A DNA stretch of 64,000 nt from Hymenobacter sp. GOD-10R. GTDB lineage: Bacteria; Bacteroidota; Bacteroidia; Cytophagales; Hymenobacteraceae. The notes beneath the pieces were generated by a model. It worked only from the letters and a program-made list of their open reading frames with translations. It was not told the DNA's origin and made no database searches. A program made the translations under genes and the position numbers. Below, one piece after another: positions 1 to 64,000 of the stretch; positions within the stretch are counted from its first letter, which is position 1, and each line of letters opens with the position of its first letter. The DNA is taken from the NCBI RefSeq assembly GCF_035609205.1, contig NZ_CP141184.1, forward strand, positions 3,128,501 through 3,192,500, in the 5' to 3' direction.

Positions 1-1644
1 CAGTGGGCTATGGGCTTCTGGCAGAGCCGGGAGCGGTACAAAACCCAGGATGAGATGCTGACCACGGCCGCCGAGTTTCGCAAGCGCCAGATTCCGATCG
101 ACAATATCGTGCTCGACTGGTCGTATTGGAAGCAGGCCGAGTGGGGCAGCCAGGAGTTTGACCCGGCGCGCTTCCCGAACCCCGAGGGTCTGATCAAGAC
201 CCTACACGATCAGAACCTGCACTTCATGATTTCGGTGTGGCCTAAGTTTTACGAAGGCATCCCGAACTACAACGACTTCAACGCCAAAGGTTACCTCTAC
301 AAGCGCAACATCGCTAACCGCACCCGCGACTGGATTGCGCAGGGCTACACCTCTACCTTCTACGACTCCTTCAACCCGCAGGCGCGGCAGGCCTTCTGGA
401 ACCTGCTCAATACCAAGCTTTTCAACAAAGGAATTGATGCCTGGTGGATGGACGCCTCCGAGCCCGACATCTACTCCAATACCAACGTGCAGACGCGCAA
501 GGAGCTGATGACGCCGACGCACCTAGGTTCTTCTACGCTGTACTTCAATGGGTTCCCGCTGCAAAACGCCAAAGGCATCTACGAAGGCCAGCGCGGCAGC
601 AAGCCCGACCAGCGGGTATTTCTGCTTACGCGCTCAGGCTACGCTGGCTCGCAACGCTACGCGGCCGCCATCTGGAGCGGCGACATTGCCTCGCGTTGGG
701 AAGACCTTAAAAACCAGATTCCGGCGGGCTTGAACTTCTCGATGTCGGGTATTCCGTACTGGACCTCCGACATCGGCGGCTTTGCCGTGGAGCATCGCTA
801 CGAAAAAGCCCCGATGGCTCCTACCGACCAGGAGGAATGGCGCGAACTGAATGCACGCTGGTACCAGTATGGCGCCTTCTGCCCGCTGTTCCGGGTACAC
901 GGACAGTTTCCCTTCCGGGAAATCTATAACATCGCGCCCGAAGGCACCCCGGCTTACCAGAGTATGCTGTACTACAATCAGTTGCGTTATCGCCTGATGC
1001 CCTACATCTATTCGCTGGCCGGGCAGGCCCACCACCAGAACGGCACCATGATGCGCGGCTTGGTGATGGACTTTGCCCAGGATGCTGGCGTACACAACAT
1101 CAGCAACCAGTTCCTGTTCGGACCTAGCTTACTGGTGAACCCCGTGACGGACTACCACGCCCGCAACCGCTCGCTCTACCTGCCCGCGGGCACCGGCTGG
1201 TTCGACTTCTACTCGGGCCAGTACCAGACCGGCGGCAAAACCATTACGGCTGACGCGCCGCTGGAGCGCATGCCGCTCTACGTGCGTGAAGGTTCGATTC
1301 TGCCCTTCGGCCCCGCTATCCAATACACCGCCGAGAAGCCCGCCGACCCCATCACGCTCTACGTGTACACCGGCAAGGATGGGCAGTTCACACTCTACGA
1401 GGACGAAAACGTGAACTACAACTACGAGAAAGGCGCTTTCGCTACTATCCCGCTGACGTACAATGAGAAAGCCAAGACGCTGACCATTGGCGAGCGGAAA
1501 GGCACTTTCCCCGGCATGCTCGCCCAGCGCACTTTCCGGGTGGTGTGGGTGAGTCAGGCCAAGCCCGTGGCCTGGAACCTAGACGCCGCGCCCGCCAAAA
1601 CGCTGACGTACACCGGTGCCGCTCAGACTGTGAAGATGGATTAG
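1..1644 (+). CDS. GH31 alpha-xylosidase-like glycoside hydrolase (5' end outside window)
   Basis: The frame is open from the first base, so the N-terminus lies upstream; an internal ATG at base 10 is not the likely start. The visible 547 residues begin inside the GH31 barrel with the family's MGFWQSRERY segment. The sequence WWMDASEPD carries the probable nucleophile Asp (codon at 451), WSGDI carries the probable acid/base Asp (codon at 682), and SDIGGF follows. The C-terminal third is the beta-sandwich region usual in GH31. The WWMDASEPD form resembles xyloglucan-active alpha-xylosidases (inference from memory). With GH74, GH2, GH95 and GH39 downstream, removal of alpha-1,6-xylose from xyloglucan oligosaccharides is the likely role. 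Alpha-glucosidase activity cannot be excluded. The next gene starts 102 bp downstream, after a strong hairpin. Confidence 0.9.
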   Translation, partial: QWAMGFWQSRERYKTQDEMLTTAAEFRKRQIPIDNIVLDWSYWKQAEWGSQEFDPARFPNPEGLIKTLHDQNLHFMISVWPKFYEGIPNYNDFNAKGYLYKRNIANRTRDWIAQGYTSTFYDSFNPQARQAFWNLLNTKLFNKGIDAWWMDASEPDIYSNTNVQTRKELMTPTHLGSSTLYFNGFPLQNAKGIYEGQRGSKPDQRVFLLTRSGYAGSQRYAAAIWSGDIASRWEDLKNQIPAGLNFSMSGIPYWTSDIGGFAVEHRYEKAPMAPTDQEEWRELNARWYQYGAFCPLFRVHGQFPFREIYNIAPEGTPAYQSMLYYNQLRYRLMPYIYSLAGQAHHQNGTMMRGLVMDFAQDAGVHNISNQFLFGPSLLVNPVTDYHARNRSLYLPAGTGWFDFYSGQYQTGGKTITADAPLERMPLYVREGSILPFGPAIQYTAEKPADPITLYVYTGKDGQFTLYEDENVNYNYEKGAFATIPLTYNEKAKTLTIGERKGTFPGMLAQRTFRVVWVSQAKPVAWNLDAAPAKTLTYTGAAQTVKMD

Positions 1645-1651
1645 CTCTTCG

Positions 1652-1697
1652 CCTTTTCCGGCGCGCCTGTACCTAGGTACGGGCGCGCCGGAAAAGG
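1652..1697. terminator. Strong hairpin, probable terminator or attenuator
   Basis: Two perfect 16-base arms (1652-1667 and 1682-1697) flank a loop that is itself the palindrome GTACCTAGGTAC, so the whole 46 bases form a near-perfect palindrome directly behind the GH31 stop. The next gene lies on the same strand, so it may terminate or tune transcription within the cluster. No long T-run follows. Confidence 0.6.
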
Positions 1698-1746
1698 GTA
1701 AGGACAAGCAAAATACTCTGCCGCCTCTCTCCTAAAAATACTGCCT

Positions 1747-3939
1747 TTGAAACCGTTTCACGTTCTGGCACTAAGCAGCTTATGCTGGCTTAGCAGCCCT
1801 TCCTTTGCCCAAAAGCTAGCTTATCGCTGGAACAACGTGCAGATTCTGGGCGGCGGTTTCGTGTCGGGTATTGTGTATAGTCCGGCCCAAAAGAACCTGC
1901 TCTACGCCCGCACCGATGTGGGCGGCGCCTACCGCTGGCAGGAAGCCAGCCAGTCGTGGGTGCCTATCACCGACCACCTAGGTCGGAAGGAAGTGAACTA
2001 CACGGGTATTCTGAGCGTGGCCCCTGACCCTTCTGATGCTCAGCGCGTGTACCTGGCGGCGGGCACTTACACCGGCGAAGGTGTCGGCAACGCGGCCGTG
2101 CTCAGCTCCAACGACCAGGGTGCCACCTGGACCACCTCGCCGCTTTCTATCAAGCTAGGTGGTAATGAGGATGGGCGCAACACCGGTGAGCGTCTGCAAG
2201 TTGACCCTAACCTAGGTACTACGCTCTACCTAGGTACTACCCTCGATGGCTTGTGGCGCAGCCAGGACCGGGGTACTACCTGGAGCAAAGTCGAGCGCTT
2301 TCCCGTGCAATCTTCGCCGCGTCGCAGCGGGGGCATCAGCTTTGTGCTGTTTGACAAGCGCAGCGGCCAGCGCGGCCGGGCTACGCGCACGATCTATGTG
2401 GGCATATTGCAGAAAGACAACAGCCTCTACCGCAGCACCGACGCTGGTGCCACCTGGCAGGCTGTACCGGGGCAGCCCACTGACCTCATGCCCCACCACG
2501 CGGCTCTCGCTGCCGATGGCGCGCTGTATTTAACCTACAACAATGGGCCCGGCCCCAATGATGTAACGGCCGGTGATGTGCGCAAGTACGAGCCTAGCAC
2601 CAACCGCTGGACCAGCATCCGACCAGCCCAGGTGAAGGTAGATGAAGTGGGCGGCTTTGGCGGAATATCCCTCGATCTGCAACACCCCGGCACGCTGCTA
2701 GTCAGTACCTTAGGCCAGTGGCGCGCCGGCGACGAAATCTTTCGTTCCACGGATGACGGTAAAACCTGGCGCCCGGTGCTGAACTGGCGTGCCACGCAGA
2801 AAGCTAATCTGATTTACCCAAAATCGCCCTACGCGGCCACTTCCAACCCGCACTGGATCGGCGACGTGGCCCTCGATCCTTTCAACCCCGACCGGGCTTG
2901 GTTTGTGACTGGCTACGGCGTGTTTACGACCCGCGAGCTACGCGCCTCCCAAGCTACACCGCGTTGGAGCTTTGACGATCAGGGGTTGGAAGAGACCGTG
3001 CCACTCGGGATGATCAGTCCGCCCGTAGGCGCGCCGTTGGTAAGTGCCATCGGCGACATCGACGGCTTCCGCCACGACGACCTGACTGTTTCTCCGAAAG
3101 CCGGCCGGCTCAAGCCCGAGTATTCGACCAACCTCAGCATCGACTTTGCCGAGCTACAGCCCGCCTTTATGGTGCGGGCCGTACGCTCGGAAGCGGCGCA
3201 CTGGGGTGCCTATTCCGAAGATGGCGGCACCACCTGGGCTCCCTTTGCTAGCTCCCCACCCAACATCCGTGACGCGGGCTTCCTCTCCGCTTCGGCCGAC
3301 GGTCGCCACCTAGCTTGGCGCCCCGACGCCCAGCAGCCCGCCGTGTACCACTCAACCGATCGAGGCACCACCTGGACGGCTGCCACCGGCGGTGAGGGCC
3401 GCGCCAACGCCGTTGTCGACCGCGTGAACCCCCTGAAGTTCTACCGCTACGACGTGGCGCAAGGGCGTGTGCTGGTGAGCACCGATGGGGCGGCTTCCTT
3501 CGCGCCAGCCGCTACCGGCCTGCCTACCTCCAACGACTACCGCCACGCCACTATTCAGCCCGTGTTCGGCCGAGAAGGGGATTTGTGGCTGGTGGCGCCC
3601 GGCCCGAGCGGCGGCCTTTTCCACTCCACCAACTCCGGCCAGAGTTTCCAACAGGTACCGGCCGTGGCGCAAGCTTGGTGCGTGGGCACCGGCAAAGCAG
3701 CTGCGGCTGGCGGCTATCCGGCCCTGTACCTGGTCGGCACGATAGGCGGTACCTACGGCTTCTTTCGCTCCGACGACCAGGGCGCGACCTGGCAGCGCAT
3801 CAACGACGACCAGCACCAGTACGGCGGCATCGAAGCCATTGTGGGCGACCGGCGCACCTACGGCCGCGTGTACCTGCAAACAGGTGGGCGCGGCATTGTG
3901 TACGGCGAGCCAGCATCTGCCACCACATCGAAACGCTGA
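1747..3939 (+). CDS. GH74 xyloglucanase
   Basis: A 730-residue secreted enzyme. The chosen start is TTG at 1747 because it directly precedes a signal peptide (MKPFHVLALSS...PSFAQ). Residues from about 25 form the paired beta-propellers of GH74, with repeated short motifs of the type STDxGxTW (for example RSQDRGTTW, RSTDAGATW, RSDDQGATW). The family motif YARTDVGGAYRW has a probable catalytic Asp at residue 57, and an SADGRHLAW segment probably holds the second Asp. GH74 enzymes cleave beta-1,4-glucan linkages of xyloglucan. Unlike its paralogue at 13764, this copy ends after the propeller with no T9SS sorting domain, so it may be periplasmic or otherwise located. Endo- versus chain-end activity cannot be read from the sequence alone. 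Confidence 0.92.
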   Translation: MKPFHVLALSSLCWLSSPSFAQKLAYRWNNVQILGGGFVSGIVYSPAQKNLLYARTDVGGAYRWQEASQSWVPITDHLGRKEVNYTGILSVAPDPSDAQRVYLAAGTYTGEGVGNAAVLSSNDQGATWTTSPLSIKLGGNEDGRNTGERLQVDPNLGTTLYLGTTLDGLWRSQDRGTTWSKVERFPVQSSPRRSGGISFVLFDKRSGQRGRATRTIYVGILQKDNSLYRSTDAGATWQAVPGQPTDLMPHHAALAADGALYLTYNNGPGPNDVTAGDVRKYEPSTNRWTSIRPAQVKVDEVGGFGGISLDLQHPGTLLVSTLGQWRAGDEIFRSTDDGKTWRPVLNWRATQKANLIYPKSPYAATSNPHWIGDVALDPFNPDRAWFVTGYGVFTTRELRASQATPRWSFDDQGLEETVPLGMISPPVGAPLVSAIGDIDGFRHDDLTVSPKAGRLKPEYSTNLSIDFAELQPAFMVRAVRSEAAHWGAYSEDGGTTWAPFASSPPNIRDAGFLSASADGRHLAWRPDAQQPAVYHSTDRGTTWTAATGGEGRANAVVDRVNPLKFYRYDVAQGRVLVSTDGAASFAPAATGLPTSNDYRHATIQPVFGREGDLWLVAPGPSGGLFHSTNSGQSFQQVPAVAQAWCVGTGKAAAAGGYPALYLVGTIGGTYGFFRSDDQGATWQRINDDQHQYGGIEAIVGDRRTYGRVYLQTGGRGIVYGEPASATTSKR

Positions 3940-3971
3940 GACTTCCACGCACCCTTACGACAGAGGCAACT

Positions 3972-6746
3972 ATGGGGCACGCTCTACCAAAAATTACGCT
4001 GCTGATCCTAGGTCTTTGGTGGGCTGCTTGCCCGGCCGCTTTCGCCCAGACAACCCATGTGCAGTACCTCTCCGGTACCGATAAAGACCACACCGTGTCG
4101 TGGGATTTTTACTGCACCAAAGGCCGCAAAAGTGGTAAGTGGGATAAAATCGCCGTGCCCTCCAACTGGGAGCAGCAGGGTTTCGGTACCTATAATTACT
4201 TCCGCGACGAGGTAAACCCCGACGAGCAGGGCCTCTACAAGCACACCTTTCAGGTGCCGGCTGCGGGCAAGGGCAAGCACGTGTTTATCGTGTTTGAGGC
4301 GTCCATGACCGACACCGAAGTCAAGATCAACGGGCAGCTGGCAGGGCCGGTCCACCAGGGCGGCTTCTACCGATTCAAGTACGACATAACCAAGCTGTTG
4401 AAACCTGCCGGAGCTGATAATATGCTGGAAGTGAAAGTCAGCAAGCACTCCACCAACGAGTCCGTTAACCAAGCCGAGCGCAAGGCCGACTTCTGGCTGT
4501 TCGGGGGCATCTTCCGGCCGGTGTACCTAGAAATCGTGCCGCCCACCTACATCGACCGGATTGCCCTGAATGCCCAAGCTAACGGGGCGCTGAGCGTAGA
4601 TGTGTACGCCGTGAATGCCACGGCGGCGCAGAGCCTAACGGCGGAAGTACAGGAGCTTACCGGCAAGCGGCTAGGTAAGGTGTTTTCCGTGAAAGCCGGT
4701 GCGGGGCAGGAGAAAACCACGCTGCGCGAGCAGTTCCAGGGCATTCAGCCCTGGAACCCGGAGGCACCTAGGCTCTATAACTTAGTGGTTTCGCTGACGG
4801 ACGGCAAGGGCGTGGTGCACCAAGTAAAGCAGCGGTTTGGCTTCTGCACCATGGAGCTGCGGCCGCAGGATGGCCTCTACGTTAACGGGCAGAAAATCTA
4901 CTTCAAGGGCGTTTGCCGCCACAGCGAATGGCCCGAATCAGGGCGCACGCTCAGCAAGGAAATCAGCTTGCTCGACGTGAAGCTGATGAAAGAGATGAAC
5001 ATGAACGCCGTGCGCATGTCGCACTACCCGCCCGATCAGCATTTTCTGGACGTGTGCGATTCGCTAGGCCTGTTTGTGCTGGATGAGTTGACCGGCTGGC
5101 AGGCTAAGTACGATACCCTGGTGGGACGTAAGCTGGTGAAGGAGTTGGTAGTGCGCGACGTGAATCACCCTTCTATTGTGCTGTGGGACAATGGCAACGA
5201 AGGTGGCTTCAACTTCGCCCTCGACGGAGACTACGCCCTCTACGACCCGCAAAAGCGGCCCGTCATTCACCCCTGGGAGCGATTTAACAGCACCGACACC
5301 AAGCATTACCCCGACTACAACTACGTGCAGAACTCTGTGCTCTACGGCAAGGAAATCTTCTTTCCTACCGAGTTCATGCACGGCCTTTTCGACGGGGGGC
5401 ACGGCGCCGCGCTGGAAGATTTCTGGAACCTGATGCGCCGCCATCCTTACTTCGCCGGGGGCTTTCTCTGGGCCTTTCACGACGAAGCCGTGGCCCGCAC
5501 CGACCAGAACGGCAAACTCGACGCGGCCGGCGACAGCGCCCCCGATGGCATCCTAGGTCCGCACCGGGAGAAAGAAGCTAGCTTCTACACCATCCGCGAG
5601 CTATGGTCGCCGGTGGTAATTGAAAAGCAGTTCCTCGCGCCCGGCTTCGATGGGCGGCTAGCGGTCGAGAACCGGTACCAGTTTACCAACTTGCAGCAGT
5701 GCACTTTTGCCTGGCGGCTTGTGTCGTTTCCGCTTCCCCACGCCTCTGACACAACGCCCAAGACCAATGCCAGTGGAACGGCGCAAGCTCCCGCGCTGGC
5801 ACCGGGCGCAAAAGGTCAGCTAGCCCTCAAGCTGCCCGCCAACTGGCATCAGAGCGACGCCCTTTACCTGACCGCATACGGCCCCAATAAGCGAGAAGTC
5901 TTCACCTGGACGTGGCCCATCAAGTACCCGCGGGAAGTTCAGAAAGCCTACACGGCCACCCGGGCGGCCGCGGTTGAAGCCACGGAGCAAGGAGGCAGCT
6001 TGCTTGTGCAGGTAGACGGGCTGCGCTATTACTTCGATAAAAGCACCGGCTATATTCAGAAAGTGGTCAACGCGAAAGGCGAAATCTCTTTGTCGGGCGG
6101 GCCGGTGCAGGCAGGAGTACCGCACACCCTCAAGCAGTTGCGGCACTACGCCGCCGGAGCTAGCCACCTGGTGGAGGCCGATTACGAGGGGCCGTCGAGT
6201 TTTCATGTCAAATGGACGTTTGCCTCCGGCAAGCCGGCTAGGCTCGATTATCAGTACGCCCAAAAAGGTGAGGCGGACTTTATAGGCATCACCTTCGCCT
6301 ACCCCGAGGAGAAAATTACCGGCATGAAGTGGCTCGGGCGCGGTCCGTACCGGGTGTGGAAGAATCGGCTGAAAGGGCAGCAGTTTGGGGTGTGGCACAA
6401 AGACTACAACAACGCTATTACGGGCGAAACCTGGCAATACCCGGAGTTTAAAGGGTACCACGCCGATCTGTATTGGGTGGTGGTGGAGAATAAGGAGTCG
6501 CCGTTCACAGTCTATAGCGACGACCAGGCCGTGTTCCTGCAAATGCTCAGGCCAGTGAAGGCCGCCGCGGCCCGCACCGACAACACCGCGCCGGCTTTTC
6601 CGGAGGGCAACCTAGGTTTCCTGACGGCTATTGCGCCCATCGGCACCAAGTTTCAGCCGGCCGCCTTGATGGGGCCGCAAAGCCAGAAGAACATCATGCT
6701 CAACTACACGCCCATCAGCGGCAGCCTGTGGTTTGACTTCCAATAG
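3972..6746 (+). CDS. GH2 beta-galactosidase
   Basis: A 924-residue secreted GH2 enzyme. The frame is open for 129 codons upstream, inside GH74, but the ATG at 3972 is chosen because it begins a clear signal peptide (MGHALPKITLLILGLWW...AFAQ). Domains in order are a sugar-binding jelly roll (about 30-200, with VPSNWEQQGFGTYNY), an Ig-like domain, a TIM barrel (about 310-580) and a C-terminal LacZ small-chain-like beta-sandwich with WLGRGPYRVWKNR. The acid/base is probably E410 in DNGNEGG and the nucleophile E467 in PTEFMHG. It lies 32 bp behind GH74 and is probably co-transcribed with it. In a xyloglucan setting it would remove beta-1,2-galactose from side chains. GH2 substrate specificity is not fixed by these motifs. 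Confidence 0.9.
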   Translation: MGHALPKITLLILGLWWAACPAAFAQTTHVQYLSGTDKDHTVSWDFYCTKGRKSGKWDKIAVPSNWEQQGFGTYNYFRDEVNPDEQGLYKHTFQVPAAGKGKHVFIVFEASMTDTEVKINGQLAGPVHQGGFYRFKYDITKLLKPAGADNMLEVKVSKHSTNESVNQAERKADFWLFGGIFRPVYLEIVPPTYIDRIALNAQANGALSVDVYAVNATAAQSLTAEVQELTGKRLGKVFSVKAGAGQEKTTLREQFQGIQPWNPEAPRLYNLVVSLTDGKGVVHQVKQRFGFCTMELRPQDGLYVNGQKIYFKGVCRHSEWPESGRTLSKEISLLDVKLMKEMNMNAVRMSHYPPDQHFLDVCDSLGLFVLDELTGWQAKYDTLVGRKLVKELVVRDVNHPSIVLWDNGNEGGFNFALDGDYALYDPQKRPVIHPWERFNSTDTKHYPDYNYVQNSVLYGKEIFFPTEFMHGLFDGGHGAALEDFWNLMRRHPYFAGGFLWAFHDEAVARTDQNGKLDAAGDSAPDGILGPHREKEASFYTIRELWSPVVIEKQFLAPGFDGRLAVENRYQFTNLQQCTFAWRLVSFPLPHASDTTPKTNASGTAQAPALAPGAKGQLALKLPANWHQSDALYLTAYGPNKREVFTWTWPIKYPREVQKAYTATRAAAVEATEQGGSLLVQVDGLRYYFDKSTGYIQKVVNAKGEISLSGGPVQAGVPHTLKQLRHYAAGASHLVEADYEGPSSFHVKWTFASGKPARLDYQYAQKGEADFIGITFAYPEEKITGMKWLGRGPYRVWKNRLKGQQFGVWHKDYNNAITGETWQYPEFKGYHADLYWVVVENKESPFTVYSDDQAVFLQMLRPVKAAAARTDNTAPAFPEGNLGFLTAIAPIGTKFQPAALMGPQSQKNIMLNYTPISGSLWFDFQ

Positions 6747-6809
6747 CTTAACTGCGCTTTAGCCTAGGCGCAGCAACCTAGAACACAGACCTGATTAACC
6801 TAGCCCCCA

Positions 6810-9227
6810 ATGCGTAAAGGTGGAGCATTTTGCTTTCTGGCCGGTTTTTTCTTCCTCGCGCTGGCCGTGCGGGCGCAGCCGGCTACGGCACCCTTTGCTA
6901 CGCCGGTCCGGGGCTTTAGCAGCTGGCAACCCGCGGCCTCTTGGGAACACGCACTTATCAGCGGCAACGGTACCCTAGGGGCGCTGGTGATGGGGCAGCC
7001 CCACGACGAAACCATTATCCTAAGCCACGGGCAGCTATTTTTGCCCCTGAATCCGCCCAAGCCGCCGATCAATCAGGCGAGCCGGCTGCCGGAAATTCGG
7101 CAGCTGCTGCTGGCCGGCAAGTACACCGAAGCGGCCAAGGTGCCGGTCGATGAGCGTGAGAAAGAAGGCTTTACCATTGGGCGCGACCCGTTTATGCCGG
7201 CGTTTGATCTGCGCCTGACGCAGTCGCCCGGCAACGTGCGGCGCTACCAACGCTCCACCAACTTCCAGACCGGCGAGGCGACTGTCGAATGGGAAGACAG
7301 CCACGGCACGTTTCAGCGGCGCTTGTTTGTATCGCGGCCCGATAGCATGGTGGTGCTGTCCATTAAAGGCACGGGCAAAATCAACGGCCGCCTGCGCTTC
7401 GAGCACCGCCCCATCGAGTGGAACCAGTGGCAGCTGGTGGGCGGCGCAGTAGGGGAGATGCGCGGCCAAGCCGAAGGCCAGTGGCTGACGTATCGCAGCG
7501 AGTTCAAAAACAAGTACCCCGGCGGCCTGCAAGGCTATGAGGGGGCTGGCCGGCTGGTGCTCACCGGCGGCAGCGCCCGCGTCGAGCAGAACGATCTGGT
7601 AGTTAGCGATGCTGATGAAGTGCTGCTGCTCATTAAGATCAAGCCTTCTTATAACTACAGCCACTCGCAACTGCCGCAGCTAAAGCAGGAGCTAGGTACC
7701 CTCAATGCCTCCTACGCCGACCTGCTCGCCCGTCATGCTAAGGTGCATGGAGCCCTGTTCAACCGTGCCCGCCTCGACTTGCACGCCCCCGCCACCGACC
7801 GGCAGCTCTACTCCGAGGAGCTGTTGCTCAAAGCCCGCACCGAAGTGCCGTTGGCGCTGGTAGAGAAGACCTTTGATGCCGGACGCTACAACATCATCAG
7901 CGCTATGGGCGCCAACCCGCCCAACCTGCAAGGCATCTGGAGCGGCACTTGGACCGCGCCATGGTCGGGCGACTTCACCCACGATGGCAACATTCAATCC
8001 GCCATCGGCAGCGTGCTCAACAGCAACATGGCCGAGCTGATGCCTGCCTACTTCCGCTACCACGAGCGTCTGTTGCCCACCTACCGCGAAAACGCCCGCC
8101 GCCTTTACGGCACCCGTGGCATTCACGTGCCGGTGCACACCAGCAACACCGGCCTCGACACCGACTTCGGCGACGTCTGGTGCCTGACGCTTTGGACCGG
8201 CGGCGCCGGCTGGACCGCCAACGCCTTTTTCGACTACTACCAGTACACTGGCGACCAGCAATTTCTGGCGCAGCACGCCTATCCTTTCCTAAAAGAAACT
8301 GCCCAGTTCTACGAGGATTTCCTGACCCTAGGTAAGGACGGCCACTACGTGTTCAACCCCTCATACTCGCCCGAAAATAACCCCGCCAACGGCACCTCCC
8401 AAGCGGCGCTGAATGCCACGATGGACGTGATGATAGCCAAGCAGGTGCTGCGCAACAGCATCCTGGCAGCCAATACCTTGCGCACCGACAAAGCCCAGGT
8501 AAAAAAGTGGCAGGCTATGCTGGCGAAGCTCCCCACCTACGAAGTCAGTCCCGACGGCACCCTACGGGAATGGCTGTGGCCGGGCTTTGAGGAAAACTAC
8601 AAGCACCGGCACGCTTCCCACCTCTACGGCCTCTACGACCAGGTCGACCCGGAAATAGGGGACAGCCCGGCGCTGCGGGCGGCGGCCAACCGTGCTATTG
8701 TCGAGCGCCTGAAGTTTCGGCAGGCGGAGGGTGGGGGCGAAATGGCCTTCGGGCTGGTGCAGCTAGGGTTGGCCTCCGCCCACCTGGGCGACGCCGAGAA
8801 AGCCCATCAGTTGACCGAGTGGTTAGCTAGCAAATACTGGTCAACGGGCATGGGTTCGTTTCACAACGTGGGCAACCTGTTCAACACCGATATCAGTGGC
8901 GGCTTGCCGGCCGTGCTGATTGAGATGCTCACCTATTCGGAGCCCGGCCTAGTGTCGTTGCTGCCCGCCCTGCCTGCGCAGTGGCCCGCAGGGGAGGTGC
9001 AAGGCGTGCGCCTGCGCGGGCAGATCGAGGTGAAAAGCCTGCGCTGGGATGGCCAGCAAGTAGCTGTAACGCTGCACTCCGATGCTCGTCAATCGGTGCG
9101 GCTCCAACTCCCGCGCGCCAGCAAACCCACTGGACCTAGCTCTGGGCTGCGGCGGTCTGATGCTATGCATTATCAAGTGAACCTGCCCGCCGGACAAGAC
9201 GTGCAGCTAGCTTTCTTATTACAGTAA
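6810..9227 (+). CDS. GH95 alpha-L-fucosidase or alpha-L-galactosidase
   Basis: An 805-residue secreted protein with a signal peptide (MRKGGAFCFLAGFFFLALAVRAQ). The N-terminal beta-sandwich has SGNGTLGALVMG and the (alpha/alpha)6 barrel has PPNLQGIWSGTWTAPW. The probable general acid is E522 in PSYSPENNP, and the conserved Asp lies in NTDISGG near residue 690. GH95 enzymes invert alpha-1,2-linked L-fucose or L-galactose, a terminal residue on galactosylated xyloglucan side chains, which fits the neighbouring GH2 and GH31. The usual TNINLQ segment that activates water reads HDGNIQ here, so one of the two Asn residues appears changed to Asp or shifted. The exact sugar preference is therefore uncertain. 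Confidence 0.87.
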   Translation: MRKGGAFCFLAGFFFLALAVRAQPATAPFATPVRGFSSWQPAASWEHALISGNGTLGALVMGQPHDETIILSHGQLFLPLNPPKPPINQASRLPEIRQLLLAGKYTEAAKVPVDEREKEGFTIGRDPFMPAFDLRLTQSPGNVRRYQRSTNFQTGEATVEWEDSHGTFQRRLFVSRPDSMVVLSIKGTGKINGRLRFEHRPIEWNQWQLVGGAVGEMRGQAEGQWLTYRSEFKNKYPGGLQGYEGAGRLVLTGGSARVEQNDLVVSDADEVLLLIKIKPSYNYSHSQLPQLKQELGTLNASYADLLARHAKVHGALFNRARLDLHAPATDRQLYSEELLLKARTEVPLALVEKTFDAGRYNIISAMGANPPNLQGIWSGTWTAPWSGDFTHDGNIQSAIGSVLNSNMAELMPAYFRYHERLLPTYRENARRLYGTRGIHVPVHTSNTGLDTDFGDVWCLTLWTGGAGWTANAFFDYYQYTGDQQFLAQHAYPFLKETAQFYEDFLTLGKDGHYVFNPSYSPENNPANGTSQAALNATMDVMIAKQVLRNSILAANTLRTDKAQVKKWQAMLAKLPTYEVSPDGTLREWLWPGFEENYKHRHASHLYGLYDQVDPEIGDSPALRAAANRAIVERLKFRQAEGGGEMAFGLVQLGLASAHLGDAEKAHQLTEWLASKYWSTGMGSFHNVGNLFNTDISGGLPAVLIEMLTYSEPGLVSLLPALPAQWPAGEVQGVRLRGQIEVKSLRWDGQQVAVTLHSDARQSVRLQLPRASKPTGPSSGLRRSDAMHYQVNLPAGQDVQLAFLLQ

Positions 9228-9253
9228 GTACTTGCTAACAGCTAATTAGACGA

Positions 9254-9345
9254 TCATGCTGAGCTTGTCGAAGCATCTCTACCGCCAAAGTAATCTCTGA
9301 CGTCCGCAACGAAGCGGTAGAGATGCTTCGACAAGCTCAGCATGA
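9254..9345. repeat. Large inverted repeat with perfect 32-base arms
   Basis: Arms at 9254-9285 and 9314-9345 are exactly complementary around a 28-base spacer. The arm begins TCATGCTGAGCTTGTCG and ends CTCTACCGC. It sits in the 182-base gap between GH95 and the second GH31. It could form a very stable hairpin and resembles a dispersed repetitive extragenic element rather than a simple terminator. Confidence 0.85.
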
Positions 9346-9409
9346 CACGAGAGGCAATTCTTACTGATCCTTTCTCAACTCCTCAACTACCCAACCTAGC
9401 CCCAACCCT

Positions 9410-11830
9410 ATGAAACAAAACCACTACCGGATTACGCTGGCGCTGCTGGGGGCCGGGTTGCTGCTGAGTGGCCGCGCCCAGGCGCAGTTGCAGGACATGA
9501 AGCTGCTGAACGCGCCCATCGACATCAGTCCCGATTTTCGCAGCTTCACCAATACGTACTACCTCGCCGACAGCCTCGCCAAATTTGACCCTGCTACCGG
9601 GCGCGGCGAGCTGAAATACCGGCGCTATAACTACTATACCCGGCAGGCTTTCAACAACATGCTGGGCGTGCTGCGCCCCGCAGCAGCCAATGAGTTTCCG
9701 ACTACCGAGTACGCGGTGGCACCTAGCTTGCCCTTTTCGGTAGAGTTTGTGTCGGGGCGCACCGTGCGGATCCGGGCCACGTCGGGGCCGCAGGTGAAGC
9801 CGAACGAGGCCTCGCTGATGCTAGTGGGCGGGCAGGCGCCGGTAGATACGAAGTCGTGGAAGTACCAGAAAGTAGCGGGCGGCCACCAATATACCAGCGC
9901 CGCCGGCTCGGTCACGATTCGGGAGTATCCGTGGCACGTCGAGATTCGCGATGCACAGGGTAAGCTGCTCACCCAAACGATTCACCACCAGGACAATGCT
10001 GAGGCCTCGTACACGCCGGTCGTGCCGTTTTCGTTTGTGCGGCGGGCCGAAGACTACTCGCGCAGCATGTCGGTGGCGTGGTCCTTGGCGCCAGATGAGA
10101 AGATCTTCGGCTGCGGTGAGTCGTTCACGCAGTTCAACAAGCGCGGGCAGAAGGTGGTGCTGTGGGCCGACGACGCCAACGGTGTACAGAACGAGACCAT
10201 GTACAAGCCCATTCCGTTCTTCATGAGCAGCCGCGGCTACGGCATGTTCATGCACACGTCCTCGCCCATTACCTGCGATTTTGGCAAGTACTTCAACGCC
10301 GTCAATTCCTTGCTGATCGGCGACGATGCGTTGGACTTGTTCGTGTTCGTGGGCGAGCCCAAAGACATTCTGAACGAATACACTACCCTGACAGGCAAGG
10401 CTGTGATGCCGCCGTTGTGGTCATTTGGGTTCTGGCAGAGCCGCATCACCTACTTCTCCGAAAAAGATGGCCGCGACGTGGCTGCCAAGCTGCGCGAAAA
10501 CAAGATTCCGGCCGACGTTATTCACTTCGACACCGGCTGGTTTACTACCGACTGGCGCACCGACTACCAGTTTGCGCCCGCCCGCTTCACCGACCCCAAG
10601 AAGATGCTAACCGACCTGAAAAAGGACGGTTTCCATGTGTCGCTGTGGCAACTGCCCTACTTCACGCCCCAAAACAAGCTCTTCCCCGAGCTAGTGGAGA
10701 AAGGCTTAGTGGTGAAGGACGCCAAAGGCAACCTTCCCTACGAAGATGCCACGCTGGACTTCTCTAACCCGCAGACCGTGAGTTGGTATCAGGATAAGAT
10801 TGCCAGTTTGCTGAAGCTAGGGGTGGGCGCTATCAAGGTCGATTTTGGGGAAGCCGCGCCGGCCGTGGGCCTTTACCACTCCGGTAAAACCGGCTTCTAC
10901 GAGCACAATCTGTACCCGCTGCGCTACAATAAAGCCGTGGCCGACGTGACCAAGAAAGTGAACGGCGAAACCATCATTTGGGCGCGCAGCACCTGGGCCG
11001 GCAGCCAGCGCTACCCCCTGCACTGGGGCGGCGACGCCGAAAACACCGACGATGCTATGGCCGCCGAGTTGCGCGGGGGCTTGTCACTAGGGTTGTCGGG
11101 CTTTTCATTCTGGAGCCATGACATCGGCGGCTTCGTGGTGAAAACGCCTGAAAACTTGTACAAGCGCTGGGCCGCCTTCGGTATGCTGACCTCGCACACC
11201 CGCAGCCACGGCGCGCCGCCCAAAGAGCCGTGGGAGTTCAGCGCACAGTTCCTGAAAGACTTCCGCCTAGCCGATGAAATGCGTTATAAGCTCATGCCCT
11301 ACATCTATGCCCAAGCCAAGCACAGCACCGAAAACGGTTTGCCCATGGTGCGGGCGCTGTTCGTGGAGTTTCCGCAGGATGCTGGTTCTTGGCTCGTTGA
11401 CAATGAGTACATGTTTGGCGCCGACATGCTGGTAGCACCTATGTTTGAGTCGGCGCCCGAGCGGAACGTGTATCTGCCCGCTGGCAAGTGGATAGACTAC
11501 CAAACCGGGGAGGTGTACGGCGCGGGCTGGCACCGCCTCAAGCCGGGACCCGTGGAAGCAGTGGTGCTGGTGCGCGATGGAGCCGTCATTCCCCACATCA
11601 AGCTAGCCCAATCCACGATGCAGATGGACTGGAAGAACCTGCAACTAGTTGGCTACTACGCTGATAACCAAGCGCTGAAAGGCTACGTGTGCTTGCCGGC
11701 TGATAACGTGCTGCGCGAAGTAAGCCTAGCCAAGCAAGGCAACGGCCTACAGCTCACCAGCGACCCGCTAAAAGGGAAGGTAACGTGGAAAGTGGAGTCG
11801 AATACGGAGTACGCCAAAGCCGCTCAGTAG
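9410..11830 (+). CDS. GH31 alpha-xylosidase, YicI-like
   Basis: An 806-residue protein with a signal peptide (MKQNHYRITLALLGAGLLLSGRAQAQ). An N-terminal beta-sandwich precedes the barrel, which contains SFGFWQSR, the nucleophile motif KVDFGE (D478), RSTWAGSQRYPLHWGGD with probable acid/base D542, and HDIGGF. A C-terminal beta-sandwich follows. The KxDFGE form is that of YicI-type alpha-xylosidases and differs from the WWMDASEPD form of the GH31 at the window start, so the two are not recent duplicates and may act on different oligosaccharides or in different compartments. It removes terminal alpha-xylose from xyloglucan oligosaccharides (inference). It is co-directional with the rest of the cluster. 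Confidence 0.92.
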   Translation: MKQNHYRITLALLGAGLLLSGRAQAQLQDMKLLNAPIDISPDFRSFTNTYYLADSLAKFDPATGRGELKYRRYNYYTRQAFNNMLGVLRPAAANEFPTTEYAVAPSLPFSVEFVSGRTVRIRATSGPQVKPNEASLMLVGGQAPVDTKSWKYQKVAGGHQYTSAAGSVTIREYPWHVEIRDAQGKLLTQTIHHQDNAEASYTPVVPFSFVRRAEDYSRSMSVAWSLAPDEKIFGCGESFTQFNKRGQKVVLWADDANGVQNETMYKPIPFFMSSRGYGMFMHTSSPITCDFGKYFNAVNSLLIGDDALDLFVFVGEPKDILNEYTTLTGKAVMPPLWSFGFWQSRITYFSEKDGRDVAAKLRENKIPADVIHFDTGWFTTDWRTDYQFAPARFTDPKKMLTDLKKDGFHVSLWQLPYFTPQNKLFPELVEKGLVVKDAKGNLPYEDATLDFSNPQTVSWYQDKIASLLKLGVGAIKVDFGEAAPAVGLYHSGKTGFYEHNLYPLRYNKAVADVTKKVNGETIIWARSTWAGSQRYPLHWGGDAENTDDAMAAELRGGLSLGLSGFSFWSHDIGGFVVKTPENLYKRWAAFGMLTSHTRSHGAPPKEPWEFSAQFLKDFRLADEMRYKLMPYIYAQAKHSTENGLPMVRALFVEFPQDAGSWLVDNEYMFGADMLVAPMFESAPERNVYLPAGKWIDYQTGEVYGAGWHRLKPGPVEAVVLVRDGAVIPHIKLAQSTMQMDWKNLQLVGYYADNQALKGYVCLPADNVLREVSLAKQGNGLQLTSDPLKGKVTWKVESNTEYAKAAQ

Positions 11831-11923
11831 CGCTACCTAGATGCCTACTTGCTGTATCAACCTAGGGTCGGCATGCTGAGTTAATTCGGCCGTTTTTCTA
11901 TCACCTAGTTAAAGAATGTGCAA

Positions 11924-13492
11924 ATGTTTATCAAAACAGTAGTCACGCTTATTCTTAGCGGCGTTCTGATGCTGCCGTTACCCAGCTGGGCCCAGCAGCG
12001 CGTTATTGAGGTGAATGCGAAGGCCATCAAAGGCAAACTCAACTCGACCTTTAACGTGTGCGTCGGGGCAGGTCGCGCGAACGAAGGGTTGCGCGCCGAT
12101 TGGCAGCAACAACTAGCTGAAATTAAGCACGATGCTGGTTTTCGCTACATTCGGATGCATGGATTGCTGACCGACGACATGGGCGTCTATCGCATAGATG
12201 CGCAAGGGAAGGAGCACTACAACTTCCAGTACATCGATGCGCTGTACGACTATTTGCTCAGCATTCATGTCAAGCCTTTCGTCGAGCTAGGATTTATGCC
12301 TTCGGCAATGGCGAGTGGTAGTCAAACCCTCTTCTGGTGGCGCGGCAATGTGACCCCGCCGCGCAGCTACGAGCAGTGGGGAAATTTAATTAAAGCGTTG
12401 ACCGAGCATTTCACGGTCCGCTACGGGGCCGCAGAGGTGGCAAGTTGGTACTTTGAAGTCTGGAACGAGCCAAATCTGCATGACTTCTGGAACGGCTCGC
12501 AGGCCGATTACTTCAAGCTATACCGCTACGCTGCCACTGCCATCAAAAGCGTCGACGGGCGGTACAAAGTGGGCGGCCCGGCCACGGCGGGGGCCGACTG
12601 GGTTCCGGAGATGATTGCCTTCTGCACCCAAAACCAGCTGCCCCTGGACTTTATCAGCACGCATACCTACGGGGTCAATCAGGGCTTCCTTGATGAGTTT
12701 GGGTCCAAGGGCACCGTGCTTAGCAAGGATGCGCAGGCAATTAACGCGGATGTGCAGAAGAGTCGCGTCCAAATTCAGCAGTCGGTCCTGCCAAAGCTAG
12801 AGTTGCACTATACCGAATGGAGCTCTTCCTACACGCCCGCCGACCCGGTCCACGATAGCTACCACCAAGCAGCTTACATTCTGCAAAAGCTCAAGCAGGT
12901 GGGCAGCACCGCGCAATCGATGTCCTACTGGACGTTTTCCGACATTTTTGAAGAAGCTGGTCCGCGCTTCGAAGCGTTTCACGGCGGCTTTGGGCTGATG
13001 AACACTCAGGGCATTAAAAAGCCAGCCTATTTTGCCTACCAGTTTTTAAACGAATTGTCCTCCAAGGAACTCCAGGATAATGATGCTCAGTCGCTGGCTA
13101 CAACCGATGACAAGGGCAACGTGCAACTGCTCCTCTGGGATTACACCCGTACGCTCCCAGACAGCATCAACAATCAGCAATACTTTATCAAGGACCTTCC
13201 CGCCAAAAGCAAGGGGGAAGTATTGGTGCAGGTAAGTGGCCTACGAAAGGGCTCCTATACAGTGAGCATCTCGCAGGTCGGCTACAAGCGCAACGATGCC
13301 TACACTTCCTACATCAAAATGGGTCGCCCAGACCAACTGAGCAAGGCGCAAGTGACCTTACTCAAGTCGCAGGCTACGGGCAAGCCCCAAGAAAAACGGC
13401 AAATCCTGGTCAACGCCGACGGACGGCTACGCATGCATTTGCCACTGCGCGAGAATGACGTGTATCTACTCAAGCTTCAGGCCGCCTTGTAG
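11924..13492 (+). CDS. GH39 beta-xylosidase-like
   Basis: A 522-residue secreted enzyme. ATG at 11924 is preferred over an in-frame GTG two codons earlier; it starts a signal peptide (MFIKTVVTLILSG...SWAQ). The GH39 barrel is clear: FRYIRMHGLLTDDM near the N-terminus, FEVWNEPNL with acid/base E182, and HYTEWSSSY with nucleophile E298. A beta-sandwich tail follows from about residue 350. GH39 enzymes are retaining beta-xylosidases or related exo-glycosidases. Its role among xyloglucan enzymes is not obvious, since xyloglucan xylose is alpha-linked; it may act on co-occurring xylan or on beta-linked side sugars. Confidence in the family is high, in the substrate low. Confidence 0.85.
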   Translation: MFIKTVVTLILSGVLMLPLPSWAQQRVIEVNAKAIKGKLNSTFNVCVGAGRANEGLRADWQQQLAEIKHDAGFRYIRMHGLLTDDMGVYRIDAQGKEHYNFQYIDALYDYLLSIHVKPFVELGFMPSAMASGSQTLFWWRGNVTPPRSYEQWGNLIKALTEHFTVRYGAAEVASWYFEVWNEPNLHDFWNGSQADYFKLYRYAATAIKSVDGRYKVGGPATAGADWVPEMIAFCTQNQLPLDFISTHTYGVNQGFLDEFGSKGTVLSKDAQAINADVQKSRVQIQQSVLPKLELHYTEWSSSYTPADPVHDSYHQAAYILQKLKQVGSTAQSMSYWTFSDIFEEAGPRFEAFHGGFGLMNTQGIKKPAYFAYQFLNELSSKELQDNDAQSLATTDDKGNVQLLLWDYTRTLPDSINNQQYFIKDLPAKSKGEVLVQVSGLRKGSYTVSISQVGYKRNDAYTSYIKMGRPDQLSKAQVTLLKSQATGKPQEKRQILVNADGRLRMHLPLRENDVYLLKLQAAL

Positions 13493-13763
13493 GGTCAGGA
13501 AAAAGCAAGTGCTTTAGCTAGGGTGGGGGTGTTGCAAAACAGTCGAAGGTATTGCTGAGCACTGGCAGCCAAACCGACGAAGTCGTGCAGCTAGTCACAT
13601 ACAAGACGAATATTTTCTGATTCACAACTAGTTATTGCTGTGCCTAGCTGCCCCATTAGCTGCTAGGTGTTGGTGAGCATTTCTCCTGTGATATTCCCCA
13701 AGCAGCATACTGCTGCAAGAATTTACTATTCCGTTTATCCATCCATTCTTTTCAATCCCATCC

Positions 13764-16301
13764 ATGAAAACCGTTGAATTATTCGTAGTGCGCGCCGCGC
13801 TGGTACTGAGTGCCGGATTTGCGCCGAGTCTGAGCCAAGCGCAGACCACGGTGCCCTACACGTGGAAAAATGTAAATATTCAAGGCGGCGGCTTTGTCTC
13901 CGGCATCATCTACAGCCCGGCCCAGCAGGACCTGCTCTATGCCCGCACTGACGTGGGCGGGGCCTACCGCTGGGAGGCTTCCAACCGCACCTGGGTGCCG
14001 ATTACCGACTTTATCTCGCGCGATGATTCCAACTACCAAGGCATCCGCAGCATCGCGCCTGACCCTTCCGACCCAAACCGCGTGTACCTAGCCGCCGGCA
14101 CCTACACGCAGTCGTGGGCGGGTACGGCGGCAATTCTGGCTTCCAACGACAAGGGCGCGACCTGGACGCAATCCAACCTAACGATCAAGCTAGGGGGCAA
14201 CGAAAACGGCCGCGGCGCGGGCGAGCCCCTGCAAGTAGATCCCAACCTAGGCACCACCCTCTACCTAGGTTCCAGCACCGATGGCCTGTGGCGGAGTACC
14301 GACCGGGCCGTTACGTGGAGCAAGGTGACGAGCTTTCCGGTGGCCTCTACGCCGGTAGGGACCAACGGCATTAGCTTCGTGCTGTTTGACAAGAGCAGCA
14401 GCTCGGCGGGCACGGCCACCCAAACGATATATGTAGGCGTAATGCGCATTGGCGCCGAGAACCTCTACAAGAGCACCGATGGCGGCACAACTTGGGCCGC
14501 TGTTGCCGGCGCTCCGACCGCGCTCATGGCCCACCATGCTGCCCTCGACGCCGCAGGCACGCTTTACCTAGCTTACGCCAATGGCCCCGGCCCAAACGAC
14601 GTAACCGCCGGCGATGTGATGAAGTACGTGCCCACTACCGGCGTCTGGACCAGCATCAAGCCCACGCTTGCCGCGAATCAAACCCAAGGCGGCTACGGCG
14701 GTATATCGCTCGATTTGCAGAAGCCGGGGACTATCCTGGTGAGTACGATCGACCGGTGGGGACCTGGGGATGACATCTTCCGCACCACCGACGGGGGCAC
14801 TACCTGGAAGCCCATTATCAACTGGCGCACTACGGCTAAGGCGAACCTAGATCATTCCCTCTCTCCTTCAAATGCCACGTCGGACCCGCACTGGATTGCC
14901 GACGTAGATGTGGATCCTTTTCGTTCCGATAATGCGTGGTTTGTAACTGGTTACGGCGCGTTTTCGAGCCGCAATGTAACGGCCGCTGACCAGCCCACGC
15001 CGACGAACGTAAATTGGAAGTTCGACAATCAGGGTTTGGAAGAGCTAGTACCGCTAGGCCTAATTTGCCCGCCCACTGGCGCTCCGCTCATCAGTGTAGT
15101 GGGGGACATTGACGGCTATCGGCACCCCAACCCAGACGTGGTACCTACCAGCCGCCTAACGCCGCAATACGGTTCTAACTTAGCCATCGACTTTGCTGAG
15201 CTGCAACCTAGCTTTATCGTGCGCACGCACACCAGTGCCACTGGCAAATACGGCGCGTATTCCACGGATGCGGGCGCGACGTTTACCCCTTTTGCCACCT
15301 TCCCAACGGGGGCTGGCTCGGGCGGCGCCGTGGCCGTGTCGGCTGATGGCAGCCGCATCGTGTGGGAGCCCAGTCCCGCCGGAGGACAGAAAACCGGCGT
15401 GTACTACTCCACCGACCGGGGTACTACTTGGACGGCCTCTACTGGCATCACGGCGAGCAGCGTCGGCAGCAGCCTGCGCCCGGTCGCCGATCGGGTTAAC
15501 CCGCTGAAATTCTACGTATATGACTCCATGAATGGGCGGGTGCTAGTCAGTACCGATGGCGCCGCTACATTCACCCTTGCTGCTACCGGCTTCATCAATA
15601 CGCCCGATTACATTGTGGGCGACGCATCGATCGGTGCAGTGTTCGGCAAAGAAGGCGAGCTGTGGTTAACGTGCCCCGGCGCGTACCGCAACGACCCCAA
15701 TGCTGGCTTCTACCACTCAACCAATTCCGGGGCTTCCTTCCAGCGGGTAGCTAGCGCCACGGCCGCCGTGGCCGTTGGCTTTGGTAAGCCTGCTACCACG
15801 GCCGGTTATCCTGCCGTTTACATAGTGGGGTCCGTGAACAGGACGTATGGCTTCTACCGCTCCGATGATGCTGGTGCCACCTGGAAGCGCATCAACGACC
15901 AGCAGCACCAATACGGCTTCGTGGGCATCATCGCCGGCGACCGGCAGACCTACGGCCGCGTGTATCTTGCCACAGGCGGCCGCGGCATTGTGTATGGCAG
16001 CGACCCGAGCGTGACTCTTGCCACTCAAAGCCAGGCAGTAGCTTCGGGCCACCAGATTAACGTGTACCCAAATCCGACTAGCGGTGAGTTTATCCAAGTA
16101 GCGCTTAGTAGTTTCAAAACTAACACGATGCTAGCATTGAAGGTGCTGACGCTGACAGGGAAAACCGTTTACAAAGGGTCGGTGGCTGCTCCGGCGGCCA
16201 CTGGTAGCTTGCGCATTCCGCAGCGCTTGAAGGCCGGCGTGTACCTGTTGCAAGCCGCCGACCAAACGTCTACCATCACGACCCGGTTTGTGGTGCAGTA
16301 A
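13764..16301 (+). CDS. GH74 xyloglucanase with T9SS sorting domain
   Basis: An 845-residue paralogue of the GH74 at 1747, with the same opening (YTWKNVNIQGGGFVSGI, YARTDVGGAYRW with D63), the same propeller repeats and the SADGSRIVW segment. It has a signal peptide (MKTVELFVVRAALVLSAGF...SQAQ). The difference is at the C-terminus: after the propeller ends (GGRGIVYG) come about 80 residues starting near INVYPNPTSGEF and ending GVYLLQAADQTSTITTRFVVQ, a type A T9SS sorting domain. This copy is therefore expected to be secreted or anchored on the cell surface, where it would start xyloglucan depolymerisation. A 271-base gap with no gene precedes it, so it may have its own promoter. Confidence 0.93.
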   Translation: MKTVELFVVRAALVLSAGFAPSLSQAQTTVPYTWKNVNIQGGGFVSGIIYSPAQQDLLYARTDVGGAYRWEASNRTWVPITDFISRDDSNYQGIRSIAPDPSDPNRVYLAAGTYTQSWAGTAAILASNDKGATWTQSNLTIKLGGNENGRGAGEPLQVDPNLGTTLYLGSSTDGLWRSTDRAVTWSKVTSFPVASTPVGTNGISFVLFDKSSSSAGTATQTIYVGVMRIGAENLYKSTDGGTTWAAVAGAPTALMAHHAALDAAGTLYLAYANGPGPNDVTAGDVMKYVPTTGVWTSIKPTLAANQTQGGYGGISLDLQKPGTILVSTIDRWGPGDDIFRTTDGGTTWKPIINWRTTAKANLDHSLSPSNATSDPHWIADVDVDPFRSDNAWFVTGYGAFSSRNVTAADQPTPTNVNWKFDNQGLEELVPLGLICPPTGAPLISVVGDIDGYRHPNPDVVPTSRLTPQYGSNLAIDFAELQPSFIVRTHTSATGKYGAYSTDAGATFTPFATFPTGAGSGGAVAVSADGSRIVWEPSPAGGQKTGVYYSTDRGTTWTASTGITASSVGSSLRPVADRVNPLKFYVYDSMNGRVLVSTDGAATFTLAATGFINTPDYIVGDASIGAVFGKEGELWLTCPGAYRNDPNAGFYHSTNSGASFQRVASATAAVAVGFGKPATTAGYPAVYIVGSVNRTYGFYRSDDAGATWKRINDQQHQYGFVGIIAGDRQTYGRVYLATGGRGIVYGSDPSVTLATQSQAVASGHQINVYPNPTSGEFIQVALSSFKTNTMLALKVLTLTGKTVYKGSVAAPAATGSLRIPQRLKAGVYLLQAADQTSTITTRFVVQ

Positions 16302-16326
16302 GTTGCCGCTGCCTGGTATGTCTTGG

Positions 16327-16378
16327 CTGAGAATAGGTTAACTGTTTTTAGTAGAAAAAATGGTCAACCTATTCTCAG
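16327..16378. terminator. Hairpin terminator behind the xyloglucan cluster
   Basis: Arms 16327-16342 (CTGAGAATAGGTTAAC) and 16363-16378 pair with one mismatch around a T/A-rich loop, 25 bases after the GH74 stop. It separates the enzyme cluster from the regulatory genes. Confidence 0.55.
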
Positions 16379-16729
16379 ATCAGACAAACGGTCACTTTTT
16401 AAGATGGCACAAACCCTCGTGTGCCTGAATACCTGCAAGCTTATCCCGCTCGTAAATGAAAGTTGTCTTGGGCTAGGTTGTGAAGCAATACCATCTCCGT
16501 AACGGTCCCACGGCGGGGCGTTGCTGGTATATGCGCGGCGTGTCGTTGACGCTATCTTTTGCAGCCAACCCTGGTGCGTACCGCTTACCCCAGATGCGAT
16601 GCCCGGTCATTCGTCCTAAGTAACTACGTGCCATGGGGTGTTCACCCCTTTTTTCGGCTGGCTCACCCCATTTTTGCCCAGGGCGTTACCTGCCTACCTA
16701 GCTTTAGCTCTCCCTTCAACGAGCAAGCT
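16379..16729. other. Intergenic region upstream of the LytS-type kinase
   Basis: About 350 bases between the hairpin and the kinase start. The kinase frame is open back to 16559, but the extra 57 codons look like non-coding translation. TATCTTTTG at 16553-16561 is a loose match to the Bacteroidota -7 element without a well-placed -33 partner. Nothing else recognised. Confidence 0.4.
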
Positions 16730-18274
16730 ATGTCCCCTTCCCGTACCACTACTTGGTTAGAAGCCGGGGTTGCCCTCGCTGCTATCACCCTCTACGTGAC
16801 CGCCTATTTGCTGCGCGAAGCTGCCGCCACCCACGCGTTGTGGCGGCAGGCTGCGAGCGTGGCACCAGCCGCCGCGCTCGAGCGGAGCATGGCCGTGTAC
16901 CAGCAACCCACCCACACGCTGCTACCGGTGTTGGCCGGCGCCGGGTTGCTCTTGCTGGCTTGGGTAACCAGCCACTACCTCGCCTTGCCGCGCCTCACCA
17001 AGTCAGTGGGGGCTACTGGCACCCTGTACATGATGCTGAGCTTGCTGCTGCTGTTCGGCAGCGTGTGGGTGGCGCACTACTTCAAACTGTATTTGCGTTT
17101 GCAGTACAATCAGCTCGGAGCGATTACGGGCTTGAAAGTTTATTCACTCTACCGCTCCAAAACTCTATTCGCGGACTGGGTAGCAGCCGGTATTGGTTTA
17201 GGAGTCTACGAGTTGCTTGGCCAGCTTTTGCAGTACGTACGCCAGCGGCTGCCCCTGGCGACAGAAGCCGGGGTGCGCTATGCTTACCGGGGGTTAGTCA
17301 TCGGCTTGGTGGTACTGGGCTTAACCCTGGCCTGGACGGTGCCGCTGCCGCCCACGCTCTGGGACCCCCAAACGGGGCCTTGGTTGCTGCTGGCTGGGCT
17401 AGGTTTACTGGTCATGGTGTTGCAGGCACTCGCGTATCCACTGCTCACGGCGTTGCGGATAGCAGGACTTTCTAGGCGCTGGGTATGGAGAATCGCCTGG
17501 TGGGGGAGCCTAGCCCTACTCGGCTCAACCGTGCTGTGGGTCGCCTATAGTTCGCGCTACCCGGTGGCGCTGCGGCCGCTGGCGGGCTTGTGGGGGCTGG
17601 TAATGCTGGTCTCGAGCCTAGTGGTGGTCGTACGCCAGGGGATAGCGCAGGAAACGACCTCGTTGCAGGCGCAAGCCTCGCACAGCCTCGCTGAGCTAGC
17701 CGGGCTGCGGGCCCAAATTAACCCGCATTTTCTCTTCAATGCGCTTAATAGTCTGTACGCTACTGCTTTGCAGGAAAGCAGCGATAAAACTGCTGAAGGG
17801 ATCCAGCAGTTGGGCGAGATGATGCGCTTCTTACTCGAAGAAAATAACCGGGACCGTATTCTGCTCCAGCAGGAAGTACACTACCTGCGCCGCTACATCG
17901 GGCTCCAGCGGCTCCGACTAGACGAGACCCAGGGCCTCGACATCCGCATCAACCTGCAGGAACCTGAGCAGGAAGTATATCTAGCTCCGATGCTGCTGAG
18001 CCCATTCTTGGAAAATGCCTTTAACCATGGCATTAGCTTTCAGGCTCCTTCCTGGATTCATATTACGCTGACGCTGGATGCCACGCACCTGTATTTCAAG
18101 GTGCACAACTCGCTGCATCCGCGTGCCCCGCAGGCCGCGGCCGCCCCGACGCCGCAAGTGGGCCTGGAAAACGTGCGCAAGCGCTTAGCGCTCCTCTATC
18201 CCGGCCGCCATCAACTGGAAATCCAACAATCCCCGCAAGACTATTTCGTAGCTCTCACCCTGCTACTCTGGTAG
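16730..18274 (+). CDS. LytS/YehU-type sensor histidine kinase
   Basis: A 514-residue membrane sensor kinase. ATG at 16730 is chosen over the in-frame upstream TTG at 16559 because it leads directly into the first membrane segment. There are several transmembrane helices in residues 10-300 (about six to eight). The His_kinase domain carries AQINPHFLFNALNSL with the phospho-acceptor H333. The ATPase domain has NAFNHGISF and the G-box VGLENVRKRLALLYP. This is the kinase type that pairs with LytTR regulators, one of which is encoded two genes downstream at 19953. The sensed signal is unknown. A serine hydrolase gene starts 104 bp later and separates the pair. Confidence 0.9.
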   Translation: MSPSRTTTWLEAGVALAAITLYVTAYLLREAAATHALWRQAASVAPAAALERSMAVYQQPTHTLLPVLAGAGLLLLAWVTSHYLALPRLTKSVGATGTLYMMLSLLLLFGSVWVAHYFKLYLRLQYNQLGAITGLKVYSLYRSKTLFADWVAAGIGLGVYELLGQLLQYVRQRLPLATEAGVRYAYRGLVIGLVVLGLTLAWTVPLPPTLWDPQTGPWLLLAGLGLLVMVLQALAYPLLTALRIAGLSRRWVWRIAWWGSLALLGSTVLWVAYSSRYPVALRPLAGLWGLVMLVSSLVVVVRQGIAQETTSLQAQASHSLAELAGLRAQINPHFLFNALNSLYATALQESSDKTAEGIQQLGEMMRFLLEENNRDRILLQQEVHYLRRYIGLQRLRLDETQGLDIRINLQEPEQEVYLAPMLLSPFLENAFNHGISFQAPSWIHITLTLDATHLYFKVHNSLHPRAPQAAAAPTPQVGLENVRKRLALLYPGRHQLEIQQSPQDYFVALTLLLW

Positions 18275-18378
18275 CCTAGCTTGCCTGAAAACGAACCGCC
18301 TCTCGGACCTAGAAAATTCTGAGGCCTAGGTCGCAGTTGCCTAACCTCTTCATCTCCTCAACGTCAACTCACTGCACC

Positions 18379-19929
18379 ATGCCCAAATACTATCTGCTTA
18401 TTCTCATTCTGTTCGGTGGGCTGCTGGGCCCGCCGACCCAGGCCCAGCGCCGGGAAGTTCAGCTGGATTCCCTGTTTCAGCAGCTCGCCCGCGCAGGGCG
18501 TTTCAACGGGGGCGTGCTAGTGGCCGAGAAGGGGCGCATCCTCTACCAGCGCGCCTTTGGCTACGCCAATTTGCCCACGCGCACTCCGAATACGGTGACC
18601 TCTCGTTTTCAAGTGGCGTCCATCGCCAAGATTTTTACGTCCACGGCCGTATTGCAGCTGTGGGAGCAAGGCAAAATCAAGCTCGGCGACCCACTGGTGC
18701 ATTATCTACCTAGCTTTCCGTACCCCTCCGTCACGCTGCGGCACTTGCTCACGCACACCTCCGGGCTGCCCGACTTGGAGCTGTATGACCCGCTGGTACG
18801 CCAGCATCCCGAGCATCTTGTCACCAACTCCGACATTATTCCGGCCCTGCGGGCCTGGCAGCCAGGGCTCTACTTTGCACCTGGCAAGAAGTGGCAGTAT
18901 TGCAACACCAATTATATCCTGCTAGCGCTGCTCGTCGAAAAGGTGAGTCAGCAGCCGTTTGCGGCCTACCTGCGACGTCACATCTTCCGGCCCGCCCGCA
19001 TGGCAGACACTTACCTACGTTCCCCCGCTAGCCCCGCCGATGCTCGCCTCGTGACCAACCACCTGCTGCCGACCATGTACAGCACCGTGCCGGAGCCGGT
19101 CGAAAACGTTCAGCTCAAGGATAGTGTCCGGCGCTGGCATCTGCGTTTCGAGAGCAGTGGTCTAACCGGGCTTTACGGGCCGGGTCAGGTCGTGAGCACC
19201 CTGCCAGACTTGCTCCGCTTCGACCAGGCCTTGTCCGGCGGCAAGCTCCTGCGCCCCCGCACCGTGGCGCTCGCCGCCACCCCGGCCAAGCTCAACGACA
19301 GCACCACGGTCATTGGCGGGAATACCGTCGATTTTGGCGGTCCTACCTCGTACGGCCTCGGTTGGGTAGTGCGCCCAGATCCGACAGGGGGCGACATTGT
19401 CGGCCACGATGGCTACAACCGGGGCATTGCCACGATGCTCTACCGCAACGTGCAGACGGGGCAGACCGTTATCCTGTACGATAACACTGAAGGCGAGCAG
19501 TTCCGCGAGAAGGTGGCGGCCATCATCGACGTGCTCCATCAACAGCCTGTGCGGCCGCTGCCTTACAGGAAATCCGCCGCTCGCTGGTACGGGGCAGCGC
19601 TGCTGCAAGAAGGCCCGAGCCCGGCTTTGATTGCGTTGAACACCATGCGGGCCGACACGGCGCACTACTATGTGGTCGAAGAAGAACTAAACAGCCTAGG
19701 GTATGCTCTATTGGCAAACGGCTACCTTTCCCAGTCGCTGGAAGCTTTTCGCCTAAATACCGTACTTTTCCCGACCAGCTTCAACGTGTACGATAGCTAC
19801 GGGGATGCTTTTCGCCAGGCCAACCGCCGAAGCGAAGCCATTCTGATGTACCAGCGGGCGCTGGTGCTGAACCCCAACAGCGAAGGCAGCAAACGTTCGC
19901 TGCACCTGCTGCAAGCTCCTGCCCACTAA
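18379..19929 (+). CDS. Secreted serine hydrolase (beta-lactamase/PBP-like) with TPR tail
   Basis: A 516-residue protein. ATG at 18379 starts a signal peptide (MPKYYLLILILFGG...TQAQ); an in-frame TTG at 18337 is less likely. The class C beta-lactamase-type fold has the SxxK motif SIAK (S81, K84) in RFQVASIAKIF, the YxN motif as YCN in WQYCNTNY, and HTSGLPDLE. The third motif region is VGHDGYN. The last 90 residues contain two TPR-like helical repeats (SLGYALLANGYLSQSLEAF and YQRALVLNPNSEGSK). Such proteins are D-amino-acid peptidases or esterases; the substrate is unknown. It lies between a LytS kinase and a LytTR regulator, 23 bp before the latter, so it is probably co-transcribed with them. 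Confidence 0.87.
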   Translation: MPKYYLLILILFGGLLGPPTQAQRREVQLDSLFQQLARAGRFNGGVLVAEKGRILYQRAFGYANLPTRTPNTVTSRFQVASIAKIFTSTAVLQLWEQGKIKLGDPLVHYLPSFPYPSVTLRHLLTHTSGLPDLELYDPLVRQHPEHLVTNSDIIPALRAWQPGLYFAPGKKWQYCNTNYILLALLVEKVSQQPFAAYLRRHIFRPARMADTYLRSPASPADARLVTNHLLPTMYSTVPEPVENVQLKDSVRRWHLRFESSGLTGLYGPGQVVSTLPDLLRFDQALSGGKLLRPRTVALAATPAKLNDSTTVIGGNTVDFGGPTSYGLGWVVRPDPTGGDIVGHDGYNRGIATMLYRNVQTGQTVILYDNTEGEQFREKVAAIIDVLHQQPVRPLPYRKSAARWYGAALLQEGPSPALIALNTMRADTAHYYVVEEELNSLGYALLANGYLSQSLEAFRLNTVLFPTSFNVYDSYGDAFRQANRRSEAILMYQRALVLNPNSEGSKRSLHLLQAPAH

Positions 19930-19952
19930 GTAAGTAGCCCCTTCTTGCCCCG

Positions 19953-20642
19953 ATGCTCACCGCCCTAGCTATCGACGACGAACCGCAGGCCCTGCGCGTG
20001 GTGCAGCTGCTAGCCGCCAAGGTCCCCTTCCTGGAGTTGCGGGGCAGCTTCACAAATGCCTTCACGGCCCTCGCTTTCCTGCAAGCCCACCCCGTGGATG
20101 TGCTCTTCGTGGACATTCATATGCCCGACCTGACAGGCGTGGAGTTGGTGCAGGGGCTTTCCCGGGCACCCCTCATCATCTTCACCACGGCCTACTCCGA
20201 CTACGCCGTACAGGGCTTTGAACTTGACGCCGTTGATTACCTGCTCAAGCCCTTTTCCCTGGCGCGGTTCACCAAAGCCTGTGCTCGGGCGCTGGAACGA
20301 CAAACCGCGCGGGGTAGCGCCAGTAGCCCCAGCATTTTGGTAAAAACCGGCTACGAAGAGGAGCGATTACGGCTCCACGATATCCTGTACCTGGAAGCCG
20401 ACGGCAACTACCTGACGTATGTGCTACCAACCCGGCGGGTACTCATGCGTCAAACCCCGGCTGACGCGTTGCGGCAGCTACCCGCGCCGTACTTCGTGCG
20501 GGTGCACCGCTCCTATATTGTGGCCGTGGAGAAGGTAGAAAAAATAGCGCGCCAAGAAGTGACTGTCGCGGGTACGGCTATCCCGATTGGGGCTTCTTAC
20601 GAAAGCGCCGTACAGCTCCTGCGTGCCCGCTTCAGTCGATAA
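19953..20642 (+). CDS. LytTR-family response regulator
   Basis: A 229-residue two-domain regulator. The receiver domain (1-120) has the acidic pocket IDDEP, phospho-acceptor D54 in LFVDIHMPD, a Thr in IFTTAYSDYA and the Lys in LLKPF. The LytTR DNA-binding domain (about 130-229) has LRLHDILYLEADGNYLTYV and FVRVHRSYIVAVEKV. It lies 23 bp behind the serine hydrolase and is the natural partner of the LytS-type kinase at 16730. LytTR proteins bind short direct repeats; target sites here are unknown. Confidence 0.93.
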   Translation: MLTALAIDDEPQALRVVQLLAAKVPFLELRGSFTNAFTALAFLQAHPVDVLFVDIHMPDLTGVELVQGLSRAPLIIFTTAYSDYAVQGFELDAVDYLLKPFSLARFTKACARALERQTARGSASSPSILVKTGYEEERLRLHDILYLEADGNYLTYVLPTRRVLMRQTPADALRQLPAPYFVRVHRSYIVAVEKVEKIARQEVTVAGTAIPIGASYESAVQLLRARFSR

Positions 20643-21031
20643 TGGCGGCTTGTCTTGTATGGAAATAGGTTGGCAGTTTTCTAGCAAAAACTGTTGTTTC
20701 AGTGAACAGGATTCCCGAGAAATTGCTCTTGTTTCACATAAACACAGATTTTTGATACTCCTAAGATGAGGTGGGTTGTTCAGAAAAAGGAGGGTAAGAC
20801 ATGATTAATTGTGTATGATAAGAGCACGTCTTACTGATATAGAAGGTGTGACATTTCTCTCTCAAAGAGGGGATACTTCAAATAGTATCTGTGTCAGTGC
20901 CGTAATGATGAGCTAGGACGTGTGTAGCCCTTTTGGCAGCGCTTTGATTCAACGGTACTCGGCAACCCGCAACGCCCGTAGGTTTGTGCACATCTCGCAG
21001 GGCATATCTGATGTGAGCGGACCGGCTACGG
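20643..21031. other. Intergenic region between convergent genes
   Basis: About 390 bases, more AT-rich than the flanking genes, between the LytTR gene (+) and GH88 (-). A weak hairpin (CAGTTTT at 20674, AAAACTG at 20687) lies about 30 bases after the LytTR stop and may be a terminator. No gene recognised. Confidence 0.4.
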
Positions 21032-22222
21032 CTACTTTTTGGCCAGCGCCTGATAGCGTAGTAAGCCTTCTAAGAAATAATAATCAGCATATACTAGTGG
21101 CACATCCACTTCCGATTTGGCCGGTTTGGAACCCACACTATGTTTGAGCAGGAAGTTGTTGTTTTCGCCCAACTTCGCTTTGTAAGCGGGTGAGGCTAGG
21201 CTCACGAGCATAGTTTCGGCGGCTTGGAAATATCGTTTCTGATCGGGCTTGCTGTACTGACTTAATTCGAGCAAGGCCGATGCCGCTACGGCTGCAGCGG
21301 AGGCATCGCGCTCCTCCTTGGGGATACCTGGCGCGTTGAAGTCCCAATACGGAATCTTATCAGCAGGTAGGTTGGGGTGATTAAGGTAAAAATCGGCGAT
21401 ATGGCGGGCTTGCGCTAGGTATTTGGGGTCTTTGGTTTCCCGGTACATCACAGTATAGCCATAAAGCCCCCAGGCTTGGCCGCGCGCCCAAGCCGAAGCG
21501 TCGGCTGCCCCCTGAGCCGTTTTCTTGGCAGCCACGCTGCCGTCGGGGTTGTAGCAAACTACGTGGAAGGAGCTGAAATCGGGGCGGAAATGGTTTTTGA
21601 GCGTGTTATCAGCGTGGGTGATAGCCAAGCGACGGAACGAAGGGTCGCCGGTGATTTTGCTGGCCCAGAACAATAACTCCAGGTTCATCATGTTGTCGAT
21701 GATGACTGGGTAGTTGTACGTCTGGCCCGTGCCCCAGGCCTTGAATGTATCCCAGGACTTAATCACGCCCACCTTCGGATCAAACCTGGTTGACAGCGAC
21801 TTGGCGCCTTGTACGAGTACGGCGGGGTAAGCAGAATTCTTGGTGAGCCGATAGCCATTGCCAAAGGGGCAGTACAGCATGAACCCTAGGTCGTGGGTGC
21901 GGGTGTTGTATTGCTCCTTGGCTACCGCTTGGGTCCAGCGCTCGGCGGCAGTTTTCCACTCGGGCGCTTTGGTGTGCTCGTAAAGGTACCAGAGCGAGCC
22001 CCCAAAAAAGCCGCTGCACCACCACGAAGAAGGCATGTCGCGGGGCGACCCATCGGGGTTGGTGGATTGCGGGAACTTGGTAGTGTCGGGGTGGGAGGCG
22101 AGCAGCCGCTGGTACTGCTGCGCGGCAAACGCCAGTTCCTGGTCTACGTTGATGGGTTTCTGCGCTGAGGCTTGCACAGCCAGCAGCAGACATGCAGCGG
22201 CCAGAAAGAGGTTTTTAAGCAT
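21032..22222 (-). CDS. GH88 unsaturated uronyl hydrolase
   Basis: A 396-residue protein with a signal peptide (MLKNLFLAAACLLLAVQASAQ) and the (alpha/alpha)6 barrel of GH88. The two catalytic Asp residues of the family are visible: D111 in THDLGFM and D176 in IIDNMMNLELLFW. ASAWARGQAWGLYGY is also typical. It removes the 4,5-unsaturated uronic acid left at the non-reducing end by polysaccharide lyases. It is the last gene of the operon SusC-SusD-lyase-lyase-GH88, which supplies exactly such lyases. Periplasmic action is expected. The related GH105 family is a less likely alternative. Confidence 0.92.
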   Translation of the reverse strand: MLKNLFLAAACLLLAVQASAQKPINVDQELAFAAQQYQRLLASHPDTTKFPQSTNPDGSPRDMPSSWWCSGFFGGSLWYLYEHTKAPEWKTAAERWTQAVAKEQYNTRTHDLGFMLYCPFGNGYRLTKNSAYPAVLVQGAKSLSTRFDPKVGVIKSWDTFKAWGTGQTYNYPVIIDNMMNLELLFWASKITGDPSFRRLAITHADNTLKNHFRPDFSSFHVVCYNPDGSVAAKKTAQGAADASAWARGQAWGLYGYTVMYRETKDPKYLAQARHIADFYLNHPNLPADKIPYWDFNAPGIPKEERDASAAAVAASALLELSQYSKPDQKRYFQAAETMLVSLASPAYKAKLGENNNFLLKHSVGSKPAKSEVDVPLVYADYYFLEGLLRYQALAKK

Positions 22223-22263
22223 ATAGATGCAGGAGAATAGGTTCGGTGATCGGGCCTAGGCCG

Positions 22264-22277
22264 CAAAACGTTTCACT
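22264..22277. promoter_or_regulatory. Possible LacI-type half-palindrome
   Basis: The core AAACGTTT (22266-22273) is a perfect 8-base palindrome in the 82-base gap between the second lyase and GH88. It shares its core with the sites at 32725 and 36015. Short, so chance is possible. Confidence 0.2.
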
Positions 22278-22304
22278 AGGATTAGCGTGCTCTGCCGCTG
22301 CCGG

Positions 22305-24215
22305 TTACTTGCCGGATGAGCTAACATCACGCTGCGGCCACTGGGCCAAAGATGTACTTTTTTGCTTAGCCTGCTTCTGGGCTTTTTCCGGAACGAGCAG
22401 CACGTTGAGGGCCGTTTTGGCGTTGGCGGGCAATTGCACCTCAAATCCCACCAACGTGGTTCCCGGATTAGGCACGTCATAGGCATGGGGCGGAGTTGTG
22501 GGCCACGTTTTCATGGTCACCTGGGCGGGTTCCTGCACCTGAAGAAAGAGCTTCTTGCCATCCTGGGTTAACTCGGCGGTGTTCTTGCCCGTGATTCGTA
22601 CCGTGGCGGGCGTCACCATGGTCCAACGCACAGTTGTATTGGCCGGTAGCGTTTCTATTTCGTCCCGCACGACTACATAGCTCTTGTCCACGATGGCCAC
22701 GCCCCTGACAGCTTTTGCTACGGCGCTTTTGTAAACGCCCGTTAGGTCGGTGGTGGCATTCATGAACATGGGCGTGTTGGAAGAGCCCGTGAGCGTGGCC
22801 GTACCGTTCACCCGTTGCAGACTGTCGTTGAAAGCTAGCGTGCTGTGGGCTAGATTGTTGTAGCGAAATACCTGCCAGCGCTGCGAATTTTGCTTCATAT
22901 TCCACAGATCTACGCCTTTAGATTCCAGCGACTCGTACTCTTGCATGCCGAGGTCCATGGCCCAACGCACGCCGGCGGCTTCCATCACGAAGGAGCCGGC
23001 GTCCATGTGGGCGTGGCTCAGGCCCGGGCTGCCGCCTTTCAGGCCCACGTAAATGGCCGCCGGATCAGTCCAGGACGTGCGCATTAGCGCCACGGGGTTT
23101 TTACCTTGGCCTACCCACATGGTGGCCTTCGGCGGCGTGATGGTGTTCAGGCTCGTGGTGCCGCCCCAAACCATCGTGGCCGGCAGCAGCCGATTTTTGA
23201 CGTACTCTTCGGCTGTGCCTTTCTCTAGCGTCTGGCGCTCCATCCACAGCAAAGAAGGGTCGCGCAGTGCACCAGCATACCAAAACATGGCAGAGGCAGG
23301 CTGCATTTCACTGATGACGCGCGAGTCGGAGTAGTTGAATCCCATGCCCGAAGGACCCGCCATATTTTCCAGGTATCCAGCCGTCTTTAAGAAGCCCGGC
23401 TGCGCGCTCAGGCCAAAGTCGCTGCCCAAGGACTTTTGCAATGCACTTATCAACAGCACATTAAATGTGGTGCCGTAGCCCCAGTAATTGTAGCCCTCGG
23501 GGTAGGCTCCATCGGGGCGGTAGTCGCCCATCGGCAGCTTAATGGTTTCAATGGCGCGGTTGACAATCTGCCGCGACAATTCCGGGTGGTCTTCGTAGGT
23601 GGCTAGCGCTCCGAAGCTGATGCCAGCATTGCAGACCTGATTCCAGTTGTTGGTGTTCCTGAGCCAACTGTTGTTCTGGGCGTCCAGCGAAGGCTCAATA
23701 CCTTTCTTCAGAATGGCTTCCTTGATGGTAGCGCGCGCCGCTTGCGATAGGTCGTCGTAGAGCCAATCGTACCCAATGGCCATGCCCATGGTCATTTCGG
23801 CTACGTCCAGGAAGTGCGAGGAATTCCAGTCGCTGAAGGCGGCCACGGCTAGCAACTCCTGCTCGGCCCGTTTGCGGTATTTCTCCTGGTGGGTCAGGCG
23901 CCACGCGTAAGCTAGGTAGAACACCCGGCGCAGGCACTCGCGCGACTTGCCCAGCAGCCGCTTGCCCTCCTTGATGCGTTCTACAGGCGGCAGATTCAGC
24001 ATAGCATCCGATTCGGTCAGGATAACCTGGTGCAGCTTGGCCCAGGTTTTATCCCCCGCGATGGTGCGCTTAATGCCTTCTTCTTCCCCTTTGAGCAGCA
24101 GCAAGCGCGGGTGAGCAGGCAACTTCACGTCGGCGCCCACGGGGGTGGTCTGGGCAGCGGCACTGAAGCTGGTAGCCCAGGAAATAGCCACGATGAGCAA
24201 CGATTTGATTTTCAT
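22305..24215 (-). CDS. Heparinase II/III-type polysaccharide lyase
   Basis: A 636-residue protein with a signal peptide (MKIKSLLIVAISWATSFSAAAQ). The N-terminal alpha/alpha barrel (about 40-330) has AHPRLLLLKGEE, NSSHFLDVAEMTMGMAIGYDWLYD and NTNNWNQVCNAGISFGALA. The C-terminal beta-sandwich (about 370-620) has GLSHAHMDAGSFVME and MDLGMQEYESLE. The Asn/His/Tyr set in these segments matches the catalytic arrangement of this lyase fold. It is expected to cleave a uronic-acid polysaccharide by beta-elimination. It starts 13 bp after the previous lyase gene, so the two are co-transcribed. The PL family number and the polysaccharide cannot be decided by eye; the Arg-rich substrate preference of true heparinases is not implied. 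Confidence 0.85.
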   Translation of the reverse strand: MKIKSLLIVAISWATSFSAAAQTTPVGADVKLPAHPRLLLLKGEEEGIKRTIAGDKTWAKLHQVILTESDAMLNLPPVERIKEGKRLLGKSRECLRRVFYLAYAWRLTHQEKYRKRAEQELLAVAAFSDWNSSHFLDVAEMTMGMAIGYDWLYDDLSQAARATIKEAILKKGIEPSLDAQNNSWLRNTNNWNQVCNAGISFGALATYEDHPELSRQIVNRAIETIKLPMGDYRPDGAYPEGYNYWGYGTTFNVLLISALQKSLGSDFGLSAQPGFLKTAGYLENMAGPSGMGFNYSDSRVISEMQPASAMFWYAGALRDPSLLWMERQTLEKGTAEEYVKNRLLPATMVWGGTTSLNTITPPKATMWVGQGKNPVALMRTSWTDPAAIYVGLKGGSPGLSHAHMDAGSFVMEAAGVRWAMDLGMQEYESLESKGVDLWNMKQNSQRWQVFRYNNLAHSTLAFNDSLQRVNGTATLTGSSNTPMFMNATTDLTGVYKSAVAKAVRGVAIVDKSYVVVRDEIETLPANTTVRWTMVTPATVRITGKNTAELTQDGKKLFLQVQEPAQVTMKTWPTTPPHAYDVPNPGTTLVGFEVQLPANAKTALNVLLVPEKAQKQAKQKSTSLAQWPQRDVSSSGK

Positions 24216-24228
24216 GGTAGATGGCGCG

Positions 24229-26187
24229 CTATTGCTTGGAAACTGTAAAAACCGACCGGCTGCTGGCTAAGGGCTTGGTCTGGGTGAGGAGCACGCGGCG
24301 GATCGGGCGGTTATCCCACTTCGCACCTAGGGTCGCGTCTTCGGGAGCAGTGAGCGGCACTACTTCGCTGCTGGCTTGCCACAGAGCGGGGTCGTAGTGT
24401 AAGGTTACCTTTTGGTTGTTAGTACTTTGGAAAACAACCTTGCCCGGCTCGGCCGTATTTACCGGGCACACCGTCATAAACACCTGTTGCAAAGAAGTGG
24501 GGGCAGCGCTCAGTACATAGTCGTCTTCAATGCGAACTGTTTCATCCTTGCGGTTCAGGGCTACGGTGCGGTGCCAGCGCTGAATGCCAGCCGAAGCGGG
24601 GTAGGCCTTGGCAATATCTAGGTCTAAGGTGCTGGCTTGCTTGGTGGCTGTTTCGCGTACGGCCCGCGCCTCGAATTCCCGGCCGTTCAGCTGACCTAGC
24701 CCATTGATGATGGGTAAGTTGTGGAACTGCGACGTATTAAACCAAATGTCGTAGCGCTTAGGAGAGAACGTCTTTGCGGTGTAGGTGCCGCGGCCCACGT
24801 CGATGATAACCGGCTGACCATCCACGTACACAATGAAGTCGCCTACGTCGTTGTGGTTGTGGCTTTCGGCGTTGTGACCACCGTGAGTGGCCACAAACAG
24901 GCCCTTCTGCGACCGGGCGTTCATTACCTGCACATCCGGAAACCACACCGTAGGGGCGCCCGCAAAGGAGCTAACCTTGCTGCTAGGTATCTGCTTAATG
25001 GTTAACAGGTCGTCTAATCTGCGCTGCCGGTTAAATTCCTGCCGGTATTGGCCGGTCGGGCTAGGCAGTGCGTCGGTGCCGAAGGTGCTGTAGGCCCAAC
25101 GGCCAAACTGCATGAGCGTCGGATCTTGGAGGCGCTGCCCGAAGCGGTACAGCATCAAGCCATCGGGGCGCATGGTGGGGTCGGCGTCAGAGAAATCCAC
25201 GAAGTACTGACCGGCGATGTGCATTTTGTACACGTAGGAAGCCATGTTACGAATCAGCGGCTCGCGGTACACATCGATTTTGCCGGCCGAAGCGCTGTGC
25301 AGTATCTCCAGCGCATCAAACACGCTGCCGCCGGCCACAAACCAATAGCTAGGTCCTTCATCGCAGCCGCCATCCTCGCCCAGACCGTTGAGGTACAGAT
25401 CTAAGCCTTCTAGGGCTGCGCGCGTCATCTGGCTGCGGCGGGCTTCGTCTGGTTCGAGCAGCAGCGTCGCCACCAGCCAGTTCGACATGATCCAAGGATT
25501 CCAGTTGTTGACCTTCGTGCCTTTTTTCAGGTACTCGTAGCGGTCAGGCTGTGCCAGCAGCGGCTGGAAAAGGCGCAAGTTGGTTTCGTAGTAAATGCGT
25601 GGCCGCACCAACGGCGACACCTTCGCTAGCTGCTCGCCCACGAAGTAGTCGGTAAGAGCTAGGTCCGCTGCGGTTTCGGCGTCGAACAAGTCCACAATTC
25701 GGTCTTCCACATTGGGCAGGCCGCTGCCTCCTTTTTGCCCACCTAGGTGGGCAGATACGCCCCAAAAGCTCTCCTCACAGATCGACCACACGCCGTTCGC
25801 GATGGCATCGAGAAAGCGGCCTTGTCCTTCGACCGATTCTGCTAACACTAACGTCATGAGTTGGCTGCGCTTGCCAAACGATGCTTGTTCGTAGCGGCTT
25901 CGGTTGCCATTGCGCACAAAATCGAGCATGGTAGTGGCCGGAATGGCGGCAAAAGCTAGGCTCTGCGCTGCTTCGCCCGCCTGCACCACGCGGCGGCGCA
26001 CCGAGTCGGGGAGGGCCTGCTGCCAAGCGGCGGGCGTGCGCGGGTACGGCACCCATTGCCCACGGGGCAGCAGCGCCGCCCGCACTGCCTCCACGGAGTA
26101 ACGGCGGCTGAGGATATCACGCGGCGTCACCTGTGCATGAGCTAGGGTGGTGCTAACCAGTAAAACGAGCAGCAGTAACTTTTTCAA
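24229..26187 (-). CDS. Second heparinase II/III-type polysaccharide lyase
   Basis: A 652-residue protein. The frame runs open to 26268, overlapping SusD, but a TTG at 26187 starts a classical signal peptide (LKKLLLLVLLVSTTLAHAQ) and is the better start. The alpha/alpha barrel spans about 60-330, with WSICEESFWGVSAHL and NNWNPWIMSNWLVATLLLEP. The beta-sandwich has the His-rich motif GGHNAESHNHNDVGDF and IIDVGRGTYTAKTF. Only loosely similar to the adjacent lyase, so the two probably differ in linkage or act at different stages (for example endo and exo). It follows SusD by 77 bp. The exact PL family is uncertain; PL33-like or PL12-like types are possible. Confidence 0.83.
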   Translation of the reverse strand: MKKLLLLVLLVSTTLAHAQVTPRDILSRRYSVEAVRAALLPRGQWVPYPRTPAAWQQALPDSVRRRVVQAGEAAQSLAFAAIPATTMLDFVRNGNRSRYEQASFGKRSQLMTLVLAESVEGQGRFLDAIANGVWSICEESFWGVSAHLGGQKGGSGLPNVEDRIVDLFDAETAADLALTDYFVGEQLAKVSPLVRPRIYYETNLRLFQPLLAQPDRYEYLKKGTKVNNWNPWIMSNWLVATLLLEPDEARRSQMTRAALEGLDLYLNGLGEDGGCDEGPSYWFVAGGSVFDALEILHSASAGKIDVYREPLIRNMASYVYKMHIAGQYFVDFSDADPTMRPDGLMLYRFGQRLQDPTLMQFGRWAYSTFGTDALPSPTGQYRQEFNRQRRLDDLLTIKQIPSSKVSSFAGAPTVWFPDVQVMNARSQKGLFVATHGGHNAESHNHNDVGDFIVYVDGQPVIIDVGRGTYTAKTFSPKRYDIWFNTSQFHNLPIINGLGQLNGREFEARAVRETATKQASTLDLDIAKAYPASAGIQRWHRTVALNRKDETVRIEDDYVLSAAPTSLQQVFMTVCPVNTAEPGKVVFQSTNNQKVTLHYDPALWQASSEVVPLTAPEDATLGAKWDNRPIRRVLLTQTKPLASSRSVFTVSKQ

Positions 26188-26264
26188 GTAGCTGATTTGT
26201 AGGTTGGTGGTAGGTTGACCTAGCACAAAGCCGCAGCATAGTGCGGCCCCGTAGCTCCTCTTTA

Positions 26265-27704
26265 TCAATAACCAGGGTTTTGGGTCAGCTTGGGGTTGAG
26301 CTGAATCTCACGGGTTGGAATTGGAAACAAACGCCGTTCGGGCGCGGGGCTCAAGTTGGCGTTGACTGGGTCGAGGGCCGTGTACTTGGCTTTGAAGGCC
26401 TGCATTGTGGACACGTCCTTGCCCCAACGGATGAGGTCGTGCCAGCGATGCCCTTCGAAGCACAGCTCCACGCGGCGTTCTTGCTCGATGGCTAGTTGCG
26501 TATCGGCTTGCGAAAGGGCCGGTTTGGCAGCTAGCTTGGCCCGCGTCCGAATGCGGTTTACTTGCACCAGAGCGTCGGCGGTTTTGCCGTTGTTGTTAAG
26601 CGCTTCGGCGTACATGAGCAGCACATCGGCGTAGCGCAGCACGGGCCAGTCGTTTTCGCCTTCGTTTTGCTGGGTCACGGGGTAGATGAATTTGCGGGCC
26701 CAGTAGTAGGTTTCGGCTCCTACAAAAACGCCCAAGAAGGCATCTCGCCGCACGTCGCCGGGTTCGAAGGCATTGTATAGATCTAGGGTTCCAACGCTCG
26801 TGCTGTTGCCCGTGACGAACGTGATGCTCGTGCCCGACGGCTGCGGCACGAAGGTGTGCACGAAGGAGTTACCTTCCCCGAACCCAGAAGCTACGTACTG
26901 GACGGCAAACACAATTTCAGCATTGATGTCTTTGCCTAGCCCAAACACGTTGGTGACGTCGGGTAAAATCTGGTAGGTGCCTGCGTTAACCACTTGAGCT
27001 AGCTTGGCTTCGGCTTGCGGCCATTTCTTTTGCTGCAAATAGGCTTTGCCTAGCAGGGCTTGGGCGGCGCCTTTCGTAGCCCGCCCAATGTTGGCGCCGG
27101 TATACGTAGCCGGCAGCACCGCTTCGGCCTCGAGCAAATCTTTCTCTATCTGAGCGTACACCTCGGCCGCTGGCGTCCGGCCATATTGGTACGACTCCTG
27201 TTCGGTGGTGATTTCAGTGAGCACCAAAGGCACGTCGCCAAAGAAGCGCACCAGATTGAAGTACATCAGAGCCCGCAAAAACTTAGCTTCTCCGATGTAC
27301 TGGTTTTTGGTCGCCTCGCTGGCAAAGGGAATCGGGTCAATGCGCCCTAGCACCGAGTTGGCGTTAGCCACGGTGCGGTAGCTATCGTTCCAAATACCCG
27401 AAATAGCCGTAGTAACGGGCGTCCACGTGAGCCTGTCGAAGGGACCTTGAGCTACTTCGCTTTCCCCGAAGGTGCGCGTATTATCCGAGGGCAGCTCGGT
27501 ATACTGATAGTAGCCGTTATAGATGCCCCGCAAATTGCCGTAGGTGCCCGTGAGCGCCGTGCGAATGTCCCCTTCGGTTTTGTAGAAGCCAGAAACCGGT
27601 ATGTTGTTGTCGGGCGTGAGGTCGACGAACTTCTTACAGCCGCTGACGACAAGCACCAGCATGAGTAGCAGACCAATAGGCAGAGAGGGAATATATCGTT
27701 TCAT
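26265..27704 (-). CDS. SusD/RagB glycan-binding lipoprotein
   Basis: A 479-residue protein. The lipoprotein signal MKRYIPSLPIGLLLMLVLVV ends in SGC, with the lipidated Cys at 23. The SusD helical TPR scaffold is visible: FYKTEGDIRTALTGTYGNL near the N-terminus, EAKFLRALMYFNLVRFFGDVPLVL in the middle, PVLRYADVLLMYAEALN, and the C-terminal segment ELCFEGHRWHDLIRWGK with FPIPTREIQLNPKLTQNPGY. It is the outer-membrane lid of the SusC transporter encoded 18 bp upstream and captures oligosaccharides for import. Confidence 0.96.
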   Translation of the reverse strand: MKRYIPSLPIGLLLMLVLVVSGCKKFVDLTPDNNIPVSGFYKTEGDIRTALTGTYGNLRGIYNGYYQYTELPSDNTRTFGESEVAQGPFDRLTWTPVTTAISGIWNDSYRTVANANSVLGRIDPIPFASEATKNQYIGEAKFLRALMYFNLVRFFGDVPLVLTEITTEQESYQYGRTPAAEVYAQIEKDLLEAEAVLPATYTGANIGRATKGAAQALLGKAYLQQKKWPQAEAKLAQVVNAGTYQILPDVTNVFGLGKDINAEIVFAVQYVASGFGEGNSFVHTFVPQPSGTSITFVTGNSTSVGTLDLYNAFEPGDVRRDAFLGVFVGAETYYWARKFIYPVTQQNEGENDWPVLRYADVLLMYAEALNNNGKTADALVQVNRIRTRAKLAAKPALSQADTQLAIEQERRVELCFEGHRWHDLIRWGKDVSTMQAFKAKYTALDPVNANLSPAPERRLFPIPTREIQLNPKLTQNPGY

Positions 27705-27722
27705 ACAAGGTCAGTCGAAAGG

Positions 27723-30700
27723 TTAAAACCCAATGTTCACGCCCACCGTGTAGGTGCGGGAGGCCGGATAAGCGCCCTGATCAAGGCCGGGCCGGATCAG
27801 CGAGCTGTTCGTGCCGTTGTTGAATGTGCCGGCGTTGATGCTCGTCTCGGGGTTGGTGCCCGGGTAGCTGGTGAACGTGAGCAGGTTTTGCCCCGTCACG
27901 TAGAGGCGCACCGATTGCAGTTTAGCCCGCTGCAGCAAGGCCGCTTGAATGGTATAGCCTAGCGTCAGGTTGCGCACGCGCAGGTAGGAGGCGTTGAACA
28001 TCGTCCTGTCGGTGAGCTGATTGCCGGGCGTAATGCCACCGGCGCCGGGCTGCGGGTACTTGGCCTCGTGTGGGTTCGTTGGGTCGAACATGTTGAAAGC
28101 CACGTCGCGGATGGTGTTGAACTGCGCGTTGCCCCAAAACTGCCGCAGGTTGCCCTGAATGACGTCGATGCCCTGCACCCCTTGTAAAATCAGGCTCAGG
28201 TCGAAGTTCTTGTATTGTAGATTCTGGGTTAGGCCGTACACGAAGTCGGGCACGCCCTTGCCGAGCTTGGTACGGTCGCTCTCATTAACGACGCCGTCGC
28301 CGTTCGTGTCCTGAATTATCCAGTTTCCGATTTTATCGCCTGCTATGTTTTTGGGGTAATTAGCTAGGTCTTCAGCGTTCTTGAATATGCCTAATACCTT
28401 GAAGCCATACATATTGCCTAGCGGCTCGCCTACCTTCACCTGGTAGACGTTGTTCCACCCGAAGTTGGCTGGCTCAGCTGGAAAGGCTGTTGGTCCTCCT
28501 AGGTCCAGCACTTTTGAGCGGTTGCCCGAAATGTTGCCGTTGATGGTCCACTTCACCGCTCCCACTTTCAAGTTTGCCACAGCTCCAAGCTCCAGGCCGC
28601 GGTTTTGTAGTTTTCCGGCGTTGGTCCGGAAGTTATTTGCATAACCTACAATGCCAGGCAAATCCCGTTGCAGCAGCATGCCAGTAGTAATGCGGCTGTA
28701 GTAGTCCAGAGTTAGCACAAACTTATCGTCCAAGAAGCCCGTCTCCAGACCTAGGTCCGTCTGTTTGTTCTTTTCCCAGGTAAGGCTAGGGTTGGCAAAG
28801 CCGTTTTGCACGTAGCCAAAGGTGCGCACGCCGCCGTAGCTGTAGTTGCGCCCCACAATGTTGTTGAGGTAATTGAAGCTGCCGATGTTGGCGTTGCCCG
28901 TCTCGCCGTAGCTAGCCCGCAGCTTAAGCTCGCTGACTTTAGACTTAAGCCCCTGCCAAAAAGGCTCCTCACTGACGCGCCAGGCCAGCGACGCCGACGG
29001 AAACGTGGCAAAGCGGTTATTGGGCCCAAAACGCGAAGAGGCGTCGCTACGCAGCGCAGCCGAGGCAATGTACTTTTTCTTGTAATCGTAGGTGACGCGC
29101 CCAGCATACGATAAAAAGGCATTCTGGTCATAATCCAGTTCGCCTACCCGGTCCGGAGAGGCTAATGGATTATCTAATAAAGCATTGGCAAAGGTGCCGG
29201 CGCGACCGGACGTGGCCGTGGAGCGCGCCTGAAACTTTTGCAGCGAATACAGCCCTAGCACGGTAAAGCTATGATTACCTAGGGTCTTCGCATACGTCGC
29301 GGTGTTCTCCCACAGGTAATCTACCGACACAAACTGCGACTCGCGTCCGAATATTGAGGACAGCACGGGGGTGGACAGGTTGGCCTGCGGTGCCACTTCC
29401 GTGGCTAGGGTGCCGGGTATATAAGCGTGCTGCTCGTCGACGTTGAGGGTAAGGCCGCCGGACGTTTTCAGCAGCAATCCTTCGAGCGGTTCCCATTCCA
29501 GGTAGCTGTTGCCAAACAGACGGTAGTTTTTGAGCTGGTTTTGGTTGAGGTCCAGCACAGCCACGGGGTTGAATAGGTTGGCTTGGTAAAAAGCCGTGCC
29601 GTTGGGGTTGCGCTCGGCGCCGTTGTAGCCCTGGCCATAGTCGCCGTTCGGCCGAAAAACCGGAATAGTGGGCGGCATCACGATGGCTACCTGCGTAACG
29701 GGCGGCAGCCCACGGGTGCCGTTATTCTCGCTGCCATTCGAGCCGTTGAACTGCCCGGCGGCGGCCTGCCGATCTTGCACAGCGTAAGCCGGAGCTACCG
29801 AAACACCAATTTTTAGCTTGGGAACTAGGTTAGCATCAAGGTTAAAACGTACGTTGAAGCGCTCATAGTCAGTGCCCTTCAGAATGCCATCCTGCTGAAA
29901 ATACCCACCCGAAACCGAAAACCTAGCCCGGTCGGAGCCGCCCGAGGCCGAAAGCTGGTAGTTGCTGATTTTCGCCACGCGGTAGATTTCATCTTGCCAG
30001 TCCGTGTCCGAGAGGGTGCTCGGATCAAGGTTGGTGAAGGGCGTAGCCGCTGGCGCAGCAGGATAGGCTCGGGCGGTGGCATGAAACTGCACGTACTTTA
30101 TATACTCGTCCCGGTTCAACACTTTCAGCTGTTTGCTGATTTGCTGCCAGCCCGTGTAGGCAGAGATGCTGAACACCGTTTTGCCGGCCTTGCCCCGTTT
30201 AGTGGTCACAATGACTACCCCGTTAGCCGCCCGCGAGCCGTAAATGGCCGCCGAAGCAGCGTCTTTCAAGATAGAAATCGACTCTATATCAGTAGGGTTG
30301 ATCAGGTTGAACTGCGACGGATCTTGCAAAGGGTAGCCATCCACCACGTACAGCGGGTCGCTGTTTGTGCCCAGCGAGCCTCCACCCCGAATGCGAATGG
30401 AAGGAGGCGCCCCCGGCGTGCCGCCACGGTCTGATTGTACTTCCACGCCGGGCGCCTGTGCGGCCAGCGCCTCGCCTGGTGTGCCAACGGGTTGCAGGGC
30501 AATGTTTTCGCCCGAAACTTGAGTGATGGCCGTAGACACCGTCTTGCTCGACTGCTGTCCGTAACCAATCACGACTACTTCATTGAGTTTCTGCGTGTCG
30601 TTGCGCAACGTCACGTCAATGGTGGTGCGGGTGCCGACGCTCACCTCTTGCCGCAGCAAGCCAACCGCGCTAAACACCAACGTAGCTCCTTCAGGTACCG

Positions 30701-31232
30701 TGAGTTGGTAGTGGCCCGTTGCGTCGGTAGCGCCGCCGCGTGAGGTACCCCTCACCACGATGGTCACCCCCGGAATAGGATCACCTTTTTCATCGGTCAC
30801 ACGCCCCGATACTGTTCTATCCGCAGCTGCAAGGGCAAGCCTAAGGCGGGGAAGCGAGGTTATTCCGCCAGCCTCGTTGGCCTCTAGCAACCCTGCATCG
30901 GGCGGCAACTTCGACTTACTTTGCTTACTCGTGATGATGAAAAAATCGTCCTTGATTTTCTTATACGCCAGCTGATTTTTGCTGAGTGAATAGGCCAATT
31001 CGGCCTCCACGTTGGCAAACTCCCGCGTGCTCACCACGACGACAGCCACGTCTTCCAAGCTAGCATTGTAGGCAATTTTGACGTGGTATTTCTGCTGCCA
31101 AGTAGCCACGGCATTTTTCAGAGTGGTGCTCTGCCCCCGAGTTTTCGGGTTGTGCTTAACGGCGGACCTAGGTGCCGCGAGTGTGAGCAAAGAGAGGGGT
31201 AGGCAGAGCGTTAAGATTAGTAGTTTTTTCAT
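27723..31232 (-). CDS. SusC/RagA TonB-dependent transporter with STN signalling domain
   Basis: A 1169-residue outer-membrane transporter. ATG at 31232 begins a signal peptide (MKKLLILTLCLPLSLLTLAA); the frame extends 11 codons further upstream without one. Domains: an STN domain (about 30-110, LKNAVATWQQKYHVKIAYNAS), a carboxypeptidase-D-like Ig domain (about 130-215, SGRVTDEKGDPIPGVTIVVRG), the TonB-box-region signature NEVVVIGYGQQ, a plug (about 230-350) and a 22-strand barrel to the C-terminal GVNIGF. It imports oligosaccharides with SusD. The STN domain is the part that in FecA-type systems signals to a FecR anti-sigma factor, and a FecR gene and ECF sigma gene lie immediately upstream on the other strand. 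Confidence 0.96.
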   Translation of the reverse strand: MKKLLILTLCLPLSLLTLAAPRSAVKHNPKTRGQSTTLKNAVATWQQKYHVKIAYNASLEDVAVVVVSTREFANVEAELAYSLSKNQLAYKKIKDDFFIITSKQSKSKLPPDAGLLEANEAGGITSLPRLRLALAAADRTVSGRVTDEKGDPIPGVTIVVRGTSRGGATDATGHYQLTVPEGATLVFSAVGLLRQEVSVGTRTTIDVTLRNDTQKLNEVVVIGYGQQSSKTVSTAITQVSGENIALQPVGTPGEALAAQAPGVEVQSDRGGTPGAPPSIRIRGGGSLGTNSDPLYVVDGYPLQDPSQFNLINPTDIESISILKDAASAAIYGSRAANGVVIVTTKRGKAGKTVFSISAYTGWQQISKQLKVLNRDEYIKYVQFHATARAYPAAPAATPFTNLDPSTLSDTDWQDEIYRVAKISNYQLSASGGSDRARFSVSGGYFQQDGILKGTDYERFNVRFNLDANLVPKLKIGVSVAPAYAVQDRQAAAGQFNGSNGSENNGTRGLPPVTQVAIVMPPTIPVFRPNGDYGQGYNGAERNPNGTAFYQANLFNPVAVLDLNQNQLKNYRLFGNSYLEWEPLEGLLLKTSGGLTLNVDEQHAYIPGTLATEVAPQANLSTPVLSSIFGRESQFVSVDYLWENTATYAKTLGNHSFTVLGLYSLQKFQARSTATSGRAGTFANALLDNPLASPDRVGELDYDQNAFLSYAGRVTYDYKKKYIASAALRSDASSRFGPNNRFATFPSASLAWRVSEEPFWQGLKSKVSELKLRASYGETGNANIGSFNYLNNIVGRNYSYGGVRTFGYVQNGFANPSLTWEKNKQTDLGLETGFLDDKFVLTLDYYSRITTGMLLQRDLPGIVGYANNFRTNAGKLQNRGLELGAVANLKVGAVKWTINGNISGNRSKVLDLGGPTAFPAEPANFGWNNVYQVKVGEPLGNMYGFKVLGIFKNAEDLANYPKNIAGDKIGNWIIQDTNGDGVVNESDRTKLGKGVPDFVYGLTQNLQYKNFDLSLILQGVQGIDVIQGNLRQFWGNAQFNTIRDVAFNMFDPTNPHEAKYPQPGAGGITPGNQLTDRTMFNASYLRVRNLTLGYTIQAALLQRAKLQSVRLYVTGQNLLTFTSYPGTNPETSINAGTFNNGTNSSLIRPGLDQGAYPASRTYTVGVNIGF

Positions 31233-31506
31233 ACCGAATGCGGGAACGGTTCGGCTGAAGTACACCCGGCGAGAGGGAAAGTATTACTGGTACTTAAAAA
31301 AGTTTTTGTTGACTCTTGAACGCAGCTACAAACCCGAGTTACCAGGTGAAACAGTAGTTGAAATTCAAAAACTGGAGCTTGCTCTAATCCTTTTCAGGCT
31401 GTGAAGTGTACGGCTCATTGGGCTTCAACAAGCCGCTCTATGGACAATTAAGATCAATTGGAATTGCCACGCTATCCGACGCATATTGCCTCTTTATTGC
31501 TTTTTA

Positions 31507-32526
31507 ATGAAGACTATCCACATTCTTTACGGCAAGTTTCTGCGGAACGAATGCACTCCGCAGGAAGCGGAAGAAGTGCTTCGTTGGCTTGATACGCCCG
31601 AGGGCGCTCAGCATGTGGAAGGGTCCGTACGCCAAGCCTTACAAGTCGATGAACTAAAAGTTTTGCCGCTCGATGAAGGAGAAAGCATCGCCCTTTGGGA
31701 AAGTATCCAAAAACAGATAGCAGAAGATAAGCAGGGTTCTGCTTCACAGGCTTCTCAATCTCAAGTTCATCCTGTAGTCGTAAAACGCGTGCAGTACTGG
31801 CCGTATTTGGCGGCAGCTGCCGTTGTTTTGCTGCTCGTAGTAACAGGCAACGTGTACTGGTGGAAGCAAGCAAATTCAACAATTCGTGTAGTCAACGACA
31901 CCACGCATAATAGGACTATTGAGCTGCCGGATGGCTCACACGTTATTTTATACAAAGGTTCTGATCTGACCTACGCTCAGCGGTGGTCACCTGATGCTCC
32001 TCGCATCGTGCAATTGCGAGGGGAAGCTTATTTCACGGTGGTGCACACCAGAGAAAGCACACCCTTCTCCGTTGTGGCCTACGACTCATCAACCGTTCAG
32101 GTATTAGGAACGCAGTTCGAGTTTTCGGCCCGCGATGGAAACGTGCGCGTTATCTTAGAGCGTGGCAAAGTGAACCTAGCTTTTCCTAAAAGCAGAGCCC
32201 TAGCAAAGCAGCGCTTAGTGCCCGGCGACATGGTCTCTTTTGATAAAGCGACAAGCGTTATCAGCAAAGTAAAGATTGATGCTAGCTTATATGCTTTTCG
32301 TGCAAAGAATGCGATTGAGCTACATCAAACCTCTCTCCGCGATATTATCAGTGCACTGAGTGAGGTGTATGGCTATTCGATTGTCGTTCAAGACCGCAAG
32401 GCATTACAGCAGCGGTTTTCGGGCGCGCTACCTAACGATTCGGTCGAGTCCATACTAACAGGTATCGCCGACCTTACCGGACTGCAATATCGCTTGGTAG
32501 GGAAGCATGTTGTATTCTACCCGTGA
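31507..32526 (+). CDS. FecR-family anti-sigma factor
   Basis: A 339-residue inner-membrane protein. ATG at 31507 (MKTIHILYGKFLRNEC) is preferred over an in-frame TTG seven codons upstream. A cytoplasmic N-terminal region (1-90) has LYGKFLRNECTPQEAEEVLRWL. One transmembrane helix follows (YWPYLAAAAVVLLLVVTG, about 98-117). The periplasmic FecR domain has IELPDGSHVILYKGSDL, LRGEAYFTVV and VQVLGTQFEF. The last 70 residues are the DUF4974 region (LRDIISALSEVYGYSI). It should bind the STN domain of the divergent SusC and hold or activate the ECF sigma factor at 32786. Composition is more AT-rich than the enzyme genes around it. Confidence 0.93.
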   Translation: MKTIHILYGKFLRNECTPQEAEEVLRWLDTPEGAQHVEGSVRQALQVDELKVLPLDEGESIALWESIQKQIAEDKQGSASQASQSQVHPVVVKRVQYWPYLAAAAVVLLLVVTGNVYWWKQANSTIRVVNDTTHNRTIELPDGSHVILYKGSDLTYAQRWSPDAPRIVQLRGEAYFTVVHTRESTPFSVVAYDSSTVQVLGTQFEFSARDGNVRVILERGKVNLAFPKSRALAKQRLVPGDMVSFDKATSVISKVKIDASLYAFRAKNAIELHQTSLRDIISALSEVYGYSIVVQDRKALQQRFSGALPNDSVESILTGIADLTGLQYRLVGKHVVFYP

Positions 32527-32724
32527 TGAGCGTTCAACTGAGCAGTATAGTTCACTCATACACTTTAGAAATAGGTAGTTACGGACCAATTTTTTTTCTA
32601 GTTTACCCCAATAAGGTAATGTTGTACAACGACTACTCATTGTTACGGCTGTCATACCTAGCTTTCCTTACTTATTGCGAATTACTGACAGTTGTGACGT
32701 TCACAGAGTTTGTTTCATTGTCAA

Positions 32725-32738
32725 CGCAAACGTTTGCG
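32725..32738. promoter_or_regulatory. LacI/PurR-type operator candidate
   Basis: CGCAAACGTTTGCG is a perfect 14-base palindrome with the central CG and AAACGTTT core typical of LacI-family operators. It lies 48 bases upstream of the sigma factor ATG, a good position for repression. No LacI-type regulator gene is in the window. Confidence 0.45.
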
Positions 32739-32785
32739 CTTGGCAGTTCCTTTGGTTATGCTCTCACTCATCAACCTGTGACCTC

Positions 32786-33364
32786 ATGTCTTCTCACTCA
32801 GCCCCTCTGTATGATCAAGCATCTGCAAGCGGAAAGCATGCAGTTCAAGCTAGTACTGGCATGACCGCGTGCGAATTTGAAGCTGCCTATGCAAAGTATC
32901 ATCAACTGATCTTTTCAATTGCTATGCGCTTCTTGAAAGATAAAGAACTGGCTAAGGATGCGGTGCAGGATGTATTTATAAAGCTCTGGGGTGTGAAGGA
33001 AAAGGTTGACAGTGAAAAAAATATTCAGGGATTTTTGACAGCTCTGACCAAAAACCATTTGTTGAATTGCTGCCGGAAAAATAAGCTTTATACAAGCAAG
33101 CTGGCTGCGAGTGCACGTTTTGGCTTAGGTCTCAATGCGCTTGATACAGCGTATATAGTGCACTGGCAGACCTTGCTTGACCTCCTCGGAAAAATCATCG
33201 TGCGTATGCCCCCTCGCAAGCAGCTTATATTTTCCTTAAAAATCTTGCGCGGCTTATCTAACGAAGAGATTGCAAGCGAATTAGGCTTATCAATCAATAC
33301 AGTAAAGGTCCAGTATTCGGGTGCAAAGGCGATAGTGGAGCATTCCCTCGCCGACGGAACATAA
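32786..33364 (+). CDS. ECF RNA polymerase sigma factor (FecI-like)
   Basis: A 192-residue sigma-70 family protein. ATG at 32786 (MSSHSAPLYDQ) is chosen; the frame extends upstream but without protein-like sequence. Region 2 (about 30-95) has FEAAYAKYHQLIFSIAMRF and KDAVQDVFIKLWG. Region 4 (about 130-185) has MPPRKQLIFSLKILRGLSNEEIASELGLSINTVK, a helix-turn-helix. It is the expected partner of the FecR at 31507 and would drive the SusC/SusD operon on the other strand. In most Bacteroidota the sigma gene comes before fecR; here it follows it with a 259-base gap that contains a palindromic operator candidate, suggesting independent control. Confidence 0.93.
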   Translation: MSSHSAPLYDQASASGKHAVQASTGMTACEFEAAYAKYHQLIFSIAMRFLKDKELAKDAVQDVFIKLWGVKEKVDSEKNIQGFLTALTKNHLLNCCRKNKLYTSKLAASARFGLGLNALDTAYIVHWQTLLDLLGKIIVRMPPRKQLIFSLKILRGLSNEEIASELGLSINTVKVQYSGAKAIVEHSLADGT

Positions 33365-33676
33365 CGGCAGATCATGGCATTGAACTTTATTTGGTTGCCA
33401 AGTTATTCGCGCTGAGTTCACTGATGGATAAGTCGTGTTGGTGCCGAGATGCTGCTTGGCCTGAATGAAGCACTCATTATGCCGGACGCATGAACATAAT
33501 CGTCAACCAAGGGTTGGTAACACCCTGAACAACTTGGATTAGGCTTGTTAATCATTCAATTGCGAACTAGGTCATTCCAGCCTACTTCGTAATCACCTGT
33601 TGTCCTCGTAGAGCAATAAGCACCTGGTTGGAGTACGTACCCCCGTTTCGTTGAACCTGTTTATTCTGCGCCAGTT

Positions 33677-33877
33677 ATGCGTTTCCTCTCTGCGGCCGCT
33701 CGCCCCCGGCCGACCCACTCTTACCACGCCATCTTGTTTGGCGTGAATGAAACCCTGCTGGACCTGCGCCCGCTGAAGCAAGCCGTTGTTAAGGCACATA
33801 ACTTTGACACTATTGGGGGAGCAGCCCTAGATATGTTGCAGGAGAAATGCCTGAAGCCGGCTGAAAAGCATGATTAA
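33677..33877 (+). pseudogene. Remnant of a haloacid dehalogenase-like gene
   Basis: A 66-codon frame contains FGVNETLLDLRPLKQAV, which matches the N-terminal motif of type II haloacid dehalogenases (FDVNETLLDL) except that the nucleophile Asp is Gly. After this segment the translation no longer looks like the family, and the length is a quarter of the usual 220-240 residues. It is therefore a decayed fragment. The surrounding 33365-34099 holds no intact gene. Confidence 0.5.
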
Positions 33878-33932
33878 AATCTAGAAACCGACTTGTTATC
33901 AAATAGAGCGATACCGAACCATTCAATCAGTG

Positions 33933-33986
33933 GTGTGAGCCCTCCCTGTCAAAAAGGAAACGCTTTCCAATAGGGAGAGCTCACAC
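33933..33986. terminator. Bidirectional hairpin terminator candidate
   Basis: Arms 33933-33947 and 33972-33986 pair with one mismatch (GTGTGAGC...), with an inner GGAAA/TTTCC stem in the loop. It lies between the sigma factor side (+) and the CE15 gene (-), which converge here. Confidence 0.5.
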
Positions 33987-34099
33987 GACTAGCAACATGC
34001 CTTGAAAGTAGCGAGCCGAGAGTGTTGCCTATGAATTCAGGCGTTTACAAGAAATCTCCTCTTACAGCTTCACGGCAGGGGTTTGACGGCCTCGGCGCG

Positions 34100-35869
34100 T
34101 TATTCAAGGACAATCTTCTGATTGAGCACTCGGTCCCCTTGCAGGCGCAGCAGGTACACGCCCGCCTTCAAATTATCGCGGGAAATCACCAGGCTCGAAA
34201 CGGCACCAACAGCTTGCTGCCTCACCAAGCGTCCCGTTGCGTCCGTCATTTGGATGGTTTTGATGTGCGCCGTATTCGAACCTAGGTTCACGGTGAACTG
34301 GCTTTGCGAGGGATTCGGATACACTTGGATGTTGTTCTCGGCCAGCGAGTTCTTCGTGCTGAGCACCACCGAGCCGAAGTACTTACGCCCAAACTGCACG
34401 AAAGCGGGCCAGTCAGGCGCGTCGGTATGGCCCCCTGTGTGGAAGCGGTAGCCAATGTCGCCCGTAATGTAGCCTTTATCAATAATGGGCTTAGGATCTT
34501 GCATTACTAAACCAGCACCACCCAGCAGCGTGTACACCGGTGAAGCGCCTACACCCGTCAGGTAGATACCGTATGGATCGGGCCACGTATCCTGGGTGCC
34601 ACCATTCATGAACACCGGGCGCGGAGCGCAAAGCGCCAGTAGCGAGTGCGCATCCACCGGGCAGTCTTCAATCTTGCGGGGCAAATAGGTACCGGGCGTT
34701 TTAGGTCCGTGCCATTTGAAGAACGCACCGGCCATCCAGTGATATTCCTGGTCCCAGCCAGAGTTTTCGACATCTTGCCCCCAGTGGCGCCGGTTCATCT
34801 TGGTACCTAGGCTACCGCCGCAGCTGGGAAAAGCAAGCGCTACGCGCGGCTCATAGGCCGTCGCCACAATCGTAGCTTTGCCATAGCGCGAGTGCCCGGT
34901 CAGACCAATCTTGGTGGCATCAACTGCTGGGTCCTTCTCAAAGTAATCGATCAGACGGCTCACGCCCCAACTCCAGGCCACCAGTGCGCCCCAGTCGGTA
35001 GGCTTGCGCCAGTTACCCTTATTTACCAGCCCAATCAGGTAGCTCGTCAGGCCGGTTCCGTTGTCGGGTTGCAGCTGCCCATTATTATACAGGCAGATGC
35101 CCCAGCCAACAGAGCTTACGTAGTTCCAGTACGTGTCAAGAATGGTATTCTGCGCGCCAAAACCAGGGTTAAAAACGATAATAACCGGTACGGGCCCGTT
35201 GGCATTGGCCGGCAGGCGAAGGGTGGCGCTGAGCACTGGCTTGTTGCGTACCTGCGGATAGCGGGAAACATCAATGGTTCCTGTGATGGCTTTTTGCATG
35301 TAGGGTCGGCTGCTGGTGCCTCCCGTCGTAGTCACGGCGGAGTATGTCACGCTAGGTAGCACACTATCTGACGGCATAACGCCCCACAGCTGCTGTTGTA
35401 CATCTTTCACTACCTCCGGTCGGCGCTGTGCCCACCATTGCGCGGCTGTGGTAATCCGGCGGCCATTCTTCAGCGTTAGCAGATCCAGGGGGGCGTAGTT
35501 GCCCACGCGCCACGCCTCTGGGCCGGGCCACAAGCCTTCGGGCTTATCATCGTAGTTGTTCCAAAGCCCAAAGCCAGAACGGGTGATGGTATTCCCTAGG
35601 GAATCGCGCCAGTTGCCCTCTGGATCGGTGGGATTGGAGGGGTAGGCTCGCCGCGGCTTGTTCGGATCTTGCAGCTTGGGCGGTAGCGTCGGGAAGGTGA
35701 TGCCAAGCTGCCAAACCATTTGGTCCCGGTCCTGCACAGCCGTGACGTTGCTAGGCGGAAAGGAAGGAAAAGGCGTCTGCGCGTGAACGACGGTCGCTAG
35801 CAAGACCGCAATAGCAATGGCAATCAGCGTAAAGATTCTACCAAGAAGAGGGGAAAGGTTCGTTTTCAT
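34100..35869 (-). CDS. CE15 glucuronoyl esterase-like protein with T9SS sorting domain
   Basis: A 589-residue secreted alpha/beta hydrolase with a signal peptide (MKTNLSPLLG...TVVHAQ). The catalytic domain (about 100-500) has the CE15 nucleophile motif GHSRYGK with S327, preceded by WGVSRLIDYFEKDPAVD, and a probable catalytic His in FHTGGHTDAPDW. CE15 enzymes split ester bonds between 4-O-methyl-glucuronic acid of xylan and lignin alcohols. The last 75 residues (IQVYPNPSQSQFTVNL ... KAGVYLLRLQG) are a T9SS sorting domain, so the enzyme is expected at the cell surface or outside. It stands alone, with hairpins and a long upstream gap, and is not part of the lyase operon. Relation to the neighbouring uronate operon is possible but not shown. 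Confidence 0.88.
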   Translation of the reverse strand: MKTNLSPLLGRIFTLIAIAIAVLLATVVHAQTPFPSFPPSNVTAVQDRDQMVWQLGITFPTLPPKLQDPNKPRRAYPSNPTDPEGNWRDSLGNTITRSGFGLWNNYDDKPEGLWPGPEAWRVGNYAPLDLLTLKNGRRITTAAQWWAQRRPEVVKDVQQQLWGVMPSDSVLPSVTYSAVTTTGGTSSRPYMQKAITGTIDVSRYPQVRNKPVLSATLRLPANANGPVPVIIVFNPGFGAQNTILDTYWNYVSSVGWGICLYNNGQLQPDNGTGLTSYLIGLVNKGNWRKPTDWGALVAWSWGVSRLIDYFEKDPAVDATKIGLTGHSRYGKATIVATAYEPRVALAFPSCGGSLGTKMNRRHWGQDVENSGWDQEYHWMAGAFFKWHGPKTPGTYLPRKIEDCPVDAHSLLALCAPRPVFMNGGTQDTWPDPYGIYLTGVGASPVYTLLGGAGLVMQDPKPIIDKGYITGDIGYRFHTGGHTDAPDWPAFVQFGRKYFGSVVLSTKNSLAENNIQVYPNPSQSQFTVNLGSNTAHIKTIQMTDATGRLVRQQAVGAVSSLVISRDNLKAGVYLLRLQGDRVLNQKIVLE

Positions 35870-36013
35870 AAGGGTAAATTGAAGTGGGTTGTGTTCAGGT
35901 GGCGAAGTAGGGCAACGGTCTCATAGTCAGTGGATCTCAAGGGACAAAGGAAAGTCGTGTGCGAGGGTCTGCTCTCAAGGAGCGTACAAAGGCGCTTTGT
36001 AGGAAGGGTGCCG

Positions 36014-36023
36014 CAAACGTTTT
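36014..36023. promoter_or_regulatory. Possible LacI-type site upstream of CE15
   Basis: GCAAACGTTTTA around the core AAACGTTT (36015-36022) matches 10 of 12 bases of the centre of the palindrome at 32725. It lies about 145 bases upstream of the CE15 start. Confidence 0.25.
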
Positions 36024-36177
36024 AGATGAAAAATTCAATTTTCATTTCTTTACGCTTAACTCTCCTGTATAATCCCTGCTAGTCGTTCAGGAACCTACAG
36101 CAGCTATCTGTTTCTGAAGATAGTCGCCACAAGGAGTGATGCTAGAAGCAAGTTGGCTAACGCCTAAATGAAAGTAC

Positions 36178-36203
36178 CACAATCGTTTCCGGAAACGATT
36201 GTG
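36178..36203. promoter_or_regulatory. Perfect 26-base palindrome, operator candidate
   Basis: Left half CACAATCGTTTCC is followed by its exact complement. A palindrome of this length without a loop is far more likely a dimeric repressor site than a terminator. It lies 309 bases upstream of the CE15 start and about 400 bases beyond the response-regulator remnant. The regulator is not in the window. Confidence 0.5.
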
Positions 36204-36314
36204 TAAAATGAATTAGCAGCCGATAAGGGTAGGTGCGTTAGTTACTACTTTGCTCAACTGTTACTGCTGCTCCTTGCCTTATTAAGTACTGCAAGTAGAA
36301 TAATACAACTATGC

Positions 36315-36335
36315 CCCACTTAGGCGTTAAGTGGG
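36315..36335. terminator. Short hairpin, orphan terminator candidate
   Basis: CCCACTTA and TAAGTGGG pair around a 5-base loop, followed by TATTTA. No gene ends close by on the + strand, so its role is unclear. Confidence 0.3.
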
Positions 36336-36604
36336 TATTTAGTAAGCAGCCTTGCGCTAAATAGGAACGAGCCAGCGTACCTAGGTAAGTTTCGTTTATC
36401 CGTGGGCTTGCACTTAGCTGGTGTCTAGCACGTGAATGGGTGCCAACAGTACTGCTCCGTTAACGCGTTCTTTTCACGAACGATTACTAGTAAACGACTG
36501 CTTTGCCAACTGTATTCCTCGACTAGTTTCTGCGCAGCTTGGTACAAGCATTTTGGCTACCGATATGTTGGTTGTATCGTAGAGAAAGGCTTGGAAAAGT
36601 GCGT

Positions 36605-37014
36605 TTATAGCGGGTTTGCCGCTTTGACTTCGGTCAGGAGCTTGGGTACAAAGCCGGCAATAGGTAGTTGCTGCAGAGACTCCAGGACGAGCAAGTTCAG
36701 AGAGGTAGTGAGCAGCACCACGACTGCGTGCTGCTGGGCATGGGGAGTTGCCAGTAGGCCAGTTGCCAGTAGGCCGCCAAGAACTCGAAGTCTTGGAGCC
36801 CGGGTTCCTTCGCGTCCAAGAACACTAGCCATGGATCTGCCGCGACGGCGGTGACCGGGGGCACTATTTGGTGGAGCAGGTGCAGCCCCGCGGTGAAGTT
36901 TTGCACAGCCAGCAGTGGTGGGATAACTGGCGCCAAGCGGCGCAGCAGCCGTTCCGACAGGAAGTTGCTCGTGCGGTCCTCATCCACTAAAAGAACCCCG
37001 GCTACGTTATGCAT
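36605..37014 (-). pseudogene. Frameshifted single-domain response regulator
   Basis: From ATG at 37014 the frame reads MHNVAGVLLVDEDRTSNFLS, then WLVFLDAKEPGLQDFEFL with the phospho-acceptor Asp, as in stand-alone CheY-like regulators common in Hymenobacter. After a duplicated AYWQL the frame is lost; the next frame continues correctly with HAQQHAVVVLLTTSLN and QQLPIAGFVPKLLTEVK to a stop at 36605. One indel near 36738-36747 therefore breaks an otherwise complete regulator of about 135 residues. A sequencing error in the CCCC run is an alternative to true decay, though weaker matches (AKEP in place of the usual NMP, PKL for KPL) suggest relaxed selection. Confidence 0.65.
36746..36775. repeat. 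15-base perfect tandem duplication
   Basis: Two identical 15-base units (36746-36760, 36761-36775) encode AYWQL twice on the minus strand inside the response-regulator remnant, immediately before its frameshift. Confidence 0.9.
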
Positions 37015-37406
37015 AAAAGGAGGGGTACTAGCTTCCATAGGGCCTATACAAAGGAAAAGATCTGTAACCATTGCGCAAGGACCTGCCCGACGCGGCTGGA
37101 ACGCGTTGCCCACGGCAAATTCCTTCTGGCGCCGGTATAGTAGTTGTGCCGTCGTGAGCTTCGCTTGTTCGCGCCAATAGGTAAGGAAGCTGCCTTTACT
37201 CGGCGGCGGCAATATAGCCGACGTGCTCGCCCTTGCGGGTGTAGACGAGTAAGACCGTGCTCAGTTCCTCGCCGACAAAAGTGTAGGAGCAGAGCCTATT
37301 CAACACAAAAAAGACTTATACGACTGCTTACGCTCTCTCCTGCGATCTACCTACGTGTCATTAAGTCATTGTGACGCTTGTACTCGTTTCCTCTTCCGGT
37401 TCTTCG
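37015..37406. other. Region without an intact gene
   Basis: About 390 bases between the response-regulator remnant and a small membrane protein gene. On the minus strand a short frame ending at about 37201 reads VGEELSTVLLVYTRKGEHVGY before a stop, which looks protein-like but is only some 36 codons; it may be the end of a lost gene. Not identified. Confidence 0.35.
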
Positions 37407-37676
37407 CTATACTTGGAACCATGCGATGAGGAGCCATAGGCTAGTGATGGTCACCCATCGCGTAAGTCCCCCAGGAGTGTCTTTTCCCATAGCGCGGGCA
37501 AAGAACCAGTCGCCTACTCCATGACTTACGGCAACTAGGCTCAAAAGCCTCCACGCTTCTACTTGATGCCCCGACGTCGAGGCATAGCCCAACTGAAAAT
37601 CGACGAAAAGAAACAAGGTAAAGAAGAGTCCCGCTGTGAGGAGTAGCAAGACCAGAAAGTTGAAATAGGTAGTCAA
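37407..37676 (-). CDS. Small membrane protein of unknown function
   Basis: 89 residues, strongly hydrophobic, with probably three transmembrane segments: residues 5-27 (FLVLLLLTAGLFFTLFLFV), 43-62 and 72-87 (VTITSLWLLIAWF). ATG start at 37676. No family recognised. It lies alone, with an IS-derived palindrome just upstream of its start. The regular spacing of hydrophobic segments supports a real gene. Confidence 0.5.
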   Translation of the reverse strand: MTTYFNFLVLLLLTAGLFFTLFLFVDFQLGYASTSGHQVEAWRLLSLVAVSHGVGDWFFARAMGKDTPGGLTRWVTITSLWLLIAWFQV

Positions 37677-37713
37677 GGCTGTTTGGAGCAGAAAGAGCGA
37701 TAGGGTAATTGAA

Positions 37714-37768
37714 GTGGCTGTTGCAGAAGTGCTAGTCGGTTACTAGGTAGCACTTCTGCAACAGCCAC
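37714..37768. mobile_element. 55-base palindrome made of two IS left ends (MITE-like)
   Basis: Perfect 21-base arms (37714-37734 and 37748-37768) face each other around 13 bases. The arm starts GTGGCTGTTGCAGAAGTGC and is identical to the left end of the IS at 55484, including bases beyond the 15 shared by that element's two ends. It is therefore two copies of the left terminal repeat in inverted array with no transposase. It could be a miniature element or a scar. Confidence 0.75.
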
Positions 37769-37844
37769 AGACCGTAGCTTTGCTTTATTATAATCTTTGT
37801 ACGCCGTACCATAGGCTCCTAACTAGATGCGTGGCCCTTCCGGG

Positions 37845-38351
37845 CTAGTTCTCCTCGAACCTAGGTGACGCGCTGGGAACAACCTCTGCCTCGAAGAATC
37901 GCACGGCCATGTAGCTGACCACGGGAATTTCTATTAGAAACGCCAGCTTGCGCAGCCAGTCGGTGCGCCAGAGCTCAGCTAGCAGCGCGGGCGAATAATT
38001 CCCTTGGTCGAGTTGCATTTCCAGCGGTACCTGAAAGCGCAGGGTGGCTATCCATGCCAGCGCGTGGCAGGCCAGGGCTACCCACAAGCACCAGCGGGGC
38101 ACACGGGCGGGCAGGTACCGCAACAGGCTGAGGGCTGCTAGCGTGGCAGCCACCATAGGCAGCACCAGCACGGGCAAAGCCCGTGGCCCCGCTCCGGCGT
38201 GCCATTGAGCAAACTCGGCCGGGCTGAGGTAAGCACCTAGGTCCCGCCAGCCGAGGTATTCAACAATTTCGCTCATCATGGCCGCGCCGAAACAATAGAA
38301 CGTGAGCAGCAGGTAGAGTAGGAAAACACGGTAAGTAGGTGTCGAGCGCAT
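37845..38351 (-). CDS. Four-helix membrane protein of unknown function
   Basis: 168 residues from ATG at 38351 (MRSTPTYRVFLLYLLLTFYCF); the frame runs further upstream but the extra part lacks a start with better context. About four membrane segments: 8-28, 62-82 (LPVLVLPMVAATLAALSLL), 90-108 (WCLWVALACHALAWIATL) and 140-158. The layout resembles DUF1772-like proteins, but the family is not certain. It lies 57 bp behind an AraC-type regulator gene and is probably in the same operon, so it may be its target. Confidence 0.65.
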   Translation of the reverse strand: MRSTPTYRVFLLYLLLTFYCFGAAMMSEIVEYLGWRDLGAYLSPAEFAQWHAGAGPRALPVLVLPMVAATLAALSLLRYLPARVPRWCLWVALACHALAWIATLRFQVPLEMQLDQGNYSPALLAELWRTDWLRKLAFLIEIPVVSYMAVRFFEAEVVPSASPRFEEN

Positions 38352-38408
38352 GATCGTGGGGCATAACGATAGTCGGCAGAGAACCGACGCCCCCAAAAAT
38401 AGCCGCAC

Positions 38409-39275
38409 TTATTGCCGACCCATAGTAAAAATGGAACCCTCAGCGGTGCCGGCGTAAAAATCAGCGGCCTCCGTCCAGGCTTGCTGATAGGCTAGGGGGG
38501 AGCAGCCGGTGAACGTCCGAAACTCCTTGATCAGGTGCGTTTGGTCGTAGTATCCGTACTGGCACACCAAGTCAAGCCAATCGGGCTGGGGCTGCTGCAC
38601 GAGCTGCTGGTGCACGGCATTGAAACGCACGACGCGGCCTACCTGCTTGGGGCTGCGCCCGACGTGCTCGGCAAATTGACGGGCCAGGAACTGTCGGCTG
38701 ACACGCAGCTGACCAGCTAGCGCCTCAACGGAAATATTGCCCCGGTGTTGGACCAGAAGCCGCAAGGCGTAGTCGGTGGCGGTGGGCAGGTGCGTAAGCA
38801 CGGGCAGGCGCCGGGCGACGAAAGCCTCTAGCAGCGCCACTCGGGCTAGGGTAGCGGGCACCTCCGCCAGTTGGGCTAGCAGCTGCTGCACGGCGGGTCC
38901 AGCTAGCGTTTCCAAGTCCAGCGGCCCTTGGGTGAGCTCCGGCATGGGGTAGCGTAGCCAGCGGTGCACCACGCCCGGGCGGAAAAATACCCCAGCAATG
39001 CAACAGGCCGCGGGCAGCTGCAGGCGCCAAGGCGACACGGGTTGCAGCAAAGCGTAAGCGGCTGGCAGTACCTGCGCCCGCCCAGCCTGCCAAAACAGGT
39101 GCGGCCCCTGCGTGTGATATTGGAATACAAAGCCATCCAATGCGTTAGGCGTCAGCGCGTGCTCCATGGGGTATGCCTCGCCAGGAAACGTTTCTACCAG
39201 CCAGTAGCGGTCCACATAAGGGCGCAAAGCGGGCGAGGGCACGAATTCCTGGAAAGTCATAGTCGGGGGGCGCAT
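38409..39275 (-). CDS. AraC-family transcriptional regulator
   Basis: About 288 residues from ATG at 39275 (an in-frame TTG at 39284 and ATG at 39260 are alternatives). The N-terminal domain (1-150) begins FQEFVPSPALRPYVDRYWLVE, the DUF6597-type sensor found in many Bacteroidota AraC proteins. The C-terminal double helix-turn-helix (about 180-275) has ISVEALAGQLRVSRQFLARQFAEHVGRSPKQ and LVCQYGYYDQTHLIKEFRTFTGCSPLAY, with the usual GY.D..H..REF pattern. The ligand is unknown. It is followed by the membrane protein gene at 37845. Confidence 0.9.
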   Translation of the reverse strand: MRPPTMTFQEFVPSPALRPYVDRYWLVETFPGEAYPMEHALTPNALDGFVFQYHTQGPHLFWQAGRAQVLPAAYALLQPVSPWRLQLPAACCIAGVFFRPGVVHRWLRYPMPELTQGPLDLETLAGPAVQQLLAQLAEVPATLARVALLEAFVARRLPVLTHLPTATDYALRLLVQHRGNISVEALAGQLRVSRQFLARQFAEHVGRSPKQVGRVVRFNAVHQQLVQQPQPDWLDLVCQYGYYDQTHLIKEFRTFTGCSPLAYQQAWTEAADFYAGTAEGSIFTMGRQ

Positions 39276-39379
39276 ACGCCCCAAGGTGAGAAACCTAGGG
39301 CTGCTTCAAAGGTTACCCAAGGTACGTAAACAACAGCAGGGTACCTAGCGCCCAGGCAAGCATGTGGTGACGGGAAGCG

Positions 39380-39534
39380 CTAGTTTTCAGCGGTTTGCTT
39401 CTCCGGCCGCTTTTTGCTGTCAATCACGACCGCCTGCCAGCGCCCGTCACGCTGCACCCACACGGCCAGCATTTCCAGCGTCGAGGTGACGGCGTGACTG
39501 GTCTTGTCCTTCTCCGCAAATTTCTTTTCATGGC
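39380..39534 (-). pseudogene. C-terminal fragment resembling an NTF2/SnoaL-like (DUF4440) protein
   Basis: A frame ending with a stop at 39380 reads SHAVTSTLEMLAVWVQRDGRW then QAVVIDSKKRPEK. The pattern of a strand ending in VWVQRDGRWQAVVIDS is like the last two strands of DUF4440 domains. There is no start codon with matching upstream sequence, because the DUF418 gene begins its C-terminus at the same place. It looks like a leftover 3' end. Confidence 0.35.
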
Positions 39535-40901
39535 TTTAAGTAGGTGTAGCCCTTAGTTGTTGATAAATTTTCCAACCGCCGTAGCGGCTGCCGCTGCCAA
39601 TACGTGAGGCTGCGCCACACCCATTCCAGCGGCCCGATCTGGTAGTAACGCAGCCACAGGGAGCTTCCCAGCAGTTGCACCACCCAGATGGCACCCACCA
39701 CGTAAAAGAGCTGGTGGTAGGCCAGGCGGCCGAAGTAACCTAGGCCGTATCCAAAGAAGATTAGCGTGCACAGCACCGTTTGCAGAATGTAGTTGGTGAG
39801 GGCCAGGCGCCCTACTGCCGCCAGCGAGCGCTGCACGCCGACTAGCACACCTGACCGCACGAGCAGAATCAATCCGCTGGCGTGGCCCAGCAGCAGCAGT
39901 AGCCGCTGCACGGGATAAGAATACAGGCTCACATTAACCGGGTGCGCTTCCATATACGCCACCGAGAAAGGGAAACCGTGGTGCCAAGTATAAAGTGCCG
40001 CCGGTAGCCCCAGACCGTAGCCTACCACCAAGAGTCCCCAATAGATGCGGACTGACCACTCGCCCGTGAGGAAGCCCCACTTTAGCAGAGCCATCCCCAA
40101 CAGCATCAAACTCAGGGCATCCCAGATGAACACTAGTACCAGCTGGGTTTGCCCCTGCACCATGTGCGGGCGCAGCCAGGCGGCCACCGTCCAGTAGCTT
40201 CCGCGCATGGTGCGCACATAGGCGGCGGTTTGTTGCGGACCGGGGGCCGACTCGCTTTCGGTTTCAAGCCAGGCCTGGCGGGCGGTGTGCTGGGCAGGCG
40301 TCAGGGGCCGGTGCTGCTGCTCAGCTTTGACAACGGCTAAGTATTCTAGCCGCTGGGTTCGTAAGTGCTCATAATACAGTGAGAAAGCGGCCATGTTCAG
40401 CCCGCTGCACAGCAGAGCGGCTACCAGCAGGTAGGCAGGCTTGAGCTTGCGAAACCAGAACAGTACCAGCCCGCAGATACCATACATGTACAGAATGTCG
40501 CCTTCCCAGAGCAGCACATGGGCGTGCAGCAGACCCAAGACAATCAGCCAGCCCATGCGCCGGTAGTAGAGGCCCGTGACTGGCCGGCCGGTGCGTGCTT
40601 TTTGCGTGACAAACAGCACCACACCCGCCCCAAAAAGAAGCGAGAATAAGGCCCGCATCTTGCCCTCAAACAGCACGGCCACCACGTGCAGCACCTTATA
40701 GTCAAGGCTGTCTGAGCTAGGTAGGGTGTGCAAGGGAGCCGAGATATTGTCGGGTAGGGCAAACAGTGGAATGTTCATGAGCAGAATGCCCAGCAGTGCC
40801 ACGCCACGCAGCACATCGAGCGTGGGGATGCGCTCGGGAGCCTGCACCGGGGTCGGCGCGGTAAGCGGTAGTTGGTCGGGAGCGTAGGTAGAAGTAGTCA
40901 T
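39528..40901 (-). CDS. DUF418 membrane protein (YeiB-like)
   Basis: 457 residues with about nine to ten transmembrane helices. After a Pro-rich cytoplasmic start come RIPTLDVLRGVALLGILLMN, the hallmark opening of YeiB/DUF418 proteins, then MRALFSLLFGAGVVLF and the C-terminal DUF418 domain (GRLALTNYILQTVLCTLIFFGYGLG). These proteins are predicted acyltransferase-like membrane proteins of unknown substrate. The C-terminus (RRLENLSTTKGYTYLKP) is hydrophilic. It starts 74 bp after the metalloprotease-like gene at 40976 on the same strand. Confidence 0.9.
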   Translation of the reverse strand: MTTSTYAPDQLPLTAPTPVQAPERIPTLDVLRGVALLGILLMNIPLFALPDNISAPLHTLPSSDSLDYKVLHVVAVLFEGKMRALFSLLFGAGVVLFVTQKARTGRPVTGLYYRRMGWLIVLGLLHAHVLLWEGDILYMYGICGLVLFWFRKLKPAYLLVAALLCSGLNMAAFSLYYEHLRTQRLEYLAVVKAEQQHRPLTPAQHTARQAWLETESESAPGPQQTAAYVRTMRGSYWTVAAWLRPHMVQGQTQLVLVFIWDALSLMLLGMALLKWGFLTGEWSVRIYWGLLVVGYGLGLPAALYTWHHGFPFSVAYMEAHPVNVSLYSYPVQRLLLLLGHASGLILLVRSGVLVGVQRSLAAVGRLALTNYILQTVLCTLIFFGYGLGYFGRLAYHQLFYVVGAIWVVQLLGSSLWLRYYQIGPLEWVWRSLTYWQRQPLRRLENLSTTKGYTYLKP

Positions 40902-40975
40902 GGAGAGCCTCGAAAGAAGTTAGATTAGAATAGAAATCACCGGCGCTTTTCAAGGGGCAGCCTATGGGTATTCGT

Positions 40976-42298
40976 TTACTTCGTTAGCCTTTGCAACACG
41001 GCTTTTGCGTTGGCATTATGCGGGTTCAGTTCGAGCGACTTCGCGTAGTATCGCCGGGCTAGGGCTGGCTGATTATCTATTAGATAAGCTTCAGCCCAGC
41101 TGTCGTAGGCATTCGCTGACGACGGGTAGAATTCGACATTTAGTCCGAAAACAAGGATGGCCTCCTTCACCCGATTCGCATCCAACAAGTCGTAGCCTAT
41201 CTCATTTAAATCGGTTTCCGAAAACTTGTAGCGCGGGTCACCCTTCTTTTTAAGATCCGCAAATTTCCGGGCGGCTGTAGCTATCCCTTGCCGGTTGATG
41301 GTCTGGCGGAACCAGGTAGCGGCTGACAGCTTGCTGGCGGTTAGATTGACCGTTTTCAGCAACGCAGTCACAGAGTCCTGTGGCAAAAACGTTCTGTCAC
41401 CATTGCCAGCGGCGGCGTTGATGCCGGTTAGCCAACGTGTGCGCAGTACCTGCGGCGAAACCTGAGTAAGGGTGGCTAGCTTCTGCTGCTCAGCTGGATA
41501 TGCTCCTATCACGTTCAGCAAAGTGGCAATGCCGTAACGGGCCACCAGAAACTTGTTGAAGGAGCAGGAACACGTGTAGAAGGTAGGGGCGTAAAGAGCG
41601 CGCTGATTGCCTGATGGGGCTAGCTCCGGGATTTCACCCGGCGAACCGATGTAGGACAGGATGTAGGCTGCTTTGTCGGAGCGCAACAGGCGCAAGCACG
41701 CTTTATCGACCTGCTCGATAGTACCTGCCCGGAACAAATCAAACTTAGGAAGCTGGTTAGCCGCCGCTACCTGAAGCGCAATAAACTCGGCCGCGCCTTC
41801 ATTCAGCCATAGCGGGGACTCATCCTCACTGAGTAGCGACTTGGGCTTCTGTTTTCTAACCGGCGCCAGCAACTCGTGGTTGGCTTCATGCAGCCAAGGT
41901 GCCATACCTCGCCGGATTCGCCAGTATGGAATAAACGTTACGGCTTCCCCGCTAGCGTGTGACACAAATAATTCGGGAACGAAATAGAAGGTCACTTGCT
42001 GCCGCTGCTGCAATTTTTGCCACGGCATGGGAGCCTTAATGTAGTCTTTGACCGCCTGTATTCCCAGCGCTAGAGTATCGGTAAGGCCCTGCATACGCAC
42101 ACTGCTGAGCGAGTCTTTCGGAAACCACGCGGTCACCCCACCGGCTGTGCGCTGCACCCCGTGCCGGTGTAGGTAGCCCATCCGGGCCGTATCGGCGGGA
42201 GCAATAGCGGGGTTGGATTGCAGCGTCCCTTGGGCTTGCGCAACGGCTTTTACCCCGAACAGCAAGGCCAATACGAAAAGCAAGCAGCTGTTTTTCAT
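40976..42298 (-). CDS. HExxH metallopeptidase-like protein with TPR tail
   Basis: 440 residues with a signal peptide (MKNSCLLFVLALLFGVKAVAQ). The segment LHEANHELLAP is an HExxH zinc motif (H137, E138, H141), followed 26 residues later by WLNEGAAEFIA, where E167 can be the third zinc ligand of a gluzincin. The C-terminal 100 residues have tetratricopeptide-type helices (NAYDSWAEAYLIDNQPALARRYYAKSLELNPHNANAK). The TPR tail is like that of the serine hydrolase at 18379. Peptidase activity is inferred from the motif only; no named family was recognised. Location would be periplasmic or extracellular. Confidence 0.7.
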   Translation of the reverse strand: MKNSCLLFVLALLFGVKAVAQAQGTLQSNPAIAPADTARMGYLHRHGVQRTAGGVTAWFPKDSLSSVRMQGLTDTLALGIQAVKDYIKAPMPWQKLQQRQQVTFYFVPELFVSHASGEAVTFIPYWRIRRGMAPWLHEANHELLAPVRKQKPKSLLSEDESPLWLNEGAAEFIALQVAAANQLPKFDLFRAGTIEQVDKACLRLLRSDKAAYILSYIGSPGEIPELAPSGNQRALYAPTFYTCSCSFNKFLVARYGIATLLNVIGAYPAEQQKLATLTQVSPQVLRTRWLTGINAAAGNGDRTFLPQDSVTALLKTVNLTASKLSAATWFRQTINRQGIATAARKFADLKKKGDPRYKFSETDLNEIGYDLLDANRVKEAILVFGLNVEFYPSSANAYDSWAEAYLIDNQPALARRYYAKSLELNPHNANAKAVLQRLTK

Positions 42299-42441
42299 GA
42301 TTTAGAGCCGAATACAGGTAACCTTGAATAGCTTTTAGAAGGAGTGCTTCAGGGCTGATAGTGGCTAGGTTACTCAGCCCGTTTCATGCGACGCGTAGGC
42401 AGGTGCCCTAGGGCCAGGCTAATAGCTAGATGCGCGGTGGT

Positions 42442-42884
42442 TTACACCGCGTTCAGGTTGAGCTGACCCGTTAGGCCCAGGCCCAGCGTGTGGAAGGCTA
42501 CGACAAAGCCTTGCACTTGCAGCGGCACGTCCACGGTGGTCTGGTACTTATGCTCCTGGCTACTAGGTGTAAAAAACTTCCCGCTTGGTAGGTGTGCACC
42601 CGCACTAGTCCCAGGCCCGCCGAAACCGTGACCAACGTGGTCTGGCCTGCGAAAACCTTTCCGCCTAAGACGTAATATGAACTCAAGCTGACTTTCTCGC
42701 CGCTGCTGAAATCCAGCAAGCCACTGTTGCTGTCGTAGCTGTAGCCGGCTGACGCTAACCACTGCCGCCGGAACTCCACATGTCCAGTTAGAGTACCACC
42801 CATTGCATTGCCTAGGCTACTGAGACCTGCGCCTCCATCCAACCAAAAATGACGGTACTTCGCCGGCTTGCTGGACGTTTGCCT
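42442..42884 (-). pseudogene. Broken gene for a beta-barrel-like outer-membrane protein
   Basis: One frame reads KYRHFWLDGGAGLSSLGNAM and continues LTGHVEFRRQWLASAGYSYD to GLGLVRVHTYQ; a second frame then continues GKFFTPSSQEHKYQTTVDVPLQVQ and GFVVAFHTLGLGLTGQLNLNAV to a stop at 42442. The change of frame falls in the run at 42571-42584 (A6 then TTCCC). The beginning is also lost: a stop in the same frame lies at 42885-42887 and no signal peptide is present. Alternating strand-like segments with Gly suggest a small barrel of unknown function. A base-calling error in the A6 run could explain the frameshift but not the missing 5' end. Confidence 0.5.
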
Positions 42885-43053
42885 TCAGCACGCGCCGCAC
42901 ACGCTGAAGAGTAATAAGGTGCCACTGGCGAAAGCCCAGAATGGTAAGCAGTTTGTTCGCATCATCCCAGTAGTTCAAAAAGAAGTGGGTGACCGAGTGT
43001 AGCGCCTTACGCAAACTAAGGCGGAGCCGCACCTGCGACCACAGTTAGCTTCG

Positions 43054-43413
43054 TTAAAGCGCTTTCTTCCGGGCAGGTTCCGCTGAAGGTGCAGCACTCT
43101 CGAGGGTAGCAAGCCGCCGGCTGAGCAGCTCCACCTGGGTTTGCAGAAGACCGAGGCTGAATTCTAAAGCTAGGTTTTCTTGGCTCAGCTGCTCTAGTTG
43201 CTGTTGCGGCGAGAGCGGAGCCGCCGCGGCCATAACGTCGCTCGCTCGGGCGGAGGGACTATCGAGGCACTGGTAGTCAAAAGCGGGTGCCATCGGGGTA
43301 GCTAGATCAAGGTCGAAGCAGCCAGTGGCACTGGTTGGAACTTGCGCGTGCATTGGCAAGACCGTAGCCAGCAGCAGCGCACTAGTCAGCAAAAGGGTTG
43401 ATGAGTATTTCAT
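43054..43413 (-). CDS. Small secreted coiled-coil protein of unknown function
   Basis: 119 residues from ATG at 43413, chosen because it starts a signal peptide (MKYSSTLLLTSALLLATVLPMHAQ); the frame is open 44 codons further upstream without protein-like sequence. The second half (SPQQQLEQLSQENLALEFSL and LLQTQVELLSRRLATLESA) is a heptad-type coiled coil. Two Cys (GCFDLDL, YQCLDS) could form a disulfide. No family recognised. It would be periplasmic or exported. Confidence 0.5.
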   Translation of the reverse strand: MKYSSTLLLTSALLLATVLPMHAQVPTSATGCFDLDLATPMAPAFDYQCLDSPSARASDVMAAAAPLSPQQQLEQLSQENLALEFSLGLLQTQVELLSRRLATLESAAPSAEPARKKAL

Positions 43414-43861
43414 AGCGTTTGCAAGTGGTTGATCGAACTGTTGCAAAGGAAGATTACCCCGGGCCTGAAGGCATTTGAGAACGTTGCAAAGACGTGTTAG
43501 CCTTTTGCAGGAGTCTCTGCTGGTGTTGCAAAATCCTCTGCGCATGTTGCAGTAGGAACTTTTGCTGGTGGTAGCAGCCTATTTTCACTCCTTCGGACTC
43601 GTAACGCTGCCAGCTTTGCAGCGGGCGCAATCTTAAAATGTCGGCGCCCGCAGTGTTCCGTCTTCGTTACAGTGTTCCACCTTCTGCCAGTTTTTAATCC
43701 TATCTGTCCGGCGCGGGTAAATAGCACAGGTAATAGATGATTAAACTCATTATATTGGCTCATTAACAGGGTGTTATCATTGATATTCAACGCACGGTAG
43801 GTGTCCGCTGACGAAAAAAAAGCCGGCTATCGAAGCCCGTAGGTGACGTATTCTTCCCGCT
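43414..43861. other. Intergenic region with short repeats
   Basis: About 450 bases. A GC-rich hairpin (GCGGGCGC at 43621, GCGCCCGC at 43644) is followed by the direct repeat CAGTGTTCC at 43651-43659 and 43670-43678 (period 19). It includes the upstream regions of the small secreted protein (-) and the sensor kinase (+). Confidence 0.45.
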
Positions 43862-46852
43862 ATGCTCATGAAAATACGTCGCATTATTTGCTTGCTAGGC
43901 GGGCTGCTAAGCTGGGCGCTGACGAGCAGGAGTCAGGACTTGAACGTCGTCCCTCTCCAGGTGACGCAAGTCGAATCCGACACGATGCAGCGCCTAGGCC
44001 GAGGAAACAGCTGGCGCTACCAACCCGGCCAGCCACCGGGTTGGGCCAGTCTCACCACCGACGACCATACTTGGCCGCTGGAGAGTGCAGCTTTTTCCTT
44101 TGGGGAAGGCCCGCCGGGGTGGCGCGGTACGGGCTGCTTCCGCATCCGCTTTACCCTAGATTCGGCGCTGTTGAACCGCCCATTAGGATTGCGCATCCTA
44201 CAAGATGGAGGTTCGGAGGTGTACTTGGATGGGCACTGGTTGGGCGGCTACGGAAAGGTAGGGGCGTCGGCGGCTACCACGCAGCATGAGCGGGTCCGCT
44301 TCCAGCCCCTCGTGTTTATGTGCACGACGGCGGGCCCTCATTTGCTGGCCATCCGTTACGCTAAATTCGATCCGTGACCACCGCCCTACGGAGGCTTTTC
44401 ACTACGAGTTGCAACCGCCGAGCGGCTCATTGCCGCAAGCGTAGCGCAGGTACGGCTTGGCGATATCAATTTCATTGCCGTTACGGGTACGGCGGTGCTA
44501 GCGCTGCTACACTTTTTTCTTTATCTATTCTATCCACTGCGACGGGCTAATCTGTATTTCAGCCTTTACATGGCCTCGGCTTCGGCTACGAGCCTGCTGG
44601 TATACCTGCGGTGGGTGGCGACCGGTATGCAGGCGCATTGGCGGGCTGAACTCGGCTTTACAATCGGCTCGTTGTTGGGTGGCATGCTGCTGCTGACCTT
44701 TGTGTATTCGGTCTGTCGAATTACCCTCTCAAGACGCTGGCTGACCGGAGTAGGACTAGCTCAGGCCTGCTTACTAGCCGCATGGTTAATGCGGCCAGAT
44801 TGGACCCTGACGTCGGTAGCACTCGGCCTGAGCTTGGTGCTATGGCTGGATATGTTCCGGGTGATAGCCCAGGCGATGCGGCAGCACCAACCCGGTATCT
44901 GGCTGGTAGCACTCGGCACATTTGGCGCATTGCTGGTACCCTTTATTGCCAACGGCGTATGGAGGAGTGGCCCGTTTGATGTGGCCCAACAGCTTATGCT
45001 GCAATCGTGCTTGTTGCTGCTGCCCATTTGCATGTCGGTGTATCTGGCACGTGAGTTTGCCGCCACCCGCCGCGACCTGGAAGCGCAGTTGCGGCAGGTG
45101 GCCCAACTCTCGGCCCAGACCCTAGCTCAACAAGCCGAGAAGCATCAACTCATCAGCGCCCAGAATGATCGCCTAGAAGCTACCGTGCAGGAGCGTACGG
45201 AAGAAATCAGCCAGCAAAACCACATCTTAGCGGCCCAGCGCGACGAGATAACGGCCCAAGCTGACCGCCTGCGGGCGCTCGACCAAGAGAAGACCCGCTT
45301 TTTTACCAACATCACCCACGAGTTTCGCACGCCGCTTACGCTCATGCTAGGGCCAGCTGCCCAGATTGCTGCCGACACCCAGGAGCCCACCACCCGCCAG
45401 CAGGCCACGCTGGTGGAGGGCAACGCCCGGCGCCTGTTGCATCTGGTCAACCAGCTGCTCGACCTGAGCCGCCTCGAAGCGGGCCAGCAGGCCTTGCACG
45501 CCACTCCCGGCGACTTGGTCGGTTTTGTGCGGGGCTTGGTGGGCTCGTTCGAGTCCCTGGCCCAGCAGCGCGGTATTGCCTATTCGTTTACGGCCGAGCC
45601 GGCCGAATTATGGGGGCGTTTCGACGCCGACAAGCTAGAAAAAGTAGTGGTGAACCTGCTCTCGAATGCCTTTAAGTTCACACCTAGCGTCGGCGAAGTT
45701 ATGGTCCGGCTGCACGCGGCGCCTCCGGTTCCGGGTACACCGACGTGGGTGGAGTTGACGGTGCGCGACACCGGCCGCGGTATTGCGGCGGCCCACTTGC
45801 CCCACGTTTTTGACCGATTCTATCAGGCCGACGCTTCCAGTACCCGCGAGTACGAAGGCACCGGCATTGGCTTGGCATTGACCAAGGAGCTAGTCGAGTT
45901 GCACGGCGGCACCATCGCCCTTACCAGTGAGCCCGGCTGCGGCACCACCGCCGTTGTGCGCCTTCTGCTGCCGCACGCGGAAGAAACCGTAGCGGCTGTA
46001 TCCAACGAACCCGCCGGCGCTTATGCTGCGACGGCCATATCGGAATTAACCACCCAGCAGGCTTCTCTTCCGACCGAAGCCGCACTGGAAGCGCCCTTAA
46101 TTCTGTTGATCGAAGACAATGCCGACATGCGGGCCTACGTCAGCACAGTACTCGAACAGGACTATCAACTGCTCACAGCCAAAGATGGCGAAGAAGGCGT
46201 CGTCCTAGCGTGCGAACACCTGCCTGACCTCGTACTCACCGATGCTATGATGCCTCGCCTCGACGGTTACGGCGTATGCCGAGAACTCAAGCACGACGAG
46301 CGTACCAGCCATATTCCCATTGTTTTACTCACGGCTAAAGCCGACCTACCCAGCAAGCTCCACGGCCTGGACACCGGCGTCGATGCGTACCTGACCAAAC
46401 CTTTCCAGCGTGCCGAACTGCTGGCCTAGGTGCGCAACTTGCTGCACGGCCGTCAGCGGCTGCAAGAGGCGTACCGCCACAGCCTTGCAAACCCACCCCC
46501 ACCCGGCCCGCCTACCATAGAGCAAGTATTTCTAGAGCGGGTGCGGCAAGCCGTGGAAGGAGCACTAGATAACGAAAACTTCGATGTGGAAGCCCTCGCC
46601 CGCGAGCTGGCCCTGAGCCGCACCCAGTTGCACCGCAAGCTCAAGGCCCTTATCGGCCAAGCGCCCGGCGACTTCATCCGGTTGGTACGGCTTCAACGCG
46701 CCTATGACCTGCTGGTAAGTGGAGCCGTCACCGTGGCCGAAGTGGCTTACCAAGTTGGGTACAGCAATCCGAATAATTTCTCTACCAGCTTCGCACGCCA
46801 GTTTGGCTGTGCACCAAGCGAGGTTCGGCGCCGCCACGTAGGAGCCAAGTGA
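43862..46852 (+). pseudogene. Hybrid sensor kinase/AraC regulator interrupted by two in-frame stops
   Basis: One reading frame runs from ATG 43862 (or 43868) to the stop at 46850 with no frameshift, broken only by TGA at 44375 and TAG at 46427. Reading through them gives about 996 residues: a signal peptide; a periplasmic jelly-roll (FSFGEGPPGWRGTGCFRI, VYLDGHWLGGYGKVG); 7TMR-DISM-type membrane helices (from ALLHFFLYLFYPL); a coiled coil; HisKA with TNITHEFRTPL; HATPase with NLLSNAFKF and GTGIGLAL; a receiver with LIEDNADMR, Asp in LVLTDAMMP and Lys in YLTKPF; and an AraC-type HTH (AYQVGYSNPNNFSTSFARQFG). Between the first stop and the next ATG the translation (YGGFSLRVATAERLIAASVA) still looks like protein. 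Both stops are one C-to-T change from CGA and CAG. It may be a recent pseudogene, a base-calling artefact or, less likely, a recoded gene. Confidence 0.8.
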
Positions 46853-47432
46853 TACTATTGCAGCAGCAAATGGATACTACTCAGTACTTAAGCGAATAGA
46901 AGTATGCCGCTGAGCAGTAAAGCCAGTAGGTTCCTGCGGTGGCTGCTTCCTGGCGAAAGATCGTGGGTCATAGGCCCAAGATACAGGGCAGGGCCCAAAG
47001 AAACCGTCGGATACCGGATGCTGCGGGCCGCTGTGCATGGGTCTATTCTGCTGGCCACCAATAAGGCGTTAAACGTTGCTCGCAAGATGTTAGGGTCGCC
47101 ACAATTGAGCTATAATGTTCTGTAAAGGCTCCTTTGCAGTGGGTCATCAGTTACCATCAGTAGCCCTCATTAACCGTGATAAGCTTCTACTCAGGTGCTC
47201 TAGTGAGCCGGTATAATTAAGCTATGGGCGAAGCCCCCTCTTTTGTTTTCGCCCGGTGCGTAGCCAATTGCTTCTCTTAGAACATGCGAGATGGCTCCCT
47301 ATTGTCTTTTGTAGTAACTACTAGCTAGCACAGGGATAGGAGTCATATCCCTGTGCCAGCTAGTAGCTTTCTCTACCACTGCCACCCGGCAGTACAATGT
47401 AGCGGCTCTTAGCGCCTACTCAACAAAAGCGA
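46853..47432. other. Intergenic region between convergent genes
   Basis: 580 bases between the sensor kinase (+) and the giant repeat protein (-). Short frames on both strands show no recognisable protein. The only structure seen is the hairpin at 47318-47366. Confidence 0.5.
47318..47366. terminator. Bidirectional terminator hairpin
   Basis: 21-base arms (47318-47338, 47346-47366) pair with one mismatch around a 7-base loop GGAGTCA. It lies 67 bases beyond the stop of the giant repeat gene and downstream of the sensor kinase on the other strand, and would serve both. Confidence 0.6.
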
Positions 47433-50400
47433 CTAGTTGATCACTAACCTTTTGGTGATAAGCCCCTGTTTGATGATAATACGTAGGTTATACACGCCCA
47501 CGGGTAGGGAGTCCACTTGTACTTCCAGTTCTTGTTGGGTTGACAATGGCTGTTGTAGTACCACCTGTCCGAGTGAGTTAAGTATTTGTACCTGGTAATG
47601 TTGCTGGGTTAGCTCAATGGGCAGTTGCACGTGTACGCTCGCATGCGCTGGGTTTGGGTAGAGGCTTACCTGCTCACTCAGGCGGGCGGGAGCCGCCGCC
47701 AGCACCTTGACCTGCGCCGTTGCTGCTACGCTGCTCAGGCGTACGCTGGCCGAATTGGTGCTGCTATTCGCTGTGAGCAGGTCTAGCGTGCCGTTACCAT
47801 CCAGATCCGCTAAAGCTAGGCTGAAGGGCCCCGTGCCCACGCTTACTTCCTGTGTGCCCTGAAAATTACCATTGCCTAGATTCAGGCGCACGCTCACCGT
47901 GTTGCTGCCGGTGTTGGCCGTAGCCAAGTCTAGGTCGCCGTCGCCGTCTATGTCGCCTACGGCAATACCGTGCGGCTCAGCACCTACAGCCAGTAGCTGC
48001 GTGCTGGTGAAGGTGCCGCTGCCATTGTTCAGGCATACGCTGGCCTTGCTGGAGACGCGGTTCGCTACGGCTAGGTCTAGGTCGCCATCGCCGTCTACAT
48101 CGCCAAATACGATAGACTCGGGGTTGAATTCCACCTGTACTTCGGTGCCGCCCGAGAAGTTACCAAACCCATTGTTCAGGCGCACGCTGGCCGTGCTGGT
48201 GTTGGAGTTGGCCGTCACAAAGTCCAGGTCGCCGTCATTGTCCACGTCGCCCACGGCGATGCTCAGCGGGCGCGTGCCCACGCTCACGTCTGGGGCAGCG
48301 ATGTTAAAGGAACCTAGGCCGTCGTTCAGGCGCACGCTCACGGTGCTGCTGGTAGTGCTACTGCTGGTGGTGTAGTTAGCGGCAAGTAAGTCTAGGTCGC
48401 CGTCGCCATCCACGTCGCCCAAAGCTACAGCGTGCGGCGTGTCGCCAACGGGTACCTCGATGCTGCCGGAGAAGCTGCCTGAACCGTTGTTTAGGCGCAC
48501 GCTCAGCGTACCAGGGAAAATGGTGCGGCTATTGGCCGTAATCAGATCTAGGTCGCCATCGGCGTCCACGTCGCCGAGCACCACTTGCGAGGGGCCACGC
48601 CCGACGCTAACTTCCTGCGTGCCGTTGAAGGTGCCGGAGCCGTTGTTCAGGCGTACGCTCACCGTGTTGCTGTTGAGGTTGGCCGTGAGCAGATCCTGGT
48701 CGCCGTCGCCATCAATGTCGCCGGCCGCTACGCCATAGGGGTTCGCGCTAACGGTCGGGTTAGAGCCGCCGCTGAAGCCACCGTTGCTGGGCGCAGTAGC
48801 CGCCGTAAACTGGAACACATGCGGCTGGGCCAAGGTAGCGCCGCTGCTGCTGCGCACAGTCTGTGTGACAGTGGCAAACGCCGTTTCGCCCGGCTTGAAG
48901 CTGATGGCTGGCGCCAGGCGCAGGATATTGCCGCTCACGCTGTTCGACCCAAACTTACGACCGCTCTGCGTGCCAAAGACTCGGATAGACTGCTCCGTTA
49001 CTGGGTCAGAACTGAGGGGCAGGTTGAAGGTGAAGGTAACGGGCGTGGTGCGCGGGGCTACCACCGCGTTGCGGGCCGGCAAAACACCCGTTACCACAAA
49101 CTGGGCTTGGTTTAGGCGCACGCTCACGGAGTTGCCATAATAATTAGCAGCGAGTAAATCCAAGTCGCCGTCGCCGTCCACGTCACCCACGGTCAAGCGC
49201 TGCGGATAGTTACCCACGCCTACTTCCTGGCTACCCGAGAAGGAGCCGTTGCCATTATTGAGGCGCACGCTCACGCTGGTGTTCGGGGTAGCGGCTAGCA
49301 AGTCCAAGTCGCCGTCGCCATCCACGTCGCCCAGGACCACGTCGAGTGGCTTGGCACTCACGGCTATTGGCTGGCCGCTTGAGAAGGTGCCGCTACCGTT
49401 GTTGAGCCCTAGGCTTACGCGACTATTCTCGAAATCGGCCGTCACAAAATCCAGGTCACCATCCTTGTCCACGTCGCCCAGTACGATACTACCTAGGGCC
49501 GCATCCACGGGTAGCGTCTGCCCAGTGTTGCTGAAGGTGCCGTTGCCCGTGTTAAGGCGCACGCTCACCGTACTTAGATTGTTGGATAAGTTGGCCGTGA
49601 GCAGGTCCAGGTCGCCGTCATTGTCCACGTCGCCTACGGTCAAGTTGCCCGGACCGGCGCCTACGGTTACTTCCTGCGTGCCACTGAAGGTGCCCACGCC
49701 GTTGTTCAGACGCACACTCACCGTGCTTCTATCCGCATTAGCTGTGAGCAAGTCCAGGTCACCGTCGGCATCCACATCGCCGAGTACTAGGCCGAGGGGG
49801 TTCGTGCTGTTAACAACTATTTCGTCGGAGCCGCTGAACACGCCTCTCCCGTTGTTGAAGCGCACGCTCACGGAGCCGTAGTTAGCATTTACGGTGAGCA
49901 AATCTAGGTCACCGTCGCTGTCTACGTCACCTAGTACGACGGCAGTGGGGCCAAATCCGACACTTACCTGCTGGCCGCTAGTGTAGGTCCCATTACCATT
50001 ATTGAGGCGCACGCTCACAGCATTGCCACTCACGGTGGCGAGCAAATCCAGGTCGCCGTCACCGTCCACGTCGCCTGTCGTCACTCCACTGACGTAAGAT
50101 CCCACTGGGACGTCGGTGCCGCTGCCGAAGGTGCCCGGCGCGGCGCTGGTAGCCGTCGTAAACCGGAATACCTGACCGGTCATCAGGCTAGCGCCGCCAC
50201 TGCTCTGCACTGCCGTGGTAAGGGTGGCAAACACAGTTTCGCCTGGTTTGAAACTAGCCGTAGGAGCAAAGCTGAGCGTATTGCTGCTCACCGTGGCCGT
50301 GCCAGTTTTCTGGCCGCCAGCCTGGGCGCTGAACACCTTGAGCGCACCTAGGGTAGGCTCATTAGGAATAAGATTTTGGTTAAACGTAACGGCCACCGGC

Positions 50401-53400
50401 GTAGCACGGGGCGCGGCCACCGCATTGCGGGCTGGGGCTGCGGCCGTCACGAGCAATGGAATCGCCGCGGCTTGGTTCAGGCGCACACTCAGAGTGTTGC
50501 CGAGAAAGTTGGCTGTCGCCAGGTCCAAGTCGCCGTCGCCGTCGAGGTCGGCTAAAGCTAGGTTGTTGGGGCTGTTGCCCACGGCTACTTGCTGATTGCC
50601 GGAGAAGATACCGCTGCCGTTGTTCAGGCGCACGCTGGCCGTATTCGTGAGTTCGTTGGTAGCCAATAGGTCCAGGTCGCCGTCGCCGTCCACGTCGCCC
50701 AGCACGGCTTGGCGGGCGCCCCGGCCGATAGCTACGTTTTGGGTGCCGTTAAAGAAGCCATTGCCGTTGTTCAGACGCACGCTGGCGGTGCTGTTGGTGT
50801 AGTTGTTGGCGGGGTTGGTGTAGTCGTAATAATTAGCCGTCACCAGATCGAGGTCGCCATCTTTGTCTACGTCGCCGAGCACTACACTCATGGGGTTGAA
50901 GCCCACAGCCACTTCCTGCGAGCCGCTGAAAGAACCTAGGCCATTGTTGAAGCGCACACTGGCGGTGGCCCCGTTGGAGCTAGACGTCACAAAGTCTAGG
51001 TCGCCATCATTGTCCACGTCGCCTAGGGCAATGTTCAGGGGCCGCGAGCCAACTGAGACACGCCGCGCATTAGCAAAGTTGAACAAAGGGAACATGCCCG
51101 TGCCGTTGTTCAACCCCACCGTCACGGTGCTGGGCTCATTGTAGTCCGCAATCAGTAGGTCCTGGTCGCCGTCGCCATCCACGTCGCCTACGGCAATACC
51201 GTGAATATTGCCGCTGCCTACCAGAAAGCCCGTATCGAAGTTGCCGCTGCCGTTGTTAAAGCGCACGCTCACATCGGCGCTGCTGCTGTTGGCCGTGAGC
51301 AGATCCAAGTCGCCGTCGTTGTCTACGTCAGCCAGCACGGCCTGAGCGGGGCCGCGACCTACGGTAAGCTGCTGGGCATTGGTAAACGTGCCGTTGCCGT
51401 TGTTTAGACGCACGGTGGCGGTGGTACCATTGCCAAGGCCAGCAGGACCGCTGGGATTACCTAGGTTTGTGGTTATCAGGTCGAGGTCGCCGTCGCCGTC
51501 TACGTCGCCACTGGCTACGTTCACGGGGCCGTTGCCCACGCTGGGGTCGGAACCTCCGTTGAAAGTGCCGGGACTAGGAGCCGTGGCAGTGGTAAACTGA
51601 AATACCTGCGGCACCAGTAGATTCTGGGTGGTGCCGCTATTCTGCACGGCTGTTGTAGTAGTCGCAAACACCGTCTCGCCCGCTTTGAAGTCGGCACTAG
51701 GATCGAAGGTGAGCGTGTTGCCGCTCACGGTCGCCGTGCCCGGTTTCTTACCCTGGGCTTGCTGGCTGAACACCGTCAGGGCACCTAGGGTCGCGGCGCC
51801 GTTGTTTAGCGGCTGGCTGAGCGTAACGGCCACCGACGTGTTCCGTGGTGCGGTCACCGCATTGCGGTTAGGTACCAAGTTCGTAACCGTTAGCAGCGGC
51901 CCCACCGTGAACTGGAAGCCATTGCTGACGCCCGTTGCTGTCGCCACGACTACCGGGCCGCTGGTAGCGCCGGCCGGGACGGTCACTGTAATCTGGGTAC
52001 CTAGGCCATTCACGACAAAGCTCGGCGCCGTTACACCATTGAAGGTAATGCCGGTCGTATTCAAGAAGTTAGTGCCGTTAATCACCACGGTGCTGCCCAC
52101 CGGGCTGATAGATGGCGCTATGCTGGTAATGCTAGGTCCGGCTAGAATCTGGTTGAGGCGGATGCTCACCGACTGACTGAAGCCGTTAGCAACTGCCAGG
52201 TCTAGGTCGCCGTCGCCATCCACGTCGCCTAAGGCTAGGTCGCGGGGGTTCAGACCCACGGCCACGTTCTGGTTACCCGAAAAGACGCCGCTGCCGTTGT
52301 TCAGGCGCACCGCTACAAAGCCGTTGCTGATGCTGGCCGTGAGCAGATCCAGGTCGCCGTCGCCATCTACGTCGCTCAGCTTCACCCGATACAGGCCGTC
52401 GGTCAGGGATACTTCCTCCGTGCCGGAGAAGTTGCCCAGGCCATTGTTGCGGCGCACGCTCGCGGTGATTCCGTTGGTGTTAGCGGCCACAAAATCCAGG
52501 TCGCCGTCGCCATCAATGTCGCCTAGGGCAAGGCTGCCGACTAAGAGGCCACTAGGTACATTCTGGGTGCCGGAGAAGACGCCGCTGCCATTGTTCAGGC
52601 GCACCGATACCGTGCCGTCGAGGCTGGTCGTAGCCAGTACATCCAGGTCGCCGTCGTTGTCTACGTCGCCCAGGGCTACGTCGCCCGGCTGCGAGCCAAC
52701 TGTTACCTCCGAGCCGCTGCTGAAGATGCCGCTGCCATTGTTCAGGAACACGTTGAGCTTGTTGGTAGTACCGCTCGTTTGCGACACTACCATGTCGAGG
52801 TCGCCGTCGCCGTCCACGTCGCCGAACGCCAGGGTAAACGCGTTAGTTGGAGTTTGTACTTCCTGAATACCGCTGAAGGCACCGCTGCCATTATTAAAGC
52901 GAATGCTCACGGTGTTGGCTCTGCCATTGCCGGTGGCAAAATCCAGGTCGCCGTCGCCGTCCAGGTCGCCCAGCACAATGCTCTCTGTTTCGGGAGGGGC
53001 TATTGCACCGGGGCCGTTGCCCACGGGCACCGTGGAACCGGCGCTGTAGGTGCCGGTGCCATTGTTTAGGCGCACGCTCACGTTGTTGCCGTCGGGGTTA
53101 CCAAACTCGCCGTTGGCCGTGAGCAGGTCCAGGTCGCCGTCGCCGTCCACGTCGCCTAGGGCCACGCCCATGGGGTTGCCGTTTATGGCTAGGTCGGTGC
53201 CGCCCGTGAAGGTGCCGGGGGCCGGTGGCGTGGCAGTAGTAAACTGGAAAACCTCCGCCTTAGGCAGGGTGCCATTGCTGCTTTGCACGGCCGTAGTCAG
53301 GGTGGCAAACACCGTTTCGCCGGGCTTGAAGTCGGCGGTGGGGTTAGCCGTCAGGGTGTGGCCACTCACGGTTACGGAGCTGGCTTTCAGTCCGCCGGCC

Positions 53401-54989
53401 TGCTGGCTGAATAGCTTCAGCGCACCTAGAGTCGCTGCGTTGTTGGTCAGCGGTTGGTTGAAGGTTACAGCTACGTTGGTGTTACGCGGGGCCGAGCGGG
53501 CATTGCGAGTGGGGGAGAGGGCCGTGACGGCCGGGGTAGTGATGTTCTGATTCAGATATATTTTCGCCCCCGTAGCGCTGGACCCGAGCAGATCTAGGTC
53601 GCCGTCACCGTCTATATCGGCAAGCTTGCTGGCCGAGAATGGCAGGGTCCTGATGCCGCTAAACGTACCGTTGCCATCGTTCAGGCGCACGTACATGCCC
53701 TGGGCAGTGCTACTTGAAATCAGCAGATCAATATCGCCGTCACCATCTAGGTCGCCGCTAGTCAGCCCGGGAATGTACGTACCCCCGGCATCAAAAACGG
53801 AGCTGCGGCTGAAGGTACCCGCGCCATTGTTGAGCAAAACTTCCACTTCACCGTAGCCCGCATTAACCAGATCCAAGTCGCCGTCGGCGTCCACGTCGAT
53901 CAACCTAGCTAGGTAAGGGAGCAGCAGCAAACTTGTAATGCCCGTGGTACCGAGGTTGAACGTGGCATTGCCGTTGTTGAGCGCGATGCCGGTGGCGCCG
54001 TTCCCCCGCTCAATGCCAAAGAGCACATCAATGTCGCCGTCGTTGTCGATGTCGCCGGCCGTGTAGCCAGTGATGCTGCGCACGGTTGAGTCGAAGGTGG
54101 TGCTGGTGCTGAAGGTGCCGTTGCCGTCGTTCAGGCGCACGAAGATGCCGTTGCCGAAAGTGAATAACAGGTCTAGGTCGCCGTCGGCATCCATGTCATA
54201 CAAGCTAGGTGCCGTTGCCACATAGGCTTGGAAGCTGCTACTCTGGCTGAATGTACCCAGGCCGTTGTTCAGGTAGGTAGTCGTGCCGAACACGAAATCC
54301 AGATCACTGTCGCTGTCTAAGTCGCCGAGCAAGAGGTTGCTACCCAAATCGTTGACTACAATTTCCTGGTTGCCGCCGAAGGTGCCCGTGCCATTGTTCA
54401 GGCGTACAAACACCGAAATAGTATTCTCCGGGCTGTTTAAGCTAATCTTGAGCAGGTCCAGGTCGCCGTCGCCATCTAGGTCGCCGGTCGCTAGGTCGCC
54501 GCCGTTGGTCCCAGCCACTACGTCCGGGCCGTTCGCGAAAGTGCCGGTACTAGGGCTGGTAGCGGTGGTGAATTGAAAGACCTGCGGCTTGGCTAAAGTT
54601 ATACCGCCACTGCTTTGCACGGCACTTGTAACGGTAGCAAACACGGTTTCGCCTGCCTTGAAGTCAGAGCTAGGGTCGAAGGTGAGCGTGTTGCCGCTGA
54701 CGGTCGCTGTGCCCGCTTTCTTGCCGCCGGCCTGCTGGCTGAATACCTTTAGCGCCTGTTGGGTGGCCGGGCTGGTACTCAGCGATTGATTGAACGTAGC
54801 AGCCACGTTGGTTGTGCGTGGGGCCGAGGGCGTATTATGTGTTGGCGACCACGCCGTGAGCATGGGCGCTTGGGCGCGGCCAATGCTGACAGTCCCTAGT
54901 AGCATTAGCCCGGCACTTAGCCAACGGGAGACTCGAATAGCCAGCCTTTTGACCGCTACGTGCGATAGAAGAATAGAAGTAACAAGCAT
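47433..54989 (-). CDS. Giant secreted FG-GAP protein: five Ig-like plus seven-repeat modules, T9SS tail
   Basis: 2518 residues. ATG at 54989 is chosen (MLVTSILLSHVAVKRLAIRV, leading to SAGLMLLGTVSIGRAQA); the frame is open 19 codons more. Five modules follow. Each begins with an SbsA-type Ig-like domain (recurring APRxTxVAVTFNQPL, GTATVSGNTLTFDP, FKxGETVFATxTxAVQSS, QVFQFTTAT) and continues with seven FG-GAP/VCBS repeats (GDVDGDGDLDLLTAN, SVRLNNGSGTFSG). The DxDxDG loops should each bind Ca2+. An IPT/TIG domain (ITSIAPSISPVGSTVVINGTNF) lies between modules 2 and 3. The last 80 residues (VSLYPNPAHASVHVQL to GLITKRLVIN) are a T9SS sorting domain. Integrin-type propellers have seven FG-GAP blades, so each module may be a complete propeller. 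Function is unknown; adhesion or extracellular matrix is plausible. Confidence 0.9.
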   Translation of the reverse strand: MLVTSILLSHVAVKRLAIRVSRWLSAGLMLLGTVSIGRAQAPMLTAWSPTHNTPSAPRTTNVAATFNQSLSTSPATQQALKVFSQQAGGKKAGTATVSGNTLTFDPSSDFKAGETVFATVTSAVQSSGGITLAKPQVFQFTTATSPSTGTFANGPDVVAGTNGGDLATGDLDGDGDLDLLKISLNSPENTISVFVRLNNGTGTFGGNQEIVVNDLGSNLLLGDLDSDSDLDFVFGTTTYLNNGLGTFSQSSSFQAYVATAPSLYDMDADGDLDLLFTFGNGIFVRLNDGNGTFSTSTTFDSTVRSITGYTAGDIDNDGDIDVLFGIERGNGATGIALNNGNATFNLGTTGITSLLLLPYLARLIDVDADGDLDLVNAGYGEVEVLLNNGAGTFSRSSVFDAGGTYIPGLTSGDLDGDGDIDLLISSSTAQGMYVRLNDGNGTFSGIRTLPFSASKLADIDGDGDLDLLGSSATGAKIYLNQNITTPAVTALSPTRNARSAPRNTNVAVTFNQPLTNNAATLGALKLFSQQAGGLKASSVTVSGHTLTANPTADFKPGETVFATLTTAVQSSNGTLPKAEVFQFTTATPPAPGTFTGGTDLAINGNPMGVALGDVDGDGDLDLLTANGEFGNPDGNNVSVRLNNGTGTYSAGSTVPVGNGPGAIAPPETESIVLGDLDGDGDLDFATGNGRANTVSIRFNNGSGAFSGIQEVQTPTNAFTLAFGDVDGDGDLDMVVSQTSGTTNKLNVFLNNGSGIFSSGSEVTVGSQPGDVALGDVDNDGDLDVLATTSLDGTVSVRLNNGSGVFSGTQNVPSGLLVGSLALGDIDGDGDLDFVAANTNGITASVRRNNGLGNFSGTEEVSLTDGLYRVKLSDVDGDGDLDLLTASISNGFVAVRLNNGSGVFSGNQNVAVGLNPRDLALGDVDGDGDLDLAVANGFSQSVSIRLNQILAGPSITSIAPSISPVGSTVVINGTNFLNTTGITFNGVTAPSFVVNGLGTQITVTVPAGATSGPVVVATATGVSNGFQFTVGPLLTVTNLVPNRNAVTAPRNTSVAVTLSQPLNNGAATLGALTVFSQQAQGKKPGTATVSGNTLTFDPSADFKAGETVFATTTTAVQNSGTTQNLLVPQVFQFTTATAPSPGTFNGGSDPSVGNGPVNVASGDVDGDGDLDLITTNLGNPSGPAGLGNGTTATVRLNNGNGTFTNAQQLTVGRGPAQAVLADVDNDGDLDLLTANSSSADVSVRFNNGSGNFDTGFLVGSGNIHGIAVGDVDGDGDQDLLIADYNEPSTVTVGLNNGTGMFPLFNFANARRVSVGSRPLNIALGDVDNDGDLDFVTSSSNGATASVRFNNGLGSFSGSQEVAVGFNPMSVVLGDVDKDGDLDLVTANYYDYTNPANNYTNSTASVRLNNGNGFFNGTQNVAIGRGARQAVLGDVDGDGDLDLLATNELTNTASVRLNNGSGIFSGNQQVAVGNSPNNLALADLDGDGDLDLATANFLGNTLSVRLNQAAAIPLLVTAAAPARNAVAAPRATPVAVTFNQNLIPNEPTLGALKVFSAQAGGQKTGTATVSSNTLSFAPTASFKPGETVFATLTTAVQSSGGASLMTGQVFRFTTATSAAPGTFGSGTDVPVGSYVSGVTTGDVDGDGDLDLLATVSGNAVSVRLNNGNGTYTSGQQVSVGFGPTAVVLGDVDSDGDLDLLTVNANYGSVSVRFNNGRGVFSGSDEIVVNSTNPLGLVLGDVDADGDLDLLTANADRSTVSVRLNNGVGTFSGTQEVTVGAGPGNLTVGDVDNDGDLDLLTANLSNNLSTVSVRLNTGNGTFSNTGQTLPVDAALGSIVLGDVDKDGDLDFVTADFENSRVSLGLNNGSGTFSSGQPIAVSAKPLDVVLGDVDGDGDLDLLAATPNTSVSVRLNNGNGSFSGSQEVGVGNYPQRLTVGDVDGDGDLDLLAANYYGNSVSVRLNQAQFVVTGVLPARNAVVAPRTTPVTFTFNLPLSSDPVTEQSIRVFGTQSGRKFGSNSVSGNILRLAPAISFKPGETAFATVTQTVRSSSGATLAQPHVFQFTAATAPSNGGFSGGSNPTVSANPYGVAAGDIDGDGDQDLLTANLNSNTVSVRLNNGSGTFNGTQEVSVGRGPSQVVLGDVDADGDLDLITANSRTIFPGTLSVRLNNGSGSFSGSIEVPVGDTPHAVALGDVDGDGDLDLLAANYTTSSSTTSSTVSVRLNDGLGSFNIAAPDVSVGTRPLSIAVGDVDNDGDLDFVTANSNTSTASVRLNNGFGNFSGGTEVQVEFNPESIVFGDVDGDGDLDLAVANRVSSKASVCLNNGSGTFTSTQLLAVGAEPHGIAVGDIDGDGDLDLATANTGSNTVSVRLNLGNGNFQGTQEVSVGTGPFSLALADLDGNGTLDLLTANSSTNSASVRLSSVAATAQVKVLAAAPARLSEQVSLYPNPAHASVHVQLPIELTQQHYQVQILNSLGQVVLQQPLSTQQELEVQVDSLPVGVYNLRIIIKQGLITKRLVIN
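47757..54540 (-). repeat. 35 FG-GAP coding repeats in five sets of seven
   Basis: Counting DxDxDGDxD loops in the translation gives seven per set: set 1 about 53550-54540, set 2 about 52140-53215, set 3 about 50470-51570, set 4 about 49105-50150, set 5 about 47757-48780. Each repeat is about 60-65 residues. Sets are separated by Ig-like domains (and one TIG domain at about 51900-52140). At DNA level the repeat unit GTCGCCGTCGCCGTC...AGGTC recurs throughout. Confidence 0.88.
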
Positions 54990-55483
54990 AACACGAACAG
55001 GAAATAAGGTGGAAAGGAAGTAAATATGCCCTCTATTCACCAGCACACCTCTTCCCTCGCGGAGGCTCTATGAATATAATAATATCTAAAATAAGATCAA
55101 ATTTTTAATGGATTAGTTATAATATATTGCTAAAATCAATCTTGTTTCCTTATAATGTTCTATAGTGCATTAAAAAGAAGGCATCTCACCTAGGCGATAG
55201 CAGTGTCACCGAGACCGCCGCCGCGTAATGCAAGCCGTGCTACTAGGACCGGATGATCCCACTGGGCAATTCTTCGGTCAGGAGGCGGGGTCGGACCGAA
55301 ACCCTTGGTGACAAGCAAGTGCACGCGTAGTGCGTGCCGGCCGAGATAGAGGTGTTCCCCTAGTTGTTCGACACAACTCTATCATAAGCTTCCCGATCGT
55401 ACAAGCCAGCCTGTAGGAACGGGAAGGTTACTAAAAGCGCACAGCAAAAAGCTTTAGGCAGAAGTTACATGCTAAGAACGCCC
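54990..55483. other. AT-rich upstream region and possible transposase fragment
   Basis: Bases 55070-55160 are very AT-rich and probably contain the promoter of the giant repeat gene. From about 55385 to the stop at 55190 the minus strand reads EQLGEHLYLGRHALRVHLLV and then RRIAQWDHPVLVARLALRGG, a 60-odd residue protein-like frame without a clear start; it may be the end of a decayed transposase or other gene. Not identified. The IS begins at 55484. Confidence 0.35.
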
Positions 55484-57102
55484 GTGGCTGTTGCAGAAGT
55501 GCTAGTCAGCGGGAAGCCATTCGCGTAGAGGGAAGATGCAAGGCAAGAAGCAGTTCACCGATCAGCTCGTCACGCACTTCCGCCTCTCCGAGCGGGTGCC
55601 CACGCATAACTTCTACCGGCGACTCGACGCGCTCTTGGACCTGGGCTTCCTCTATGAAGCCACCCAAGGCCTGTATAGCCACACCGGGCAGCCCTCGCTC
55701 GACCCGGTCGTGTTCTTCAAGCTAGTGCTCATTGGCTACTTGGAAAACATCACCAGCGACCGCCGCCTGCTCGAGCACTGTGCGATGCGGCTGGACCTGC
55801 TCTACTTTCTGGGCTACGAGCTCGACGAAGCCCTGCCCTGGCACTCCACTGTGAGCCGCACCCGCCAACTCTACCCGGCGGCACTTTTTGAGCAACTCTT
55901 CGACCGCGTCTTTAGCCTCTGCGTGCAACACGGCTTGGTGGCCGGCGACACGCAGACCGTGGACTCCGCCCTGGTGAAAGCCAATGCCTCCCTCGACAGC
56001 CTGTGCGAAAAGCAGCCAGTACAAGCAGTGTGGCCGACCTTAACCATCGTGGGGAGCACCCCGAAAACACCGGCCACGCCACACCCGGCCTCGATTCGTT
56101 CCGCGCCAGCCCATCAACTCCGCTATGAGGCGGCGCGCCAAGCCAAGCGACAACAGGAGCCCGGTTCCTTGGGCGCTACCCGTCCCCAAGCGCGCTTGCT
56201 GAGCAACAAAACGCACTATAGCCCTACCGATCCGGAAGCCCGCATCTCCATCAAGCCCGGCAAAGCGCGCGCTTTGAACTACCTGTGCAGCCTAGTCGTG
56301 GATACCGCCCAGGGGGTCATCAGCCATGTGCAAGCGAACTTAGCGGACAGTCGCGACAGCCTGCACTTACCTCGGATTGTGCAGCACCTGCAGCAACGTC
56401 TAACGGCCAATGACTTGCAGTTGCGGGACTTGGTTGCCGATACGGGCTACTCCAATGGCTTTAACTATGCCCTGCTCGAAAATAGTGGTGTTACCCCGTG
56501 GATACCCGTGTTTGGCGCCTACAAACCGATCGTGGAGGGCTTTACTTACCACGCCCGCGTCGATGAATATCGGTGCCGAGCAGATAAGCCGCTGCCCTTT
56601 CGCAAGTACCGCTCTACCGCTGATGGCAACTGGATGAAACATTATCGAGCCTTCTATCAGGATTGCCAGCACTGTCCCTTCAAGGCGAGTTGCGTCCCCT
56701 ACGCGGACCATAAGCAACTGAATCGCTCCGCTTTTGACGCGGCCTATCATCGGGCCTGGCATCGGCAGCGCAGCCGCCAAGGGCAGCACATGCGCCGTGT
56801 GCGACAACGCACCATCGAACCCGTATTCGGCAACTTGCTGCACCACTATGGCTTGCGCCGCATCAACGTACGCGGGCAAGCCGGCGCGCACAAGTGTATG
56901 CTGCTGGCGGCAGTGGCCTATAATCTGAAAAAGCTCCTGCGTCATCAACCTAAGCTGCAGTTGGGAATGGCCCGGGTACTACCCCTGCTACCACCTGCAC
57001 CACCGTTCATGCTCCGCTGCAGGCAACGCCACCGGCGTAACCGCACGAAAGCGCTGCGAAACCTGGCTGGCTCGAACGGGCGGTGAGTTCTGCAACAGCC
57101 AC
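55484..57102 (+). mobile_element. IS1182-type insertion sequence, complete
   Basis: A 1619-base element with terminal inverted repeats: GTGGCTGTTGCAGAA at 55484-55498 and its complement at 57088-57102 (15 perfect bases). It holds one transposase gene that fills the element. No target-site duplication is visible at the ends, so either the target was not duplicated or it has changed. The left end is also found twice at 37714-37768. Confidence 0.85.
55536..57086 (+). CDS. IS1182-family transposase
   Basis: 516 residues, full length. The N-terminal domain (about 10-110) has LYSHTGQPSLDPVVFFKLVLIGYLENI and LPWHSTVSRTRQ, as in IS1182/IS5-like DUF772 transposases. The DDE triad is visible: D143 in QTVDSALVKANAS, D302 in LVADTGYSNG, and E428 in RQRTIEPVFGNLLHHYGLRRI. 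A Cys cluster (CQHCPFKASC) lies near 377-386. It moves the surrounding element by cut-and-paste or related chemistry. The gene appears intact and may be active. Confidence 0.93.
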   Translation: MQGKKQFTDQLVTHFRLSERVPTHNFYRRLDALLDLGFLYEATQGLYSHTGQPSLDPVVFFKLVLIGYLENITSDRRLLEHCAMRLDLLYFLGYELDEALPWHSTVSRTRQLYPAALFEQLFDRVFSLCVQHGLVAGDTQTVDSALVKANASLDSLCEKQPVQAVWPTLTIVGSTPKTPATPHPASIRSAPAHQLRYEAARQAKRQQEPGSLGATRPQARLLSNKTHYSPTDPEARISIKPGKARALNYLCSLVVDTAQGVISHVQANLADSRDSLHLPRIVQHLQQRLTANDLQLRDLVADTGYSNGFNYALLENSGVTPWIPVFGAYKPIVEGFTYHARVDEYRCRADKPLPFRKYRSTADGNWMKHYRAFYQDCQHCPFKASCVPYADHKQLNRSAFDAAYHRAWHRQRSRQGQHMRRVRQRTIEPVFGNLLHHYGLRRINVRGQAGAHKCMLLAAVAYNLKKLLRHQPKLQLGMARVLPLLPPAPPFMLRCRQRHRRNRTKALRNLAGSNGR

Positions 57103-57463
57103 GGTCACTCTTAAACTGCTACCTAGCCCTCCTCTACAAACCGGTGCTAGGACGTGCAACTCGAAAAGAAGGACAAGCTACCCTGTGTAAAACCCCTTAT
57201 ACGAGATGTTGCTCAGAGCTGCTACTGTTGAGCTTCTCCTACGTGTTCCGTGGTCACCAAGTAAGACTCAGCAGTAACAGTTGCCCACCTGTTGAAGGGA
57301 CTACCTGCTACCAGGGCTTGGCAGCTAGAAGTAAGCCAGTCGCTCCACTTCGCCAAGTCTTTAGTGGTTGGCAGAGAAGGTGCTCTCGCTTTTATACTTC
57401 GGTAGTATTTTTGTATAACTATTATTGTATAGCGACTTCTCCCTCTTCCGCTTCTATCCCGCT
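57103..57463. other. Intergenic region behind the IS
   Basis: About 360 bases between the IS and the SBBP-repeat gene; no gene recognised. A -7 promoter element candidate lies at 57406. Confidence 0.4.
57406..57413 (+). promoter_or_regulatory. Candidate Bacteroidota -7 element
   Basis: TATTTTTG fits TAnnTTTG and lies 51 bases before the ATG at 57464. No good -33 TTTG is found at the usual distance. Confidence 0.3.
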
Positions 57464-59437
57464 ATGATCTCGTCGACGCGCTTCGTGTGTCTAGTCTGTG
57501 TGCTGCTCAGTAGCGTGCGCCTGTTGTGTGCTCAAAGCGTTACACCCTCCTTTGACTTGGTGCAGCCCGTGGCGGCGCCGCTGGGCGCGCTGTACCCGCA
57601 GTCCGAGGCAACTGGCGTTGTGAGCGATGCCTGGGGTAACACCTACGTCAGCGGCTATTTCACCGGCTCCGTGCAGTTTGGCCCGTATACGTTGACGGCC
57701 CCCAGCAGCACCACCACTTGGCCCAACCGCTTTTTAGCCAAACTCGACAGCCAAGGCAATTACCTGTGGGTGCTGGATGTCGGCAGCAACCTGGCCTCCG
57801 CTGCTGGGCGTGCCATGACCGTGGATGCGGCGGGTAATGTGTACTTGCTCGGCTCCTACCTGGGGCCCAGCGTACAATTTGGTCCCTTCCAGTTGCAGGG
57901 CGAAGCCGGGGTAGAAAACTTGTACGTGGTCAAGCTTGCTCCCGATGGGACGTTCCAATGGGCACGGCAAGCCGCTGGGGCCTTGCAGGGCACGAGTGTG
58001 GTCGCCGATGAAGCCGGCAACCTAGTGATTAGCGGCCGGCTGCTGACGGGCACCGCCACCTTTGGCGCCACCACGCTGCACAACCCCACCGCGTATGTCG
58101 CCAATATGTTTGTGGCCAAGCTAACGGCCGCTGGCCAGTGGCAATGGGCCGTGCAGAGCCGCACCGAGGATACGCGCTTTCACTACCAGGCCGGGCCGCA
58201 ACTCGCGCTCGACCAACAGGGGACGGTGTATTTGACGGGCACCTTCGAGACCTGGGACCTGACGCTGGGCAGCACGACGCTGACCAACAACAGCCTGTTC
58301 ACCTCGGATGCGTTTGTGGCCAAGCTGGACGGCAGCGGGCACTGGCAATGGGCCCATCGTATTGGCGGCGGCGCCTACGAGCACGGCATGGGCATAGGGG
58401 TAAGCGCCACGGAAGATGTGGTGGTCTACGGCGATTTTCACGGCGATATGGATGCCGAGAGTTGGGTGCAACTGCGCAACACCAGTGGCGCGACCGATGT
58501 GTTTGTGGCTAAGTTGACGCGCGCGGGGCAGGTACAATGGGCGACCAAGGCTGGGGGGCGGGGCTTCGAGCAAGCCACGGGTCTGGCGCTAGATGCTTGG
58601 GGTAATGCTTACGTGAGTGGCTACTCCGACAGTGCCCCCGCTGCCTTTGGCTCTGCTACCATTGCCAACCCCGATGGCGAGTACCAGTACAACGCGTTTG
58701 TGGCCAAGCTGGATCCGGCCGGAACGTGGCAGTGGGTGCAGCAGAGCGGTGGCGTGGGCGTGGACCGGGGCTACGACGTGGCCGTCGATCCCAGTGGCAT
58801 CGTCTGGACCATCGGTTCGTACCGCAGCCCCACCAACCAGTTTAGTGCCTTCGCGCTGCCAGGCGATGGAACAATGATGCGCAGCTATGTGGCCCGCCTG
58901 GGCTCCTCTCCGTACGTGGCCTTGGTCGGCTCCGTCGAACCCGCCACGGGTAGCGTGGGCCAACTAGTTACGCTCAAGGGGGCCCGCTTTGTAGGCGTCA
59001 CGGGGGTATTCTTCAACGGTATACCAGCAAGTACATATACGGTCGTGTCGCCTACGGAACTACACGCCGTTGTTCCCTTCGGCGCTACCACGGGCAGCGT
59101 GCGCGTGCAGACGAGCGCGGGCAATAGCGTCACCGCGCCTAGCTTCCAGGTGTCCACGCCGCTGGCTAGTACCCGTGCGCAGGCGGCGCAGGGGCACGTC
59201 TGGCCCGTGCCGGTGACAGACGACAGACGTGTGCACATCCGGGTGCCAGCCACCTGGCCAGCGGGCGTGGCCCTGCACCTATGCTTGCGTTCCAGCGTCG
59301 GTAGCTTGGTGCGGGTCTACGAAGGGCATGGCCCGGAGACGACAGTCTCCTTGCGGGACGTTCCTGCGGGCGTGTATGTGCTCACCGTAAGCACCCCAGC
59401 CCGGCTACCCTTCGTACGGCGGCTCGTGCTACCTTAA
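57464..59437 (+). CDS. SBBP-repeat beta-propeller protein with TIG and T9SS domains
   Basis: 657 residues from ATG at 57464 with a signal peptide (MISSTRFVCLVCVLLSSVRLLCAQ). Residues about 35-480 contain some eight copies of an SBBP-type repeat: DAWGNTYVSGYFTG with a strand of the form FVAKLDxxGxWQW (for example FVAKLTAAGQWQWA, FVAKLDGSGHWQWA, FVAKLDPAGTWQWV). An IPT/TIG domain follows (about 485-565, VEPATGSVGQLVTLKGARF). The final 70 residues (VWPVPVTDDRRVHIRV ... VPAGVYVLTVSTPARLPFV) are a divergent T9SS sorting domain. Function is unknown; an extracellular structural or binding role is likely. The IS lies just upstream and may influence its expression. Confidence 0.82.
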   Translation: MISSTRFVCLVCVLLSSVRLLCAQSVTPSFDLVQPVAAPLGALYPQSEATGVVSDAWGNTYVSGYFTGSVQFGPYTLTAPSSTTTWPNRFLAKLDSQGNYLWVLDVGSNLASAAGRAMTVDAAGNVYLLGSYLGPSVQFGPFQLQGEAGVENLYVVKLAPDGTFQWARQAAGALQGTSVVADEAGNLVISGRLLTGTATFGATTLHNPTAYVANMFVAKLTAAGQWQWAVQSRTEDTRFHYQAGPQLALDQQGTVYLTGTFETWDLTLGSTTLTNNSLFTSDAFVAKLDGSGHWQWAHRIGGGAYEHGMGIGVSATEDVVVYGDFHGDMDAESWVQLRNTSGATDVFVAKLTRAGQVQWATKAGGRGFEQATGLALDAWGNAYVSGYSDSAPAAFGSATIANPDGEYQYNAFVAKLDPAGTWQWVQQSGGVGVDRGYDVAVDPSGIVWTIGSYRSPTNQFSAFALPGDGTMMRSYVARLGSSPYVALVGSVEPATGSVGQLVTLKGARFVGVTGVFFNGIPASTYTVVSPTELHAVVPFGATTGSVRVQTSAGNSVTAPSFQVSTPLASTRAQAAQGHVWPVPVTDDRRVHIRVPATWPAGVALHLCLRSSVGSLVRVYEGHGPETTVSLRDVPAGVYVLTVSTPARLPFVRRLVLP

Positions 59438-59966
59438 GCCTATCGCGTGGCCACTGCTCTCGTGAAGTGCAAGGCTTCCACTTCTAGCCGAGCAGGTCAA
59501 CCATCAGGTGGCAAAAACGAGCAGCCCATCATGCGTGTTTGAAAGAGCTTAGCAGGGAGAGCTGCTCTTAGCGTAAAGGTTACAGGCTAAGCCCGCTTAG
59601 TACGTTATAGATTGCCCTGGTGATGAAGTATTTGTGGTGTAAGAGCTGCATTTAACAGTAGCTCCGTAAGATGCTACTTTTGGGTCTCACTTAGAAACAG
59701 CTTAGCGTAATTTACTCCCTCGCGGCTATAAGAAAACCTACCCTTTGGCGAGCTTTACCAGCTAGCATGGGGCTACTACCGCGGCGACGAGCGGGGGGCT
59801 AGATCACTTTAACGACTAAGAAGAAAGCAGTTTGCTCGACGTCGACTACTTTCACTACGCACCGCCAAAAAAGGCACCCGCTACGGGCTTCGCACCCAGC
59901 CCTAATGCGGCTGGCAGTCAGCAGCCGTTGCCCCTTCTGAGCTTTTTCGCTTCCACCGAGACGTCC
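59438..59966. other. Intergenic region upstream of GH97
   Basis: About 530 bases. The GH97 frame is open back to 59832 but that part is not protein-like. A -7 candidate is at 59675. Nothing else recognised. Confidence 0.4.
59675..59682 (+). promoter_or_regulatory. Candidate promoter for the GH97 gene
   Basis: TACTTTTG matches TAnnTTTG, with TTTA 20 bases upstream (59651-59654) as an imperfect -33 element. It would give a leader of about 280 bases. Confidence 0.3.
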
Positions 59967-61835
59967 ATGAAATTCCTTCTATTTCTGCTGCTACTCCTGC
60001 CGCTATGGCTTGCTGCTGAACCCAAGCAGTCGGCCCCCACCACCTTGGCAGCTGCACCAGTCAAGACCCTGCCTACCCTGGTATCGCCCAACAAACGCCT
60101 CTGCGTGCAATTCAGCTACGACCCGGCCGGCGCGCTCACCTACACGTTTAGTGCGCAGTCGAAAGTGCTGCTGCAAAATTCTAAACTCGGCTTACAGCAG
60201 TCCGGCCCTCTTGCTGCCCCCACCGTTTTGCGGCGGACCGTCAATACTGTCTGGAAGCCGGTTTGGGGCAAACGGGCCGTGGTGCTAGACCAGTACAACG
60301 AACTGACGCTCGACCTGAAAACCTATAAGATAATGGTCCGCGCTTACGACCAAGGTATTGCCTTTCGTTACGCCTTCCCCGCTGGCCAGACCGTGACGGA
60401 ACGCACGACGTTTGCTTTTGCCGGTAACTATACCGCGTGGTATTACAACGGCGAAAACCATAACCTAGGGCCCGAAAAGCTAGCGGATTGCAATGGCAAA
60501 CGCTCGCCCGTTATGACCATCCAAGTAGATAGCGTCACCTACCTAGCGCTGCACGAAGCCGATCTAGGCAACGGCGAGCCGCTGCTGCTGCAAGCCAAGC
60601 AGGGCGACGCTCTATTCACCATCGCGTCCCAAGCGACGACGTCCTGGAAGGTCGTAATGTATGGCAATACCCCGGGCGACCTCGTCGACTCGCACCTGCT
60701 CGAATTGTTGAACCCGGCGCCCGCCCGGGGGCAGGACTTTTCCTGGGTCAAGCCGGGGGTGGCGCTCTGGGACTGGCGCATCAACGGCGCGCGCACCGAC
60801 GGCTTTACCTACGACATGTCACTGCCTTCGTGGAAGCGGATGGTGGATTTTGCCGCGGCCAATCAATTTCCTTACCTCGTGCTCGATGCTGATTGGTATG
60901 GCCCCGAGTTTGGCAAAGCATCAGACCCCGTGAAGGGCGGTAAGGTGGCGCAGGTGCACGAGCTCATTGCCTATGGCAAAAGCAAAGGGGTCGGCATCTG
61001 GCTCTACCTCAACGATGTAGGCGGGCGCCACTATGCCCTAGACCAAACCCTGAAGCGCTACCATGACTGGGGCGCGGTTGGCATCAAGTACGGGTTTATG
61101 TCAGGCACGCCCGCCGAGAAAAATCAACGCACGCGCCTGATCACCGAGCTATGCGCACAGAACCGCTTGCTGTGCGATTTTCACGATGGGCCCACGCACC
61201 CTTACGGGCAGCTGCGCACCTTTCCCAACGCCGTAACCCGGGAGTACTGCAAAGCCCAGCTAGACGGCCACCAAGTGGTGGAGCCTAGGACGTTCGTGAC
61301 GTCGGTCTTCGTCAACATGGTGGCGGGCCCGCTGGATATGGGCAACGGTTTTGCCAGCCTCACGCAGGCCGGCCGCGTGGATAATTCCTCGCCTGTGCCT
61401 TCAACCCTGGCTGGCGAGGCCGCACGCACGCTCATCGTATTTTCGGGTGCTACCATCCTCCCCGACATCCCGGAGAATTATCAACAACACCCGGAACTGC
61501 TGCGCTTTATCGCGGCCCAAAAGATGCCGTGGCTCGCCAGCAAAACGGTGCAAGGCCAGATTGGCGAGTACATCGTCATGGCCCGGCAAGCCCAGGATAA
61601 GACCTGGCTAGTAGGCGCAGCCACCAATGAACAAGCCCGGGAGCTAACTATTCCGCTCACGTTTTTAGGACCAGGGCGCTATACAGCCTCTATAGTGCAG
61701 GATGGGCCCCAAGCCGACTATCGCACCCAGCACGAAAGCTATACCACCGAAACCAAGCAAGTCAGCGCCATGGATGTCCTTCGGGTGAAGTTAGCTCCTG
61801 GAGGAGGCGCGTGCGTGTTGCTCAAGCAGGATTAA
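59967..61835 (+). CDS. GH97 alpha-glucosidase/alpha-galactosidase family enzyme
   Basis: 622 residues from ATG at 59967 with a signal peptide (MKFLLFLLLLLPLWLAAEP). The N-terminal beta-super-sandwich (about 30-270) has VSPNKRLCVQFSY and VRAYDQGIAFRY. The TIM barrel (about 280-540) has ALWDWRINGARTDGFTYD and LVLDADWYGPEF, and the C-terminal domain has GATILPDIPENY. At the strand where retaining GH97 enzymes have the nucleophile Asp (KxDF), this protein has K374-Y-G376-F, so it may belong to the inverting SusB-like group, which uses Glu bases elsewhere, or have another mechanism. Substrate is an alpha-glucoside or alpha-galactoside. It is a single gene with no SusC/SusD nearby. Confidence 0.88.
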   Translation: MKFLLFLLLLLPLWLAAEPKQSAPTTLAAAPVKTLPTLVSPNKRLCVQFSYDPAGALTYTFSAQSKVLLQNSKLGLQQSGPLAAPTVLRRTVNTVWKPVWGKRAVVLDQYNELTLDLKTYKIMVRAYDQGIAFRYAFPAGQTVTERTTFAFAGNYTAWYYNGENHNLGPEKLADCNGKRSPVMTIQVDSVTYLALHEADLGNGEPLLLQAKQGDALFTIASQATTSWKVVMYGNTPGDLVDSHLLELLNPAPARGQDFSWVKPGVALWDWRINGARTDGFTYDMSLPSWKRMVDFAAANQFPYLVLDADWYGPEFGKASDPVKGGKVAQVHELIAYGKSKGVGIWLYLNDVGGRHYALDQTLKRYHDWGAVGIKYGFMSGTPAEKNQRTRLITELCAQNRLLCDFHDGPTHPYGQLRTFPNAVTREYCKAQLDGHQVVEPRTFVTSVFVNMVAGPLDMGNGFASLTQAGRVDNSSPVPSTLAGEAARTLIVFSGATILPDIPENYQQHPELLRFIAAQKMPWLASKTVQGQIGEYIVMARQAQDKTWLVGAATNEQARELTIPLTFLGPGRYTASIVQDGPQADYRTQHESYTTETKQVSAMDVLRVKLAPGGGACVLLKQD

Positions 61836-62084
61836 CGAGAGCTGGAGCAACTAAAAAGGGAGCAGTCGCGGTCATCAAGCCTTTGACCGCTGCCGACCGA
61901 AAATTATCTAACAGCTCTTTCCCCGACTGCCCCGCACTTTTTGCTGCTCGTGCTAGGCGCAGGGTAAGGCATTCTGTCGGTTTCTTGCACCATATGGCAT
62001 GATCGCAGATGTGCTTCGGCTCAGCAAATCCCATTGCTTGACTGGTGCATGGTTCAGTTCCCCGCCCGCAGACGCTTGAGACAG

Positions 62085-62363
62085 TTAAAATGGCGCCTGA
62101 AAAGAGGGCCATGTAAAATAGAGAACGGCCCCTTGCAGCAGTGTCAGCAGCAGGGTAACGCTCCAGAAAGTGGCTTTGCGATTTTTATGGTGCAGCAGCC
62201 AAATCGCCGCCCATGCGCCAAGCGCCGCGCCCGGCAGCGTAACAAGGTGGAGCGTTTTTTCGGCAATGCGTCGCTGGTTCTGTTGGGCTTTCCGTTTATC
62301 CCAGGCGAAGAGCAGGAAACACAGCAGATTGAAGAAGAACAGGCAACTCAAGAGTAATTTCAT
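62085..62363 (-). CDS. DUF1294 small membrane protein
   Basis: 92 residues with the DUF1294 pattern: a first helix (LLSCLFFFNLLCFLLFAWDKRKAQ), then RRIAEKTLHLVTLPGAALGAWAAIWLLHHKNRKATFW, then a last helix. FAWDK, RIxE and HKxxKxxF are the conserved points. Function is unknown; an inner-membrane location is expected. ATG start at 62363. Stands alone. Confidence 0.88.
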   Translation of the reverse strand: MKLLLSCLFFFNLLCFLLFAWDKRKAQQNQRRIAEKTLHLVTLPGAALGAWAAIWLLHHKNRKATFWSVTLLLTLLQGAVLYFTWPSFQAPF

Positions 62364-63178
62364 GGTGCGGGAGGTGGGCCTTTCTGCTTAGGCTATTCGG
62401 CGTTTCGGCCTGGGTAGTCGCGGCACTGGTCTGAACCGCTTATGCGGGCTCAAAAAGGGCCGAGGAGGGCGAGATACTAGTGGGTTGGCAGCTGAAGCGT
62501 GCACCAGCAGGGCCGCAAGTTATGGAACTGCGTTCAAGAAAAATGCCGGAAAGACCTAGGATTGTTTTACTGAATAAGAAAGCCTAAAAGCTGCTCTTAC
62601 TTCACGTTGAAACAGATTTTAGACGCCTCTGAAGTGAGGCCGGCTGTTCAGCAAAAGGAGCCATTCGTGAGCGGTTTTCATATCTTAGGGCGTTGGCCGT
62701 GCGCCCCCACACTAATTCGTGAGCTGGTGAACAGCGGCTGGCATGCGACCAAGGTAGGGCCCTTTGCCTTCTTCCACCAGCTGGCTCACAGCTCACAGTG
62801 TCTTCCACAGGCGTGTCGGGACCGGTCGAGGCGATACAGGTAGTACAAGTCGATCAACCGGTGCCCAAGTTTCGCAAGGAACGCTCCGCCACTTTGCGCA
62901 CCTACTCGGCTCGGCCGCTGAAGCTTCAAATTATTTCTCCGCTTCATGTACAACTTGGCGCACTTGAAAACAGGCGGCCGCAAGGGGGGTATGTGGCGGA
63001 GCTAACAAGCGTAAACGCTAGCGTGAAAATGAAATGAATCGGCGAGTAAGATCCTGACCGAACTAGCCCGTGGGACGGAACCAGGCCCTGAATGGATTAG
63101 CTTAGTGCTGACACTTCCGCTGGAGTCCCGCGCCTAGTGGTCCTTAACCTAGGGAATAGCAATAGAAAAGCATCACTG
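62364..63178. other. Long region without a recognisable gene
   Basis: 815 bases between the DUF1294 gene and the esterase. Several frames of 60-80 codons exist on both strands (for example 62607-62843 and 62798-63037, both +), but none shows a known motif or continuous protein-like character. It may be decayed accessory DNA. Confidence 0.5.
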
Positions 63179-64000
63179 CTATTGGAAAAGCTTCGGTACT
63201 AATTCACTCAGGTACAAGCTCCAGTTGGACCAGGTATGCCCCCCTTCCGTTTCTCGGTATTCGTAGTGCAAGCCCACTTCATCATACTTCTTGCGCAGGT
63301 TAACCACGGATGAATACAGAAAATCTTCTTTCCCCGTGCCAATCCAGTACAGTTTAGGCTTGGCCTTCACCAGGGCGTTGAGCTGGTGGTCGTATTCCTC
63401 CTGGTTAAAGATATGTAACCGGTTGTTATCCTGTAACCCCATGCTCATCACGCCGATATAGGCAAACAAGTTGGGGTTCGCGTTGGTAATATGCTGGGTT
63501 TGTAGCCTGCCCATCGAAAAACCGGCAATGGCCCGATTGTTTTTATCAGTATAGACGCGATACCTTTTTTCGATAAACGGCATCACCTCACTCACCAAGC
63601 TTTTTTCAAAGCGTCCGTTGCCCATGTTGTTAACCCCAGCTTGGGGATTGGAGTTGACCGGACCCGCATTGGGGGAGGCTATTTGTCCCGGATAGCCATT
63701 GGTCACGACCACAATCATTTCTTTGGCTTTGCCGGCGGCGATTAGATTATCCAACACCGCCCCGACGGGCCCCCGCGCGATCCAGGCATATTCGTCCCCG
63801 CCCGCGCCGTGCAATAAGTACAAGACGGGATACTTCTTCGTTGTATTTTCCAGATAACTAGGAGGCGTGTAGACCATCATTCTGCGGTTCATGCCCAGCG
63901 TCGGCGAGGGATACCACACGGCGGAAATCGTCCCGTGCGGCACCGCTTTGATCGTATATAAACTGCTTGGACCGCCGATAATAAAGATGCTTTCATAGCG
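63179..64000 (-). CDS. CE1-type esterase (5' end outside window)
   Basis: The frame is open to the window edge, so the N-terminus is missing; an internal GTG at 63943 is not taken as the start. The visible 273 residues begin with a strand-rich stretch (FIIGGPSSLYTIKAVPHGTI), probably the end of a CBM48/Ig-like N-terminal domain, then the esterase: RRMMVYTPPSYLEN, YPVLYLLHGAGGDEYAW, the nucleophile elbow AGFSMGRLQT, a probable Asp in GTGKEDF, and the His in TEGGHTWSNW. This is the feruloyl/acetyl esterase type of CE1 that deacylates plant hemicellulose. The elbow reads GFSMGR where GFSMGG is usual. Confidence 0.87.
   Translation of the reverse strand, partial: RYESIFIIGGPSSLYTIKAVPHGTISAVWYPSPTLGMNRRMMVYTPPSYLENTTKKYPVLYLLHGAGGDEYAWIARGPVGAVLDNLIAAGKAKEMIVVVTNGYPGQIASPNAGPVNSNPQAGVNNMGNGRFEKSLVSEVMPFIEKRYRVYTDKNNRAIAGFSMGRLQTQHITNANPNLFAYIGVMSMGLQDNNRLHIFNQEEYDHQLNALVKAKPKLYWIGTGKEDFLYSSVVNLRKKYDEVGLHYEYRETEGGHTWSNWSLYLSELVPKLFQ

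Follow-up and report, generated by a model that had tools for sequence, protein, structure and literature searches.

The hybrid two-component systems (HTCS) of Bacteroides are the closest described systems to the gene considered here. In these systems (PMC11253607), a histidine kinase, a receiver and an AraC-type HTH_18 domain lie in one reading phase, and these features are shared by a gene at positions 43862-46852 (+) of the window, by which we mean the whole 64,000-nucleotide stretch analysed (C1:3128501-3192500 of Hymenobacter sp. GOD-10R, whose genome comprises 7.5 Mb in seven contigs). Compared with these systems, the chain encoded in the window differs in being cut by two in-frame stops and in having an N-terminal part that lacks a Pfam family. 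The uninterrupted polypeptide that characterises an HTCS is encoded by the orthologue in Hymenobacter crusticola and not by the window gene. Among the titles and opening lines of abstracts consulted, we recognised no work on this gene. We believe, with a probability of about 0.74, that it is an accessory HTCS-like regulator gene that became a pseudogene very recently.

Translation from the initial ATG to the terminal TGA proceeds in a single phase of 996 residues, with zero frameshifts and no internal stops other than the two listed in Table 1, around which the frame falls into three pieces.

Table 1. Features of the interrupted regulator gene (window coordinates).
Feature	Position	Strand	Remark
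N-terminal piece, 171 residues	43862..44374	+	Pfam match absent
In-frame stop 1 (TGA), residue position 172	44375..44377	+	
Middle piece, 683 residues, with putative membrane part, kinase and receiver	44378..46426	+	
HisKA domain	45290..45484	+	Pfam, middle-piece residues 305-369
HATPase_c domain	45623..45970	+	Pfam, middle-piece residues 416-531
Mosaic boundary: similarity to H. crusticola drops from >90% to <80%	45750..45902	+	
Response-regulator receiver domain	46100..46423	+	Pfam, middle-piece residues 575-682
In-frame stop 2 (TAG), residue position 856	46427..46429	+	Receiver end; GTG immediately 3'
C-terminal piece, 140 residues, with AraC-type HTH_18	46430..46849	+	
AraC-type HTH_18	46595-46834	+	Pfam, C-terminal piece
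Terminal stop (TGA)	46850..46852	+	

The first-pass annotation had described frames in the same phase with no frameshift in 3 kb, and a sequence that still reads as protein across each stop. Both statements hold up well. The translation and a DNA alignment with H. crusticola that is free of gaps in the gene interior agree with the former, and the continuity of the frame cannot be put down to chance, because an orthologue with 91% identity over residues 1-996 passes both sites in one open frame. The same annotation had let the second frame begin at 44378, directly after stop 1; an open reading frame proper would begin instead at GTG 44495, the nearest common start codon, which lies 39 codons 3' of that stop.

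Each of the four domains scores above its Pfam cut-off, and their order (HisKA-HATPase_c-receiver-AraC HTH) is that of an HTCS-like hybrid regulator. With an X read at both stops, the domains follow one another as in a single-chain regulator. Judged by its domains, the gene is an HTCS-like one-chain hybrid two-component regulator for which a phosphorelay and DNA binding are predicted. Residues 1-171 match zero Pfam families at E<=0.001, and only the H. crusticola protein (P0001) gives a match to 7TMR-DISM_7TM, a weak one that falls below the cut-off.

A homologue search of 120 Hymenobacter genomes, the host's own included, yielded 21 matches in 17 genomes at E<=1e-200, and given this distribution the gene looks accessory. 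The window match is alone among the 21 in being interrupted, by one TGA and by one TAG. Among the other 20, 5 are partial and 15 cover both stop positions, with stops in none of these 15. The nearest relative is the H. crusticola gene (P0001, L010/L062), which has the same domain order and is open throughout, although its last third is much more diverged from that of the window gene than the remainder is. Comparison with orthologues had been proposed at the outset as a check, and its outcome is one open frame in H. crusticola and stop-free relatives wherever both sites are spanned. Inactivating changes thus stand beside intact orthologues, as is typical of a pseudogene. The idea that orthologues might be naturally separate genes was also rejected, since those examined run unsplit and no divided example was seen among them. 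The window genome holds one copy of the gene, and H. crusticola has a second copy, which is located on a different contig from the first.

The residues that occupy the two stop columns in relatives can be read from a closer alignment of 12 of the 29 other loci (L010-L021), a mixture of orthologues and paralogues, some genomes carrying two copies. All 12 loci are open through both columns with sense codons at each, encoding Trp (11) or Arg (1) at stop 1 and Gln (11) or Thr (1) at stop 2. Wider counts were made on 66 proteins drawn from the best 120 of 1091, namely P0001-P0067 minus the window's own P0003, with P0068-P0120 excluded as partial or distant. In column 1 these have 44 Trp, 12 Tyr, 9 other residues and 1 gap, and column 2 contains Gln in 56, Thr in 9 and His in 1. 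For the 51 closest proteins (to P0052), the tallies are 44 Trp, 3 Arg, 3 Gly and 1 Ala in the first column and 42 Gln and 9 Thr in the second. The first-pass derivation of stop 1 from CGA is not supported, because the column is mostly Trp both in these 51 homologues and in the aligned loci.

The gene is also a mosaic. In steps of 40 codons, identity to H. crusticola is 92-99% to codon 640, 84% at codons 641-680 and 70-88% beyond, and dS is 0.117 for codons 1-640 versus 0.918 for codons 681-996. Elsewhere, dS is 0.17 and 0.22 for two neighbouring genes, 0.10 and 0.04 for two short upstream open reading frames, the second of which lies in a gene remnant, and 0.36 for a release-factor gene, which we take to be prfA. 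By BLAST, the window resembles the H. crusticola locus from 39062 to the gene end at 46852. In FastTree trees of 60 rows built separately from the first and last gene parts, the window and H. crusticola genes are sisters in both, grouping with P0004 and P0005 in the first-part tree (support 1.0) and with P0002 in the last-part tree (0.95). Given these groupings and the contrast in dS, one of the two lineages probably acquired its last third through recombination with a relative outside the sample. No donor of this segment was found; the top DNA matches reach 78% (H. crusticola) and 74% (the next species), and the second H. crusticola copy is no closer to the window's last third. The boundary falls between the two stops. 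Such a mosaic suggests that recombination reshuffles long modular kinases within the coding frame.

We assigned the differences between the window and H. crusticola genes to branches by using 11 outgroup loci. Over codons 1-640, where dN for the pair is 0.016, the window branch has 10 synonymous changes, 5 nonsynonymous changes and 1 stop, and the H. crusticola branch has 15 synonymous and 11 nonsynonymous changes, with 34 of the 76 differences assignable to neither branch. The branch ratios are not different (Fisher p 0.74). With the neutral nonsynonymous share set by hand at 0.72, neutrality is rejected for the window branch (p 0.002). Codons 681-996 give 19 synonymous and 18 nonsynonymous changes for the window versus 33 and 29 (p 1.0), with 106 differences unplaced. 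Relaxed constraint was therefore not detected on the window branch, which lacks a nonsynonymous excess, and a very young break would not be expected to leave a detectable trace of it. Selection thus acted on the gene until recently. The changes accumulated after it separated from H. crusticola show purifying selection for most of that time, so that both stops have to be of recent origin.

The very young pseudogene was one of three options raised in the first-pass annotation, and it fits best given the intact orthologues, the absence of a missense excess, the accessory character of the gene and a copy that looks broken in another species. Under this interpretation, a one-chain hybrid regulator was inactivated very recently through two nonsense changes. 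Translation would stop after residue 171, which would detach the putative N-terminal sensor part from the kinase, the receiver and the DNA-binding domain, and an internal start might at best provide either an AraC domain on its own or a kinase-receiver protein that lacks the N-terminal part. The accessory nature of the regulator, which has strong matches in a minority of the genus, would explain why its loss is tolerated. The other apparently broken copy belongs to the same gene family and is found in Hymenobacter sp. CA2-7 (L111 7404-10477), where two overlapping frames change over at the His box. Its break is a frame change rather than a pair of nonsense codons and may be a draft error. If our interpretation is correct, an accessory regulator has been caught while being lost, before visible decay, in a genus with at least one other broken-looking copy. 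Apart from the mosaic, this would be an ordinary event of genome evolution.

The observation of two stops with no accompanying missense excess is somewhat unusual, as about 20 missense changes per nonsense change are expected in this gene under neutrality, and this leaves room for sequence error. If one or both stops were mistakes of base calling or assembly and the true gene were intact, the lack of any other decay would be explained. However, two separate substitution errors would have to occur within one gene, and other genes look clean, with stops rare inside conserved domains. In the host genome, internal stops are present in 2 of 101 receiver matches, one being this gene, and in none of 59 HisKA and 50 ABC_tran matches. 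The other receiver match (G000:C5:38960-39292, (-) strand, one TAA) is possibly another broken gene. A scan for same-phase pairs of open reading frames across 264 kb comprising the window and its surroundings scored 251 pairs, of which five passed; one is the TAG of this gene, whose TGA was missed. Three of the other four were judged by eye from their translations to be neighbouring genes, and the fourth is short, lies on the (-) strand at window position 10237 and is not protein-like. A stricter scan passed just one of the three neighbouring-gene pairs and missed both stops of this gene. No further convincing broken gene is thus present among the pairs that passed this non-exhaustive 264-kb scan. 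Because stops are so uncommon within the other genes examined, a systematic base-calling artefact is unlikely, and we regard an error of any kind at these sites as clearly less likely than a pseudogene.

The remaining proposals would let the interrupted gene make a useful product. Near-cognate decoding can place Trp at UGA and Gln at UAG. If both stops were leaky or were read through in a programmed way by this means, the cell would insert the residues common in orthologues at these columns and yield some full-length protein, in keeping with the purifying selection that is still visible. Even so, neither stop is found in any relative spanning the sites, there are sense codons in all the aligned loci where a recoded stop should be conserved, and Trp and Gln codons are in any case expected to turn into stops by single-step changes. 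A tRNA search returned 40 matches, with 150 of 207 candidates scored, and ARAGORN applied to the surrounding stretches gave 41 tRNAs. None of these 41 has a stop-reading anticodon, in a list that is incomplete, lacking for example the expected Ala-TGC and Ile-GAT, so that a suppressor tRNA may have been missed. The abstract of PMC13092985 links a 4-bp anticodon stem of tRNA-Trp to UGA reading; the tRNA-Trp of this genome is not of that form, as ARAGORN draws it with six anticodon-stem pairs and the tRNA-Gln with five. The three RF-1 family matches are stop-free inside. A recoded genome as a general rule was rejected, given how rarely the conserved domains examined are interrupted, and the readthrough or recoding option of the first-pass annotation finds no support in the same data. 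We therefore consider readthrough very unlikely. We give slightly less credence still to the idea that the double-nonsense allele remains productive because low-level near-cognate decoding rebuilds the ancestral protein; if true, both stops would be a dimmer on a one-chain regulator rather than a kill. The most doubtful proposal is a functional split via internal starts, for example by reinitiation at the GTG that adjoins the TAG, a stop that sits where the receiver match ends. None of the orthologues examined is divided in this manner, a common start codon is reached at the earliest 39 codons past the TGA, and a free AraC piece would be without a receiver.

Several other features of the neighbourhood were recorded. 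The protein encoded at 47433-55046 (-) has 2537 residues, with FG-GAP repeats, Big_5 domains and a Por_Secre_tail sorting domain, and no counterpart turned up in the part of the H. crusticola contig used for comparison. At about 42340-43050 (-) lies an older gene remnant, broken by stops and frame changes here as well as in H. crusticola. Window positions 16637-20632 match, at 74-80%, H. crusticola DNA that ends about 2 kb before its second kinase-family copy. About 190 bases at 39290-39480 are missing from the H. crusticola locus, and two further Hymenobacter loci, L195 and L191, contain part of this stretch (39379-39487) at 84-86%, perhaps as a small dispersed repeat.
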